A DNA stretch of 64,000 nucleotides from assembly GCA_013416405.1 (NCBI GenBank), contig JACCET010000001.1, positions 124,001 to 188,000 on the forward strand, read 5' to 3'. Each line of letters begins with the position of its first letter. Positions within the stretch are counted from its first letter, which is position 1. This document shows positions 1 to 64,000 of this stretch, in pieces. Source of the stretch: Alcaligenaceae bacterium. GTDB lineage: Bacteria > Pseudomonadota > Gammaproteobacteria > Burkholderiales > Burkholderiaceae_B. The notes under the pieces were generated by a model, which was not told where the DNA came from, made no database searches, and worked only from the letters and a program-made list of their open reading frames with translations. The position numbers were made by a program, and so were the translations under genes.

Positions 1-84
1 CTTGCCGTTGCTGCTAATTCGTGGCGCCTGTTCCGCAAGTATTCGGGGCCGCGCGTGGGTTGGCAGGCGGCTGCGGCCGCTTAG
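1..84 (+). CDS. ccoI: C-terminal end of a copper-type P1B ATPase, probably CcoI/FixI (partial)
   Basis: Only the last 27 codons are inside the window; the frame is open from base 1 to the TAG at 82-84. The tail (LAVAANSWRLFRKY) resembles the end of the last membrane helix of heavy-metal P-type ATPases. The assignment rests mainly on position: ccoS starts 9 bases later and ccoNOQP follow, and CcoI, the inner-membrane copper exporter needed to build cbb3 oxidase, normally sits just before ccoS. The fragment is too short to prove the family. Confidence 0.6.
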   Translation, partial: LAVAANSWRLFRKYSGPRVGWQAAAAA

Positions 85-93
85 GGGCGAGTT

Positions 94-246
94 ATGGAAG
101 CATCCTTGTTCCTGCTGTTGCCCATCTCTTTGCTTCTGGTTATTTTGATAGGCGTGGCGTTCTGGTGGGCCATTTTTTCCGGTCAGTTCGACAATACCAA
201 TCAGGCAGCCGAGTCCATTCTTCACGATAACGATACTGACGGTTGA
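94..246 (+). CDS. ccoS: CcoS, cbb3 oxidase maturation protein
   Basis: A 50-residue protein with one N-terminal membrane helix (about residues 4-28, ending FWWAIFSGQFD) and a short acidic tail. The helix followed by the W-x-x-x-S-G-Q-F-D signature is typical of CcoS/FixS. The family is required for cofactor insertion into the cbb3 oxidase in the inner membrane. The start ATG at 94 lies 9 bases after the preceding stop, so it is probably translated with ccoI. It ends 139 bases before ccoN. Confidence 0.85.
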   Translation: MEASLFLLLPISLLLVILIGVAFWWAIFSGQFDNTNQAAESILHDNDTDG

Positions 247-303
247 TAGTTTTTTTATAAAGTGTGGCGCGAAAGCGTCAGTGTTCGCTGCAAGCTGTTC
301 TTC

Positions 304-317
304 TTGATGCAAGTCAA
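304..317. promoter_or_regulatory. Probable FNR/ANR box upstream of ccoN
   Basis: TTGAT-N4-GTCAA matches the FNR consensus TTGAT-N4-ATCAA at 9 of 10 defined bases. Its centre (310.5) is 75 bases before the ccoN start codon. For a class II site at -41.5, transcription would start near 352, with a weak -10 region around 340-345. cbb3 oxidase operons are classic oxygen-responsive FNR/ANR targets, and an fnr-type gene lies at the end of this cluster. Confidence 0.75.
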
Positions 318-385
318 ACAGAGCAAGTCAGTCTTGCACGAAGATGCTGGCGTCTCGCATTATTTATTTGTTTGAGGGGAAGCTC

Positions 386-1870
386 ATGGGCACTTCCGAT
401 ACTGTCGGAACTCAGGCCGAAGTCTTCAATTATCGTGTGGTCAGGCAGTTTACGATCGCCACGGTCTTTTGGGGCGTTGTTGGCATGGCGGTCGGGGTAC
501 TGATTGCCGCGCAATTGATCTGGCCGGAATTGAATTTCAATACACCTTGGTTCAGCTATGGGCGCCTGCGTCCCTTGCATACCAATGGCGTGATTTTTGC
601 TTTCGGGGGCAGTGCACTGTTTGCCACGGCTTATTATGTTGTGCAGCGCACCTGTCAGGCACGGTTGTTCAGCGACAAGCTGGCAGCCTTCACTTTCTGG
701 GGCTGGCAAGTCGTTCTGGTTGCCGCGGTCATCACCCTTCCGCTGGGTTATACCAGCACCAAGGAATATGCCGAGCTCGAATGGCCGATCGATATCCTGA
801 TTACCCTGGTCTGGGTTGCCTTTGCCGTGGTGTTTTTTGGCACCATCGCCAAGCGCCGGGTCAAGCACATTTATGTGGCCAACTGGTTCTTCGGATCGTA
901 CATCCTGACCATTGCCGTTCTGCACATATTCAACAACCTCGAGCTGCCCGTCAGCATGTGGAAGTCGTATTCGGTGTATGCCGGCGTGCAGGACGCCATG
1001 GTGCAATGGTGGTATGGTCACAATGCGGTGGGCTTTTTCCTGACCACCAGCTTCCTGGGCATGATGTATTACTTCGTGCCCAAGCAGGCCGGTCGCCCCA
1101 TTTATTCGTATCGCCTGTCCATCGTGCACTTCTGGGCGCTGGCTTTCACATATATGTGGGCCGGTCCGCACCATTTGCTGTACACCTCGCTGCCTGACTG
1201 GACCCAGACGCTGGGCATGGCCCTGTCGCTGATCCTGCTGGCGCCTTCATGGGGCGGGATGATCAACGGCATCATGACCATGTCGGGTGCCTGGCACAAA
1301 CTGCGCACCGACCCCATCCTGAAGTTCCTGGTGGTGGCCCTGTCGTTCTATGGCATGTCTACCTTTGAAGGTTCCATGATGTCCATACGCACGGTCAATG
1401 CCTTGTCGCACTACACCGACTGGACAGTAGGCCACGTGCACTCCGGTGCACTGGGCTGGGTGGCCATGATTACCTTTGGCTCCTTTTACTACATGATCCC
1501 GCGTCTGTACGGCCGTACTGCCATGGCCAGTATGAAACTGGTTGAGCTGCACTTCTGGGTCGCCACCCTGGGCGTAGTTCTGTATATCAGCTCGATGTGG
1601 ATTGCCGGGGTCATGCAAGGCCTGATGTGGAGCGCCACTGGCGAAGACGGCACGCTGACTTACAGCTTTGTCGAGGCAGTGAAGGCTACTTATCCCTTCT
1701 ATGCCATACGCTTGATGGGTGGCCTGATGTTCCTGTCGGGCATGTGCATCATGGCATGGAATACCTGGATAACCGTGAAAGGGCAGCCCAAGGTCAATCC
1801 CGCTGTGCCGCTGTATAGTCCCGACGCGCGCGATCCCGCTTTTATCGGTCCGGCTTCTGCGACGGCATAA
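386..1870 (+). CDS. ccoN: cbb3-type cytochrome c oxidase subunit I (CcoN)
   Basis: Catalytic subunit of the high-affinity cbb3 oxidase, reducing O2 to water in the inner membrane while pumping protons. At 494 residues with about 12 hydrophobic helices it has the family length. Visible metal-ligand motifs are His65 in RPLHTNGV, His212 in [11 protein letters not shown], the His262-His263 pair in GPHHLLYT, and His350/His352 in [10 protein letters not shown]. The ATG at 386 is preferred over the ATG at 344 because GGGGAAG precedes it and family members begin near this point. It heads ccoNOQP, with 11 bases to ccoO. An FNR box lies upstream. Confidence 0.97.
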
Positions 1871-1881
1871 GGAGAGCATAA

Positions 1882-2538
1882 ATGACCAAGAAAAGTACCG
1901 GTTTTTCTCACAAAATGATTGAAACCAACGTTGGCCTGCTGATCATCCTGAGTATCGCCGTCATTTCGTTTGCCGGCCTTGCCCAGATTGTTCCGTTGTT
2001 CTTTCAGCACTCCACCACCCAGGCCACGCCGGGGGTGGAGCCCTATGAGCCGCTGCACCTGGTAGGCCGCGATATCTACATCCGCGAAGGCTGTGTAGGC
2101 TGCCACTCACAACAGATCCGTATGCTCAGCTCCGAAGTGCAGCGCTACGGCCCGTATTCGCTGGCTGGCGAGTCCCGGTATGACCACCCCTTCCTGTGGG
2201 GCTCCAAGCGTACCGGGCCCGACCTGGCCCGTGTGGGCGGTCGTTATTCCGACGACTGGCATCGCGTGCATTTGCGCAATCCGCGCGATGTCGTCAAAGA
2301 GTCCAACATGCCAGCCTACCCATGGTTGCAGCACAATTCAGTTGAAAACGAAAATGTGCAGACCCGTATGAAGGCGTTGCGCACGCTGGGCGTGCCTTAT
2401 ACCGACGAGCAAATCGAAAAAGCACCCGAGCAGCTCAAGGGCAAGACGGAAGAAGACGCATTGGTTGCCTACCTGCAAGGTCTGGGTGTGGCCGGCCGTG
2501 CCGCTGCCGCCAAGGCTGTCGCCGAAGGAGAACTGTAA
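1882..2538 (+). CDS. ccoO: cbb3-type oxidase subunit II, mono-heme cytochrome c (CcoO)
   Basis: Membrane-anchored monoheme cytochrome c that passes electrons to CcoN. The 218-residue protein has an N-terminal anchor helix (about 16-40) and a single CVGCH heme c motif at residues 71-75, followed by SQQIR as usual for CcoO/FixO. A GGAGAG ribosome site precedes the ATG. The stop codon at 2536-2538 is followed directly by the ccoQ start. Confidence 0.97.
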
Positions 2539-2712
2539 ATGGCCATGCTCAATGCGGTGGCGACGATTATCGCCATGCTGACCTTTCTGGGAATTGTCTG
2601 GTGGGCATTTTCACGTGGCCGGGCTAAGGCCAATTATGACGCATCCATGCTGCCTTTCTCCGTTCCTGACGAAGGCGATCTGGAAAAGAAAGTAGGGGGC
2701 TCTCATGAGTGA
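2539..2712 (+). CDS. ccoQ: CcoQ, small cbb3 oxidase subunit
   Basis: A 57-residue protein with one membrane helix (about 5-25, ending VWWAFSRGRAKANYD) and an acidic tail. Size, topology and position between ccoO and ccoP identify CcoQ, which stabilises CcoP in the oxidase complex. Its ATG abuts the ccoO stop and its end overlaps the ccoP start by 8 bases, indicating translational coupling. GAAGGAG in the ccoO tail is the ribosome site. Confidence 0.9.
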   Translation: MAMLNAVATIIAMLTFLGIVWWAFSRGRAKANYDASMLPFSVPDEGDLEKKVGGSHE

Positions 2713-3628
2713 TTTTTTCAGTGGCTTCTGGAGCTACTTCATCACCATTATCGCCTTGGGTGGCGTCGTGTTCTGCTTGTGGCTGCTGTACACGCAGCGG
2801 GCATGGCTCAAGCAAACCGCCCCCGAGGTCGAAGAAACCGGTCACGTCTGGGACGGTGACCTGACCGAGTTCAATACGCCGGTGCCCCGTTGGTGGACGG
2901 TGTTCTACATTGGGCTCTGTATCGCTGCCCTGGCCCTGTTCTTTCTCTATCCAGGCCTGGGCACGTACAAAGGGTCTTTGGGCTATACCTCGGCAGGTCA
3001 GGTCAAGGCCCAGCAAGAGGCGCTCAATGAACGCATCCGACCCGTTTACGCCCGCTATCAGCAAATGTCTATCCCCGAGGTGGCACAAGACGCCGATGCG
3101 CGCCAGATCGGGCAGCGCCTGTTTCTGAACAATTGTGCTCAATGCCATGGTTCCGACGCCCGCGGCAGCGCCAACTTTCCCAACCTGGCCGATGGCGACT
3201 GGCTGTATGGCGGCGCTCCCGAGCAGATTCTGCACACGATTACCAAGGGTCGCCACGGCATGATGCCGCCCTGGAGTTCGCAGATAAAGCCGGCTGAAGC
3301 CGCCGATATCGCGCAATATGTACGATCTTTGTCGGGGCTGGCCAGCGACTCTCTTAGGGTAGTACCGGGCAAGCGTGGTTTCGAGACGTTCTGCGTAGCC
3401 TGCCACGGTGTGGAAGGCAAGGGCAATACCGCCCTGGGCGCTCCCAATCTTACTGATGGCGTGTGGCTATACGGCAGTTCCGAAGTGGCCATCGTAGAGA
3501 CCATCCTTAACGGACGCGTCAACATCATGCCTGCGCAAGAAGGCATTCTGACTGAAGATCAGATCCGCATGCTGACTGCATGGGTATGGGGACTGTCCAA
3601 CCAGGGTACAAGCATCACCGCAAAATAA
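2705..3628 (+). CDS. ccoP: cbb3-type oxidase subunit III, di-heme cytochrome c (CcoP)
   Basis: Diheme cytochrome c subunit that accepts electrons from soluble or membrane cytochromes. The 307 residues contain two N-terminal helices (about 9-30 and 64-83), as in long-form CcoP, then two cytochrome c domains with CAQCH at 144-148 and CVACH at 230-234. The segments MMPPW and NIMPAQ supply the likely axial Met ligands. It overlaps ccoQ by 8 bases and is followed 10 bases later by ccoG. Confidence 0.97.
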   Translation: MSDFFSGFWSYFITIIALGGVVFCLWLLYTQRAWLKQTAPEVEETGHVWDGDLTEFNTPVPRWWTVFYIGLCIAALALFFLYPGLGTYKGSLGYTSAGQVKAQQEALNERIRPVYARYQQMSIPEVAQDADARQIGQRLFLNNCAQCHGSDARGSANFPNLADGDWLYGGAPEQILHTITKGRHGMMPPWSSQIKPAEAADIAQYVRSLSGLASDSLRVVPGKRGFETFCVACHGVEGKGNTALGAPNLTDGVWLYGSSEVAIVETILNGRVNIMPAQEGILTEDQIRMLTAWVWGLSNQGTSITAK

Positions 3629-3638
3629 AGGCATTACC

Positions 3639-5141
3639 ATGAGTAGTAACGAACCACCCGTCAAGCCGGATAACGAGCAAACCGACCAGGCAGCACCTGC
3701 CTGGCGACCGCCAACAGTCCGCAAGGCGGGGGGGACGTCTCCTCAAGTCGAGAAGGCGCTATCAGAGGTTCGCTCCAAGATTTATCCACGTTCAGTCAGT
3801 GGCATTTTTGCGTGCTGGCGGATTATCATGGTGTTCGTCACCCAGTTGATCTTCTATGGTTTGCCCTGGCTGCAATGGAATGATCGCCAGGCCGTGCTGT
3901 TCGACCTGGCCGCCCGCAAGTTCTATCTGTTTGGCATGGTGCTGTGGCCGCAGGATGTCATTTATCTTGCGGTACTGCTGGTCATTTCCGCTTTTGCCCT
4001 GTTCTTGTTCACCGCCATGGCAGGGCGGCTGTTTTGCGGCTATGCCTGTCCGCAAACGGTTTATACCGAAATCTTCATGTGGGTCGAGCGCCGTATCGAA
4101 GGCGACCGGCTCGCCCGCATACGGCTCGATGAACAGCCCTGGAATGCACGCAAGATTCGGCTCAAGGCTTCCAAGCACATTGTCTGGCTATTGATAGCCT
4201 GGTGGACGGGCTCTACCTTCATCGGCTATTTCGCCCCCATACGTGAACTGGGCATGGGGCTGCTGACGCTGTCCCTGGGTCCATGGCAATGGTTCTGGAT
4301 GGTGTTCTACGCCTTTGCCACCTGGGGTAATGCCGGTTTTATGCGTGAAGCCGTCTGCAAATATATGTGCCCCTATGCGCGTTTTCAAAGCGTCATGGTC
4401 GACGACGACACCTTTGTGGTCACTTACGATCACGTGCGCGGAGAACCGCGTGGCGGGCGTTCACGCCGTATCGATCATAAAGAAGCCGGTATGGGCGATT
4501 GTGTCGATTGCAGCCTGTGTGTACAGGTTTGCCCGACGGGCATAGATATCCGCGATGGCTTGCAGTATATGTGCATAGGTTGTGGGGCTTGCGTCGACGC
4601 CTGCGACACGGTCATGGACAAGATGAATTACGAGCGCGGCCTGATACGCTATACCTCGGGGCGTGCCATTACCGATGGCATGACACAAAGCCAGGTGCGC
4701 AAGCGTATGCTGCGCCCACGCGTGCTGATCTATTCAGCCGTGCTGGCCCTGATTGCGATCACTTTTGTCGTCTCCCTGGCTACGCGTACCACCTTGCGTA
4801 TGGATATCATTCGCGATCGTGGCGCCCTGGGGCGGGAAGTGCCGGGCGGCATGATAGAAAACGTGTATCGCTTGCAGTTCATGAATGCCTCGGAGACCCC
4901 ACTGACTGTAACGCTCAGTGCGTCCGGCGTTCCGGAAGTATCCATAGCGACCGTTGAACAGGGCACCGCCACGGTGCAAGTCGAGGCGGCATCCAATAAA
5001 ATGGTTCCTGTTGTCGTGCGGGTTCCGGTCGGTCAGGCATCTTCCGGTTTGCACGATATCGAACTGAAGGCGGTTGCCACCTATCAGGAAGGTTCCGATA
5101 CGACCGTGGTCGAACGCTCCAGCTTCTTTGTGCCAAAATAG
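3639..5141 (+). CDS. ccoG: CcoG/RdxA, cbb3 oxidase accessory ferredoxin-like membrane protein
   Basis: A 500-residue polyferredoxin-like membrane protein. CcoG is reported to act as a cupric reductase in cbb3 assembly. Membrane helices lie in roughly the first 250 residues, including the CGYACPQTVYTE motif; two ferredoxin-type clusters follow (CVDCSLCVQVCP and CIGCGACVDACD), then another helix and a C-terminal Ig-like periplasmic domain (the FixG_C region). It starts 10 bases after ccoP and is 16 bases from ccoH, fitting one operon. Confidence 0.96.
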   Translation: MSSNEPPVKPDNEQTDQAAPAWRPPTVRKAGGTSPQVEKALSEVRSKIYPRSVSGIFACWRIIMVFVTQLIFYGLPWLQWNDRQAVLFDLAARKFYLFGMVLWPQDVIYLAVLLVISAFALFLFTAMAGRLFCGYACPQTVYTEIFMWVERRIEGDRLARIRLDEQPWNARKIRLKASKHIVWLLIAWWTGSTFIGYFAPIRELGMGLLTLSLGPWQWFWMVFYAFATWGNAGFMREAVCKYMCPYARFQSVMVDDDTFVVTYDHVRGEPRGGRSRRIDHKEAGMGDCVDCSLCVQVCPTGIDIRDGLQYMCIGCGACVDACDTVMDKMNYERGLIRYTSGRAITDGMTQSQVRKRMLRPRVLIYSAVLALIAITFVVSLATRTTLRMDIIRDRGALGREVPGGMIENVYRLQFMNASETPLTVTLSASGVPEVSIATVEQGTATVQVEAASNKMVPVVVRVPVGQASSGLHDIELKAVATYQEGSDTTVVERSSFFVPK

Positions 5142-5157
5142 GGTCCAGGAGAACTGC

Positions 5158-5382
5158 ATGTCGCAAGAGAAAATCCGCTCAGAAAAAACCGATCAGGGAC
5201 CCTGGTGGCGCGAACCCTGGCCCTGGATCATCATGGCGGGCCCATTTCTTGCCATCGTTGGGTGTATTATCACTATCGTGCTGGCATTCCAGAATACCGG
5301 CAACCAGGCCATCACAGACGGTGGCGTCAAGCGCGGGCTGGTGGTTACCCAGCAAGAGCAGGCGCCAGAGCCGCAAAAATAG
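5158..5382 (+). CDS. ccoH: CcoH/FixH-like cbb3 assembly protein (short form)
   Basis: A 74-residue protein with PWWREPWPW before a single membrane helix (about 23-45), then a short hydrophilic tail. The W-rich segment before the helix and the position after ccoG fit FixH/CcoH, although it is about half the usual FixH length because the periplasmic domain is nearly absent. The ATG at 5158, preceded by CAGGAGAAC, is chosen over an upstream in-frame ATG at 5074 inside ccoG. Confidence 0.75.
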   Translation: MSQEKIRSEKTDQGPWWREPWPWIIMAGPFLAIVGCIITIVLAFQNTGNQAITDGGVKRGLVVTQQEQAPEPQK

Positions 5383-5411
5383 AAGATTGTGTCAATACAG
5401 GAGACCCGTTC

Positions 5412-5666
5412 ATGCAGCGTCGTTCATTAATGTGGATTTTATGGCCGTCCTTTCTGGTAGGCGCGGCCACCAGTGCAACCGTATTTGCCTTGGTCGATCC
5501 GCTGGACATCACTTTCCTGGGGTATTTGCAAGCGTCCCGGCAGCAAGTTTATGCGGGCGGTTTCTTTCTGTTTTGGCTGATGGCGGCGCTTTCCAGCGCG
5601 CTCACTCTGCATATGGCGCCGCGTGGGCGTATTGTCGACGAGTTCGGCGACCCTGTGGAAGGCTGA
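5412..5666 (+). CDS. Small two-helix membrane protein of the cco cluster, function unknown
   Basis: An 84-residue protein with two hydrophobic segments (about residues 7-28 and 47-66) and a polar tail ending in DEFGDPVEG. No family motif is recognised. Its position, 29 bases after ccoH with CAGGAG before the ATG, places it last in the cco operon and suggests a role in oxidase assembly or stability, which is inference only. The convergent regulator gene ends 14 bases beyond it. Confidence 0.75.
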   Translation: MQRRSLMWILWPSFLVGAATSATVFALVDPLDITFLGYLQASRQQVYAGGFFLFWLMAALSSALTLHMAPRGRIVDEFGDPVEG

Positions 5667-5680
5667 ATTTTCGCGCTGCT

Positions 5681-6409
5681 TCAGCCGCAGTCGGTGCCCG
5701 ACAGAACCTTCAGTCCCTGCATATCAAGAATGTGTACTTCTCTTTGATGCACCCGTATCACGCCGTCGCGTGCGAAGCGTGAAAACAGGCGGCTGACGGT
5801 TTCCAGCGTCAAACCCAGATAGTTGCCGATTTCTTCCCTGCTCATGCGCAGGATGAATTCGGTGGACGAATACCCCAGCGTCGCCAGGCGCTGCGAGAGA
5901 TTGATCAAAAATGCTGCCAGCCTTTGTTCGGAGCGCAAGGCACCCAACGACATCACCAACTGATGGGCGCGGGTGATTTCCTTGCTCATGAGACGGCGCA
6001 ACTGTTGTTGCAATATAGGCAAGTGATGTGACAGCTCATCAAGCTCATCGATACGGATCACACAGACTTCACTGTCTTCGAGTGCTATGGCGTGTGAAAC
6101 ATGGGTGTTGTCGACCAGCCCATCCATGCCTATGATTTCGCCTGGCAGCAAAAAGCCCGTGATCTGCACCTGTCCGGAAGCATCTTCCAGCTGCGTCTTG
6201 AGCGAACCCGAGCGTATGCCATAGACTGCGTCGGTAGCATCGCCCAGGCGAAACAGCGCACTGCCTTTGGGTACGCGTATGCGTTCTTTGATGAGTTCGT
6301 CAAGCTTGCTGATATCTCCGCGCTGCATGCCTATCGGCAAGCATATTTCATTGAGCATGCAGGTGGAGCAGCGAGTGGAGTCGGGTGTTACGGTGATTCT
6401 TTTTTGCAT
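5681..6409 (-). CDS. fnr: FNR-family oxygen-sensing transcription regulator
   Basis: A 242-residue Crp/Fnr regulator. The four cysteines expected for an oxygen-labile 4Fe-4S cluster are present: Cys14, Cys17 and Cys23 near the N terminus and Cys116 in EVCVIRI. A cyclic-nucleotide-type beta-roll follows, and a C-terminal helix-turn-helix (EEIGNYLGLTLETVSRLFSRF region), where the E-x-x-S-R residues match FNR DNA specificity. It converges with the cco operon, whose promoter carries a matching FNR box at 304-317, so it probably activates that operon under low oxygen (inference). Bordetella calls its homologue Btr. Confidence 0.95.
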   Translation of the reverse strand: MQKRITVTPDSTRCSTCMLNEICLPIGMQRGDISKLDELIKERIRVPKGSALFRLGDATDAVYGIRSGSLKTQLEDASGQVQITGFLLPGEIIGMDGLVDNTHVSHAIALEDSEVCVIRIDELDELSHHLPILQQQLRRLMSKEITRAHQLVMSLGALRSEQRLAAFLINLSQRLATLGYSSTEFILRMSREEIGNYLGLTLETVSRLFSRFARDGVIRVHQREVHILDMQGLKVLSGTDCG

Positions 6410-6604
6410 GCGATCGCCCTGAGGACGCAGAGTATTGGCAAATTGAGCTGGTCAATGTTTATTATCAGCGCCCAAGGCTGACTTGGGTGCTGGCAACTGA
6501 TTTATATCAAGTATACGGTAGGGGAACGTAATTTGTTGCCCCCCGAACCTGTGGTTCCGGAAAAAGCGGTGTCAGGTGTCAGGCTGTGAGGGCTCCTGCG
6601 GCTG

Positions 6605-6940
6605 TCAGGCCTTTGAAACAAGGGCCAGCAGCTTGGCCCGCGCTTGCGCCAGCTCGGTGGCACCGGCGCGGCCATGCAGGCTGATGCTGGCATGAACCCA
6701 ATCTATGCTTTTGACCTGATCTGACAACACGGCCATAGGCGGGTCGGACTGGAGGATGACCTCGAATGGATAGCCCTTTATGTCGTTGGCAATGGCACAA
6801 CAGACCATAAGCCCGGTTTTCCTATTGTAAGCCCGAGGGCTGAGCACCAGAGCAGCCCTGTAGCTGCCCGCGCTGTCATCAGGCAGATCGAAGTGTACAT
6901 GGACGATGTCACCGGTATCGGGCGTATAGCGTTTGTTCAT
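6605..6940 (-). CDS. mazF: MazF/PemK-family endoribonuclease toxin
   Basis: A 111-residue protein opening with PDTGDIVHVHFD and containing ALVLSPRAYN, GLMVCCAIAN and KGYPFEVIL, all typical of MazF/ChpB sequence-specific mRNA interferases. Later motifs (LSDQVKSIDW, ARAKLLALV) also fit. It lies 26 bases downstream of the mazE-like gene, with AAGGGG before its ATG. The protein is full length with no break. The pair sits between fnr and clpB, where no conserved function demands it, consistent with a mobile toxin-antitoxin module. Confidence 0.92.
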   Translation of the reverse strand: MNKRYTPDTGDIVHVHFDLPDDSAGSYRAALVLSPRAYNRKTGLMVCCAIANDIKGYPFEVILQSDPPMAVLSDQVKSIDWVHASISLHGRAGATELAQARAKLLALVSKA

Positions 6941-6966
6941 GCAGATTCCCCTTGGCGTTGACCTGG

Positions 6967-7197
6967 CTATTCACCTGCTGCGCCGAAATCGATCTCGGCG
7001 TGCAGGTTTTTGGGTTTGATGCCGTTTAACAATTGCCCCAGCAGGTACTCTTGGCCGCGTATCGGCTGGATAATGATGGAACCGCGCTCCAGCCGGATAT
7101 CGACGATATCGTCGGAACTGAGTTTGAGCGACTTGAGCATGGAAGAGGGCAGACGGATTGCCGCGCTATTGCCCCATTTTTTAATTGCACCGCGCAT
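6967..7197 (-). CDS. mazE: MazE-family antitoxin with AbrB-type DNA-binding fold
   Basis: A 76-residue protein starting MRGAIKKWGNSAAIRLPSSML, the swapped-hairpin AbrB/MazE DNA-binding motif, followed by the acidic C-terminal region that normally wraps MazF. It precedes mazF in the same orientation, the standard antitoxin-first order. By family behaviour it neutralises MazF and represses its own promoter, which would lie in 7198-7260. TTTATAAGGAAACG just upstream supplies the ribosome site. Confidence 0.92.
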   Translation of the reverse strand: MRGAIKKWGNSAAIRLPSSMLKSLKLSSDDIVDIRLERGSIIIQPIRGQEYLLGQLLNGIKPKNLHAEIDFGAAGE

Positions 7198-7296
7198 GGC
7201 CGTTTCCTTATAAACAAAATGGGTGGATACGTTACCGTTCTAGTGTAATCGTTGTGTCGACTCTGATGTAAGCCCCTGGCGTAAGCCCCTGTAGCT

Positions 7297-7326
7297 CTTG
7301 AAATTTTTCGATTCAGCCGCACATAT
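7297..7326 (+). promoter_or_regulatory. Candidate sigma-32 (heat-shock) promoter for clpB
   Basis: CTTGAAA at 7297-7303 is a perfect sigma-32 -35 element. CACATAT at 7320-7326 matches the -10 core CCCATNT at all defined bases but one, with 16 bases between. Transcription would begin near 7332, giving a leader of about 38 bases before the clpB ATG. clpB is a standard RpoH-regulon gene. Position and match agree, but it was found by eye. Confidence 0.65.
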
Positions 7327-7369
7327 TCACTATTCGGGCGCTAGCCCTCATTACTCAGTGAAAAAGATC

Positions 7370-9964
7370 ATGCGATTCGATAAACTCACCACCAAGTTTC
7401 AGCAGGCAATTGCCGATGCGCAAAGTCTTGCTGTCAAACACGACAATCAATATATAGAACCCGCTCACGTGCTGGCCGCGCTACTGGCTGATGCGGACAG
7501 CGGCGCGGGCAGTCTGCTGGCACGGGCGGGCGTTGCCGTCAAGCGCCTGGCCACGGGTGTCGATACTCTGATAGAAGGGCTGCCACACGTGCAAGGCGCT
7601 GAAGGCAATATACAGGTCGGCCGCGACCTGCAGACGGTGCTGGCCCGTACCGACAAAGAGGCCTCCAACCGGGGCGATACCTATATTGCGAGCGAGCTGT
7701 TTCTATTGGCCCTGTCCGACGACAAAGGAGAGGCAGGCCGCTTGCTGCGCGAGGCCGGCTTGCAACGCAAAGCCCTGGAAACCGCTATCGAGGCGGTGCG
7801 TGGGGGAGCGTCCGTGGCCGACTCCGAGGGCGAGTCCAACCGTGAGGCTCTGGCCAAATACACCACCGACCTGACCGAGCGCGCCCGTCTGGGCAAGCTG
7901 GATCCGGTCATAGGCCGCGATGACGAAATCCGTCGATCCATACAAATTTTGCAGCGTCGCACCAAAAACAATCCAGTCCTTATAGGCGAACCCGGCGTGG
8001 GCAAGACAGCCATCGTCGAAGGGCTGGCTCAACGCATCGTCAACAACGAGGTGCCTGAAACACTTAAAGGCAAGCGGGTGCTGTCTCTGGACATGGCTGC
8101 CTTGCTGGCGGGCGCCAAGTACCGCGGCGAGTTCGAAGAGCGCCTGAAGGCCGTCTTGAAAGAGCTGTCGCAGGACGACGGCCGTACCATCGTCTTTATC
8201 GATGAGTTGCACACCATGGTGGGTGCGGGCAAGGCCGAGGGTGCCATGGATGCCGGCAATATGCTCAAGCCTGCGTTATCCAGAGGCGAGTTGCACTGCA
8301 TAGGTGCCACCACATTGGACGAGTACCGCAAATACATTGAAAAAGATGCCGCGCTGGAGCGTCGTTTCCAGAAGGTGCTGATCAATGAACCCGACGTGGA
8401 GTCGACCATTGCCATATTGCGCGGACTGCAGGAACGTTACGAGCTGCATCACGGTGTGGCCATTACCGATCCGGCCATCGTGGCCGCTGCCGAGCTGTCC
8501 CACCGTTATATTACTGACCGCTTTCTGCCCGACAAGGCCATAGATCTGATCGACGAAGCCGGTGCCCGCATACGCATGGAGATAGACTCCAAGCCCGAGG
8601 TCATGGACAAGTTGGATCGTCGCATCATTCAGTTGAAGATAGAGCGTGAGGCCGTCAATAAAGACACTGACGAAGGTTCACAGCGCCGGCTCAAGGCCAT
8701 CGAAGAAGAGCTGGTCAAGCTGCAGCGTGAATATAACGACTTTGAAGAAGTCTGGAAGTCGGAAAAGGCGGCAGTGCAAGGTTCGCAGGCCATCAAGGAA
8801 GAAATCGAGCGAGTCCGTGCAGAGATGGCGGATCTGCAGCGCAAGGGTCAGTTCGACAAGCTGGCCGAGTTGCAGTACGGCAAGCTGCCCGAACTGGAAA
8901 GCCGTCTGCAATCGGCCGAAGCCAGTCAGCAGCAGAACGACGAGACCGATCGACCCCGCCTGCTGCGTACGCAGGTGGGTGCCGAGGAAATCGCCGAAGT
9001 CGTCTCGCGCGCCACAGGTATTCCCGTGTCCAAGATGATGCAGGGTGAACGCGACAAGCTGCTGAAAATGGAAGACTTCCTGCATCAACGCGTGGTGGGT
9101 CAGAACGAGGCGGTCTCTTTAGTGGCCGACGCCATACGCCGCTCGCGGGCAGGTTTATCCGATCCGTCCCGGCCCTATGGATCCTTCCTGTTCCTGGGGC
9201 CCACCGGCGTGGGCAAGACCGAGCTGACCAAGGCCCTGGCGAACTTCCTGTTCGACTCTGAAGAGCACATGATACGCATAGACATGAGCGAGTTCATGGA
9301 GAAGCATTCGGTCGCACGCCTGATAGGCGCGCCTCCGGGTTATGTAGGCTACGAAGAGGGCGGTTATCTGACCGAGGCGGTCAGGCGCAAGCCTTATAGC
9401 GTGGTGTTGCTGGATGAAGTCGAGAAGGCGCATCCGGATGTCTTCAACGTGCTGTTGCAAGTGCTGGATGATGGCAGACTGACCGATGGCCAGGGCCGTA
9501 CAGTTGATTTCCGCAATACGGTGATCATCATGACGTCCAATCTGGGTTCGCAACATATACAGAGCATGGCTGGCCAACCCTACGAGGTGATTAAAGAGGT
9601 CATCTGGGATGAGCTCAAGCAGTCGTTCCGGCCGGAGTTCCTGAACCGGATAGACGAGGTGGTGGTATTCCATGGCCTAGAGGCTAAGCACATCGAGGCC
9701 ATTGCCCGGATACAGATACAGCGGCTGGGACAGCGTTTGGCACAGAAGGATATGCGGCTCGAGGTATCAGATGCAGCCCTGGCGCAGTTGGCGCGTGCCG
9801 GTTTTGATCCGGTGTTCGGTGCGCGTCCTTTGAAAAGGGCGATTCAGCAGCACATCGAGAATCCGGTTGCACGGTTGATCCTGGAGGGCAAGTTCGGGCC
9901 CAAGGATGTGGTGCCGGTGGATTGGCTGGACGACGAGTTCGTATTTTCGCGGACTTTGCAGTAA
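7370..9964 (+). CDS. clpB: ClpB protein disaggregase
   Basis: Hexameric Hsp100 ATPase that, with DnaK, extracts proteins from aggregates in the cytoplasm. The 864-residue protein has the family layout: N domain (about 1-150), first AAA+ module with Walker A GEPGVGKT, the long coiled-coil M domain (about 400-530), second AAA+ module with GPTGVGKT and the GYVGYEEGG pore loop, and the C-terminal D2-small domain. The ATG at 7370 ([12 protein letters not shown]) is the conserved start; an upstream in-frame codon at 7298 lies in the promoter. A candidate sigma-32 promoter precedes it. Confidence 0.97.
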
Positions 9965-10092
9965 GCAGGCCATAAGCCTGCTATGAGCAGGCCCTAAACC
10001 TGCCATAGCAGCACCGCGCCGGGCCAGCCGGCAGGCTTGCACGCCGCTTCAAAGATGCATGGGGCCTGTGTGTGCAAGCTGCCGGCTGGCCC
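9965..10092. terminator. Inverted-repeat region between convergent clpB and glnE, probable bidirectional terminator
   Basis: The gap begins with alternating GCAGG/CCTGC segments (9965-10010). It then has a long hairpin: the arm at 10021-10042 pairs with 10072-10092, 21 base pairs with one bulged base and a 29-base loop. Neither side has a U-tract, so this is not a textbook intrinsic terminator. Its place between two converging genes suggests transcription ends here or transcripts are protected here. Confidence 0.5.
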
Positions 10093-10137
10093 GCCACGGT
10101 TACATCAGGACTCGGGCGGCGGCTAAAAGGGCTATTT

Positions 10138-12909
10138 TTAGTCTTCTATCACGCTACTCCAAAGTGCTTGCACCGCAGCGCGCTCGTTGGTTAGTTGATT
10201 GCTGGGTACCCGCGCTTTTTCGGCCCCTTGCAAACGTAGGGCATGTTGCCGTTTTCTGAAGGCCCGATAAGCATCGCCCGCTTTGGAGGCCAGGTCGGAT
10301 GAAATGAGCCCTGATTCGGCGGCCAGGCGTAGTAGTGTGATGTTGCCCAGGTTTTCCAGCAAGGACGGATACTGCTGTCCGTGGCATAGCACTATGTATT
10401 GGGTTACGAATTCGATATCCACCATGCCGCCCCGATCATGCTTCAGGTCAAAATCAGGTGTGGGGTTGGGGTGACCGGCGCTGATCTTCTGGCGCATGGT
10501 GCGTACTTGCTCCTTGAATGCCAGGGGATCGCGCGGCAGTAAAAGCACTTGCTGTCGAATTTCGTCGAAACGCCGGCCTATCTCGGGATCTCCCGTAATA
10601 AAGCGGGCCCGGGTGATGGCCTGGTGTTCCCAGGCCCAGGCGTGTCGGGTTTGATACTGCGCAAACGCTTCAATCGAGACAGCCAGCAGGCCGGCATCGC
10701 CGTCGGGGCGTAGTCGTAGGTCAATTTCGTACAGGCGCCCGGACGACGTCATGGTCGATAGCCACGAGGCCATGCGACGGCCCAGTTTGGCATAAAGCTC
10801 GCTGGCCTCGTCGGTGGGATCGTCGTACAGGAAAACCAGATCCAGATCAGACGCATAACCGAGCTCTTTGCCTCCCAGGCGCCCGTAAGCGATGATGGCG
10901 AATCGGGGTGGGGCAAGGTTATCGCGTTTGCCGCGTGGCTGTACCACGGGCCATACCCGGCTGATGGTTTCGGCCAGCATCATGTCTGCAAGTGCCGAAA
11001 GCCGGTCTCCCAACTGTTCGACCGTCAGCACGCCTTCCAGATCCTGTGCAAGCAGCTGGAAGGTGATTTGATGCTGTGTGTCGCGCATCAGGTTCATTTG
11101 CTGCTCGATATCGGGCTGTCCGTCGGTCAGAACGCAGGCATCGAGCTCGTCGTGTAGTTGTCGCGCGATTTGTTCAAAATCAGGCGGGGCCAGCAGTGAG
11201 TGCCATTCGATCAGGCTATCGAGCAGCATGGGGTAGCGGGTCAGGAATTCGGAAGCCCAGGTGCTGGCACTGATGATGCGAGTCACGCGTGCAAGGGTTT
11301 CGGGATATTCGGCGAGCAAGGCCAGATAGGCGCTACGCTGGGCTATGTGCTCGACCAGGGCCAGTAGCCTGACAGCGGTGGTCTCGGGCGTTTCTGTTGT
11401 GGCGGCCATATCGACGATGGTAGGCAGTAAGGCTTCCACGCGTTTGCGGCTGGTGTCTGGCAGACTGCGGATACGATGACTCTCCAGAAAGGACTCAACC
11501 CGTAGTGATACTGCCTGGGCTTGCTCACCTATGCGTTGTTGAATATGGTCGTCCAAGTCGGTGCAGGGTGTCTGGGCCTGGGGTGGTGCTGCATCGTCGC
11601 TATCGTCGTTGCCCATGCCGGCAATTCTGAAGGCGTTGCGAAAGGTTGTAGAGACAAACGCGCGCAACGAGGCGAGCTTGTGCTCGAACGCTTGCTGCTC
11701 CATGCCCATGGCATAGGCCAGATCTGCGCAGATTTGTGGATCGCGCGGCAGCAGATGGGTTTGCTCGTCGTCGCGATACTGCAGCAAGTGTTCGACCTGG
11801 CGCAGGAACTCATAGGCAATGGCCAGCTGTTCGGCGACATCGGCAGCGATCAGGCCGGCCTTGTCCTGTTTCTTGAGCGCCGAGAGCAGCCCGCGCTGTT
11901 GTAGGGAAGGCATACGCCCGCCCCGTATCAATTGGCTTAGCTGCACGACAAATTCTATTTCGCGTATGCCGCCCTCACCGAGTTTGATGTTGTGAACGGT
12001 ATCTACGCCATTGCGGGCCAGGGCTCGCTTTTGCCAGTCCAGGCGTATGCGTTCGCGCAGCCCGCGTAAGGCGGCCAATGCATCGAAATCAAAATACTTG
12101 CGGTAGACGAATGGCTTGCGCAAGGCTTCGAGCTGTTCAATCTGGGAACGGGGGTCGCTGTCGGCAAAAGCCTGGCAGCGTATGACACGGCCCTTTAGCC
12201 AGGCGTAGCGCTCCCATTCCCGGCCCTGTGTGACCAGGTAGTTCTCAAGGGCATCCAGGCTCCAGGCCAGTGGGCCCGAGTCGCCGTCGGGGCGCAGGCG
12301 CAAATCAGTGCGAAAAACCTGGCCATCCGCGTCGATCTCGGACAGCACGGGCATCATGCGCTGCGTGAGTCGCCCGTAGAATTCGTGATGACTGATCTTG
12401 CGCCGACCCGTTGTTTCACCTTCTTCGCCATAAATCATGATCAGATCTATGTCTGATGATACATTCAGTTCCTTGCCACCGAGCTTGCCCATTCCTACAA
12501 TAAGTAGCTCTTGGGGCTTGCCGGTGTTGGGATCTATGGGTACGCCATGTGTTTCGGCCAGGCTGACGGCCACGCTTCTGTAAGCTTCGGCCACAGCCAG
12601 GTCAGCCAGCACAGACATTGCGCCTACGACTTCCTGCATGGATGCGGTATTGTTCAAATCCCGTACCATGGCTGTAAAAAATACGCGTTCACGCAGTTTG
12701 CGCAGCACGCGCCGCACGTCGCTTACGGGCAGCACGGTATCGGTTTCGTCGCCTTTCAGATCGTAAAACCATTGCAATATGGTTTTACGGTTCAGTGTCT
12801 GGCTGGCTGCGTTGATCAGCCATTGTTCGAAATCAGCATTGGCGATCAGTTTGCGACGCAGCGCACCTGACCAGTGCAGGGCGGGCGCTAATATAGTGGC
12901 TTCAGACAT
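10138..12909 (-). CDS. glnE: GlnE, bifunctional glutamine synthetase adenylyltransferase/adenylyl-removing enzyme
   Basis: Controls glutamine synthetase by adding or removing AMP in response to PII and glutamine. The 923-residue protein carries both nucleotidyltransferase domains with matching signatures, [16 protein letters not shown] in the N-terminal deadenylylation half and [16 protein letters not shown] in the C-terminal adenylylation half, plus the helical regions after each. Length is close to the E. coli enzyme (about 946). It is divergent from yhdP with 93 bases between starts. Confidence 0.97.
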
Positions 12910-13002
12910 AAGGCATGTAAAAATAGGGAAACAGTAGCTGGACTGCTAGAAAAGCAGGTACAAACCCAAGATACACAAATATTACAGGCCCTGGTTCAAT
13001 CT

Positions 13003-16000
13003 GTGCTTCAATTTTCATCATCCTTCCTTAAGCTTGCCGGAAAAGTAGCGCTGCTTGCGTACTTTGTTCTGGGGCTGTTGTTTCTGGGGGCGCGCTACTG
13101 GATTTTCCCGAATATCAACCAATGGCGACCTCAAATCGAGCAGCAGCTCTCAGGCGCACTCAATGCCGACGTCAGTCTTGGGCACGTTTCGGTCGATTGG
13201 AAGGGGCTCAATCCTAAACTGCAGGCGCTTAACGTTGAATTTTCCGATGCTCAAGGGCGCAGCCTGCTTGCCGTGCCCAGCGTGCAGGCAACGATAAGCT
13301 GGCGCAGCCTGTTCAGCGCGCAGCTCGAGCTGGATACGCTCGAAGCAATGGGGCTTGATGTCACGCTGCGTCGGGATAGGCAAGACCAAGTCTGGATCAT
13401 GGGCCGGTCTTTCAGCCTGGGCGAACCTATATCGTCGCCCGAGACGGCCAGCAGTGTGCTGGACTGGTTGCTGGATCAGCGCCAGATAGCGCTGCGCGGT
13501 GCCACGCTGCGCTGGGTGGATGACAGGCGTAACGCGCCCCCGCTGGTTCTTGAGCAGGTTACTCTGAGCCTGACCCATCAGCATACCGATCACCGTTTCA
13601 TGCTGCGGGCCGGCATCCCCGAGGCTTTGGGAAAATCGCTGGATCTGCGCGGCGAGTTTTTGCACAACCCAAAAAACGAATCTGCGCGTCTGAATTTGAA
13701 TGACGGCAGGGGGCAGTTGTATGCGCATGTCGAGAATATGCAGCCTATGGGGTGGGCACCCTGGATAGATATGCCGCAAAGCCTGAAATCGGGCCAGGTG
13801 TCGGTGCGCAGTTGGCTCAAGTTTCAGGAGGGCAGTGTACAGTCCCTGACATCGGATATCAGGGTCGACAACGGGTTTTGGGCGTCAACGCAATATGGCG
13901 CCAAGGCCCGCGCCGTGCGTCTGTTTATGTCTGGCCCCTGGGACGATTACAAACGCTTGTTTCCTCAGCACGGCGACGAGCCTGTTGTGCCAAATCCGGG
14001 CCAGGCTGGCGGAGTGGAATACCGCCTGCAGGCGCAGCAGCTGGAAATACAGGCACCCGCCGTATTTGAGCTTCCCTTGGCGCTGGATCATCTGGTGTCC
14101 AGGGGTGTCGTGCAACGCCCGGATACGGGTTGGCAGGTTCAAGCCACGCAGCTGGATTTGTCCAGTCAGAACCTGACGGCGAGCCTGCAGGGTGATTGGC
14201 GCCAGGACGGCCTGGAATCGGCTGGCTTGATCGATGTGCAAGGCAGTATTGCGCATTTGGCCATCCCCGCCATCAAGAATTACTTGCCCAGCGACATCAA
14301 CCAGGACGCGCGCGAATGGCTGGAATACGGCCTAGTGGCCGGCCAGATTACTGATGCCAGCCTGGTGTTGCACGGAAGCCTGGATGATTTTCCCTTCAAT
14401 AATGCGGCAGACCAGGGTGATTTCAGAATGGAAGGCCGGTTCTCCGACACCATCATCGATTACCTGCCGGCGCAGGAAGATGAGCTGGGCTGGCCTCGCT
14501 TGGTTGATATGCAAGGTCGCGTGTCTTTGCATCGTGCAGATCTGAGTTTGATCGCCGAGCAGGCGCTTATGTGGCCAACGCCGCAACAGTCCATACAACT
14601 GCATGATGTTCAGGCACGCATACCGGATCTGGAAGAGAACCCCGTGCTAAGCATCATCGGCGATACAGCGGCGCCCGCCAGCACCTATCTTGCCTTGATG
14701 GCGCACAGTCCTTTGGGTGAAATGTTGGATGAACAGTTCAACGAGTCCAGTGCCACCGGCGACTGGGAAGTTCCGCTGGCGTTGAACATACCGCTTATGC
14801 ATAGCCGTGACACTACGGTAAAAGGTGCCATACATTTTACCGACAGCGACGTGCGTCTTACTCCCGAAATGCCCCTGTTTACCAACGTCAAGGGCATATT
14901 GGACTTTACCGATACAGGTTTTAGCACAGCAGGCTTGCAAGGCCAGTTGCTGGGTGGGCCTTTGACGCTGGATGGAGGTGTGGGCGGAGCCTTGAAGGGC
15001 TTGCGCCTGCGCGGCACGGCCACGGCCAACGCCCTGACCGACTATACCGGCCTGGAGGGCATGAAACGATTGGATGGCCGCATGGCCTATCAAGCCAGCC
15101 TGCAACGAGGCAAGGGTAAAAATGGCGCTTACACACTGGATATCCGTTCCGACTTGAGTGGAATGGCCATGAACTTTCCGCCACCCCTGAGCAAGCAGGC
15201 TGACCAGCCCTTGCCGCTGCATATTACCTGGCGGCGTCACACTGATGGCAAGAATATGACGCTGGGTATCGTGCTGGGTGATCAGATCAAGGCTAACCTG
15301 TTGCACCGTGATAATCAGAAGGACATTGCTTATTTTTATGCTGGTGCGCTCGGTGTGAATCAAGCGGTGGATCTGCCCGCGTCGGGCATGATGCTGGATC
15401 TGCGCTATCCCTCTGTGGATATCGATGCCTGGAAGGCATTGATTACCGAATTCTCCAATACCTTGCCCGGTGTGGCGCAAGTGCGTAGTCGGCCCTTGTT
15501 GCCCGCCATCCGACAGTTACGGCTACAGGCCGACAAGGTCGTATTCCAGGGCGTAATGCTCGATACGCTAACCTTCACCGCCAGCCATCCCGAGCCGCAG
15601 CAGTGGCGTGTGGATATCAGTTCTTCTCAAACGGCCGGCACCTTGCTGTGGCGAGTAGCAAATGGCCGTATAGCCGGGCACGTGGATGCCGATTTCGATC
15701 GTCTGTCTTTAGGGAGCGAACAGACGGACAGCAGCCCTGCCAAGCCAGACGAGTTGCAGTTCGACGATGAGCTGGATATTCCGGGCGTCAATCTTCATGT
15801 CAGAAAATTCAGTCTGTATGGAAGCGAAGTGGGGGAGCTATCGTTGATCGGGGTGAATCAGTCGCGTGGCGCTTTGTGGCGGCTGGAGCGCCTGACGCTG
15901 AAGAGTCCATCGGCGGAATTGACCGGTTCAGGCGTGTGGCGTTTAAGGGGAGCCAATCGCGGATTATCGCTGAATGCCGAAGCACGTATCACGGATCTGG

Positions 16001-16692
16001 GCGGCTATCTGGATCAGATAGGCCAGAAAGATGTGATGAAAGCTGGAGAGGGCACGGTCAAAGGCAAGCTTGAATGGCACAACATGCCGTGGGCCTTTAG
16101 CGTGACAGATCTGGATGGCGAGATCACGTTCGACTTGAGCAAAGGGCGCTTTAGCATGCTCAATTCATATTCGGCGCGCTTGCTCGAGCTCTTGTCACTG
16201 CAGTCGGTCAAACGTCTGGCGCGCCTGGACTTTAATCCCACCGGGCTGACCCGGGAAGGCTTCCCCTACGATGAGCTGTTGGGCACGGTAACGGTGGGCA
16301 AGGGTTTGATGAGCACCAGTAATTATCGCGTGATAGGGCCGGTTGGCACCATAGTGATAGGTGGAGACATCAATTTGGTCAATAAGCTTCTGGATCTGCA
16401 GGCTGTGGTGATTCCCAATCTGGATATCAGTGGCGCGGCCGTAGCCGCTGGTATTGCCATCAACCCCATCGTGGGTGTGGGTGCATTCCTGACGCAATGG
16501 TTGCTGCAGGCGCCATTGGCCAAGGCGATGACGGTGCAATACCATATCGACGGCGCGTGGGACGAACCCAAAATCACAGAAGTGCTGGGTCCGGTGCCCG
16601 AGTTGGAAAAGGGCACGCCGGCCCAGACTCCGGCCAAACCTCTACCCAAACTCAAACCCCAAAGGCAGCCCGAAGAGCGTATAGAGCATTAG
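13003..16692 (+). CDS. yhdP: YhdP-family AsmA-like protein, probable envelope lipid transport
   Basis: A 1229-residue protein with an N-terminal membrane anchor (about 14-32, LLAYFVLGLLFLGARY), a DUF3971 region and a C-terminal AsmA-like region ending in a Pro/Lys-rich tail. Members are long bridge-like proteins anchored in the inner membrane and spanning the periplasm; E. coli YhdP has been implicated in phospholipid movement to the outer membrane. The start is GTG at 13003. The frame stays open upstream for over 80 bases but has no better start codon. It converges with gdhA across a perfect hairpin. Confidence 0.88.
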   Translation: MLQFSSSFLKLAGKVALLAYFVLGLLFLGARYWIFPNINQWRPQIEQQLSGALNADVSLGHVSVDWKGLNPKLQALNVEFSDAQGRSLLAVPSVQATISWRSLFSAQLELDTLEAMGLDVTLRRDRQDQVWIMGRSFSLGEPISSPETASSVLDWLLDQRQIALRGATLRWVDDRRNAPPLVLEQVTLSLTHQHTDHRFMLRAGIPEALGKSLDLRGEFLHNPKNESARLNLNDGRGQLYAHVENMQPMGWAPWIDMPQSLKSGQVSVRSWLKFQEGSVQSLTSDIRVDNGFWASTQYGAKARAVRLFMSGPWDDYKRLFPQHGDEPVVPNPGQAGGVEYRLQAQQLEIQAPAVFELPLALDHLVSRGVVQRPDTGWQVQATQLDLSSQNLTASLQGDWRQDGLESAGLIDVQGSIAHLAIPAIKNYLPSDINQDAREWLEYGLVAGQITDASLVLHGSLDDFPFNNAADQGDFRMEGRFSDTIIDYLPAQEDELGWPRLVDMQGRVSLHRADLSLIAEQALMWPTPQQSIQLHDVQARIPDLEENPVLSIIGDTAAPASTYLALMAHSPLGEMLDEQFNESSATGDWEVPLALNIPLMHSRDTTVKGAIHFTDSDVRLTPEMPLFTNVKGILDFTDTGFSTAGLQGQLLGGPLTLDGGVGGALKGLRLRGTATANALTDYTGLEGMKRLDGRMAYQASLQRGKGKNGAYTLDIRSDLSGMAMNFPPPLSKQADQPLPLHITWRRHTDGKNMTLGIVLGDQIKANLLHRDNQKDIAYFYAGALGVNQAVDLPASGMMLDLRYPSVDIDAWKALITEFSNTLPGVAQVRSRPLLPAIRQLRLQADKVVFQGVMLDTLTFTASHPEPQQWRVDISSSQTAGTLLWRVANGRIAGHVDADFDRLSLGSEQTDSSPAKPDELQFDDELDIPGVNLHVRKFSLYGSEVGELSLIGVNQSRGALWRLERLTLKSPSAELTGSGVWRLRGANRGLSLNAEARITDLGGYLDQIGQKDVMKAGEGTVKGKLEWHNMPWAFSVTDLDGEITFDLSKGRFSMLNSYSARLLELLSLQSVKRLARLDFNPTGLTREGFPYDELLGTVTVGKGLMSTSNYRVIGPVGTIVIGGDINLVNKLLDLQAVVIPNLDISGAAVAAGIAINPIVGVGAFLTQWLLQAPLAKAMTVQYHIDGAWDEPKITEVLGPVPELEKGTPAQTPAKPLPKLKPQRQPEERIEH

Positions 16693-16734
16693 GGCCTGTT
16701 GAACCGGGGCGTGTGCTCCAGTTCAACAGGCCCT
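16691..16734. terminator. Hairpin between convergent yhdP and gdhA
   Basis: AGGGCCTGTTGAAC at 16691-16704 pairs perfectly over 14 bp with GTTCAACAGGCCCT at 16721-16734 around a 16-base loop. The left arm includes the last bases of the yhdP stop codon. No U-tract follows on either strand, but the symmetrical arm between converging genes supports a shared bidirectional terminator. Confidence 0.6.
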
Positions 16735-16762
16735 GGTGGCCCAACAATTGGCAGGCGGCAGT

Positions 16763-18109
16763 TTAGTAAACGCCTTGTTGCAGCATGGCATCAGCCACTT
16801 TGACAAAGCCGGCGATGTTAGCGCCGTTCACGTAATTGACCTTGCCGTCTTGAGTCGAGCCGTGCAAAACGCAGTTGTCATGAATGTCGCGCATGATAGC
16901 GTGCAGCTTGCTGTCAACCTGTTCGCGGGTCCAGTGCAGTCTTTGTGCGTTCTGGCTCATTTCCAGGCCCGATACGGCCACGCCGCCGGCGTTGCTGGCT
17001 TTACCAGGCGCATACAGGATGCCGGCGTGTATAAAGGCCTCGACTGCGTCCAGGCTGGTGGGCATGTTGGCGCCTTCGGCCACACAGCGCACGCCGTTGC
17101 GGATCAGGGCCTGGGCGTCTTCAAGCTCAAGCTCGTTTTGGGTGGCGCATGGCAGGGCAACATCGACGGGAACGTGCCAGGGGCGTTTGCCCGCTTCGTA
17201 AACCAGATTGAACTGCTTGGCGTAGTCTTCGACACGGCCGCGCTGCTCGTTCTTGATGCATATGAGCGCGGCAAGTTTTTCGGGGGTAAAGCCTGCCTTG
17301 TCGATCACGGTGCCATGAGAGTCTGAAACCGTGATGACTTTGGCGCCCAATTGCATGCACTTCTGGATGGCGTACTGGGCGACATTGCCCGAACCCGATA
17401 CCGACACCGTATAGCCTTCTATGGATTGACGGGCGTGCTTGAGCATCTCTTCAGCGAAATAGACAGTGCCGTAACCCGTGGCTTCGGGGCGTATCAGGCT
17501 GCCGCCAAAGCTCAGGCCTTTGCCGGTAAAGACACTGGCCGACGAATTGGAGATCTTTTTCATCATCCCTGCCATGAAGCCGACTTCGCGCGCGCCAACA
17601 CCGATGTCGCCCGCAGGCACATCGGTATCCGGACCCAGGTGACGATAAAGTTCGATGATGAGAGCCTGACAGAAACGCATGACTTCGCCGTCGGACTTGC
17701 CTTTGGGGTCGAAGTCGGATCCACCTTTGCCGCCGCCCATGGGCAGTGTGGTCAGCGCATTCTTGAAGGTCTGTTCAAAGGCCAGGAATTTCAGAATGGA
17801 CAAATTGACCGATGGATGAAAACGCATGCCGCCCTTGAAGGGACCTATGGCTGAACTGTGCTGTATACGGTAGCCACGGTTGGTTTGCACCTTGCCCTGA
17901 TCGTCGACCCACGAGATACGGAACTGAATGGCACGTTCCGGTTCGACCAGGCGTTCCAGCAACCCTTGTTCGGCGTATTTGGGGTTTTGCTCGATGAAGG
18001 GCCACAAACTGTTCATGACCTCTTTGACGGCCTGCATGAACTCCGGCTGATGCGGGTCACGTGCGCTGATTTGGTCAAGAAACTGGTCGAGAGTAGGTAG
18101 TGTCATCAA
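16763..18109 (-). CDS. gdhA: NADP-type glutamate dehydrogenase (hexameric, bacterial)
   Basis: Converts 2-oxoglutarate and ammonia to glutamate using NAD(P)H in the cytoplasm. The 448-residue protein matches the family length. Visible motifs include NRGYRIQHSSAIGPFKGGMRFH (substrate region, quoted in part of that segment), PMGGGKGGSDFDPKGKSD with the catalytic Lys region, DVPAGDIGVGARE and the Rossmann glycine motif SGSGNVAQYA. The coenzyme choice cannot be read with certainty. A second Met at codon 2 is an alternative start. It lies downstream of rho on the same strand but is separated by a hairpin. Confidence 0.95.
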   Translation of the reverse strand: MMTLPTLDQFLDQISARDPHQPEFMQAVKEVMNSLWPFIEQNPKYAEQGLLERLVEPERAIQFRISWVDDQGKVQTNRGYRIQHSSAIGPFKGGMRFHPSVNLSILKFLAFEQTFKNALTTLPMGGGKGGSDFDPKGKSDGEVMRFCQALIIELYRHLGPDTDVPAGDIGVGAREVGFMAGMMKKISNSSASVFTGKGLSFGGSLIRPEATGYGTVYFAEEMLKHARQSIEGYTVSVSGSGNVAQYAIQKCMQLGAKVITVSDSHGTVIDKAGFTPEKLAALICIKNEQRGRVEDYAKQFNLVYEAGKRPWHVPVDVALPCATQNELELEDAQALIRNGVRCVAEGANMPTSLDAVEAFIHAGILYAPGKASNAGGVAVSGLEMSQNAQRLHWTREQVDSKLHAIMRDIHDNCVLHGSTQDGKVNYVNGANIAGFVKVADAMLQQGVY

Positions 18110-18214
18110 GTATGCTCTGTTGAAGGTACTGAGTAAGCAAGACTCAGCGGAGATTGAAAATGAATGTCCTGGGCGTCATGGATATCGAGGGTGCAAAATG
18201 CAGGGATATCGCAA

Positions 18215-18240
18215 GTAAGCCTCTCGTTAGAGAGGCTTAC
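18215..18240 (-). terminator. Hairpin downstream of rho
   Basis: GTAAGCCTCTC (18215-18225) and GAGAGGCTTAC (18230-18240) form a perfect 11-bp stem with a 4-base GTTA loop, 17 bases after the rho stop codon. In the rho direction it is followed by TTGCG, so the U-tract is poor. It is still the best candidate for the rho transcript end before gdhA. Confidence 0.5.
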
Positions 18241-18256
18241 AGGTGTGACTTGCCGC

Positions 18257-19513
18257 TTATTTTTTCATCATGTCGAAAAACTCGGAGTTGGTCTTGGTTG
18301 CGCGAATTTTGTCCAGGATGAACTCCATCGCTTCGATCTCGTCCATATCGTGTATGAACTTTCTCAGCACCCAGACTTTCTGCAGCAACTCAGGTTTGAT
18401 CAGCAGTTCTTCGCGGCGCGTGCCTGATTTATTCAGGTTGATGGCCGGATAGACGCGTTTTTCGGCCAGACGCCGTTCAAGGTGAACCTCGGCGTTGCCT
18501 GTGCCTTTGAATTCTTCATAGATGACTTCATCCATGCGGCTGCCGGTTTCCACCAGCGCGGTGCCGATGATGGTCAGCGAGCCGCCTTCTTCGACGTTGC
18601 GGGCCGCGCCAAAGAAGCGCTTGGGCCGCTGCAATGCGTTGGCGTCAACACCGCCGGTAAGCACTTTGCCCGAGGCCGGTACAACGGTGTTGTAGGCACG
18701 TGCCAGGCGGGTGATGGAGTCGAGCAGGATGACGACGTCTTTCTTGAGTTCGACCAGCCGCTTGGCTTTTTCTATCACCATTTCGGCGACCTGAACGTGG
18801 CGCGTGGCAGGTTCGTCGAAGGTCGAAGCCACGACTTCGCCGCGCACGGTGCGCTGCATTTCCGTCACTTCTTCAGGGCGCTCGTCGACCAGCATGACTA
18901 TCATGACGGCGTCGGGATAGTTGGTGCTGATGGCATGTGCAATATGCTGCATCATGACCGTTTTGCCCGACTTGGGGCTGGCCACGATCAGGGCGCGTTG
19001 GCCTTTGCCTATGGGAGCAAAGATATCCAGTATGCGTCCTGTGGTGTTTTCTTCGCTTTTTATGTTGCGCTCTAGCGTCATGACCTCGTCGGGATGCAAG
19101 GGCGTAAGGTTCTCAAACATGATGCGATGTTTGATGGTCTCGGGCTGCATGCCATTGACCTTGTCGACCTTGACCAGAGCAAAATAACGCTCGCCGTCTT
19201 TGGGCGTGCGCACCTCGCCTTCTATCGAGTCACCGGTGTGCAGATTGAAGCGGCGGATCTGCGACGGGGAAATGTAGATGTCGTCGGGGCTGGCCAGATA
19301 CGAGGTTTCAGGCGAACGCAGGAAGCCGAAACCGTCGGGCAGTACTTCAAGTACACCATCTCCGAAAATCTGCTCGCCCTGTTTGGCTCGCCGCTTCATG
19401 ATGGCAAACATCAATTCCTGTTTGCGCAGACGGCTGGCGTTGTCGATTTCCAGTTCGGCGGCCATTTCCAACAGCTTGGAAACGTGCTGTGTTTTTAATT
19501 CGGTGAGGTGCAT
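18257..19513 (-). CDS. rho: Transcription termination factor Rho
   Basis: Hexameric RNA-dependent ATPase that ends transcription at Rho-dependent sites. The 418 residues match the family: the start [16 protein letters not shown], the RNA-binding cold-shock-like domain ([20 protein letters not shown] region), Walker A SPKSGKT, Walker [16 protein letters not shown], and the Q/R-loop region [20 protein letters not shown]. It lies 67 bases downstream of trxA on the same strand, a common trxA-rho arrangement. The intergenic leader carries a T7 tract and a GCGAGCC/GGCTCGC hairpin (19544-19564). Confidence 0.98.
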
Positions 19514-19580
19514 GTGAGAAGAGAGAGGGGTTTGCCAGGTATGGCGAGCCTAGAGCAGGCTCGCGCGCAAAAAAACGGAT

Positions 19581-19907
19581 TTACAGGGATTCGTCCAGGA
19601 ATGCGCTTAGTTGGGATCTTGATAGTGCGCCGACTTTGGTAGCGGCCGCTTTGCCGTCTTTGAACAGCATGAGCGTTGGGATGCCACGAACGCCGTACTT
19701 GGCGGCTGTGTCGGGGTTTTCGTCGACGTTGACTTTTGCAATGATAACACGGTCACCGTATTGCTTGGCGGCTTCGTCAAGCAGGGGCGCGATCATTTTG
19801 CAAGGGCCGCACCATTCGGCCCAATAGTCGACCAGGACAGGAACGTCGGAGTTGATGACGTCGGCCTCGAATGAGGCATCGCTCACGTGTTTGATAGATT
19901 CGCTCAT
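19581..19907 (-). CDS. trxA: Thioredoxin 1
   Basis: Small cytoplasmic protein-disulfide reductase recycled by thioredoxin reductase. The 108-residue protein carries the WCGPC active site (Cys33 and Cys36), the cis-Pro motif RGIPTLMLF and the usual C-terminal helix. The ATG at 19907 gives the classic TrxA length; the open frame continues upstream to 20441 across the parE start, which is not coding. It is divergent from parE and probably leads a trxA-rho unit. Confidence 0.97.
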
Positions 19908-20093
19908 GGTAAATGGGAAAGAGAGTGTTGAGTGGCTGAAGAGGATATGGCAAGCCGGGACAGCAGCGCGGTGTGATGCGCACAGTGTATTCTGTATGGA
20001 GCCTGCATGATTATTGCTTGAATTTCTGAAAGCATACCACTGTAGGCGCCAGTGCGCACATGGTGATGTTGTACCAGTGCTGCACGCAGCCTT

Positions 20094-20121
20094 TTTACGG
20101 CGCGTGCACTTTCCGTAAAAT
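20094..20121 (+). promoter_or_regulatory. Candidate sigma-70 promoter for parE
   Basis: TTTACG at 20094-20099 and TAAAAT at 20116-20121 are separated by 16 bases and lie 33 bases upstream of the parE TTG start. The -10 is a 5-of-6 match and the -35 a 4-of-6 match to consensus. Found by eye in the 246-base divergent trxA-parE gap. Confidence 0.4.
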
Positions 20122-20153
20122 ACCGCATTCTTTTCAGTAAATTCGAGACTAAA

Positions 20154-22115
20154 TTGGCTACACCACGCTACGACGAAGCATCCATTCGGGTATTGAAGGG
20201 CCTTGAGCCCGTCAAGCAACGGCCCGGCATGTATACCCGCACCGACAACCCCTTGCATATCGTGCAGGAAGTCATCGACAACGCGGCCGACGAAGCGCTC
20301 GCGGGTTTCGGTACGCAGATCAAGGTCACTTTGCATACCGACGGCAGCATATCGGTTGAAGACGATGGGCGCGGCATTCCGGTCGGCTTGCATCCAGAAG
20401 AGCATGCGCCGGTTGTTGAGCTGGTGTTCACGCGCCTGCATGCTGGCGGCAAGTTCGACAAGAAATCAGCGGGCGCCTACGCCTTTTCGGGCGGCTTGCA
20501 CGGGGTGGGGGTGTCGGTTACCAATGCGCTGTCCACCCGGCTCGAGGTATTGGTTTGGCGCGGCGGCTCGGCTCACGAGCTGGTTTTTGCCGATGGCGCA
20601 GTGCATACGCCTTTGTGTGAGCTTGCTCCGGTGGGACGCAAAAAGACCGGAACGCGCGTGCGGGTGTGGCCCGATCCCAAATACTTCGATACCGCCACGC
20701 TTCCCATGGCTGATCTGACGCATGCCTTGCGCAGCAAGGCCGTTCTGCTCAATGGCATCAAGGTGTCCCTGACGCTGGAAAAGACGGGCGAAACACGAGA
20801 GTGGCAATATCAGGACGGTTTGCGCGGCTACCTTGAAGAAGCTTTGGGCGATACCGAGAAAATCATTCCTCTGTTTGAAGGCAGGCAGTACGCCGCTGAA
20901 GATGATGAAACGTATGCAGAAGGTGAGGGTGCACAGTGGGTCATAGCCTGGACGCTCGAGGGTCAGGTGGTACGCGAGTCTTACGTCAATCTGATTGCCA
21001 CGACGGCCGGCGGCACGCACGAAGCGGGCCTGCGCGACGGGCTGTTTAACGCCGTGAAGTCCTTTGCCGAGCTGCACGGTCTGATTCCCAAGGGCGTCAA
21101 GCTGCTCGCTGAAGACGTATTCGCGCGCGCCAGCTTTGTCTTGTCGGCGAAGGTGCTGGATCCACAGTTCCAGGGGCAGATCAAAGAGAAATTGAATAGC
21201 AGGGATGCTGTAAGGTTAGTAGGCGGTTTTGTTAAGAATGCGCTGGATCTGTGGCTCAATGCCAATGTGGAATATGGCAAGAAACTGGCCGACGCGGCCA
21301 TAAGGCAGGCGCAGGCCAGGGCACGTTCTTCCAAGAAAATTGAAAAGCGCAAAAGTTCCGGTGTCGCCGTTTTACCGGGCAAGCTGACCGATTGCGAATC
21401 CGACGACATCGCCCGTACCGAGTTGTTCCTGGTGGAAGGGGACTCGGCCGGCGGGTCAGCCAAAATGGGCCGCGACAAAGAATTCCAGGCGATTTTGCCT
21501 TTGCGCGGCAAGGTGCTCAATTCCTGGGAAGTCGATCGCGACAGGCTGTTCGCCAACAACGAAATCCACGATATTGCCGTTGCCATAGGGGTGGATCCGC
21601 ATGGGCCCAACGACTCGCCCGATCTGTCTGGCCTGCGTTATGGGCATATTTGCATACTGTCTGATGCCGACGTAGACGGATCGCACATACAGGTTCTGTT
21701 GCTGACCTTGTTTTTCAAGCATTTCCCCAAACTCATAGAAGCCGGTAATGTGTATATTGCGCGTCCGCCTCTGTTCCGGGTTGATGTTCCGGCCGCCGGC
21801 AAGCGGCCTGCCCGCAAGGTGTATTGCCTGGATCAGGGTGAACTGGACGTGGTTCAGGACAAGCTGCGCAAAGAGGGCGTGCGTGAAAGTTCCTGGAGCA
21901 TTAGCCGCTTCAAGGGCCTGGGTGAAATGAACGCCGAGCAGCTTTGGGACACCACCATGAATCCCGACACGCGGCGACTGATGCCTGTGACTTGCGGCGA
22001 GCTGGGCGTGGCCGGCACCACCCAGATGTTCGACATGCTGATGGCCAAGGGCGAATCGGCGCAGCGCCGAACCTGGCTCGAAGAAAAAGGCAATCTGGCC
22101 GAGATCGACGTTTAA
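20154..22115 (+). CDS. parE: DNA topoisomerase IV subunit B
   Basis: ATPase subunit of topoisomerase IV, which decatenates daughter chromosomes. The 653-residue protein shows the GHKL ATPase ([33 protein letters not shown]), the transducer domain, and the [15 protein letters not shown] and DADVDGSHI motifs. The GyrB-specific insert is absent and the partner downstream is ParC-like, which argues for ParE over GyrB. The start is TTG at 20154 ([20 protein letters not shown]); no ATG lies in a better place. parC begins 18 bases after the stop. Confidence 0.95.
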
Positions 22116-22133
22116 CCGATACAGAGATATAAG

Positions 22134-24437
22134 ATGGATAGTACACAAGCAGGCTTGTTCGAAGGTGACCAGGGTGGTGAGGGCATTACGCTGGCCGATT
22201 ATGCCGAGCAGGCTTATCTGGACTACGCGGTATCCGTAGTGCGAGGGCGGGCCTTGCCCGATGTGTCCGACGGGCAAAAGCCCGTGCAACGGCGCATTCT
22301 ATATGCCATGCAGGCCATGGGCCTGGGGCCTGGCGCCAAGCCGGTCAAGTCCGCCCGTGTAGTGGGCGATGTGCTGGGTAAATATCACCCGCATGGCGAT
22401 CAGGCCGCCTACGACGCCATGGTGCGCATGGCGCAAGACTTCGTGCTGCGTTATCCACTGGTCGACGGACAAGGAAACTTTGGCTCGCGCGATGGTGACA
22501 ATGCCGCTGCCATGCGTTATACCGAAGCGCGCCTCACGCCCTTCGCCCGTGTTTTGCTCGATGAGCTTGATGAAGGCACGGTGGATTTTGTCGCCAATTA
22601 CGATGGCAGCCAGAAGGAGCCCGTGTTGCTGCCGGCGCGCCTGCCTGTGATGCTGCTTAATGGCGCGTCGGGTATTGCCGTGGGCATGGCAACGGAAATT
22701 CCTTCCCATAATCTGCGCGAAGTCGCCCAGGCCTGCGTGGCCTTGATCCGCAATCCCAAGCTGCCCGACGAAGACGTGTATGCGATGATACCCGGCCCCG
22801 ACTTTGCGGGTGGTGGCCAGATTATTTCTTCCGCAGCCGACATTGCGGGCATTTATGCCAGTGGTCGTGGCTCGATCAAGGCCAGGGCGCGCTGGCAGTT
22901 TGAAGAGATGGCGCGCGGGCAGTGGCAACTGGTGGTCAACGAACTGCCTCCGGGTACGTCTTCGCAAAAAGTGCTGGAAGAGATCGAGGACAGAACCAAC
23001 CCCAAGGTCAAGACAGGCAAGAAGAGTCTGACCACCGAGCAGCAGCAGACCAAGGCCTTGATGCTGGGCATGCTGGATGCCGTGCGCGACGAATCGGGCA
23101 AGGATGCCGCCGTGCGGCTGGTGTTCGAGCCCAAGACCAGCCGAATAAGCCGCGATGAGTTCGTCAATATGCTGCTGGCGCAAACCAGCATGGAAGGCAG
23201 CGTCTCGTTCAACCTGGTGTGCATAGGTACCGATGGGCGGCCCGGTCAGCGCTCATTGCGCCAGGTGTTGACGGAGTGGCTGGGTTTTCGCGCCCAAACC
23301 ATGACGCGCCGCACGCAGTATCGTCTGGATAAGGTCACCGACCGCATTCATGTTTTGGAAGGCCGCATGGTGGTCTATTTGAACGTGGACGAGGTCATCC
23401 AGACCATACGTGAGTCTGATGAACCGCGCGCCGCGTTGATGCAGCGTTTCGATCTGAGCGAGCGGCAGGCTGAAGACATACTGGAAATGCGCTTGCGCCA
23501 GTTGGCGCGGCTTGAAGGTTTCCGTATAGAAAAGGAACTGGCAGCCCAGCGTGATGAACAGGCCGCCTTGCGTGAGCTCCTGGACAACCCGAGCGCCTTC
23601 AAGCGACTGATGATCAAAGAGATCGAGGCAGACGCCAAAAAGTATGGTGATGACCGGCGCACCCTGATCGAGGTGGCTGAGCGGGCCGTGCTGGAGAGCC
23701 GGGTCGTCGAAGAGCCCGTCACCGTGATCATTTCTCAGAAAGGATGGTTGCGGTCCCGCCAAGGTCATGGCCACGACACCACCCAGTTCAATTTCAAAGC
23801 CGGTGATGCCCTGTATGACGCCATCGAGTGCCTGAGCACCGACGAGCTGGTCGCATTCTCGAACACCGGACGCGTCTATACCGTGGCGGTGTCCGGCCTG
23901 CCTTCCGCGCGTGGAGACGGACAGCCCATAACCTCCATGATAGAAATCGAGCATGGCACCCGCATTACGCATATGATTACGGGATTAGCGCAGCAACGTT
24001 ATGTGATAGGTACACGGGCGGGCTATGGCTTCATCACCACGCAAAAAGACCTGACAACGCGTCAGCGCGCCGGCAAACAGTTCATCACCCTGGATGATGA
24101 CGATGTCCTGCTCAAGCCTGTACGCTTGCGAGATAACGATCATCACTTGGCTATGCTAAGCAAAAAGGGCCGCTTTCTGGTGGTAGAGCTGGCTGAACTC
24201 AAGCGCCTGTCCGGTGGCGGGCGTGGCACCATACTGATGGGCCTGGACGCCGGCGATACCCTGGCGCAATGGCTGCCCGTGGGGCCTAATGGAATTTTGG
24301 CCGCGGGCGTGTACAGAAATCGCGAGACTGTCGAGAATCTAGGTCTGGATGCCCTGGGCGAGTACATGGGAAAACGGGCTCGCAAAGGAAAAACACTGGC
24401 TGTAAAAGTCAAGCAGGCGCAGCTTTTGCCTGCTTAG
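22134..24437 (+). CDS. parC: DNA topoisomerase IV subunit A
   Basis: DNA-cleaving subunit of topoisomerase IV. The 767-residue length fits ParC (about 750) rather than GyrA (about 875). The N-terminal winged-helix region has the active tyrosine in [11 protein letters not shown], preceded by the quinolone-resistance region ([20 protein letters not shown]). A short C-terminal beta-pinwheel follows. An 8-bp hairpin (24411-24418 with 24428-24435) overlaps its stop codon but lacks a U-tract. Confidence 0.95.
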
Positions 24438-24540
24438 TTAAAATTGATAGGGAAGCTTTGGTCAAGGCTAGCGGAAAACAGGCGCTGTCGTTCAGAGCTT
24501 TCCTAGTGTTCTTGTTTAATTTTTTTCTTGTTCAGGCCTT

Positions 24541-25575
24541 ATGAGTTTTAAAGTATCGGTTCAACCCAGCAATCATGAGTTCACCGTCGAAGACGGGCAG
24601 ACAGTACTGGATGCCGCCTTGGCTGCGGGCATCGTCCTGCCCTATAGTTGTCGCAACGGCGCCTGCTCGACCTGCAAAGGCAAGGTGGTTCAGGGCTCGT
24701 ACGACGCCGGCTCCTGCCCCGAGCAAATCCTGGCTCCTGAGGAGCTCGAGAACGGCTATACCCTGTTCTGCCAGGCGCGTCCCACCTCCGACCTGGTGAT
24801 CGAGGCACATGAAATCCGCATGGCCAGCGATATCCAGATCCGCAAGATGCCTTCGCGCGTCATGGAACTGGAGCAAGTCGCAGCCGATGTCATGATCGTC
24901 AAGTTGCAACTGCCCACAGCCGACCCATTTCGTTATTACGCCGGCCAATATATTGAATTCATTCTGAAGGATGGCAAGCGGCGCAGCTATTCCATGGCCA
25001 CGCCTCCGGCTGAAAGCAATCTGGTCGAGCTTCATATCAGGCACATGCCGGGCGGGCTCTTCACCGACCACGTATTCGGCGCGGGCGCCACACAAATGAA
25101 AGTGCGTGAAATCCAACGTGTTGAAGGGCCTTTCGGGTCTTTCTTCCTGCGCGACGACAGCGACAAACCCTTGGTATTGCTGGCCAGTGGCACGGGTTTT
25201 GCACCGCTCAAGGCCATTATCGAACGCATGATACAAGAAGGCGTCAAGCGTCCTGCCGTACTTTATTGGGGCGGGCGCCGGCCGACCGATCTGTATATGC
25301 AAGCGCTGGCCAGACAGTGGGAGCAGTCGCTGCCCGGTTTTCGTTTCATACCCGTTGTTTCCGAGGCGCAGCCCGAAGACGCCTGGACGGGACGCACCGG
25401 TTTTGTGCATCAGGCAGTCACGCAAGACATTCCGGATCTGTCGGGCTACCAGGTTTATGCCTGCGGCGCACCTGTTATGGTCGATAGCGCGCGCAACGAC
25501 TTCACGCAACAGCACGGTCTGCCTGAAGAAGAGTTCTTTGCCGACGCCTTCACAACTGAGGCCGACGCCGTTTAA
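24541..25575 (+). CDS. 2Fe-2S ferredoxin/FAD/NAD(P)H reductase, AscD-like
   Basis: A 344-residue three-module electron-transfer reductase. Residues 1-90 are a plant-type ferredoxin with Cys37, Cys42, Cys45 and Cys77. Residues about 100-200 bind FAD (RRSYSMATPP), and the C-terminal domain binds NAD(P)H (LLASGTGFAPLKAIIE, YACGAPVMVD). Databases commonly name such genes CDP-6-deoxy-delta-3,4-glucoseen reductase, but no deoxysugar genes are nearby, so the true partner is unknown; it may serve an oxygenase or another acceptor. It begins 103 bases after parC and 66 bases before the DadA-like gene. Confidence 0.85.
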   Translation: MSFKVSVQPSNHEFTVEDGQTVLDAALAAGIVLPYSCRNGACSTCKGKVVQGSYDAGSCPEQILAPEELENGYTLFCQARPTSDLVIEAHEIRMASDIQIRKMPSRVMELEQVAADVMIVKLQLPTADPFRYYAGQYIEFILKDGKRRSYSMATPPAESNLVELHIRHMPGGLFTDHVFGAGATQMKVREIQRVEGPFGSFFLRDDSDKPLVLLASGTGFAPLKAIIERMIQEGVKRPAVLYWGGRRPTDLYMQALARQWEQSLPGFRFIPVVSEAQPEDAWTGRTGFVHQAVTQDIPDLSGYQVYACGAPVMVDSARNDFTQQHGLPEEEFFADAFTTEADAV

Positions 25576-25641
25576 GTAGGCATACACTTGTGAGCGTGCC
25601 TTTATGAATAGGCCGCTTTGTCAGCGTCCAAGGAGACGTCA

Positions 25642-26895
25642 TTGAAAATTGCGGTACTGGGTAGCGGAATAATTGGAGTGTCCACGGCATGGTGGCTGAA
25701 TCAGGCGGGCCATGACGTGGTCGTTATCGACCGCGAAAGCGGTCCTGCCCAGGCCACCAGCCGGGCCAACGGCGGCCAGATTTCGGTATCTTATTCCGAG
25801 CCCTGGGCCAGCCCCCAGACGCCCCTTAGGCTGTTACGCTGGCTATGCCAGGATAATGCGCCCATGTTGTTCAGGCCGCAGTTCGATCTTAAGCAGTGGT
25901 GGTGGGGCTTGATGTTTCTGCGGGAATGCCTGCCTGGTCGCCTGGCGCCCAACATACGCGCCATGGTGCGTATGTCGGAGTACAGCCGCAACACCCTGCA
26001 GGCCATGCGTAGCGAACTGGGCATTGAATATAACCACCTGGAACGCGGCATTCTGAATTTCTACCGTGATCCGGCCGAGTTTGAGCATTCGCAGAAAATG
26101 GCCGACGTGATGCGTGACTTCGGAGTAGACCGCCGCATTGTCAGTCCCGATGAAATCATGCAGATCGAACCGGCACTGGGCAACATACGCCATGCCATTA
26201 TCGGCGGCGACTATACCGCCGAGGACGAGTCCGGTGATGTTTACCTGTTTACCACGGCACTGGCCGAGCGGGCTCGCCAGGCGGGCGTGGAGTTTCGCTA
26301 CGACACGCAGGTCAGCCGCTTGTTGCCTGCCGGCGGGCAGATACAGGGTGCTGAAGTCATCAATGACCAGGGTTTGTACGAAACCGTCCGGGCTGATGCG
26401 TATGTGGCTGCGCTGGGCGTATTTACGCCTGAACTGGTCACGCCGCTGGGCGTGTCTTGCAATGTGTATCCTGCCAAAGGATATTCCGCCACTTTTGATA
26501 TCGTGGATTCCCAGGCCGCCCCCACCGTAAGCCTGACCGACAGCGCCCATAAAGTGGTGTATTCTCGCCTGGGCAATCAACTGCGCATGGCAGGAACGGC
26601 CGAACTGGGGGGGTATTCGCGGGCGTTGCGCACAAATCGTTGCCAAAATATGACCCAGCTCGCCCGTGAGCTGTTCCCAACGGCGCTTGAATTTGATAAC
26701 GTACGCTACTGGTCTGGGCTGCGGCCGTCAACCCCGTCAAATGTTCCACTTATCGGTAGAACCAAAATTCAAAACCTGTATCTAAATACCGGTCATGGCT
26801 CGCTGGGTTGGACCATGGGCGCTGGCTCCGGCCGCGCGCTGGCCGATTTAATCTGCGGTCGCAAACCCGAACCCGATTTTCCTTTTCTAGGTTAA
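25642..26895 (+). CDS. dadA: D-amino acid dehydrogenase (DadA)-like FAD oxidoreductase
   Basis: A 417-residue DAO-superfamily flavoprotein starting with the Rossmann motif IAVLGSGIIGVSTAWWL and ending with the conserved GWTMGAGSGRALADLI segment. DadA oxidises D-amino acids at the inner membrane, passing electrons to quinone. The TTG at 25642 is chosen because AAGGAG lies 6 bases upstream and the fold begins immediately; an in-frame TTG at 25618 would add 8 residues. Close relatives act on other amino acids, so the substrate is uncertain. The gene ends 6 bases before the ugpB-like gene, suggesting co-transcription. Confidence 0.85.
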   Translation: MKIAVLGSGIIGVSTAWWLNQAGHDVVVIDRESGPAQATSRANGGQISVSYSEPWASPQTPLRLLRWLCQDNAPMLFRPQFDLKQWWWGLMFLRECLPGRLAPNIRAMVRMSEYSRNTLQAMRSELGIEYNHLERGILNFYRDPAEFEHSQKMADVMRDFGVDRRIVSPDEIMQIEPALGNIRHAIIGGDYTAEDESGDVYLFTTALAERARQAGVEFRYDTQVSRLLPAGGQIQGAEVINDQGLYETVRADAYVAALGVFTPELVTPLGVSCNVYPAKGYSATFDIVDSQAAPTVSLTDSAHKVVYSRLGNQLRMAGTAELGGYSRALRTNRCQNMTQLARELFPTALEFDNVRYWSGLRPSTPSNVPLIGRTKIQNLYLNTGHGSLGWTMGAGSGRALADLICGRKPEPDFPFLG

Positions 26896-26901
26896 GCCTT
26901 T

Positions 26902-28224
26902 ATGAATGTATCCTGGTTGTTTGGCGCCCCCCGTTCGGGGCACAAGATGGTATGCCTGAGCGTAGGCGCCATGTTGCTGTCTCCCCTGGTTGCATCGGCT
27001 GCTACAGACGTTGTGCTGTGGCACTCGTTAAGCCCGTACAACAAAGAAGTTTTCGAAGACCTGGTCAAGGATTTCAACAAAGATCAAAAAGAAATCAAGG
27101 TCAAGCTCAAGGCCTTCGATAGCGAAGATGAAGTAGAAGCGGCCTTGCTTGCGGCCAAAAAGCGTGAAGATCGCCCGCAACTGGTTCAGCTCGATGACGA
27201 CAGGGCGCCCGAAGACGTGGCACGCCGCCCGTATATACAGCCGCTTAATACCATGCTGGCCAAGCATCCGATCAAAGATGCCAAGTGGTTTTTGTCGGAA
27301 AAAAATACCTTTGCCCGTGACAGCAAGGGTAGACTGCTGGCTTTCCCTTATATGGTTGATATTCCCGTCATGTTCTACAACATTGACGCGTTCAAGAAAG
27401 CCAATATCAAGCCGGCCGTACCCCAGCGCGATTGGGCCGAACTGCAGGGTCAGTTGGTCACCGCAGCCAATAATGGCTCGCGTCGCTGCCCCTTGACCAG
27501 CGATCAACCCGTTTCGGTCAATCTGGAAAACCTGGCAGCCGTCAATAATCAGTTATATGCCAGCAACAGCAACGGGCTGCAGGGCAAGGGCAAACCGGCT
27601 TTTGCCTTCGATGTGCTTTATATACGTCATTTGTCCATGATGATCAGCTGGGTCAAGTCTGAGCTCATGGTCAAGCCTGAGTTCAACAGCAATGCCACCA
27701 AGCGCTTTGCCGCCAGCGAATGCGCGGTGCTACTTTCGACCTCAAGCAATATCGGCTGGTTCAACGACAGCCGCAAGCTGGATTTCGCCCTGACTGGCCT
27801 GCCGTATTATCCGGCAGTTACCGCCAACCCGGGCAGCGCCTTTGTGGGCGGGTCGGCCTTGTGGGTTACTTCCGGGCATTCCAAGGAAAGCGACGCATCC
27901 ACCGCAGCATTTCTGGGTTGGCTGGCACAGCCCAAGCATGCCGCAAAGTGGTATCAGGAAACCGGTTTTCTACCCCTGACCGAACAGGCATTTAACCTGA
28001 CCGACAAGGACTATTACCGGAAACTGGGCGATTGGCGCGAGCTGGTGGCTGCCTATCAGAAAAGTCCGGCCGCCAATGGTCGTGGGTTCCGCATCGACAA
28101 CTATCCCCAGATCCGGGCCATGTTCCACGATACCCTGGAAAAAGCCCTGAGTGGCAGCCAGCCGGCGCCTACAGCCCTGAAGGCAGCCGTGGCAGAAGCC
28201 AGCAAGATGATGGCCAAGAAGTAA
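26902..28224 (+). CDS. ugpB: UgpB-like ABC transporter periplasmic binding protein, orphan
   Basis: A 440-residue family-1 extracellular solute-binding protein. The N terminus has a signal peptide (LSVGAMLLSPLVASA, cleavage near residue 33), then VVLWHSLSPYNKEVFEDLVKDFN and, later, GGSALWVTSGHSKE, typical of the UgpB glycerol-3-phosphate/glycerophosphodiester binders. An in-frame ATG at 26947 would still keep the signal peptide. No permease or ATPase genes flank it, so it must use components encoded elsewhere. It follows the DadA-like gene by 6 bases and ends before a strong terminator. The ligand is inferred from family only. Confidence 0.82.
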   Translation: MNVSWLFGAPRSGHKMVCLSVGAMLLSPLVASAATDVVLWHSLSPYNKEVFEDLVKDFNKDQKEIKVKLKAFDSEDEVEAALLAAKKREDRPQLVQLDDDRAPEDVARRPYIQPLNTMLAKHPIKDAKWFLSEKNTFARDSKGRLLAFPYMVDIPVMFYNIDAFKKANIKPAVPQRDWAELQGQLVTAANNGSRRCPLTSDQPVSVNLENLAAVNNQLYASNSNGLQGKGKPAFAFDVLYIRHLSMMISWVKSELMVKPEFNSNATKRFAASECAVLLSTSSNIGWFNDSRKLDFALTGLPYYPAVTANPGSAFVGGSALWVTSGHSKESDASTAAFLGWLAQPKHAAKWYQETGFLPLTEQAFNLTDKDYYRKLGDWRELVAAYQKSPAANGRGFRIDNYPQIRAMFHDTLEKALSGSQPAPTALKAAVAEASKMMAKK

Positions 28225-28282
28225 ATAGTACCAGGGGTGGACAAGCACGCGGCACGCCAAAAGTAGCGTGCAAGCCACTGGA

Positions 28283-28326
28283 AAATAAAGCCAAGCATTT
28301 GTTTTTGCTTGGCTTTATTTCTTTTT
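28283..28326 (+). terminator. Strong rho-independent terminator after the ugpB-like gene
   Basis: A perfect 15-bp stem (28283-28297 with 28306-28320) with an 8-base loop is followed by C and five Ts. It separates the ugpB-like unit from the pilus operon. Confidence 0.9.
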
Positions 28327-28443
28327 GCCGCAGCGATAAAAGTTTCTATCCGTACAAGTCGGTCTGGCAGGCAAGGGTGGCATGGGCACAAGATAGGCAG
28401 CAACGCCAAGGGTGGCGTCGACTTTCCTTTCCGGGCGTGCGTC

Positions 28444-29298
28444 ATGGTCAAATCACTTGCTGCTTTTCTTGTGCTGGTTTTGCTGCCTGCCTGCGCGGCT
28501 GCACCCGATTGGTTTCCTTCCGCGCTGGTGGCACCTGCCCGGGCTTCCATCCAGGTGCCACTGATCCAATATAGTTTCGATTGGCAGTTGTCAGGCAGTC
28601 GCAAGGTCGCGCCATTGCAGATCTTCGACGATGGTCGCCGCACCTGGCTGCAGTTTGCGCCACAACAAGCTGTGCCCGCCATCTTCGAGCTGGCGGCTGG
28701 GGGCGCGCGCCCCTTGTCCTACACGCGCGAAGGCCCTTACATTGTTCTGGCGGGCATCTGGCCACAGCTGATGTTCCGTGGCGGTAATCTGCAAAGCCTT
28801 GCGAACCGTGGCATATCGAAAGAATCGCCTGCCTTGCCGGTTCAAGATGACCAGGCTTTATCGCCAGCAACACCGGCGCAGCCTGCAGATATTGCGCTGC
28901 TTGATGTGTCCACGGCGCCCGAAATGCCTGCACAGACCCATATTCCAGAGGTTCAGGTAGAGGTCATGGCAGAGGCTCAGGTAGCGGTCGTGGCAGCACC
29001 AGAGCCGCATTACGACGTCAGTCCGCACGACCAGACTTTGCGTGCGGCTCTGGCCAGATGGGCCGATAGGGCAGGCTGGACGTTCGAACCCGAGCACTGG
29101 ACACCCGATGTTGATATTCCTATCGTGGGTTCCGCCAGTTTTGACTTGCCGTTCAAGCAAGCCGTGCAAGAGCTTGTCGCTGCGACCGAGCTGGCAGACC
29201 GACCGCTGCAGCCCTGTTTCTATTCCAACCGTGTCTTGCGTGTGGTGCCTTTTGCGCAGTCCTGCGATCGCACGGTTGGCCCGTCGAGCGTGTCATGA
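28444..29298 (+). CDS. pilL: PilL-like type IVb pilus lipoprotein with VirB9-like and TcpQ-like segments
   Basis: A 284-residue predicted outer-membrane lipoprotein (lipobox LLPAC, Cys17). Residues about 40-115 (SFDWQLSGSRKVAP, IFDDGRRTWLQF, AVPAIF) resemble the beta-sandwich of VirB9/TrbG/CagX. A Pro/Ala-rich linker (about 120-192) leads to a TcpQ/PilL-type C-terminal domain (about 193-275, TLRAALARWADRAGWTF), with Cys258 and Cys274 possibly paired. TcpQ-type proteins help the secretin assemble. It is the first gene of the cluster and overlaps pilN by 4 bases. The ATG at 28444 starts the signal peptide; the ribosome site is weak, and GTG 28438 is an alternative. The VirB9 resemblance is a motif-level call. 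Confidence 0.75.
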   Translation: MVKSLAAFLVLVLLPACAAAPDWFPSALVAPARASIQVPLIQYSFDWQLSGSRKVAPLQIFDDGRRTWLQFAPQQAVPAIFELAAGGARPLSYTREGPYIVLAGIWPQLMFRGGNLQSLANRGISKESPALPVQDDQALSPATPAQPADIALLDVSTAPEMPAQTHIPEVQVEVMAEAQVAVVAAPEPHYDVSPHDQTLRAALARWADRAGWTFEPEHWTPDVDIPIVGSASFDLPFKQAVQELVAATELADRPLQPCFYSNRVLRVVPFAQSCDRTVGPSSVS

Positions 29299-30881
29299 TA
29301 CGGCGTATTCAATTTGCCTTTATGGTGGCGTGTTGCCTGGCCTTGTCGGCTTGTGCGCTGGGTGAGCGAGTCAGGCAGATTACCGCAACCGTCACCCAGA
29401 CCAAGTCAGCGGCGCAAGCCCGCCACGAACAGTTCCTGCAGGGCAGTCAGGCACGCAAGTCCGCCCAGGAAGTCGACAGGCCCTGGCTGGCCGGCCGAGC
29501 CCAGCCGTTGGCCCGCGAAGTCACGTTGCCGCCTGCCTTGCGGGCTAACGTCAATACAACGTTGATGTTTGCCCATGGTCCGCTGGACTTGGCCGCCATT
29601 GCGCAGCGCATCACGGTAGCGACCGATATTCCGGTGTACGTGCGTCCTGATGCCTTGCTGCCACTGGAGCATTTCTTGCCGCGCCTTGCTCAGGTGGGAC
29701 AAGCAAGCAATAGTGTCAAGGCGCCTGCTACGGTGTCGCTGGCCGGCGCGGCAGAACCCCTGGCGCGTATCCTGGATCGTATCGCTGCCCGATTGGGTGT
29801 CATGTGGCGTTATCACCAAGAGCGTATCGAGTTCTATCGAGTCGAAACCCGTGTATTCAATGTACGGGCACTGACATTGAATGCCAGTGCCCAGGCCTCG
29901 CTGGGCCTGGGTGGGGGCGACACTAACGAAGCCGGCTTTGTCAGCACCTCACGTACCAGTCTGGATAGTGGGCAATACGATGTTCTGGCGGTGGTCAGGG
30001 CGCGCATAGAACCCTTTCTTTCCAGATCCGGCTTGCTGGTCGCCGAGCCGGGCGCAAGTGCATCCATCGTCGTCACCGATACACCCGATGTACTGCAGCG
30101 CATAGCCGTGTACCTGGAACACGAGAATCGCGCACTGACGCGCCGTGTTCGCCTAATCTTCGAGGAACTGACGGTAGCCATGAATGACAATGCCGAAGCG
30201 GGTCTGGACTGGAATCTGCTTTTTTCCAGTGCCAAGCTGGGTGCTGCCATGAGCATGGCAGGGGCCGGCATGACTGATTCAGGCTTGGTCAGCCTGGGCT
30301 TGAACCACGGCCCGTTTCAGGGCTCCGACGCCATCGTCAAGGCCTTGAGCGAAGTCGGCCAGATCGTCAGGCGCAGTAGCCTGCCCGTGCTGACACTGAA
30401 CCGACGTCCCGTCACTCATGCCATACGCACCACGTTCTCGTATATCGATAAAGTTCAGACGACGGCCTTGGGCAACATGGCGGGCATGGCCTTGCCGTCC
30501 GTTTCCGTCAGTCAGCGCGAGGAAACCGTGGGTTCGCTGCTGACGCTGGTACCTGATGCGCAGGACGACGGGCAAATTCTTCTGTCGGTCGCCTACGACA
30601 ATACCGTGGCCCAGCCCCTTAAGTCAGTCACCTTCGGCGACAAAGACAACCCGCTGCAGCTGCAGCAGATCACCATCGATGGCAATGGCACCGTGCAGCA
30701 GGTCGCATTGCAGCCGGGCCAGCCTTTGCTGATTTCCGGGTTTGACCGTACGCAGGAAGAAACCGAAGGCAGGCGTCTTAATCCTGGCATGCCGCTGGTG
30801 CTGGGTGGCAGTGATCGTGCATCACGGCAAAGCCTCATGACGCTCATGGTGGTCACTGCTCAGGTCGAAGAGGGCTTCTAA
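29295..30881 (+). CDS. pilN: PilN-like lipoprotein secretin of a type IVb pilus
   Basis: A 528-residue outer-membrane pore protein. The signal peptide ends in the lipobox LSAC (Cys20), as in the lipoprotein secretins PilN (R64) and TcpC/BfpB. The N-terminal half has periplasmic ring domains, and the C-terminal half (about 270-528) shows secretin traits: RRVRLIFEELTVAMNDNAEAGLDWN, the repeated VTHAIRTTFSYID segment and the final gate region GQPLLISGFDRTQ (each quoted in part). Start ATG overlaps the pilL stop (ATGA). It ends 1 base before pilO. Confidence 0.88.
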   Translation: MIRRIQFAFMVACCLALSACALGERVRQITATVTQTKSAAQARHEQFLQGSQARKSAQEVDRPWLAGRAQPLAREVTLPPALRANVNTTLMFAHGPLDLAAIAQRITVATDIPVYVRPDALLPLEHFLPRLAQVGQASNSVKAPATVSLAGAAEPLARILDRIAARLGVMWRYHQERIEFYRVETRVFNVRALTLNASAQASLGLGGGDTNEAGFVSTSRTSLDSGQYDVLAVVRARIEPFLSRSGLLVAEPGASASIVVTDTPDVLQRIAVYLEHENRALTRRVRLIFEELTVAMNDNAEAGLDWNLLFSSAKLGAAMSMAGAGMTDSGLVSLGLNHGPFQGSDAIVKALSEVGQIVRRSSLPVLTLNRRPVTHAIRTTFSYIDKVQTTALGNMAGMALPSVSVSQREETVGSLLTLVPDAQDDGQILLSVAYDNTVAQPLKSVTFGDKDNPLQLQQITIDGNGTVQQVALQPGQPLLISGFDRTQEETEGRRLNPGMPLVLGGSDRASRQSLMTLMVVTAQVEEGF

Positions 30882-30882
30882 C

Positions 30883-32256
30883 ATGACGCTGCACACGGAA
30901 CCCTTCATTCTGCCTATGACCAGTGGTGCGCTGGTGTTTGGCATGAACTGGTTCCCATTGATGGGTGACCAGCCTGCCAAGGCGGGCCTTGCGCTTGCGC
31001 GCAAGCACAAGGCTACGCATGCGGTTTTGCCTGTAAACGTATTGGGCGCTGTGGGGCTGGTGTCGCTTAAAGGGCGCATGCCAGACAAAAGTATCAGGCT
31101 GCACTCTGCCGCGCAGAATATGGCGCAACTTTTTCCCACGGGCACGCTTGCCTTCCTGATGGAGTTGCCGCATTCGGGGTATTGGTTGCTGGCTCTGCAC
31201 GAGGGGGTGGTGGTGGCGCGTACCGACCAAATCTATCACGCCCTTACCGACGCCGACGGGGTAATGGCCAGCCTGAGCCTAGCCTATCCCCAACTCCAAA
31301 TTTTAAAACATCCTCAGGCCGATGGTCTGCCCACGCTGGCCGCAATAGAGGCCACCAGCTCTACGCACAGCCAGCTGCAGCCCTTGCGGCGATGGCAATC
31401 CATCCTGCCTTGGCCTGTGCAATGCTTTGTGCTTATCCTGGTTCTAGTGCTGCTGCTTCCGCGAGCCTGGCAGTTATTCGACGATGCTCATGCCTCTACA
31501 CCTGATTTCGCACCACCCGATGCGGGACTGGCCTGGCGCCAGGCGGTCGCTGCATCTGCTGGTCAGCGTCAAGTGCATGGCAGCCAAGGCACGCGCGTCC
31601 TGCTTGAATCCTTCCACGACCTGCCTGGCAGCCTGGGCGGCTGGACTTTGCGACAGGCCGTCTGCGAGGCGGCCAGCCACCAGTGGCAGTGCCGTGCAGA
31701 ATACGAGCGTCAGCATGTCCAGGCCAGCAATGACTCATTCCTAGCAGCCGTTCCGTCCGCCTGGATAGTTGAGTTCAGTTCATTGGATCGTGTTGCGGGG
31801 CGCTGGCAGCTGCAATCCCACAGCAAGGCGCTGTCGCACCTGAGCCTGCCAACCAGCGCCAGCAACGAGCGCCACTTGCTAAGCATTCTGCAGGGCATGC
31901 GTCCGGCCTTTGTACAGATGCAAATAGGTCAGCCCTTGCCCGTTCCCCTGTCTACCCCGACGGATCGGCACGATAAACCCTTGCCCAGGCCCAAAGAACT
32001 TGCGGTTTACCAGTCAAGATCCGTAAATATTGCAGGCCCATTGCGGTCGGCCAGCTTGCTTTTGTCCGGCGTCATGCCGATCGCCTGGCAGAAAGCTGCC
32101 TTGAATCTGGGCCAGGCAGGGCAAGCCGGCTTGAATAGCAGCAAATTGAATTTATCTCTTCAGGGGCTGATCTATGAAACCGATAAGGAAATGGCCAGTG
32201 TGCCTGTTGCTGATCACTGCGCCCAGTCTGGTGCACGGGGTTGTGCGCGGCCATGA
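30883..32256 (+). CDS. pilO: PilO-like type IVb pilus assembly protein
   Basis: A 457-residue inner-membrane protein with a cytoplasmic N-terminal half, one membrane helix at about 177-193 (PWPVQCFVLILVLVLLLP) and a periplasmic C-terminal half. Size, topology and position between the secretin and pilP match PilO of the R64 thin pilus (PilO2 family). The last 27 codons overlap pilP in another frame for 83 bases and give a Cys/Ala-rich tail that looks unlike the rest of the protein. Confidence 0.8.
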   Translation: MTLHTEPFILPMTSGALVFGMNWFPLMGDQPAKAGLALARKHKATHAVLPVNVLGAVGLVSLKGRMPDKSIRLHSAAQNMAQLFPTGTLAFLMELPHSGYWLLALHEGVVVARTDQIYHALTDADGVMASLSLAYPQLQILKHPQADGLPTLAAIEATSSTHSQLQPLRRWQSILPWPVQCFVLILVLVLLLPRAWQLFDDAHASTPDFAPPDAGLAWRQAVAASAGQRQVHGSQGTRVLLESFHDLPGSLGGWTLRQAVCEAASHQWQCRAEYERQHVQASNDSFLAAVPSAWIVEFSSLDRVAGRWQLQSHSKALSHLSLPTSASNERHLLSILQGMRPAFVQMQIGQPLPVPLSTPTDRHDKPLPRPKELAVYQSRSVNIAGPLRSASLLLSGVMPIAWQKAALNLGQAGQAGLNSSKLNLSLQGLIYETDKEMASVPVADHCAQSGARGCARP

Positions 32257-32626
32257 AGATTTGGTCAGTCAGCAAATGTCTGTGCGCGAGTTGATGCGCC
32301 TGGATACCGCGCTGGCGATTGAGCAGGCCAAAGCGCGTCTGCGCCAGCACAAGAGCGGACAGGCCATAGCCGACAACAGTCCTATGGCTCAGAGCGGATC
32401 GCTCAAACTGGTGGCTATCTATGGGGTGGGCAAAAAGCTGCTGGCCGAGGTGGTGATAGGCCAGCGCAAGCATGTTTATATGCGCGGTCGAAGCTGGGCG
32501 GTGGGGGTCAAGGGTGGTGCTTCGGACTACCGCTTGCTGGGCATATCGGGGTCGTGTGTTCAGCTTGAGCGCGATGGCGAAGGGCATACCTTGTGCCTGC
32601 ATCCAGGTCTGGGAGACGAACAATGA
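32174..32626 (+). CDS. pilP: PilP-like type IVb pilus biogenesis protein
   Basis: A 150-residue exported protein with signal peptide at about 1-22 (WPVCLLLITAPSLVHG), a helical segment (about 35-60) and a C-terminal beta domain (SLKLVAIYGVGKKLLAEVVI, later LLGISGSCVQLERDG) like PilP of plasmid pil operons. PilP links inner-membrane and secretin parts. AGGGG before the ATG at 32174 supports this start, and the signal peptide lies inside the pilO overlap, so the overlap is real coding in two frames. The stop overlaps the pilQ ATG. Confidence 0.8.
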   Translation: MKPIRKWPVCLLLITAPSLVHGVVRGHEDLVSQQMSVRELMRLDTALAIEQAKARLRQHKSGQAIADNSPMAQSGSLKLVAIYGVGKKLLAEVVIGQRKHVYMRGRSWAVGVKGGASDYRLLGISGSCVQLERDGEGHTLCLHPGLGDEQ

Positions 32627-34335
32627 GAACCATGTTGACCTCATGGCGTCGCCCGGTGCGGCAAGCGGTGGCGTCCGATATGCCGCTGCGATTCGATTCG
32701 TCAGCGGCGGCAACCCTTTCCACCGCCGACGAACTGACCTGCATGCGTCCGGCTTTCGTGCGCTCCTTGAGCAGCCAGTTTGAGGTGGAGTTGCTCGCTG
32801 CGCGGCTCAGTCCAGTCCTGCTTGACGACCACTCCGTGGCCATTTTTTCGCTGGCCGAGCATGTGGGCGGCGACCAGGCAGATGAACTAGAGCGCCGTGT
32901 GCTTGCCTCGGGATACCGCCTGTCCAATCCGGCTCGTTATATTCTGGCCGCGCCCCTGCTGCTGGCGGTTGCCCGTAGCCAGATCACGCCCCAGTCGCTT
33001 GCCAGCAACCCGCCGTTGCGCTTTGAACAGTCCCGAACTGCGCTGGCTGAAGCTTTTCAAGACCTGCTGGAATGGGGGCTACGCCACGATGCCAGTGATA
33101 TCCATCTGAATGTGCGTCTTAACGAGCCCGAGTCTGAAGTCAAATACACCGTATCGGGGCGTTACCTGGCTCCGGATCGTTTCCGGCGCATGCCCACCAC
33201 TACCCTGGTCGACATGCTGTCAGTCGCCTGGATGGATATCCGTGGCGGTAATGGCGCGGTATTTGATCCCTACATTGAGCAGCAGGGCAGCCTGGTAAAG
33301 CAGGTGGATGGCCAGAGCATCATGCTGCGCTGGGCGTCATTGGCGGCCGACGATGGCCCCAGTGTCTGCCTGCGCTTGCTGCGGCGTGACACTGGCGCTT
33401 GCTTACCTGGCCTGAAGCAACTGGGCTATTTGGCTGACCAGATCGCCGTGATAGACCGGGTCATGCTGTCAGAGGGCGGTGTGGTGGTTATGGCGGGAAC
33501 GGTGGGTTCGGGCAAGTCCACCAGTCTTGCATCACTGATATCCCGCTTGCCCGCTCATAGAAAAATCATCACGCTCGAGGAACCGGTTGAATACCTGATA
33601 CCGGCTTCCATACAGAACTCGGTTGCCAGAAACCTGAATGCCGTGGCGCACCAAAGCTATGCATCCAAGCTCAGGGCGCTCAAACGCTCGGCCATGACCG
33701 ATGTCTTGTTGGGCGAAATCCGTGATGTGGAAACCGGGCAGGCTTTTATGGATCTTGCCGGATCTGGCGTCAATGTATACACCACAGTTCATGCGCCATC
33801 GGCGGCGCATATTCCTCTTAGGCTGGCGTCTGACTTTATCGGCATATCAGCCGATTTCCTGGCTACGCCCGGCATACTCAAGCTCATGGTCTTTCAGGCA
33901 TTGCTGCCGGTACTGTGCCAGCAATGCGCCTTGCCCGCCAGTGCTTTGCAGAACCAAGACAGGTCTTTTGCAAGCCAGCCTCAAAGCGGACGGCAGTGGG
34001 GCGTTTGGCTGGATCTGGTGCGCGAACTTTATGCCTGCTCGGGCGAGTCCTGGCGCATACGCAATCCCGACGGATGTGATGCATGCCGTAAAGATCGGCT
34101 GCCCGAGTTGAACGGATACGCGGGACGCACGGTGGTAGCAGAAATCAACGAGCCCCCAGGCGGTTTGCACCAGCAGCGTCCGGCTATGGCGTGCGCCATG
34201 CACAAAGCCGGTGAAGGGCTGATAGACCTGCGCGATATCGAGATTCGTTTTCATGCCTTTGAAACGCAACAGGCCCGTCGTGCGCTGCAAAATGACGACA
34301 CCATGTCCACAACTCGCCTAAGGATGGTGACATGA
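32623..34335 (+). CDS. pilQ: PilQ-like pilus assembly ATPase (GspE/PilB family)
   Basis: A 570-residue hexameric secretion ATPase that powers pilin insertion. Walker A GTVGSGKST is at 292-300, followed by the Asp box (KIITLEEPVEYLI), Walker B LLGEIRD and a His-box (TTVHAPSAAHIPLRL). CQQC and CDAC near residues 430 and 485 could form a zinc site as in PilB/GspE. The start is ATG 32623 overlapping the pilP stop; an in-frame ATG at 32593 lies inside pilP. It corresponds to R64 PilQ, not to the Pseudomonas secretin of the same name. Confidence 0.92.
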   Translation: MRTMLTSWRRPVRQAVASDMPLRFDSSAAATLSTADELTCMRPAFVRSLSSQFEVELLAARLSPVLLDDHSVAIFSLAEHVGGDQADELERRVLASGYRLSNPARYILAAPLLLAVARSQITPQSLASNPPLRFEQSRTALAEAFQDLLEWGLRHDASDIHLNVRLNEPESEVKYTVSGRYLAPDRFRRMPTTTLVDMLSVAWMDIRGGNGAVFDPYIEQQGSLVKQVDGQSIMLRWASLAADDGPSVCLRLLRRDTGACLPGLKQLGYLADQIAVIDRVMLSEGGVVVMAGTVGSGKSTSLASLISRLPAHRKIITLEEPVEYLIPASIQNSVARNLNAVAHQSYASKLRALKRSAMTDVLLGEIRDVETGQAFMDLAGSGVNVYTTVHAPSAAHIPLRLASDFIGISADFLATPGILKLMVFQALLPVLCQQCALPASALQNQDRSFASQPQSGRQWGVWLDLVRELYACSGESWRIRNPDGCDACRKDRLPELNGYAGRTVVAEINEPPGGLHQQRPAMACAMHKAGEGLIDLRDIEIRFHAFETQQARRALQNDDTMSTTRLRMVT

Positions 34336-35468
34336 GCGCAGTCATCGTCAAAAGATCGGCCCGCACACAGTGGCTGCAGTCCTTGCAGCATCGCACAGAC
34401 TGTCGCCGTTTCGCGGCTGTGCGTGCCGACTATTACGACTATTTGGCCGCCTTGCTGCAGGGCATGCAAGGTGCGCGCACCATCAAGGAAGTCTTTGAAC
34501 TAGATGCGCGCCGATATGGATTTCGCTCGGTCAGGGGGCGGCTATCACGTCGTTGGGCGCACACCTATCAGGCGGCTGGCGGCGACTTGTACTCAACCTG
34601 GCTCGATAGCTTTCCATCCGGCGAGCTGGGCTTGCTGCGGGCCGCGCAGGCATTCGGGGGCGTTGCCTTGCTGCGCGCGCTGGGTGAGCTTGCCGGCGCG
34701 CTGCGCCTGGCCGACCAGGCCAGACATATCCTGACATCGACACTCTGGGCGGCCGCTATGGCCCTGATTCTGCTTTTTCTTATGTTGCTGGCTGTACCCG
34801 GATTCACGTTGCCCAGCCTACTTGATACGTTTGATGTTGTACCCGCCGAATACTACGGCAGGCTAACTATCTTGCTGTTGCGCTTTGCCGATGTCATACA
34901 GGCGCACTGGCTGTTCATATCGGCCCTGTTTCTGGGCGGTGCGTTCTTGCTGCTGTGGTCTTTGCCCAATACTGGCGGGCGCTTGCGGCATCAACTGGAT
35001 CGTTATGCCTTCTGGCGTTTGTATCGCTATATCCACGCCTTGCGCTTCCTGAGCATGCTGGCCATATTGCTGTCGCGCGACGAGGTGGGTTCCACCCAGT
35101 TGCGGGCCGCGCTGGCCATGCAGAAACCTGGCGCCTCGCGCTGGCTGGCCAGCTATATAGATCTCATGCTCGATCGTATCGATTCGGGTATTGCTGGAGC
35201 TGCATCCTTCGATGTTGGGCTGCTCGATCGTGCGCATTTCTGGTTTCTTGCCGACATGATGATGGCGCGCGGACTGCACGCCGGCCTGGTGCTGGGCACC
35301 GAGCGCCTGCGAGGCCATGTTCTGGGAGCAACCGCCAGGCAGGCGGCTGTACTGCGCTGGTGTTTGTTGCTGAGCTGTCTGGCGGGCTTGCTGAGCCTGG
35401 GCCTGTGGCACTACGCCGTCATCGACGAGTTGCGTCGTTCACTCATGCTTTTCTACGCCAGCCAATAA
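34332..35468 (+). CDS. pilR: PilR-like inner-membrane platform protein (GspF/PilC family)
   Basis: A 378-residue polytopic protein with hydrophobic segments near 136-158, 196-216 and 338-362, separated by helical cytoplasmic bundles, the usual layout of GspF/PilC/TcpE platform proteins that couple the ATPase to pilin assembly. Its ATG overlaps the pilQ stop (ATGA). It corresponds to PilR of R64. Followed 27 bases later by the pilin gene. Confidence 0.85.
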   Translation: MSAVIVKRSARTQWLQSLQHRTDCRRFAAVRADYYDYLAALLQGMQGARTIKEVFELDARRYGFRSVRGRLSRRWAHTYQAAGGDLYSTWLDSFPSGELGLLRAAQAFGGVALLRALGELAGALRLADQARHILTSTLWAAAMALILLFLMLLAVPGFTLPSLLDTFDVVPAEYYGRLTILLLRFADVIQAHWLFISALFLGGAFLLLWSLPNTGGRLRHQLDRYAFWRLYRYIHALRFLSMLAILLSRDEVGSTQLRAALAMQKPGASRWLASYIDLMLDRIDSGIAGAASFDVGLLDRAHFWFLADMMMARGLHAGLVLGTERLRGHVLGATARQAAVLRWCLLLSCLAGLLSLGLWHYAVIDELRRSLMLFYASQ

Positions 35469-35495
35469 GGGTCGGCCTATTCTCAAGGAGCTGTC

Positions 35496-36056
35496 ATGTC
35501 TGTCATCAAAACCGCCCAGCAGGGGTTCTCGCTCATCGAGGTCTCCATCGTTACCGCCATTGTTTTGCTGCTGGCCATCATAGGCGTACCGGCCATCGGG
35601 GGTTATGTGGTTGAAAACAAGGTACCGAAAGTGGGCGAAGAACTGGCCAGGTTCGTGCTTCAGACCAAGGTCAATGCGCCCAATGGTTCCAGCACGCCCT
35701 ATGCGGGTATAGACACCACGAGTTTTGCCCGCATGGTGCATGACTCCAGCATTTTCTCGGTGTCGGGTGCCGATGCCACCACCAAGGTGCAGCATGGCCT
35801 GGGCACGGGCGGCGAGGTCAGCGTGGCCGAGGCCGATGCCGGCGCGGCATTCACTATCACGCTATCCAAAGTCCATGATGCGGCGTGCCCGTCCATTGCA
35901 TCGGTCTTGCAGCGCGTCTCCGACATCATCACGGTAGCTGCCGAGAGCCAATCGGCAACCATAGTCAAGAACGCAAGCACGCACTATAGCGCCTTGGCCG
36001 CCGAATCCTATTGCGAGGCGGGTGCGGTCAATACTTTCGTGTTTACCGCCAGCTAG
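35496..36056 (+). CDS. pilS: PilS-like type IVb major pilin
   Basis: A 186-residue prepilin with a short leader and the cleavage/methylation motif QQG|FSLIE: Gly10 at -1, Phe at +1 and Glu15 at +5. The hydrophobic N-terminal helix (about 11-35) forms the pilus core. Cys131 and Cys173 probably make the C-terminal disulfide loop. The mature length of 176 residues and the position before pilV match PilS. AAGGAG lies 8 bases before the ATG. No dedicated prepilin peptidase is encoded nearby. Confidence 0.88.
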   Translation: MSVIKTAQQGFSLIEVSIVTAIVLLLAIIGVPAIGGYVVENKVPKVGEELARFVLQTKVNAPNGSSTPYAGIDTTSFARMVHDSSIFSVSGADATTKVQHGLGTGGEVSVAEADAGAAFTITLSKVHDAACPSIASVLQRVSDIITVAAESQSATIVKNASTHYSALAAESYCEAGAVNTFVFTAS

Positions 36057-36105
36057 TGTCCCGTATGGTTAGCTTGTGCACTAGACGCCGTCTAAGGAGA
36101 ACGCA

Positions 36106-37146
36106 TTGAGCAAGCGCAGACAGCGTGGGATAGTCCTGCTGGAGCTGGTCGTGGCCGTATTGCTCGCGGCCCTGCTGGCGGGGTGGGGAACGCAAGCCTT
36201 GATCAATAAAATGAATGATGCAAGCGCTCAGGCTCATGCTGCATGGATGTTGTCGCTTAGAAAGGCGGTATTAAGCTATATAGAACGTCATGCTCAAACG
36301 CTGGTGCACGCAGAGCACGAGGCTGCTCTGAACGATGCAGGGTATGCCAACTGGTCACGCCCCAGCATTGCAGAACTTAAGGCCGATGGACTATTGTCGC
36401 CGGGCTTTCCCGAGTCTGTCAGGCCGGGCGGTGGCGCTTCGGTGCGTTTGTTGCGTCATGGTTCATGTCCAGGCAACGACTGTCGCCTCCACGCCTTTAT
36501 GTACAGCGACCAACCTTTTCTGAAAAAGTATTTGGGCGGTATTGACGAGCAGATGGTGGCGCAATGGCTGATGGCCAGCCAGGGCTGGGGAGGGTGGGTC
36601 GATGGCGCGCGCCCGGCCATCATGGGTGGTGCGTCCTTCGAGTACGCCAATCCGCCGTGGTCCGGCCCGCCTTTGCCTGCAGGCACGGTAGTCCTGGCAC
36701 TTGGCACCGAGCACTTGCTTGGATTGAATTTCCTGCGTGTGCGCGATGTACGAGATCCTGATTTTCAGGGTGGCGCCACGGTGCAGGGCACGATACAAAC
36801 AGGCGCCGATCTACGCGTGCAGCGATACTTATATCTGAATACACCTGGGCAATCCGGCGAGCCCTGCGATGATGACGGTGCCATCAGTCGCGAGTCTGGC
36901 GCCGGCCTGCTGATTTGCCAGGATCAGCTTTGGCGACCGTTGGTAAGCGGTAGCAGCACAGCCAGCCTCGGAGGCTTTTCAACCAATCAATGGAGAGGGT
37001 GTCTGAACAGCCTGGGTACCTCGACGGCCAATCCGGTTACGGGCGCCTGCTCTTGTCCATCCTCCACCCAGACCGTGCAGATTTCCGACAGCGGCCCCCA
37101 TGATTACCCCGAGGGGCGTACCTTGGGGTTTTTGTGTGTGGATTAG
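36106..37146 (+). CDS. pilV: PilV-like type IVb minor pilin/tip adhesin
   Basis: A 346-residue prepilin-like protein: leader ending RQRG, then [20 protein letters not shown] with Glu13 at +5, a long helix, and a large C-terminal region (about 210-346) with several Cys that could bind receptors. In R64, PilV is the minor pilin whose C terminus is switched by a shufflon; no recombination sites or recombinase gene are visible here. The start is TTG at 36106 with AAGGAG 6 bases upstream. Its last codons contain a probable terminator (37106-37134). Confidence 0.82.
37106..37134 (+). terminator. Probable intrinsic terminator inside the 3' end of pilV
   Basis: ACCCCGAGG (37106-37114) pairs with CCTTGGGGT (37121-37129) through 9 bp including one G-U pair, loop GGCGTA, followed by TTTTTG. 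It ends 10 bases before the pilV stop codon. It probably ends the pil operon and shields alaS. Confidence 0.65.
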
Positions 37147-37150
37147 TGTT

Positions 37151-37156
37151 TATAAT
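37151..37156 (+). promoter_or_regulatory. Candidate -10 element for alaS
   Basis: A perfect TATAAT lies 5 bases after the pilV stop codon and 33 bases before the alaS ATG, directly after the terminator at 37106-37134. The -35 region is poor (TTTTTG at 37129-37134, 16-base spacing, overlaps the terminator T-run). Confidence 0.5.
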
Positions 37157-37189
37157 GCTTGGTTACCTATCAATACGTGCTTTTCTGCA

Positions 37190-39811
37190 ATGAAAACCTC
37201 CGAAATACGTCAGAAGTTCCTGTCTTTCTTCGAGTCCAAGGGACATCAAATCGTGCCCTCGTCGTCGCTGGTGCCCGGCAACGATCCGACCTTGCTGTTT
37301 ACCAATTCCGGCATGGTTCAATTCAAAGACGTATTTACCGGCAAGGAAAACCGGCCCTACAGTCGCGCAACAAGCTCACAGCGCTGTGTGCGCGCCGGCG
37401 GCAAGCATAACGATCTCGAGAACGTGGGGTATACCGCAAGGCACCATACTTTCTTCGAGATGCTGGGCAACTTCAGCTTTGGTGATTACTTCAAGCGCGA
37501 CGCCATTCAAAACGCCTGGGAACTCCTGACTAAGGTTTATCAGCTTCCCGCAGAAAAGCTCTGGGTTACGGTTTACCAGGAAGACGACGAAGCCTACGAT
37601 ATCTGGTTCAAAGAAATCGGCGTGCCGGCCGAGCGCATAGTTCGCATCGGCGACAACAAAGGCGCCCGTTATGCCTCGGATAATTTCTGGCAGATGGCCG
37701 ATACCGGCCCTTGTGGGCCTTGCTCAGAAATTTTCTATGACCACGGCCCCGAAATTTGGGGTGGGCCTCCCGGTTCGCCTGAAGAAGATGGCGATCGCTA
37801 CATCGAGGTCTGGAATCTGGTTTTCATGCAGTTCGAGCGTGATGCGGCCGGCAACATGCCTTTGCTTCCCAAGCCCTGTGTCGATACCGGCATGGGCCTG
37901 GAGCGCATTGCAGCCGTGCTGCAGCATGTACATTCCAACTACGAAATCGACCTGTTTCAGGCCTTGATCAAGGCTGCCGCGCGTGAAACCGGTGTTACCG
38001 ATCTAGGCAACAATTCACTTAAAGTAATTGCCGATCATATTCGCGCCTGCAGCTTCCTGATTGTTGATGGCGTCATCCCCAGCAATGAGGGCCGAGGCTA
38101 CGTATTGCGCCGCATTGTGCGCCGCGCGCTGCGCCATGGCCACAAGCTGGGCCAGTCGGGCATCTTCTTCCATCGCCTGGTCAAAGATCTGGTTGCGGAA
38201 ATGGGGCCTGCCTATCCTGAACTGGCTGCCCAGCAGTCGCGGGTCGAGCAGGTGCTCAAGCAAGAAGAAGAGCGTTTCAGTGAAACTCTTGAGAACGGCA
38301 TGAAGATCCTGGATGCGGCGCTGGCTGCTATTCCGGAAAACGGCATGCTCGATGGCCAGACCCTGTTTACGCTGTACGATACTTACGGTTTCCCGGTAGA
38401 TTTGACCGCAGATATTTGCCGCGAACGCGAGGTTCAGGTTGATATGGACGGCTTTGAAGTTGCCATGAATCATCAGCGTGAGCAGGCGCGTGCCGCAGGC
38501 AAATTCAAGGCTGTCGAAGGCCTGAGCTATAGCGGCGTTGAAACCCGTTTCGATGGTTACGATCATTTGCACGGCCAAGGTGCAATCACTGCGCTATATG
38601 TTGATGGCACACAGGTCGATTCCGTGTCGGCTGGCCAGCAGGCCATAGTTGTGCTGGACACCACACCGTTCTACGCCGAATCCGGCGGGCAGGTGGGCGA
38701 TGCCGGTGTACTACAGGCGGGTGCTGCACGCTTTGCCGTGGCCGATACCCAGAAAATTCAGCCCTCTGTCTTTGGTCATCATGGCGAGGTGCTTGAAGGT
38801 GTGCTGGCCGTTGGCGATGTGGTCGAGGCCCAGGTTGATGCCGTGCGTCGCGCCCGCACGGTGCGCAACCACTCGGCCACCCACCTGATGCACAAGGCCT
38901 TGCGCCAGGTGCTGGGCGCTCATGTCCAGCAGCGCGGCTCGCTGGTTGACCCTGACAAAACCCGTTTCGATTTTGCGCACGACGCGCCCATGACGGCCGA
39001 GCAAATTGCTCAGGTAGAACGCATAGTCAATGCCGAAGTCCTGGATAACCACGCGACTGCGGCTCAACTGATGTCCTACGACGACGCTGTGGCAGGCGGC
39101 GCCATGGCGCTGTTCGGCGAAAAATACGGCGATACGGTGCGTGTGCTCGATATCGGCTTCTCGCGCGAATTATGTGGCGGCACTCATGTGGCGCGCACGG
39201 GCGACATCGGCTTGTTCAAAGTTCTTTCCGAAGGCGGTGTGGCAGCGGGTGTACGCCGTATTGAAGCCATTACCGGCGATAACGCGGTGGCATGGGTGCA
39301 GCAAACCAATGACACCCTGGTACGGGCTGCCGGGTTGCTGAAGACACAGCCAGCGGAATTGGTCGAGCGCATAGCATTGATGCAAAACCAGGCCAAGATA
39401 CTGGAGCGTGATCTGGATCGCCTAAAAAGCAAGCTGGCGGCTTCCGCCGGTAACGATTTGGCCAGCCAGGCCGTTGCCCTGCAGGGCGATGCCAAACTGC
39501 TGGTGGCCAGTCTTTCAGGCGTCGATCCCAAAGCTTTGCGCGGCATGATCGATCAACTCAAAGACAAGCTCAAGTCGGCGGTCGTGCTGCTGGCTGCCGT
39601 AGCCGACGACAAAATCAGTCTGGCTGCTGGCGTTACCGGCGATCTTGCAGGCCAGGTCAAGGCAGGCGATCTTGTCGGTATGGTTGCCACGCAAGTGGGC
39701 GGCAAGGGCGGTGGTCGGCCTGACATGGCCATGGGTGGCGGTACCGATGTCGATGCCTTGGCCGGGGCCATATCCAGTGTGGAAACCTGGGTGCGTGAGC
39801 GCCTGGGCTAG
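37190..39811 (+). CDS. alaS: Alanyl-tRNA synthetase
   Basis: Charges tRNA-Ala in the cytoplasm. The 873 residues match the family (about 875). The class II catalytic core is at the N terminus ([19 protein letters not shown]), the editing domain carries [11 protein letters not shown] and CGGTHV zinc-site motifs, and the C-terminal domain has [11 protein letters not shown]. The ATG at 37190 ([20 protein letters not shown]) is the conserved start; the frame is open earlier through the pilV end and is not coding there. Confidence 0.98.
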
Positions 39812-39817
39812 TTTTTT

Positions 39818-39843
39818 GGCCGGCCCCCGGTGGGCCGGTTTTT
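39818..39843 (+). terminator. Rho-independent terminator after alaS
   Basis: The 7-bp stem CCGGCCC (39820-39826) with GGGCCGG (39832-39838), loop CCGGT, is followed by five Ts. It lies 8 bases after the alaS stop and 14 bases before the tusA-family start. Confidence 0.8.
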
Positions 39844-39856
39844 ATGGAAGCCTGTC

Positions 39857-40114
39857 ATGACGGACGCCAGCAGTACCTTGCCTGAAGCCGATCTGGAAGT
39901 TGATGCATCGGGCCTGAAATGTCCTCTGCCTATCTTGCGTGCCAAGAAGGCGCTGGCCCAGATCGAGGGCGGGCAAATTCTCAAGGTGATCACGACCGAC
40001 ACGCATGCGGTCAAGGATTTTCAGGCGTTTGCCAGACAAACCGGCAATACCCTGGAAGCGCAGATCGAAACCGGGACGGGCGCGGTACATTACCTGCGCC
40101 GGCGCGCTGCTTAA
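39857..40114 (+). CDS. tusA: TusA-family sulfurtransferase
   Basis: An 85-residue protein with the signature GLKCPLPILRAKKAL, in which Cys22 is the persulfide-carrying residue, followed by the beta-alpha-beta core (KVITTDTHAVKDFQAFARQTG). TusA-like proteins carry sulfur for tRNA thiolation, molybdenum cofactor synthesis or other pathways; several paralogues exist, so the exact role is not fixed. The ATG at 39857 follows GGAAG by 6 bases; an upstream in-frame ATG at 39830 lies inside the terminator. Confidence 0.85.
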   Translation: MTDASSTLPEADLEVDASGLKCPLPILRAKKALAQIEGGQILKVITTDTHAVKDFQAFARQTGNTLEAQIETGTGAVHYLRRRAA

Positions 40115-40206
40115 GTCCAAGGCACGCGGGTCTGGCCTAATGGTGTCATGCAACACCCGGTTTGTTGCTTTTTAATTGTATATTTAGGGGTTCGGTGCTG
40201 TTTGGT

Positions 40207-40236
40207 TTGCGAAGGCTTGTCAAAAAGTGCTAGAAT
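40207..40236 (+). promoter_or_regulatory. Candidate sigma-70 promoter for rpsP-rimM-trmD
   Basis: TTGCGA (40207-40212) and TAGAAT (40231-40236) are separated by 18 bases and lie 34 bases before the rpsP ATG. The -10 matches 5 of 6 and the -35 4 of 6. Found by eye. Confidence 0.45.
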
Positions 40237-40270
40237 CTTTTGTTTTTCACAGTATTTTCAAAGGATTACC

Positions 40271-40525
40271 ATGGTTGTGATTCGTCTGGCCCGTGGCGGC
40301 TCGAAGAAGCGTCCGTTTTACAACGTTGTAGCAGCCGACTCGCGTAATCGCCGCGACGGTCGTTTTATTGAACGCGTAGGTTTTTACAACCCCGTAGCCA
40401 ACGAAGGCCAGGAAAACCTGCGTCTTGCTCTTGATCGCGTTCAGTACTGGACAGAAAGCGGTGCGCAATTGTCGCCTGCCGTGGCTCGCCTGGTTAAAGA
40501 ATTCTCGGCTAAAGCCGCTGCCTGA
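40271..40525 (+). CDS. rpsP: 30S ribosomal protein S16
   Basis: An 84-residue ribosomal protein: [19 protein letters not shown], then [19 protein letters not shown], both family hallmarks (quoted in part). The ATG at 40271 is preceded by AAGGA; an upstream frame to 40148 covers the promoter and is not coding. First gene of the rpsP-rimM-trmD operon. Confidence 0.98.
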
Positions 40526-40599
40526 TAGCGCTGTTCGTTGTGGCCGGCTTGCACGTCGTGCGGTCGTAGGCTGCGACAACGGTTACTGTCAATAAAGTA

Positions 40600-41220
40600 A
40601 TGAGCACGTCCACGATGCTGCCATCCAAATCGCCAGCAGATCTCGTGGAGCTGGGCCGTATCGTATCGGCCTATGGCGTGCGCGGCTGGGTCAAGGTTCA
40701 GCCCCATGCTTCAAACGGCCAGGTATTGCTTGCGGCAAAAACCTGGTGGCTTAAAGCGCCCGTGCCTAAAGAAGGCTTGGGCGCTTCGTCGTTGGCGGTC
40801 GCAACCCTTGTTGTGGCCAGCCGGCCCCAAGGTTCGACGGTGGTGGCTCAGCTTGAGTCGGTTCCCGATCGCGATAAAGCTGAAGCCATGAAAGGGCATA
40901 CGGTATGGGTGCCGCGTGCCGATTTTCCGCCAGCCGATGATGATGAGTACTATTGGGTAGACCTGATAGGCTGCCGCCTGTTTGGTGAGCACGATGGCAA
41001 TTCCATGCTGATTGGGCAGGTGCTCGATGTCATAGATAACGGCGCGCATGCGGTGTTAAGGGTCGCACGGGCGGAACTGGACTCCGACGGGGAACTGGTC
41101 TTCTTGCAAACCGAGAAGGGCAAATCTCAGGAGGTGTTGGTGCCTTTCGTGGCCGCTCATGTCCACACCGTTGATCTGGCCGCACGGCGCCTGGACAGCA
41201 ATTGGCCAGTGGAACTCTAA
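40600..41220 (+). CDS. rimM: 16S rRNA processing factor RimM
   Basis: A 206-residue 30S maturation factor that binds S19. The N-terminal RimM domain starts [17 protein letters not shown], and the C-terminal PRC-barrel starts near [13 protein letters not shown] and ends [18 protein letters not shown]. It sits 74 bases after rpsP. The start at 40600 has no strong ribosome site; the ATG at 40615 (codon 6) is an alternative. Confidence 0.96.
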
Positions 41221-41231
41221 GAGGCGCAAGC

Positions 41232-41999
41232 ATGCGTTTTGACGTGGTTTCGCTTTTTCCCGATATGTTTTCGGTGGTTCGTGACCTGGGCGTCACCGGG
41301 CGTGCCCACAAGCAGGGGCGATGGTCGCTGGGCTTGTGGAATCCGCGCGACTTCACACACGATGTTCATCGTACGGTGGATGACCGGCCTTACGGCGGAG
41401 GTCCGGGTATGGTGATGTTGGCCGAACCACTTGAGCAGGCGGTACAGGCTGCAAGGGTCGACAGGGCAGATGCTGGTGGCCAGGTGCCGGTCATACTGAT
41501 GAGTCCGGTTGGTCGTCGTTTTGATCAGGCCATGGCGCAAGAGTTAGCGTTGGGGCAAGGCGCGGTGCTGGTCTGCGGGCGTTATGAAGGGGTGGATCAG
41601 CGCTTTGTAGAGCGCTGCGTGACGCACGAGGTTTCTATCGGAGACTTTGTCATGTCGGGTGGCGAGGTTGCGGCGCTGGCGATCATGGACAGTGTATTGC
41701 GGTTGCTGCCCGGTGTGTTGAACGACGCCGAGTCCGCCCGGCAGGATTCGTTCAATGAGGCCTTGACGGGTTTACTTGATAGCCCGCATTACACGCGGCC
41801 CGAACAGTACCATGGCGTGCCTGTGCCGGCTGAGTTGGTGTCTGGCCATCATGCGAATATTGCGGTCTGGCGGCGGCGTCAGTCGCTGGCTTTGACTGCA
41901 CGGCGCCGGCCGGATTTGATAGATGCGGCCAAAGATGCGGGTTTGCTGTCGAAGGCTGACTTGAAGTTCTTAGCGGAGCTTGGGGCGGGCTCTAGCTAG
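41232..41999 (+). CDS. trmD: tRNA (guanine37-N1)-methyltransferase
   Basis: A 255-residue SPOUT methyltransferase making m1G37 in tRNAs. Motifs include [38 protein letters not shown] and the knot region [15 protein letters not shown]. The ATG at 41232 follows GAGGCG; the upstream in-frame codon at 41202 overlaps rimM. The partner gene rplS that normally follows is absent; a palindrome and an autotransporter follow. Confidence 0.97.
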
Positions 42000-42538
42000 G
42001 CTCCTTATCTCGACTCTTCGGGTTTCTATCACGATTTTCTAGACCTTTCTCCAAGGTTTGCTGGGTCTTCCACCAAGGCCTCCCATTACGGCCTCCCAAT
42101 ATTTCTCTGCATAAAAAGCCATATGTATCAGGGGCTGTGCAGGCGCCTCGCGCACGCCGATTTATGCCAGGCTGGCGAGGATGCAAGGTCGCGGCCGTTC
42201 AAGCCCGGCGTTTATGGGCAGCCGGGGGCTGCCCATTCGGGCGCGTTCCGTGACCGCCTCGACTGACTGGCATAAATCGGGAAGCCTTGGCGCCGCCAAG
42301 GCCGTAGCGCGTGAAGCCGGAACAGCCCCTGATACATATGGGTTTCTTAAGCACTGATCTTGACGGGAGGCCGTAATGGGAGGCCTTGGTGGGGTGTGAT
42401 GGTGGGCGCGGCTGCGAACTGTGTCGTGAATGCTAGGTTTCAACGATAAAAATAGCCGTTTCGTCGAAAAATTATTTCGGCGCAGGCTGTTTGGTGCGAA
42501 ACTTTTTGCAAATAACGCGACCCAGACAGGTAGATACA
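42000..42538. other. Intergenic region between trmD and the autotransporter gene
   Basis: This 539-base gap holds the palindrome at 42070-42392. The remainder after it (42393-42538) is more AT-rich (AATTATTTCGG, CTTTTTGCAAATAACG) and must contain the autotransporter promoter, but no clear -35/-10 pair was found. No rplS, tRNA or other gene was recognised. Confidence 0.8.
42070..42392. repeat. 323-bp nested imperfect palindrome of unknown origin
   Basis: Four sets of perfect inverted arms share almost one centre (about 42219-42231): 28 bp (42070-42097 with 42365-42392), 20 bp (42119-42138 with 42322-42341), 14 bp (42157-42170 with 42267-42280), and a central 10-bp hairpin ATGGGCAGCC-GGG-GGCTGCCCAT (42214-42236) extended by GCCCG/CGGGC. 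The segments between arms have diverged. The right half also has a side hairpin GCCTTGGC/GCCAAGGC (42284-42302). The outer arm contains a short direct repeat, GGCCTCCC twice. No convincing ORF or target duplication is seen. It could be a MITE-like element, a structured RNA or a DNA cruciform site. Confidence 0.85.
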
Positions 42539-45500
42539 ATGAAACAAATAACAAGTTCATTCGTAACCGATGGCAAAACCAGGCCCGCTTTTGTATTGAT
42601 ATTGTCACTCGGTGCATCCCTGATACTAACAGCCTATCCAGCCTTGGCAGATACTGTAACCACGCCGCGAAACATAGAGTACTACTCGGCCGATGGTGAG
42701 GATAAAAGTGGCGAGAAGGAGGGGGCGGCGGGCACGACCATAAACTATACCAACGATGACGACTTCGTTATCTCCAACTCGACAACTTCACCTACTGATG
42801 AGGACAGTGTTTACTTCCTTACCACGGTAGGTGGTAGGGGTGTGGATGAGGGCAGCGGTGGCCAGGGTGGTAGCCTGACGTTCCAAAATACGGGTGACAT
42901 GTCGCTTAATGGCGACGGCTCTTATTTCTACAATCACATCATCTATGCGAAGTCGCTCGGCGGCGCGGGCGACAGTGACAACGACAACAACGATTCAAAT
43001 GGTGGGGCTGGCGGCAGCGGAGGGACGGTCAATGTAACAAACTCGGGGACTATCACCCTGAACGGTGCACTCGGTTACATCGGTGCTCCGTTCATTGCGC
43101 TTCGGGCGTCGACCGTTGGTGCCAACGGCGGGAATCAGAACAGCGGTGCTGAAGGCGATCAATCTGGAGGCTCAGGCGGCTCGGGTACCGACGTCACTAT
43201 TACCAATACTCAGGCTATTTCACTAGGCACCTCCACCAGCAATCGTGTCGTGGGCCAGGGGTATGGCGGCGCAATACTGGCTGAGTCGCTTGGCGGCATG
43301 GGCGGGAACGACAATGGGCTTGCCGGCAATTCCAACCGAGTCACCATCAACAATAGCGCACCCGTCAGTCTATATTGGGATGCCGCCTCAAGCGGCGCGA
43401 TCGAAATGTTCGGGATTCGTGGCCTGGCTCAAGGCGGTGATGGCAGCACAACCGACAACGACAACTCTGACCCTGGCGGCAATGGGGGCGGTGGCGGCAT
43501 AGTGACGGTGGGTTCATCGGCCAATGTAACGATGGATATCGTGAACGCCCCAGGCCTTGAGGGCGCCGCCGTGGTGGCCCAGAGCTTCGCTGGCAATGGC
43601 GGCAAGGGGCCGCCCAAGGACAACTCCGGCGGCCTTGGCGGATCGGCATACAACGCAACCATCAACCTTACCGACAACGCCAGCGTGGGCACATCCGGCG
43701 GAACCCTGTACGGGCTATTGGCGCAAAGCGTAGGCGGACAGGGCGGGGACGGAGGGGATGTCGATGCTCTGGCGGGTCAGGCCGGAGGTGGCGGCACGGG
43801 CGGAGCGGGCGGTGTGGTCACGGTAGCCACTGACGCAGGAACAAGGATCAGCACGCAAAACGACTATGCGGCCGGCATTGCCGCCCACTCGCTTGGCGGC
43901 GGCGGCGGCACAGGCGGTGATTTTGTCAGTGTCCTGGGAGGACAGGGCGGCAATGGCGGCAACGGCGGCAACGCGGGTACGGTGACCTTGACCTTGAAGG
44001 GGAGTATCGCAACCATCGGAGACCATGCATATGGCGCACTGGGGCAATCCATTGCTGGCAGCGGTGGCACGGGTGGCGTCGAGACGGGTGGCCTGGTCTC
44101 GCTAGGCGGTGATGGTGCCGGTGGCGGGGCCGCCAATTTGGTAACCGTGACGAACAGTGGCATCATTTCCACGCGGGGCTATAGCTCCCATGGCATTGTG
44201 GCTCATTCGATTGGCGGCGGCGGCGGAGCCGCGGGTTCGGCCTCCGGCTGGCTGAGCATAGGCGGCAGCGCGGAAGGAGACACTGATTCCGCAGGCGGAC
44301 AGGTATCCGTCACCAATTCGGGGCAGATCGCTACGCTGGGCGTAGCCGCAATCGGGATTGTTGCGCAATCCATAGGTGGCGGCGGGGGCACTGGGGGCGA
44401 TGCGACGGGGATTGCCGGCATAGGCGGTACGGGTTCGGGTGGCGGATCAGGATCAGCGGTGAACATACACAGCCTGGGCAGCGTGAAGACCTCGGGCAAT
44501 TATGGGCTAGGCGTGCTGGCTCAATCGGTGGGCGGCGGCGGTGGTAATGGCGGCGATGAGCTGAATTTCTCCGCCGGTATAGCGGTAGGCATCGGTGGTA
44601 GTGCTGATGGCGGTGGCAATGGCGGCGCTGTTTGTCTATCTGATGACGGTAGCTGTGGAGGTGCAGCAACCTCCGCGGCCGAGTCCGTCACCACGTTGGG
44701 CGATCAGGCTATAGGCATATTGGCGCAATCCATCGGTGGTGGTGGTGGCAACGGGGGCGGCGATACCAGTTATGGGGTTGAGGACATCATATCTTTGCAG
44801 GTGGGCGGTACAGCGGGGGCTGGCGGTAGCGCCAGTTCCGTAACCATCAAGCACACAGGATTAGCTGTTACGACCAGCGGTGAACATGCTTCGGGCATAG
44901 TTGCCCAATCTATCGGTGGCGGCGGAGGCAATGGTGGAAACGCATTGTCGAAGAGCGGGGATTTGGGTTTTGCCGCGGCGTATGTATTGGGGGGCAGCGG
45001 CGGTAGTGGTGGCTCGGCAAGCGACGTGACGGTTGCTTTGGACAACAGCCGGATCATCACCGGCTTGCCTCCTCAGGGCGTTGATTCGGCTACGTTTGCA
45101 CCCAATGACGCCATGGGTATCGTGGCGCAGGCGATCGGGGGCGGTGGCGGCAACGGCGGTACGGCTAGCGCCAGTGACCTTATGCTGGCGATGCCGACAG
45201 GCGAAGGGGTGTCGGTCTCATTTAATTTCCAGGCTGCCATGGGTGGCAATGGCGGGTCGGGCCAGAACGCCTGCGGTTCTGGTGATTGCGTCGTCAAAGT
45301 CAGCCTGACAGGCGGCACGTCAGTGACGACATTGGGTGATGGCTCGCATGGCGTGCTGGCGCAAAGCGTGGGCGGTGGCGGCGGTAACGGCGGTGATGCC
45401 TCGGTGTTGTCCACCTCGGTGGGCGACGGAGACTCTGTTCAACTGACGGCCGGCGTTTCGCTGGGCGGACAGGGCGGCAGCGGTACTGACGGCAGCAGCC

Positions 45501-48500
45501 ATGGCGGCGCGGTCAATATCGTTCTAGGCGATACGGGTGTAACGCCCGTTACCGTTCCGCCTATGGCACTGCCTCCCAGCGGCACGCCGCTCGCATCCTC
45601 CGTCGTGACTTATGGAAACTATGCCGACGGCGTTCTGGCGCAATCGGTGGGTGGTGGTGGCGGCAATGGCGGTATGGGCAGCAGTAATGCTTATTCCGTG
45701 GGCGGCGCGGTCAGCATCAAGGCCACACTAGGACTGGGTGGTGCAGGAGGGGGCGGAGGCAGCGGCGACGCGGTGACCGTGACCCAGAATCGTAACCACA
45801 CCGTCCAGACGCTGGGCTCGGGTTCGCGCGGGATTGTGGCGCAGTCCATAGGCGGTGGAGGCGGAGCCTCCCAAGGCGGCACCATGGCGCTAAGTGCTGC
45901 GGTCGAGGGAGAAGGTGCACGTTTAAATGTGGGCGTAGGCATGACAGGGGGTAATGGCGGCAACGGCGGCACGGTCAATGCAAATACCAGCGGCGTGATT
46001 CAGACGCTGGGCGGCGATGCCGACGGCGTGATGGCACAGTCCATAGGCGGTGGCGGTGGTCTGGGCGGTTCAATTGGCGCTGACGCATCTTCTCATCCTA
46101 TTCTGGATCGCATCGGCGCCAGCTCGGACAATCGGGCCAGATTCTCGGATGAAGGCGGTACCTATACCTTTGGCGTGTCGGTAGGAGGCAAGGGTGGCGA
46201 AGGCGGTGTTGGCGGTACCGTCAACCTGTATCACGCCGGAAAAATATCTACTCAAGGCGATTGGGCAGACGGCATTGTGGCGCAATCCATAGGCGGCGGT
46301 GGCGGAGCGGGTGGGTCGGCTTCGGCATCGGGCAGCAAGGTGGCGGCCAATATCGATATTGCGGTAGGCGGCTCGGGTGGTAGCGGTAATGATGGTGGGG
46401 CAATCAACTACATACTCAGCGGTGCTTACGATGGTGCCATCACTACGGCAGGTTATTCGGCCTATGGCGTGTTGATGCAGTCGATAGGCGGCGGCGGCGG
46501 GCAAGGCGGCGATGGCTCCGACCAGGCAGCGGGGACGCTGACGATTGGTGGTTCAGATGGCGGTAGCGGCGGCGCAGGCGGCTCGGGTGGCGTCATCCAG
46601 CCCGGCGCCCCCGGCAACTGGATAACGGCCACCACCACGGGCTCGGAATCGCCAGTGCTCGTGGCCCAGTCCATAGGCGGTGGCGGCGGTGTAGGCGGCG
46701 CAGGCAACAGCAACTCTTCCTCCAAGCCGCTCAGCCACTCGCTCAATCTGTCGGTGGGCGGCCATGGCGGGAGCGCCGGCAATGGCGGCATGGTTGATCT
46801 GGAAACTGGTGCGTACATATCCACATACGGCGATCGCTCATACGGTATGGTTGCCCAGTCCATAGGCGGAGGCGGGGGCCTCGGTGGTGCCGGGACGGCC
46901 GACAACTTTGCCAGTGTGTCGCTCGGGGGGCGTGACAACAGTAGCGGCGATGGCAGCACCGTGACAGTCAACTTGCTGCCAGGCAGCACCGTTTCTACCG
47001 TTGGGAAAGGCGCACACGCGATTATCGCCCAATCTATCGGGGGTGGCGGCGGTATTGCGGGTGATATTTCCTTGCCTTTGACACTGGATCCCGCAGCGTG
47101 GTCCGGCTCGGCCGGAGGCGAAGCAAGCTCTGGCAATGGCCATGATGTGAGCGTCACGACGAATGGTTCGATATCCACGGCAGGTGATTCGGCATTTGGC
47201 ATCATCGCGCAATCCATCAGCGGCGGTGGCGGGTTGGGCGGCGACAGCGTGGCCAGTTTTGCAGGCAGCAATGGTGGGCAAGCCACGCAAGCAGCCGGTA
47301 ACGTTACTGTCAATCAGTTCGGAAAAATCGATGCTTTAGGCGCAGGGTCTACCGGTATTTTCGCGCAAAGCGCGGGCGCCCAAGGATCGGGAGTGGTTAC
47401 TGTCAATGTCAATGGCCAGGTTACAGGCGGAACGGGCGCCGGTGCCTACGCTGTAAGACTTGCTGGCGATAACCAGAATTACTTGAATATTGGTACGTCC
47501 GGCAAGTTGGTTGCTTCGGAAGGAGGAAGCGCTACGCAATATGACGGTCCGAACAGCAATCAGACCCAAAAAGCGCTTGCATCGATCAGCGCCGCCTCAG
47601 GATCGTTGACGGTCAACAATGCCGGCGGAATCTACGGCAACATGGAATGCAGTGGTGCTTCCGGACGGGTGGCTTGCGATGTCAATAACGCTGAAAGCGG
47701 TGTCCTGAGCGACGCCACCCTTTACCAGGCCAATATCAATAATACCGGCCTGGTGGTCATAGGCAAGGCCGGCGCATTCGACACCTTGGCCGTGACGGGT
47801 GACTTCAATTTGCAGTCGGCGGGCCTTCTGCAGGCTGATGTGGATTTCGACCAGCTCAAGTCTCCGCGCATGGTGGTGCATGGTAATACTCGTCTGGATG
47901 GCCAGGTCAATGTCCAGCCATTTACCCTGCTGCCTGATCGCGAGGTAACCGTGGCCACGCTCCATAGCGACATTCAGGGCCTTCCCAATGCCAAGGATAG
48001 CCCGGTGGTTGATTACGACGCCAGGTTGGATGGCAAGCACGTGCGGGTGAGGGCGGCTTCCACCGACTTTGCCGCTGAATCCATGAACCTGGGGTCCAGC
48101 CAACACGCAGTGGCCAGCCATCTGCAGCAAGCCTGGAACCTGGGCGGAAACTCGGCGACCGCTCCTTTGTTCGCTTCGCTGGACATGGGGTCTCGCAGTG
48201 GTGCCGACACCTACTCGGACATGATCTCGGATTTGTCTCCGGGTGTCAGCCTTGCGACTGCTGCCCAGATGCATGCAGGTATGAGTCAGTTTACCGGCAA
48301 CATGATGTCATGTCCGGCGTTCCTTGGTGGCGATACCCTGGCAGGGGAACAGGACTGTCTTTGGGGGCAGGTGACAGGGCGCAACACCAACCAGAGCAGT
48401 CATGACGGCATTTCGGGGCATTCTTTCGAGAGCGTGACCTATCAGTTCGGTGGACAGCGTGAGTTCAAGCCAAATTGGTTTATTGGCGGGTCTGCAGCCT

Positions 48501-49180
48501 ACCAGACTGCCAATCTAAAAGATGACGACAGCCGTGTCAGCGGCGACGGTTCGTTAGGCTACCTTGGTGTAGTGCTCAAGCACCAGGCCGGACCGTGGGT
48601 ATTTTCAGGTGGGATGGGTGCCGGTTATGGAAATTATGACATCGACCGCAGCTTGCGCATTCCGAATCTGCAAAGCACGGCGTCGTCCGACCAGGATGTA
48701 TATAGCATGGCTGCGCGACTGCGGGTCGCACGCACCTTTGCAATGGATAGCTTCTACGTCAAGCCTTATGTTGATCTGGACGCTATCTATACACGTATGC
48801 CGGGCTATACGGAGTCGCGCGGCGACACGCATTTAAACGTACAGGATAGCAACCAATTCGTCGTTGGATTATCACCCATGATCGAAGTGGGTGGGCGCGT
48901 CGAGCTGGACCATGGTGCCGTCATGCGTCCCTTTGCCTACGCGGGGGTGTCCCTCTTGTCTCAGGATAGCTATAAGGTAAAAGCCAGTCTGCAAGGTGCC
49001 CCTGTCGGCACAGACGACTTCGAGACGTCCATGCCCATGGACAATGTTGTTGGCAGACTAGGCTTTGGCTTGCAGGTTTCGAATGTGAAGGGCGTGGACT
49101 TCCGTCTGCAGTACGACGGAGAGTTTTCCAGCCACGCCCAGAGCCATAGCGGGACACTGAAAGTCATGGTGCCTTTTTAA
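42539..49180 (+). CDS. Giant type V autotransporter with Gly-rich repeat passenger
   Basis: A 2213-residue classical autotransporter. An extended signal peptide is cleaved near Ala37-Asp38 (AYPALA|DTV). The passenger (about 38-1900) has some 25 repeats centred on GIVAQSIGGGGGNGG-like cores, 50-90 residues apart, alternating with short beta-strand segments such as VTVTNSGTI, consistent with a beta-helix. Closely spaced Cys pairs occur at 699/706, 912/917, 1704/1713 and 1925/1940. The last about 270 residues form a beta-barrel ending in Phe (MVPF). The ATG at 42539 is preferred over upstream 42491, which precedes the signal peptide. Target and function are unknown; adhesion or biofilm roles are family-based guesses. 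Confidence 0.92.
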   Translation: MKQITSSFVTDGKTRPAFVLILSLGASLILTAYPALADTVTTPRNIEYYSADGEDKSGEKEGAAGTTINYTNDDDFVISNSTTSPTDEDSVYFLTTVGGRGVDEGSGGQGGSLTFQNTGDMSLNGDGSYFYNHIIYAKSLGGAGDSDNDNNDSNGGAGGSGGTVNVTNSGTITLNGALGYIGAPFIALRASTVGANGGNQNSGAEGDQSGGSGGSGTDVTITNTQAISLGTSTSNRVVGQGYGGAILAESLGGMGGNDNGLAGNSNRVTINNSAPVSLYWDAASSGAIEMFGIRGLAQGGDGSTTDNDNSDPGGNGGGGGIVTVGSSANVTMDIVNAPGLEGAAVVAQSFAGNGGKGPPKDNSGGLGGSAYNATINLTDNASVGTSGGTLYGLLAQSVGGQGGDGGDVDALAGQAGGGGTGGAGGVVTVATDAGTRISTQNDYAAGIAAHSLGGGGGTGGDFVSVLGGQGGNGGNGGNAGTVTLTLKGSIATIGDHAYGALGQSIAGSGGTGGVETGGLVSLGGDGAGGGAANLVTVTNSGIISTRGYSSHGIVAHSIGGGGGAAGSASGWLSIGGSAEGDTDSAGGQVSVTNSGQIATLGVAAIGIVAQSIGGGGGTGGDATGIAGIGGTGSGGGSGSAVNIHSLGSVKTSGNYGLGVLAQSVGGGGGNGGDELNFSAGIAVGIGGSADGGGNGGAVCLSDDGSCGGAATSAAESVTTLGDQAIGILAQSIGGGGGNGGGDTSYGVEDIISLQVGGTAGAGGSASSVTIKHTGLAVTTSGEHASGIVAQSIGGGGGNGGNALSKSGDLGFAAAYVLGGSGGSGGSASDVTVALDNSRIITGLPPQGVDSATFAPNDAMGIVAQAIGGGGGNGGTASASDLMLAMPTGEGVSVSFNFQAAMGGNGGSGQNACGSGDCVVKVSLTGGTSVTTLGDGSHGVLAQSVGGGGGNGGDASVLSTSVGDGDSVQLTAGVSLGGQGGSGTDGSSHGGAVNIVLGDTGVTPVTVPPMALPPSGTPLASSVVTYGNYADGVLAQSVGGGGGNGGMGSSNAYSVGGAVSIKATLGLGGAGGGGGSGDAVTVTQNRNHTVQTLGSGSRGIVAQSIGGGGGASQGGTMALSAAVEGEGARLNVGVGMTGGNGGNGGTVNANTSGVIQTLGGDADGVMAQSIGGGGGLGGSIGADASSHPILDRIGASSDNRARFSDEGGTYTFGVSVGGKGGEGGVGGTVNLYHAGKISTQGDWADGIVAQSIGGGGGAGGSASASGSKVAANIDIAVGGSGGSGNDGGAINYILSGAYDGAITTAGYSAYGVLMQSIGGGGGQGGDGSDQAAGTLTIGGSDGGSGGAGGSGGVIQPGAPGNWITATTTGSESPVLVAQSIGGGGGVGGAGNSNSSSKPLSHSLNLSVGGHGGSAGNGGMVDLETGAYISTYGDRSYGMVAQSIGGGGGLGGAGTADNFASVSLGGRDNSSGDGSTVTVNLLPGSTVSTVGKGAHAIIAQSIGGGGGIAGDISLPLTLDPAAWSGSAGGEASSGNGHDVSVTTNGSISTAGDSAFGIIAQSISGGGGLGGDSVASFAGSNGGQATQAAGNVTVNQFGKIDALGAGSTGIFAQSAGAQGSGVVTVNVNGQVTGGTGAGAYAVRLAGDNQNYLNIGTSGKLVASEGGSATQYDGPNSNQTQKALASISAASGSLTVNNAGGIYGNMECSGASGRVACDVNNAESGVLSDATLYQANINNTGLVVIGKAGAFDTLAVTGDFNLQSAGLLQADVDFDQLKSPRMVVHGNTRLDGQVNVQPFTLLPDREVTVATLHSDIQGLPNAKDSPVVDYDARLDGKHVRVRAASTDFAAESMNLGSSQHAVASHLQQAWNLGGNSATAPLFASLDMGSRSGADTYSDMISDLSPGVSLATAAQMHAGMSQFTGNMMSCPAFLGGDTLAGEQDCLWGQVTGRNTNQSSHDGISGHSFESVTYQFGGQREFKPNWFIGGSAAYQTANLKDDDSRVSGDGSLGYLGVVLKHQAGPWVFSGGMGAGYGNYDIDRSLRIPNLQSTASSDQDVYSMAARLRVARTFAMDSFYVKPYVDLDAIYTRMPGYTESRGDTHLNVQDSNQFVVGLSPMIEVGGRVELDHGAVMRPFAYAGVSLLSQDSYKVKASLQGAPVGTDDFETSMPMDNVVGRLGFGLQVSNVKGVDFRLQYDGEFSSHAQSHSGTLKVMVPF

Positions 49181-49209
49181 GGATGAAGGGGGTAAGCCCT
49201 CCTTCATCC
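49181..49209. terminator. Hairpin between convergent autotransporter gene and valS
   Basis: GGATGAAGG-GGG (49181-49192) pairs with CCC-T-CCTTCATCC (49197-49209), 12 bp with one bulged T and a TAAG loop. It begins directly after the autotransporter stop and ends 5 bases before the valS stop. U-tracts are weak on both sides. Confidence 0.6.
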
Positions 49210-49214
49210 CATCT

Positions 49215-52067
49215 TTACCTTAGCTTCGCCAACTGCTCCTGAACCTTGGCCAGCGTCTCGCCAAACTGTGCAAGCCGGCTCTTTTCCTGCTCAACCACGG
49301 CAGCTGGCGCGCGTTCGACGAAGCTGGCGTTGGACAGCTTGCCGTTCGCCTTGCTTATTTCATTTTGCAGTCGTTCGATTTCCTTGCCCAGGCGCAGGCG
49401 CTCGGCCTCAACGTCGATTTCAACGTGCAGCATCAGCTGGCTTGCGCCTACGATTTGTACCGGTGCGCCCACATCAGGCAGCTGATCGACGATTTCTACG
49501 CCTTCCAGCTTGGCCAGGGCGGTCAGATACATGCTGTTTTCCTGCAGAACGTTGCGTTGGCCCTGGGCGATGAGTGGCACCCGCTGCGCAGGCGACAGAT
49601 TCATTTCTCCGCGCAGGGCACGCACCGCTTCCACCTGAGCTTTAAGTTCCGCCACCTGAGCTTCGGCCTGCTCATCAAGCAGACCTAGATCAGCAACGGG
49701 GTAAGGCTGCACGCAGACGCTGGTGTCATCGCTGGTCTGACGCTTGCCGGCCACGACGGCTACTTTCTGCCAAAGCTCTTCAGTGATGAAGGGAATGATG
49801 GGGTGTGCCAGGCGCAGCAAGGCTTCGAGTACCCGTATGAGTGTGCGGCGCGTGCCCAACTGCGTGGCCGGTGTGCCGTGCTGAATTTGAACTTTGGCCA
49901 GCTCAACGTACCAGTCGCAATACTCATTCCAGATGAAGTGGTAGAGGGCATTGGCAATATTGTCGAAACGATAATTGGCAAAACCTTGCTCGATGTCGGA
50001 CTCCAGACGCTGGAGCTGGCTGATGATCCACTGGTCAGCAAAAGACAGCTCGGGTGCGATGTTGCTGTCGTGCAGAGCGTGACCTTCGGTGTTCATCAAC
50101 ACAAAGCGTGACGCATTCCAGAGCTTGTTGCAGAAATTGCGATAGCCTTCGCAGCGTTTCAGGTCGAAGTTGATGTTGCGTCCCAGGGTCGCGTAAGCGG
50201 CCATGGTGAAGCGCAGGGCATCGGTACCATAGGCGGGAAAGCCGTCGGGGTAGTCTTTGCTGGTTTTCTTCCGAATGCTGGCCGCTTGCTTGGGATTCAT
50301 CAGCCCGCTGCTGCGTTTCTCGAGCAGGTCTTCAAGCGAGATCCCGTCAATAAGATCCACAGGGTCGATGGTGTTTCCTTTGGACTTGCTCATCTTCTTG
50401 CCGTCCATGTCGCAGACCAGGCCATGCACATAGACAGTTTCAAAAGGAACTTTACCCGTCATGTGCATGCTCATCATGACCATGCGTGCAACCCAGAAGA
50501 AGATGATGTCGAAACCGGTGACCAGCACGTTCGAGGGCAGGTAGCGATTCAGGTCGGGGGTTTGCTCGGGCCATCCCAGGTCGGTGAACGGCACGAGCGC
50601 TGACGAGAACCAGGTGTCGAGCACGTCGGGATCACGCGTTAGCGGGCCACTGACGCCGGCTGCATCGGCCTGCTGGCGTGCTTGCGCCTCGGTGCGAGCA
50701 ACGAAGATGCGTCCGTCTTCGGCGTACCAAGCGGGAATCTGATGGCCCCACCACAACTGGCGCGAAATACACCAGTCCTGGATTTTTTCCAGCCATTGAT
50801 TGTAGGTGGTAGTCCAGTTTTCCGGGTAGAACTTGATGCGGCCATCGGCCACGACTTCCAGGGCGACATCGGTAATACTTTTGCCTGGATGCAGAGTGTC
50901 GGCCGGCGCAGCCTTGCTCATGGCTACAAACCATTGGTCTGTAAGCATGGGCTCGATAACGGTGTTGGTGCGATCGCCGCGTGGAACCATGAGTTTGTGC
51001 GGCTTGACTGCCTGCAGCGCATCCACCGCGGTCAGGTCTTCGACTACGCGCTTGCGCGCTTCGAAGCGATCAAGGCCGCGATAGGCAGCCGGGGCCTCGT
51101 CGCTGATCTTTGCGTCCAGTGTCAGGATGCTGATCATACCCAGGCCGTGGCGTTGTCCGACCGCGTAGTCGTTGAAATCGTGCGCGGGCGTGACTTTGAC
51201 GACGCCGGTGCCGAACTCACGATCGACATAGTCATCGGCAATAATGGGAATATGCCGGCCCACCAATGGCAGTTCAACGGTTGCACCTATCAGATGTGCA
51301 TAGCGCTCATCTTCAGGGTGTACCATCACGGCGACGTCGCCCAGCATGGTCTCGGGGCGCGTCGTGGCGACCACCAGGTGGGTGAGGCCAGCTACAGGCT
51401 TGGTCAGCGGATAACGTATCTCCCACATGAAGCCGTCTTCTTCTTCGCTGACGACTTCCAGGTCGGAAACTGCCGTGCCCAGAACTGGATCCCAGTTCAC
51501 CAGTCGCTTGCCCCGGTAAATAAGCCCTTGCTCGTGCAGGCGTACAAAGGTTTCCACGACACCGCGCGACAAATTGTCGTCCATGGTGAAGTATTCGCGC
51601 TCCCAGTCGCACGAGGAACCCAGCCGGCGGAACTGTTCGGTGATTGCATTACCGGATTTTTGTTTCCACTCCCAGACTTTTTCTACGAATTTTTCTCGGC
51701 CAAGATCGTGTCGCGACACGTTCTGAGCATCAAGCTGGCGCTCGACCACGATTTGGGTGGCAATGCCCGCGTGGTCGGTGCCTGGAATGAAAACGGTATC
51801 GTCGCCGCGCATGCGATGGTAGCGGACCAGTCCGTCCATGACGGTCTGGTTAAAGGCATGCCCCATGTGCAGGGTGCCGGTGACATTGGGCGGGGGGAAT
51901 TGAATGGCGAAAGGCTTGCTTAGCTTGGGGTTGGCCGGCGCTACGTGCTGGCCCCCGGTAAAATAACCTTTGCGTTCCCATTGCGCATACCAATGCGACT
52001 CAATTTGCTGTGGTTCGAAGCTTTTTGCGAGCTGATCGCTATCGTTCTGGCTGGGATTTGTGGTCAT
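49215..52067 (-). CDS. valS: Valyl-tRNA synthetase
   Basis: A 950-residue class I aminoacyl-tRNA synthetase. The HIGH motif is in [19 protein letters not shown] in [10 protein letters not shown], the editing CP1 domain lies between ([19 protein letters not shown] region), and a C-terminal coiled coil ([20 protein letters not shown], quoted in part) ends the protein. Length matches the family (about 950). It converges with the autotransporter gene and is divergent from ndk. Confidence 0.98.
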
Positions 52068-52280
52068 GATGTAAGGAAGAATGCGGGCTGCCGCAACAGG
52101 GCAAAAGTCTGACTATATCTGAATCCTGCAGTATATGCGGAGCGCCCGGCAGCATGTTAAAATGCTCGGTTAACATAAACTGTAGCAAAGTTATTGTTTT
52201 TATTAAAGATTTTTGGTTTGTTCTGCATGCCAGGCGTGTTTGCGCCTGCCACTCGTTGCAAGCTTTTCTTTAAAAGTTCA

Positions 52281-52337
52281 GTTTTCGTCTTTAAACTGCG
52301 TTTTCGTCTTTAAACTCCGTTTTCGCTTTTAAACCAC
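52281..52337 (+). repeat. Three tandem 19-bp repeats in the ndk leader
   Basis: The unit GTTTTCGTCTTTAAACTSC occurs at 52281-52299, 52300-52318 and 52319-52337 with exact 19-base period; copies 1 and 2 differ by one base and copy 3 by about four. A degenerate related stretch precedes them (52262-52280, CTTTTCTTTAAAAG). The array ends 24 bases before the ndk ATG, so it lies in the 5' leader or the promoter. Within 52068-52361 nothing else was recognised. Confidence 0.85.
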
Positions 52338-52361
52338 CTATATATTTTGTTTGGACCTCAT

Positions 52362-52787
52362 ATGGCTATTGAACGTACTCTCTCCATTATCAAACCCGAT
52401 GCCGTCGCTAAGAACGTCATCGGCCAGATCGTTGCCCGCTTCGAGCAAGCCAATCTTAAAGTTGTGGCTGCCCGCCTGCAACAACTGTCGCGCGACGACG
52501 CCGAGCGTTTCTATGCTGTTCACAAAGAGCGTCCTTTCTACAAAGATCTGGTCGATTTCATGGTTTCGGGTCCTGTGTTTGTGCAAGCGCTGGAAGGCGA
52601 AAACGCCATTCAAGTGAACCGCGACCTGATGGGCGCCACCGATCCCAAGAAAGCCGACGCCGGTACTATCCGCGCTGATTTCGCCGACAGCATCGACGCC
52701 AACGCCGTGCACGGTTCCGACGCCGCTGAAACCGCTGCCGTGGAAATCGCTTTCTTCTTCCCCGAAAGCAACATTTACAGCCGTTAA
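52362..52787 (+). CDS. ndk: Nucleoside diphosphate kinase
   Basis: A 141-residue enzyme transferring phosphate between nucleoside di- and triphosphates. The catalytic His117 is in NAVHGSD, and the start [15 protein letters not shown] is standard. The ATG at 52362 is chosen; an upstream in-frame codon at 52347 would add five residues. Three tandem 19-bp repeats lie just upstream. rlmN follows 33 bases later. Confidence 0.98.
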
Positions 52788-52820
52788 GCTGTCATAAGCA
52801 CTATTCACTGCGCCAGCGTC

Positions 52821-53978
52821 ATGTCCATCACCGAACCCATTAATTTGCTTGGCCTGAGTGCCACCGAACTGACCGATCTTGTCGGGCAATGGGGTGGCAA
52901 GCCTTTTCGCGCCAAGCAGCTGCAACGCTGGGTACACCAGCGCGGCGCCGATTCCTTCGATGACATGACTGACCTGGCGCGTGAATTTCGCTCGCAGCTG
53001 GCAGAGCATTGCTCGATTCAAGTTCCGCCGGTTTCAATCGAACAGCGTTCCACCGACGGCACCCGCAAGTGGCTGTTCGACGTAGGCAAGAATAATGCTA
53101 TCGAGGCCGTGTTCATACCGGAAGACGACCGGGGCACATTGTGCATTTCCAGTCAGGCTGGCTGTACGGTCGCTTGTCCGTTTTGTTCTACCGGTTATCA
53201 GGGCTTCAATCGCAATCTGACGACTGCTGAGATCATAGGGCAGCTCTGGCACGCACGACGAGTGTTGCAGGCCGATTTGCAAAGCGCTCGCACAGGCGCC
53301 GATGCGCAAGCGGCCCCCGAGCCTACCCGCGTGATCAGCAATGTGGTCATGATGGGCATGGGCGAGCCTTTACTGAATTACGACCAAGTATTGGGTGCCT
53401 TGCGTCTGATGCTGGACGATAATGCGTATGGGCTGTCGCGCAGGCGCGTTACCGTGTCTACGTCGGGAGTGGTTCCCATGATGGATCGCCTTGGGCGCGA
53501 TTGCCCCGTGGCGCTGGCCGTATCCCTGCATGCGCCCAACGATGCGCTGCGCGACCGGCTGGTGCCCCTTAACCGCAAGCACCCATTGGCCGAGCTCCTG
53601 GCGGCCTGCAATCGTTACCTCGAGCACGCACCGCGCGATTTCATCACTTTTGAATATATTATGCTGGATGGCGTCAATGATACTGACCAGCATGCGCGCG
53701 AATTGATTACTATTGCCCAACAGGTGCGTTGCAAGTTCAACTTGATTCCGTTCAATCCCTTCCCACAGTCGGGTCTGAAGCGTTCGCCGGCAGCGCGGGT
53801 ACGCTTGTTTGCACAACGGCTGATGGATGCCGGAATAGTAACAACGGTGCGCAAAACCCGGGGCGATGATATCGCGGCGGCATGCGGGCAGTTGGCAGGC
53901 GACGTCAAAGATCGCACGCGCATCAACCAGCGCTTGCCGGATCGCGCAATTATCGAAATAAAACAGGAGCGTGGATGA
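52821..53978 (+). CDS. rlmN: Dual-specificity 23S rRNA/tRNA adenine C2-methyltransferase RlmN
   Basis: A radical SAM enzyme that makes m2A2503 in 23S rRNA and m2A37 in tRNAs. The 4Fe-4S motif CTVACPFC gives Cys115, Cys119 and Cys122; the methyl-carrying C-terminal Cys is in AAACGQLAG. The [10 protein letters not shown] motif binds SAM. Length 385 is normal. The stop overlaps the next gene's start (ATGA), so no pilW gene intervenes. Confidence 0.97.
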
Positions 53979-54475
53979 GTGAACCGTCTTTAGTCAGGGA
54001 AGCACGGCCCGAGGCCGATGATCCAGGCCTGCCCACAGGTATAGGTGCAACCCTGCGCAGGCTACGCCAGGCTAAAAACCTGTCGCCTGGCGAAGTTTCC
54101 GCCCGCCTCAAGTTTTCAGGCCGCCAACTGGATGCTCTGGAAACTGAGCAGTGGGATCGCTTGCCCAGCGGTATGTCGCTACGGGGGTTCGTCAGAAATT
54201 ATGCCCGCTACCTGGAAGCCGATGTCGAGGCCTTGCTGGTCATGCTCGATAATCAGGTCGGCACAGCTCCCGTGGCCAAGCCCACAGCCCTGAACAGTGC
54301 GCAGTCGCTGGGTCCCAGCGATCTACCCCTGCAGGGCGAACCGGTAAATCGCCCATGGGGCTGGTTCGTCGTTATCTTGATACTGCTGTTTGTGGCCGGC
54401 TTCTATGCTATAGAGCGCGGCTGGATTCCCGACTCCTGGTTGATATTCGATTGGCTCAAATCCCTGAAGAAATGA
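53975..54475 (+). CDS. rodZ: RodZ-like HTH membrane protein, short form
   Basis: A 166-residue protein with an N-terminal HTH_25 domain (about 20-92, [20 protein letters not shown]) and one membrane helix (about 129-146). It lacks the large periplasmic domain found in E. coli RodZ (337 residues), leaving only about 20 residues after the helix. RodZ links MreB to the cell-wall elongation complex; the position rlmN-rodZ-ispG-hisS supports the assignment. It overlaps rlmN and ispG by 4 bases each. Confidence 0.82.
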
Positions 54476-55773
54476 TCTCTACCCCAGTCCCAGACCAAGC
54501 CGTTGTCCCGTTGAATGTTGGCGCTGCGGCACGACGACTTACGCGGGCCGTCATCGTTCGTTGGGGTGGTCACGCGGTTCAGGTAGGCGGTCATGCGCCC
54601 GTCGTGGTGCAATCCATGACCAATACCGATACAGCCGATGCCATTGCAACGGCCATACAGGTCAAGGAACTGGCACAGGCTGGCTCCGAGCTGGTCAGAA
54701 TTACCGTGAATACCCCCGAGGCTGCGCGCGAAGTCCCCGCCATACGCGAGCAACTCGATCGCATGAATGTATCCGTGCCGCTGGTGGGTGATTTTCACTA
54801 TAACGGACACAAGCTGCTGGCGGATTTTCCCGAGTGCGCCCAGGCTTTGTCCAAGTACCGGATCAACCCTGGCAATATGGGTGGCGGCAAGAAACGTGGC
54901 GATAACTTTGCACAAATGATAGAAGTGGCCTGCCGCTATGAAAAGCCGGTGCGCATAGGGGTGAACTGGGGCAGCCTGGATCACGAGCTCATGGCCCGCA
55001 TGATGGACGAAAACAATCGGCGTGCGCAGCCCTGGGATGCTCAGGCAGTCATGCGCGATGCCCTGGTTGTATCGGCCATCAGCAATGCGCAGCGTGCCGA
55101 AGAGCTTGGCCTTGCGCGCGATGCCATCGTGCTGTCCTGCAAAGTCAGCCATGTGCAGGACCTGATCACCGTCTACCAGGATCTGTCAGCGCGTTGCGAT
55201 TATCCCGTGCATCTGGGCCTTACTGAAGCGGGCATGGGCAGCAAAGGCATCGTGGCTTCCACAGCTGCGTTGTCGGTGCTGCTGCAGCAGGGCATAGGCG
55301 ACACCATACGTATTTCGCTTACACCCGAGCCCGGCGGCGATCGTCGCCGTGAAGTGGTTGTTGCCCAGGAAATCCTGCAAAGCATGGGACTGCGGGCATT
55401 TACCCCCATGGTGGTAGCATGCCCGGGTTGCGGACGCACCAGCAGCACAGTATTCCAGGAATTGGCCGATAGCATCCAAACCTATCTGCGTGATCAGATG
55501 CCGGTCTGGAAGAACCGTTATCCAGGTGTGGAATCCATGAATGTGGCTGTCATGGGCTGTGTAGTCAACGGTCCTGGCGAAAGTCGGCATGCCGACATAG
55601 GCATCAGCCTGCCGGGTACGGGGGAAGTTCCGTCGGCACCGGTGTATGTCGATGGTGAGCGCACGATCACCCTGAAGGGCGATACCATTGCCCAGGAATT
55701 TCAGGCTATCGTCGAGCAGTACGTCGAACGGCGCTATGGCGCAGATTCGAACAATAACAAAGCAGGCGGCTGA
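54472..55773 (+). CDS. ispG: 4-hydroxy-3-methylbut-2-en-1-yl diphosphate synthase
   Basis: A 433-residue 4Fe-4S enzyme of the MEP isoprenoid pathway, converting MEcPP to HMBPP. The C-terminal cluster motif includes CPGCGRTSS and [10 protein letters not shown], and the TIM-barrel begins VQSMTNTDT. The start ATG overlaps the rodZ stop, so the first about 25 residues ([15 protein letters not shown]) are a variable leader before [10 protein letters not shown]. hisS follows after 27 bases. Confidence 0.97.
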
Positions 55774-55800
55774 AGCCGCAGGCATACAGAAAATTTATTT

Positions 55801-57090
55801 ATGACGCAGTCGTTTCAGAAGGTCCGTGCCCTGACAGGCATGAAAGATATACTCCCTGACACCAGCGCTCAGTGGGAAACGCTGGAAGCTACGATACGCG
55901 AATGGCTGGCTGCTTATGGCTATCGTAATATGCGTACGCCTGTGCTTGAACATACCCGGCTCTTTACCCGCGGCATAGGCGAAGTGACCGACATCGTTGA
56001 AAAAGAAATGTATTCGTTTACCGATGCGTTGAACGACGAGCGCCTCACCATGCGGCCCGAATTTACGGCTGGCATGGTGCGTGCCAGCATAGAACACAAC
56101 ATGCTGTACGACAGGCCGCATCGCGTGTACACCATGGGCCCGGTATTTCGCCATGAAAAGCCGCAGCGCGGACGCTATCGCCAGTTTCATCAGATCGATG
56201 TCGAGGCCCTGGGTTTTGCCGGCCCCGATATCGACGCCGAGCTTATCGTCATGCTGGGCCGGCTCTGGAAGATGCTGGGTCTGACCGATATTCGCCTTGA
56301 GCTGAACTCTCTGGGACAGGCCGAAGAGCGCGCCGCCCATCGTCGTGCACTGATAGCCTATCTCGAACAGCACACAGAGGTGCTCGACGAGGAAGCACGG
56401 CGGCGCATGCATACCAATCCCCTGCGCGTGCTCGATACCAAGAATCCGGCCATGCAGGATATGGCCGACAATGCGCCACGCCTGTTTGACTTTCTGGGCG
56501 CCGAGTCGCTGGCGCATTTTCAGGGTGTGTGCGATCGCCTGAGCGATGCCGGTATCGAGTATCGTCTTAATCCTCGTCTGGTGCGCGGGCTCGACTATTA
56601 CAATCTGACCGTATTTGAATGGGTGACCGACCGCCTGGGAGCGCAAGGTACAGTATGTGGCGGCGGCCGCTACGATGGTTTGATCGAGTTGCTGGGCGGA
56701 AAGCCGGCTCCTGCGGTGGGTTTTGCCATCGGTGTCGAACGCTTGCTTGATTTGTGCGAACAGTCGGGGGCTGCCTCGGCATTGCCCGAGTGCCAGATCT
56801 ACGTCATACATCAGGGCGTAGCGGCGCAACGGCTGGCAGCGCAATTGGCCGAGCAGATGCGCGACGAAGGCCTCAAGGTCATCGTCCATGCCGGCTCGTC
56901 GGGATTCAAGTCGCAGTTCAAGCGCGCTGATGCCAGCGGCGCCAAGCTGGCACTTATTCTCGGAGACGACGAAGTCGCCTCTGGCAGTGCCAGCGTTAAA
57001 TGGCTACGGGAAACGGGTCTCGAAGGCCAGCCTCAACAGGAAACGATCCCACTGGATCGCTTGATGACAGAATTGAAATTAAAGGTTTAA
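55801..57090 (+). CDS. hisS: Histidyl-tRNA synthetase
   Basis: A 429-residue class II tRNA synthetase. Motif 1 is near [15 protein letters not shown], motif 2 in [19 protein letters not shown], the His-binding segment is [15 protein letters not shown], and motif 3 is in [13 protein letters not shown]. The C-terminal anticodon-binding domain is intact. It is 3 bases upstream of the yfgM-like gene. Confidence 0.98.
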
Positions 57091-57093
57091 GGC

Positions 57094-57729
57094 ATGGCAT
57101 ACGATTTAGAAGAACAGGAAAAACTGGACGCGTTGCGGGCATGGTGGGATCGTTACGGCACATTGCTGGTGGTACTTAGCTTTGTGATTGTGGCGGGTAT
57201 TGTTGGCTGGCGCGGCTGGCAGTGGTACCAGGGTCATACCGCCAGCCAGGCCATGGGCTACTACGAGGCGTTGGAAGGTGCGGCAAGCCAGCCGGGCGAC
57301 GACGCCCTGGCGCGCATCAAGGCTGCCAGCAGCACACTGCGCGAAGATTTCAGTAAATCGGGCTATACGCCGCGCGGCGTGCTGATTGCGGCCCAGGCCT
57401 TGCAAGAGCGCAATGATCTTGATGGCGCACGCGAGCAGCTGGAATGGCTGGCCAAGAACAGTTCTGATCCCAGTCTTGTGCCTTTGGCCAAGTTAAGGTT
57501 GGCCGGAGTCTTGCTGGAGCAAAAACAGTATGATCAGGCGCTGGCGCAGTTGTCTGATGCGCCGCCCGCTTTTACCGGGCTCTATGCCGATCGTCGTGGC
57601 GACATCCTGTTGGCCCAAGGCAAGACAGCCGAAGCCAGGGCTGCCTGGGAATCGGCCTTGAAGGAATTTGGCGCCGATCCCGTCACGCAGATTGTTCAAT
57701 TGAAGATAGATGCTTTAGGTGGAGTTTGA
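57094..57729 (+). CDS. yfgM: YfgM-like membrane-anchored TPR protein
   Basis: A 211-residue protein with one membrane helix (about 24-42) and a periplasmic domain built of TPR-like helices (about 50-205). YfgM is an ancillary partner of the SecYEG translocon and PpiD chaperone. The order hisS-yfgM-bamB-der is widely conserved. It starts 3 bases after hisS and ends 3 bases before bamB. Confidence 0.9.
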   Translation: MAYDLEEQEKLDALRAWWDRYGTLLVVLSFVIVAGIVGWRGWQWYQGHTASQAMGYYEALEGAASQPGDDALARIKAASSTLREDFSKSGYTPRGVLIAAQALQERNDLDGAREQLEWLAKNSSDPSLVPLAKLRLAGVLLEQKQYDQALAQLSDAPPAFTGLYADRRGDILLAQGKTAEARAAWESALKEFGADPVTQIVQLKIDALGGV

Positions 57730-57732
57730 TTC

Positions 57733-58890
57733 ATGCATAGTGCCATCTCTCGCCGTATTGCTCGCAGCGCGCTGCTTGCCCTGACTGCGGTTGCCCTGGC
57801 GGGCTGCTCGATGTTTTCCAGCCCCAATCCCCGCTACGACCCCGCGCCACTGACTGAGTATCCAGCGGCAATCTCGGCCAAAATAGCGTGGTCGGTGTCG
57901 ATAGGCAGCGGCAGTGGCTACGGCTTTGCTCCGGCATTGGTCGGTGATGCCGTTTATGCCGCCACGCCTGGCGGCAGTGTCAGCAAGATCAATGCGGCTT
58001 CCGGGGCGGTGCTGTGGCAGTCGAGCACTAGCGGCAAGCTCTCGGCAGGGGTGGGCTCCGATGGCCGCACGACGGCAGTGGCCGCTATTGACGGCATGGT
58101 CATTGCTTTTGATGACCAAGGCAAAGAGCAATGGCGTACCAAAGCCAGCAGCGCGGTCAGTATTCCGCCGGTCGTCGGTGGCGGCATCGTTGCCGTGCGT
58201 AGCAGCGACTACCGAATCCAGGGCTTTGATGAGCAAACCGGCGAATTGCGCTGGAGCATGCAGCGGCCCGGCCCGGCCCTGGCCCTGAAAACCAATATGC
58301 AAATGATCATCGTCGATGGCATGCTGATTTCCGGCTTGCCCAATGGCCGCCTGGTGGCGATCGACATCCGCAGCGGTAATGTGCAGTGGGAAGGTACGGT
58401 ATCGGTATCGCAGGGTGCCACCGACCTTGAACGCATCAGCGATGTGGTTGGCGCGCCGCAACTGCAAGGCCCCTTGATGTGCGCGGTAAGCTATCAAGGG
58501 CGCATGGTGTGCTTCGATCTTACCCAAGGCGGTCGGCCCGTCTGGGAGCAATATTTTTCCAGCAACACAGGCATGGCCACCGATGCTCAGCAGGCTTATT
58601 CGGCCAGCCAGCGCGGCATAGTGCATGCGTTCGCCCTGAATGACGGGCACGAGGTCTGGAAGCAGTCCGAGCTGGCCAATCGCCGCCTTTCCATGCCGGC
58701 TGTCATTCCCCAGGCAGTTGCTTTCGGCGACCTGGAAGGCTATGTACATTTCTTGTCGCGCACGAACGGCCAATTACTGGGTCGTGTGCAAGTAGGGGGC
58801 GACGCAATTATTTCACCGCTTGTGGCCACGCCTAACGGCGTGCTGGTGCAAACGAGCAGCGGTAATCTGGTATTGGTTGGTGTCAATTGA
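57733..58890 (+). CDS. bamB: Outer-membrane protein assembly factor BamB
   Basis: A 385-residue lipoprotein of the BAM complex. The signal ends in LAGC (Cys25), followed by an eight-blade PQQ-like beta-propeller with recurring A-x-x-G-x-x-x-W segments ([29 protein letters not shown]). It helps BamA insert outer-membrane barrels, such as the autotransporter and secretin encoded in this window. The stop overlaps the der start. Confidence 0.96.
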
Positions 58891-60326
58891 ACAAACTCGC
58901 ATATAAACCGGTAGTCGCCCTGGTGGGGCGTGCCAACGTGGGCAAATCCACGTTGTTCAACCGGATCACCCGTTCGCGCTCCGCGCTGGTGGCTAATTTT
59001 TCCGGCCTCACGCGTGACCGCCATTATGGCGAAGGGCGGATAGGCGAGCATCCCTTCCTGGCTGTCGATACCGGCGGCTTCGAACCCATTGCCAAAGATG
59101 GAATCCTGCTGGAAATGGCGCGCCAGACCCAGCAGGCCATTGCTGAATCCGACGTGGTCATTTTCTTGGTGGATGCGCGTGCGGGCGTCAATGCACACGA
59201 TCATGAAATTGCGCGTCTGTTGCGCAAGTCGGGTCAGCGTGTGTTTCTGGCCGTCAATAAGGCAGAAGGCATGCGCTACGGTTCGGCAGCAGCCGAATTT
59301 CACGAGCTGGGGCTGGGCGAGCCTTATCCCATTTCCGCCTCGCATGGCGATGGCGTAGTTGATCTGATCGAAAAGGCCTTGTCATACCTGGATGTTGCGC
59401 AGGAAAGCGATATATCCGATGAACCCGATTTCGTTGCTGATGATGCCGAACCCGGCTTGGCCGACGTCGTTCCCGCAGAGCAGGATCAGGACGGGCAGGC
59501 AGAGGCCGACATAACGCATCGCATCAAGCTGGCAATCGTTGGGCGCCCCAATGTGGGTAAATCCACCCTGATCAATACCTTGCTGGGCGAAGAGCGCGTC
59601 ATTGCTTTCGATATGCCTGGCACGACCCGCGATGCAATAGAGATAGACTTCGAACGCAATGGCGTGGCTTATACCCTGATCGATACGGCCGGGCTGCGTC
59701 GTCGGGGCAAGGTCTTCGAGGCTGTCGAGAAATTCTCGGTCATCAAGACGTTGCAAGCCATAGAGGCCTGCAACGTGGTTGTGTTGATGCTCGATGCCCA
59801 AACCGAGATTTCCGACCAGGACGCGCATATTGCGGGCTTTGTCCTGGAAACGGGCAGGGCGCTGGTGGTTGCCATCAATAAATGGGATGGCCTGGACGCC
59901 GAGCAGCGCGAACGCATACAGCGCGATTTCGACCGCAAGCTGCACTTTCTGTCATTCGCCAAAATGCATACAGTCTCCGCCTTGAAGGGGCAGGGCGTCA
60001 ATCCCCTGATCAAGTCCGTGAACGCGGCGCATGCCGCCGCATTTGCCAAGCTGTCCACGCCCAGGCTGACGCGTGTGCTGCATGCGGCGGTCGAGCAACA
60101 GCAACCGCCACGCAAGGGGATTTTCCGACCCAAGATGCGCTATGCGCACCAAGGCGGGCAGAATCCTCCGCTGATCATTATTCACGGCAATGCCCTTGAT
60201 GCCATTTCCGATTCGTATCGGCGCTACCTTGAAGCCCGTTTTCGCGAGGCGTTCAAGCTGGATGGCACGCCATTGCGCATAGAATTCAAGTCTTCACAAA
60301 ATCCTTACATACAGGGGGCGCAGTGA
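58887..60326 (+). CDS. der: Ribosome biogenesis GTPase Der (EngA)
   Basis: A 479-residue protein with two G domains, GRANVGKST (about 14-22) and GRPNVGKST, separated by an acidic linker, then a KH-like domain. It acts in 50S subunit assembly. The start is TTG at 58887 overlapping the bamB stop (TTGA). The C terminus ([11 protein letters not shown]) is intact and overlaps the hisC GTG start. Confidence 0.97.
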
Positions 60327-61405
60327 GTCGTTTCTGGAGTGATCACCTTGCTGATCTGACACCGTATGTGGCGGGCGAACAGCCCAAGGTAGATAATCTG
60401 CTCAAGCTCAATACCAATGAGCATCCATACGGGCCGTCACCTCGGGCGCTGGAAGCCATCAAGGCTGCTGCGACCAGCCAGTTGCGGCTGTATCCCGACA
60501 ACGAGGCTGTGGGCCTGCGTCAGGCGATCGCCCAGTTGCATGGGTTGGATCCCGATCAGGTCTTTGTGGGTAATGGTTCCGACGAAGTGCTGGCGCATAT
60601 ATTCAATGCCTTGTTCCGCCGTTCGGGGCGGCCATTGCTGATGCCCGACATCACCTACAGCTTCTACCGAACCTATTGCACCCTGTACAAAATACCGACC
60701 CAACTGGTTCCGCTGGCCGACGACTTCTCGATACGCGTTACCGATTACACAAAGTCCCCGGTCGCCGATCCCGCAGGGATCATTTTCTCCAATCCCAATG
60801 CGCCCACGGGTATGGTGCTATCGCTGGCCGACATCAGTGCGATCGCCGCCGCGCATCCCGACATTCCTGTGGTGGTTGACGAGGCCTACGTTGATTTTGG
60901 CGCTCAGTCTGCCATTGCGCTGCTGAAAACGCATGCCAATATCGTCGTCGTGCATACCTTGTCCAAGTCCAGGTCGCTTGCAGGTCTGCGTGTAGGCTTT
61001 GCCATTGCCGATGCGCAGATAGTTCAAGGCTTGAACCGCGTGAAGGACAGTTTCAATTCCTACCCGCTGGATACTTTGGCCCAGGCCGGCGCCGTTGCTG
61101 CCATACAAGACACTGATTATTTGAAGCAGATGTGCCAGGCGGTGACTGACGCACGCGCGCAATTGACAACACAATTAACGGCGCTGGGCTTTCAGGTGTT
61201 GCCCAGCCAGGCCAATTTTGTGTTTGCCCGGCATCCCGATCACGATGGTGGTGCCTTAAGCCGTGCCTTGCGTGAGCAGAATATATTGGTGCGGCATTTC
61301 ACGCTGGCCCGTATAGATCAATTTTTACGGATTACGGTGGGAACTCCTGAGGATTGCGAGCGTCTATGTAAGGCGTTGACCAAAATTTTGGCCAAAACAC
61401 TTTAA
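60323..61405 (+). CDS. hisC: Histidinol-phosphate aminotransferase
   Basis: A 360-residue PLP enzyme of histidine synthesis. [14 protein letters not shown] opens the fold, SNPNAPTG and DEAYVDFG precede the catalytic Lys215 in [15 protein letters not shown], and the C-terminal Arg is in [15 protein letters not shown]. The GTG start overlaps the der stop (GTGA), which suggests co-transcription although hisC is separate from other his genes here. Confidence 0.95.
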
Positions 61406-61521
61406 AATATCTTGCACACCACCACTAGCACATTTTGAGCCGTGCGCATTCAGGGAAAACCCTGTAAAGTATGCATGGTCATTACGTCATTTTATATAAC
61501 AACATAATCGGAGCCTAGCCA

Positions 61522-61758
61522 ATGAGCAATAAAGGGCAAACACTACAAGATCCATTTCTAAACGCCCTTCGCAAGGACCACATACCTGTATCGATCTATC
61601 TGGTTAACGGGATCAAGTTGCAGGGGCAGGTCGAGTCTTTTGATCAATACGTTGTATTGCTGCGCAATACCGTGACCCAAATGGTCTACAAGCACGCCAT
61701 TTCCACCGTCGTGCCCGCTCGGCCAGTCAATTTCCAAGTGGATGAGCCTTCTGAATAA
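61522..61758 (+). CDS. hfq: RNA chaperone Hfq
   Basis: A 78-residue Sm-like protein: [30 protein letters not shown]-like Sm1 and [13 protein letters not shown] Sm2 motif. It pairs small RNAs with mRNAs. The short C-terminal tail is typical of betaproteobacteria. CGGAGC precedes the ATG. The 116-base gap from hisC probably holds its own promoter, but no clear one was found. Confidence 0.98.
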
Positions 61759-61784
61759 AGCGCCGCTGGTTATTTCTACCGCCA

Positions 61785-61820
61785 AGACGCCCGCCGTGTG
61801 CTTCGCGCCGGCGGGCGTCT
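61785..61820 (+). terminator. Hairpin between hfq and hflX
   Basis: A perfect 12-bp GC-rich stem AGACGCCCGCCG (61785-61796) with CGGCGGGCGTCT (61809-61820) around a 12-base loop. No U-tract follows, so it may be an attenuator or an RNA 3'-end stabiliser rather than a full terminator; hflX starts 17 bases later. Confidence 0.5.
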
Positions 61821-61836
61821 CGCTAGGCCTTGCAGT

Positions 61837-62934
61837 ATGAAAGTCCTGATTGTTAGCGTTGATCTTGGCGAGCCCGACTATACCGCGCATGCGGAAGAGT
61901 TCGTGATGCTGGCCAAAGGCGCTGGCGCCGAAGTCGTCGCTACTGTCGTGGCACGCCGCGCACGCCCCGATGCGGCGCATTTCATCGGTTCAGGCAAGCT
62001 CGAAGAGGCTGTGCTGATTGCCGAGGAAATGCAGGCTGAACTTATTCTGTTCGATCAGGCGCTTACACCGGCCCAGCAGCGAAATCTTGAAAGAGGGTTC
62101 AAGCTGCGGGTGGTGGATAGGGTTGCTCTCATACTCGATATTTTTGCGCTCAGGGCTAAAAGCCACGAGGGCAAATTACAGGTCGAGTTGGCTCAGCTGC
62201 AGCACTTGTCCACCCGATTAACGCGCATGTGGTCTCACCTTGAGCGCCAGCGTGGTGGTATAGGGATGCGCGGGCCGGGCGAAGCCCAGCTCGAGATGGA
62301 CAGGCGCATGATAGGCGACAAGGTACGTGTGTTGCGTGAACGCCTGGCGCGTGTACAGCGCCAGCGTACCACCCAGCGCCGGGCAAGATCGCGCAGCAAT
62401 ACCTTGTCGGTGTCGCTGGTGGGGTATACCAACGCGGGCAAGTCCACCTTGTTCAATGCCTTGACACGGGCGGGAGCTTATGCGGCCGATCAATTGTTCG
62501 CCACGCTCGATACAACCACGCGGCGGGTTTGGATAGAAGGCGCCGGTCAGCTAGTGATATCCGATACGGTGGGTTTTATCCGTGAGCTTCCTCCAACGCT
62601 GATCGCCGCGTTTCGGGCCACGCTGGAAGAAACTATACAGGCCGACTTGCTTTTGCACGTGGTTGATGCGGCAAGTCCGCAGCGCGATGAGCAGATTGCC
62701 GAAGTGAACAAGGTTCTGGAAGATATCGGTGCAGCCGATATTCCCAGGATTCTGGTCTATAACAAAATCGACCTGGCTGGTTACGAACCCAGAATGGAGC
62801 GTAACGAACATGGTACGATTGCACGAGTTTTTGTAAGCGCCGAAGGGCGCACAGGCCTGGATGAATTGCGTGGGGCAATAGTCGAGTCCGGTCAAATCGT
62901 AGGAAATAATACGTTTAATGTCGAAAATATATAA
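61837..62934 (+). CDS. hflX: Ribosome-associated GTPase HflX
   Basis: A 365-residue GTPase that splits stalled 70S ribosomes. The N-terminal HflX domain includes RPDAAHFIGSGKLEE, then a coiled-coil region (ERQRGGIGMRGPGEAQLEMD) and the G domain with GYTNAGKSTL, DTVGFIRELPP and NKIDL. The ATG at 61837 (MKVLIVSVDLGEPDY) is the natural start; the upstream frame overlaps the hairpin. The end overlaps hflK by 17 bases. Confidence 0.96.
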   Translation: MKVLIVSVDLGEPDYTAHAEEFVMLAKGAGAEVVATVVARRARPDAAHFIGSGKLEEAVLIAEEMQAELILFDQALTPAQQRNLERGFKLRVVDRVALILDIFALRAKSHEGKLQVELAQLQHLSTRLTRMWSHLERQRGGIGMRGPGEAQLEMDRRMIGDKVRVLRERLARVQRQRTTQRRARSRSNTLSVSLVGYTNAGKSTLFNALTRAGAYAADQLFATLDTTTRRVWIEGAGQLVISDTVGFIRELPPTLIAAFRATLEETIQADLLLHVVDAASPQRDEQIAEVNKVLEDIGAADIPRILVYNKIDLAGYEPRMERNEHGTIARVFVSAEGRTGLDELRGAIVESGQIVGNNTFNVENI

Positions 62935-64000
62935 CTTGAATGATCCGGGTTGGGGACGTGGCAATAATAATGGCTCCGAACCCCCACGGCGCCCCAATAA
63001 TCAGGGCGATGGCGGCGGTCCTCCCGACCTAGACGAAGTCTGGCGCGATTTCAATAATCGGCTGGGGTCTTTGTTTGGCCGCAAGGCCAAGCGTGGCGGC
63101 GGCAGTGGCGGTGGCAATAACGGCGGCAGCCGTCCTCAGTTGCCCAAGGGTTCGCCCAAAAGCATAGCTGTCATCGTCGTGATTGCCGTGGCGCTTTGGC
63201 TGGCCAGTGGCTTTATGATCGTCCAGGAAGGCCAGGTGGCGGTCGTCACCAAGTTCGGTAAATACACGAAAACACTGCCGCCGGGCCTGCAATGGCGTTT
63301 GCCGTATCCCATCGAAGCGCACCAGAGCGTAAATATTGCGCAGCTGCGTACCTTCGAAGTTGGCTACCGTGGCACTGCTCGCAACAAGGTGCTGCCTGAA
63401 TCACTCATGCTCACGACCGACGAGAACATCGTTGATCTGCAGTTTGTGGTGCAGTATCGCCTTATGCCTACAGGCGCACCCGACTATCTGTTTAAAACCA
63501 GTCAACCAGACGAATCCGTCAGGCAAGCTGCCGAAACCGCCATGCGCGAGATCGTCGGCAAGAAACCCATGGATTTCGTGCTGTATTCCGGGCGTACCGA
63601 AGTGGCAACCGAAGTGCAAAGCCTGGCGCAAAGCATACTTGACCGTTACCAGACCGGCATACAGATCAGTACGGTGGCCATACAGAACGTGCAGCCGCCC
63701 GAGCAGGTACAGGCGGCCTTTGACGACGCCGTCAAGGCTGGTCAGGATCGTGAACGTCAGATCAACGAAGGTAACGCCTACGCCAATAAGGTTCTACCCG
63801 AGGCGCAAGGCCAGATTGCACGCATGATGCAAGAGGCCGAAGGTTATCGCGCTACCGTGATAGGCGACGCAACGGGTGACACCGCACGCTTTAGCAGTAT
63901 TGAGGTTGAATATGCCAAGGCGCCCCAGATCACCCGTGAACGCATGTACCTGGCAACCATGCAGGAAATACTGCAGAACACCAGCAAGATCATGATCGAC
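62918..64000 (+). CDS. hflK: HflK, FtsH protease modulator (partial, runs off the window)
   Basis: An SPFH/prohibitin-family inner-membrane protein that with HflC forms a cage around FtsH. The first 361 residues are present: a Gly/Asn-rich cytoplasmic start (MSKIYNLNDPGWGRGNNNG), one membrane helix (about 86-105) and the SPFH domain (VQEGQVAVVTKFGKY, ESLMLTTDENIVDLQF). The frame is open to base 64000, so the C terminus lies beyond the window. Start ATG 62918 lies inside the hflX end. Confidence 0.96.
   Translation, partial: MSKIYNLNDPGWGRGNNNGSEPPRRPNNQGDGGGPPDLDEVWRDFNNRLGSLFGRKAKRGGGSGGGNNGGSRPQLPKGSPKSIAVIVVIAVALWLASGFMIVQEGQVAVVTKFGKYTKTLPPGLQWRLPYPIEAHQSVNIAQLRTFEVGYRGTARNKVLPESLMLTTDENIVDLQFVVQYRLMPTGAPDYLFKTSQPDESVRQAAETAMREIVGKKPMDFVLYSGRTEVATEVQSLAQSILDRYQTGIQISTVAIQNVQPPEQVQAAFDDAVKAGQDRERQINEGNAYANKVLPEAQGQIARMMQEAEGYRATVIGDATGDTARFSSIEVEYAKAPQITRERMYLATMQEILQNTSKIMID

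Follow-up and report, generated by a model that had tools for sequence, protein, structure and literature searches.

REPs are sequences of 20-40 nt, usually present in over 100 copies and linked to a RAYT gene, and REP/BIME sequences affect the ends of mRNAs at the RNA level. The Correia, ERIC, BOX, and RUP repeats measure 100-200 bp, are palindromic and intergenic, and can serve as terminators or as RNase III targets. A literature search by topic and motif among open-licence papers yielded only BRE as a possible near relative of the element studied here, and a description elsewhere is possible. BRE, a Betaproteobacterial repeat element, has been described as a ~90-bp tandem repeat (VNTR) that occurs in Bordetella as well as in other Betaproteobacteria (Hot et al. 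2011, PMC3110155). It is reported at an expressed small RNA locus, and in Bordetella it overlaps the expressed small RNAs bprJ1/bprJ2.

The palindrome analyzed here lies downstream of trmD in the window, the 64,000-nucleotide stretch of DNA from a Pusillimonas-group genome under analysis. The element resembles REP/BIME and REPIN sequences in being palindromic and intergenic, often at gene 3′ ends and in opposite-orientation pairs, but it is 250 nt long (253-nt model, 78 pairs), has a three-way junction, occurs in about 14 copies, and shows no RAYT link. In contrast to Correia, ERIC, BOX, and RUP repeats, to which no sequence relation was noticed, it has no Rfam match: neither the window copy nor its relatives gave a hit to any Rfam 15 family at or above the gathering cut-off. 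No target duplications were noticed either. It shares with bidirectional intrinsic terminators a location between convergent genes and, in Pusillimonas, an A-run and a T-run at the stem base; unlike them, it is ten times larger and branched, with conserved loops, and the U-run is missing in many genera. With BRE it has in common that it is a dispersed, G+C-rich intergenic repeat of Alcaligenaceae and other Betaproteobacteria, the ~90 bp of BRE being close to the length of the element core, whereas the description of BRE has tandem repeats and no three-way junction. The core model had no match in 25 of the 26 family genomes checked, including those of a large genus that we take to be Achromobacter. 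As judged from its description, BRE may or may not be related to the element.

Anatomy and conservation of the fold

A repeat search recovered the inverted arms of the palindrome at 42070-42392, with centres within ~12 nt of each other, in agreement with the original prediction (Table 1). The same structure recurs at 13 further sites of this genome, which puts the palindrome far beyond chance. Folding of the RNA of either strand gave energies well below those of 100 dinucleotide shuffles (-221.3 vs -134.5 kcal/mol, z = -15, for the + strand; z = -17 for the - strand).

Table 1. Positions in the window of the element, its predicted stems and motifs, and the upstream gene (RNA sense on the + strand)
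Feature	Position	Strand	Remarks
trmD, upstream gene	41202..41999	+	normally convergent with valS in the bacterial family
Element as covered by covariance model R1	42109..42361	+	253 nt; R1 match 263.5 bits; 13 further genomic places
Inverted arm pair	42070-42097/42365-42392		28 nt, 100%; repeat search
Inverted arm pair	42115-42153/42307-42345		39 nt, 85%; repeat search
Inverted arm pair	42157-42180/42257-42280		24 nt, 88%; repeat search
Outer stem P0, 5′ side, GGCCTCCC twice	42070..42097	+	28/28 complementary; subfamily of copies only
Outer stem P0, 3′ side, GGGAGGCC twice	42365..42392	+	other copies have short tandem repeats here
Stem P1, 5′ side, 24 pairs	42115..42138	+	two-sided changes in 16/24 pairs, 98.3% paired
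Stem P1, 3′ side	42322..42345	+	consensus structure and pairing statistics
P1b and P2, 5′ side, GGC GCCT CGCGC, invariant internal loop between	42142..42153	+	GGCGCCTYGCGCAMGCCG count
P2 and P1b, 3′ side, GCGCG TGAA GCC	42307..42318	+	consensus structure and pairing statistics
Stem P3, 5′ side, 24 pairs, constant length, highly variable letters	42157..42180	+	two-sided changes in 18/24 pairs
Stem P3, 3′ side	42257..42280	+	consensus structure and pairing statistics
Core: bulge with invariant GCAAG, P4, internal loop, P5, P6	42181..42256	+	alignment of 40 divergent copies
Stem P4	42187-42194/42248-42255	+	within core
Core internal loop TGTTYRAG/CGNGTT	between P4 and P5	+	alignment of 40 divergent copies
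Stem P5	42203-42207/42238-42242	+	within core
Apical hairpin P6, 10-bp	42214-42236 (42214-42223/42227-42236)	+	within core
Side hairpin P7 (third junction arm)	42284..42302	+	two-sided changes in 4/8 pairs, 98.9% paired
TTAAG motif at 3′ end, conserved in many copies	42347..42351	+	alignments; TTTC directly before

A consensus structure was derived from 24 copies of the genus, which were turned to one orientation and aligned. Its layout consists of stem P1, followed by the short stems P1b and P2, split by invariant internal loops, and then by a junction that leads to the arm P3-P4-P5-P6 (42157-42280) and to P7. The extra hairpin that had been noticed on the right side of the palindrome corresponds to P7. 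The spacers between the arms had been described as diverged; their sequences do differ between the two sides, but they are now interpreted as internal loops and one arm of the three-way junction. The outer 28-bp arm with its internal direct repeat is likewise present, although it is restricted to one subfamily of copies and is not a feature of the whole element: at the place of P0 in the alignment, GGCCTCCC/GGGAGGCC was found in only some copies, and other subfamilies have a different sequence there. The core is the part that reaches furthest between genera. At the base of the stem, an A-run (42113-42117) stands opposite the TTTC that precedes TTAAG, and the Pusillimonas copies show at this base a median of 5/6 A and 5/7 T. 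Reading the TGTTYGAG/CGAGTT loop as a kink-turn was discarded, as the order of bases is unfit and by eye only tandem G-A pairing seems possible. In many copies, tandem repeats of ~18-24 bp start at the 3′ end of the element (3′ flanks in L002, L008, L013, and L024); their units are subfamily-specific and include either the TTAAG(C/A)AC motif or sequence complementary to the 5′ flank.

Analysis of the aligned copies revealed that 97.9% of the cells pair in the three-way-junction fold, in comparison with 79.7% in shuffles and 35-42% when the partners were slid by 1-3 columns. Two-sided changes were observed in 48 of the 78 pairs, and compensatory (two-sided) cells amounted to 313, vs 89.5 in shuffles and 24-45 with slid partners; none of 500 shuffles reached any of the observed values. 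The shuffle control is weakened by the relatedness of the copies, but the slid control retains this relatedness and gave the same answer. Stem lengths are constant while their letters change, and the letters of the internal loops are invariant. From these comparisons, the same predicted three-armed fold is shown for every copy, conserved by compensatory change.

With regard to the strand, G-U pairs exceeded A-C mismatches by 71 to 9 on the + strand of the Pusillimonas copies, and for this reason the + strand RNA appears to be the one on which the structure is conserved; recognition of single-stranded DNA from one strand would result in the same bias. The excess is not produced by the choice of columns of the folding program, since the contiguous stem P3 alone gave 17 G-U vs 0 A-C. 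The same excess was observed in 89 copies of other genera, in an alignment fitted to the model. Covariation and G-U asymmetry give strong support to one option of the original prediction, that of a large structured RNA. Under the favoured explanation, the palindrome codes for one member of a multi-copy family of structured RNAs, built from a long closing stem P1/P2, a long arm P3-P6 with its conserved bulge and internal loop, and a side hairpin P7.

Copies, relatives, and evolution of the element

A DNA search of the palindrome's own genome returned most of the element at 14 locations, as well as fragments, so that this genome contains at least 14 copies. GGCGCCTYGCGCAMGCCG was found at 14 places with no mismatch and at none with one mismatch. 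Given these 14 places and the 14 exact occurrences of GGCGCCTYGCGCAMGCCG, the palindrome is a member of a dispersed family and not a one-off. The covariance model R1 detected the element in 71 of 268 family genomes and in 24 of 43 genera; copy numbers are lower bounds, as scoring was limited to seven candidates in each genome. Among named genomes, a pattern scan assigned the element to Pusillimonas, Pigmentiphaga, Parapusillimonas, Pollutimonas, Allopusillimonas, Paralcaligenes, and further Alcaligenaceae.

Shorter related cores were found with the core model R2 in other Burkholderiales, with an unchanged layout: CTGTTTGAG...GCGAGTT in the long arm and a side arm with a GGGAA-hairpin. With a third model, R3, hits were obtained in 71 of 250 genomes from the order and in 40 of 321 sampled from the class, about 0.3 being expected by chance; R3 derives from an unstructured alignment, has a poor stored structure, and is to be taken as a sequence-weighted model. 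Related elements occur in Burkholderiales at large and in further orders of the class, the homology of the Alcaligenaceae and wider forms resting on shared motifs and layout. An exact match to the core pattern in Bosea lathyri (Alphaproteobacteria; L161:7652-7680) had no covariance-model match and was not counted, being either due to chance or a distant relative. Searches of plasmids and phages gave no match to the element, and the core pattern was not found in viral contigs.

Several copies adjoin the same genes in at least two species, a few of them in different genera (dapF region, livF region). Such shared loci speak for the age of the element, which, on this comparative evidence, is old and widespread. 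Paralogues within a genome can be closer to each other than orthologues; L020 and L021, two different loci in genome G003, differ by only 5% in P3. The nearest relative in another genome was the orthologue 7 of 12 times for stem P1 and 2 of 12 times for arm P3, from which the inner arm has evidently been exchanged or converted between loci and homogenised within the genome, while the outer stem stays with its locus. This combination of outer stems tied to the locus and an inner arm homogenised within the genome is an unusual evolutionary pattern. Two copies (L025:1497-1643 and L045:979-1109) have lost most or all of P3, which is retained by an orthologous copy in another species.

Position relative to genes and the trmD locus

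Gene neighbours were called by a simple codon-position rule around 102 distinct loci. The 3′ side of the RNA faced the 3′ end of a gene 94 times and a gene 5′ end 28 times, and the opposing stop codon was usually less than 200 bp from the element. Copies separated by 600 bp or less were arranged head-to-head in 41 cases, tail-to-tail in none, and in tandem in 4; these values became about 36, 0, and 2, respectively, once loci represented twice had been discarded. Across the wider order, pairs counted without duplicates comprised 24 head-to-head, 0 tail-to-tail, and 3 tandem arrangements, and all the close pairs that could be picked out of the class-wide list were head-to-head. The copies are located mostly at gene 3′ ends and as head-to-head pairs. 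Spacers between close inverted copies range from 34 to 316 bp, whereas BRE copies are described as tandem with 0 to few nt between them (PMC3110155). Comparison of the pair spacers revealed no common sequence and no conserved promoter, and spacers as short as 34-60 bp could hardly accommodate two promoters. Given the lack of shared sequence and lengths down to 34 bp, it is unlikely that a conserved promoter acts in both directions.

The element had been thought to sit where rplS would be expected, which turned out to be wrong. Downstream of trmD, this gene converges on valS in most of the 20 genomes followed, and rplS adjoins it in only one (L225). In the genome of the window, rplS is located at G000:C11:101090-101431, ~64 kb upstream of trmD. 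Replacement of rplS by the element was rejected on account of both the trmD-valS arrangement in most of the family and this distant position of rplS.

A pair of elements is present at trmD in G003, and a single copy in G055, which belongs to another genus. Within one genus, the trmD-valS junction contains the element in G003 and lacks it in G001. Such empty sites were among the expectations to be checked in relatives, and their flanks are too diverged to display a target duplication. Other species have a gap of 0-256 bp after trmD, which in G031 and G004 contains bidirectional terminators of the ordinary kind. The window copy is single and has the direction of trmD, as does the next gene; the trmD-adjacent copy in G003 is inverted relative to it. 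These differing junctions indicate that gain and loss at the genus level, as well as rearrangement at this junction, have happened. Where valS stands in related genomes, the window encodes at 42506-49180 a 2224-aa glycine-rich autotransporter-like protein, for which no Pfam match was found.

Possible roles of the element

We tentatively favour, at somewhat less than even confidence, a role as a 3′-end structure that would end or cap read-through transcripts and insulate neighbouring genes. The reasons are the position of the copies, the terminator-like base in Pusillimonas, and the presence of the element at a place where other species keep terminators. The RNA would arise as the terminal part of transcripts that read through from the upstream gene, and its rigid, nearly double-stranded structure would stop or cap the transcript just before the opposing gene and protect its 3′ end. 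In Pusillimonas, the A-run/T-run bidirectional terminator at the stem base could add to the stop. Where two elements stand head-to-head, the one adjoining either gene would serve the opposite gene. Against this model, 250 nt and a three-way junction far exceed the needs of a terminator, and the window copy is single, is inverted in comparison with the G003 copy, and is followed by a gene in the trmD direction. A good U-run at the 3′ end is present only in Pusillimonas and close relatives; as many other genera do not have it, intrinsic termination cannot be the general function. Termination by itself does not account for the size, the invariant loops, and the missing U-run elsewhere. The loops point to a bound protein or to tertiary folding, and a protein is predicted as a likely partner of the element.

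The original prediction also offered a MITE or IS remnant, and we consider it rather unlikely that the copies are MITE-like, non-autonomous mobile DNA whose one-strand hairpin is recognised by an unknown enzyme, with pairs and loop motifs as recognition sites. Many dispersed copies, subfamilies with their own flanks, empty sites, the presence or absence of the element at the orthologous trmD-valS junction of a single genus, and near-identical copies that bracket low-GC DNA in other families would fit such mobility, and a hairpin formed by single-stranded DNA would likewise tolerate G-T, on just one of the strands. On the other hand, many copies are at the same locus across species, some across genera, and they are old and strongly diverged, yet paired. 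No transposase family was linked to the element in a genome-wide search that covered Y1_Tnp, and no transposase adjoins the copies, which in their own genome are intergenic repeats that contain no transposase gene. No element was found near Y1 genes, and Y1_Tnp was detected in 4 of 20 genomes, most element-rich ones lacking it. The single-copy Y1 (RAYT-type) transposase gene of the genome (G000:C33:395489-395812; L208:1174-1866) is flanked by perfect TGGGGTCAGACACGATTA palindromes (L208:1124-1178, 2267-2316, and 2729-2778), unrelated to the element; it is a REP-RAYT system of its own. This transposase was rejected as a partner in view of its own palindromes, the lack of any element nearby, and the absence of Y1_Tnp from most element-rich genera.

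It seems to us unlikely that the copies form a family of small RNAs that act in trans or bind a protein, for instance a ProQ/FinO- or RNase III-type partner, and have transcripts of their own. The invariant internal loops and the single shape in many copies would suit such RNAs, as would, should that repeat be related, the overlap of the ~90-bp Bordetella repeat with the expressed bprJ1/bprJ2 (PMC3110155). However, the paired copies have no conserved promoter or spacer between them, the only promoter-like site near the window copy is weak and at chance level, and a role in cis agrees better with the strong preference for the 3′ ends of genes. It is very improbable that the palindrome acts only as DNA (a cruciform, nucleoid, or replication landmark) and has no function as RNA. 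Perfect long inverted repeats at dispersed single sites would agree with this, but neither the 71:9 ratio of G-U to A-C nor the asymmetric conserved loops are expected from it, and P3 letters vary freely while pairing is kept. The cruciform of the original prediction is not needed, since it gives neither a strand-specific G-U excess nor invariant internal-loop letters. A decayed or chance one-off palindrome is hardly credible any longer, having been refuted by the 14 copies in the genome and the covariation across genera. If transcribed, the element would be an abundant, deeply conserved RNA fold of Betaproteobacteria and other Gammaproteobacteria (in the GTDB sense), with many copies per genome and absent from Rfam, and would provide a large natural experiment on how bacteria separate the transcripts of neighbouring genes.

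In other families, most pairs are short-spaced and composed of two different subtypes (identity 0.53-0.79). Eight long-spaced head-to-head pairs (L242, L243, L244, L245, L247, L260, L261, and L262) have spacers of 674-1157 bp and copy identities of 0.70-0.98. Mean copy identity was 0.84 for long-spaced vs 0.64 for short-spaced pairs (Mann-Whitney P = 7e-5 over 36 pairs, not all of them independent). All eight long spacers were 10-18 GC points below their surroundings, and no such difference was observed in 23 short spacers. It is conceivable, albeit quite doubtful, that the elements mark both termini of a mobile gene-cassette system operating through structured RNA or ssDNA, in which short pairs of different subtypes would be at rest and head-to-head pairs of the same subtype would bracket foreign low-GC DNA, mostly with one orphan gene. 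In a simpler reading, near-identical close inverted copies are unstable and survive only with something between them, although this does not explain the low GC. With long pairs that enclose foreign genes, a new cassette system could be put to the test. A small orphan ORF was found in six of the eight long spacers, and one long-spacer ORF matches DUF6988 and the candidate defence family PDC-S52.
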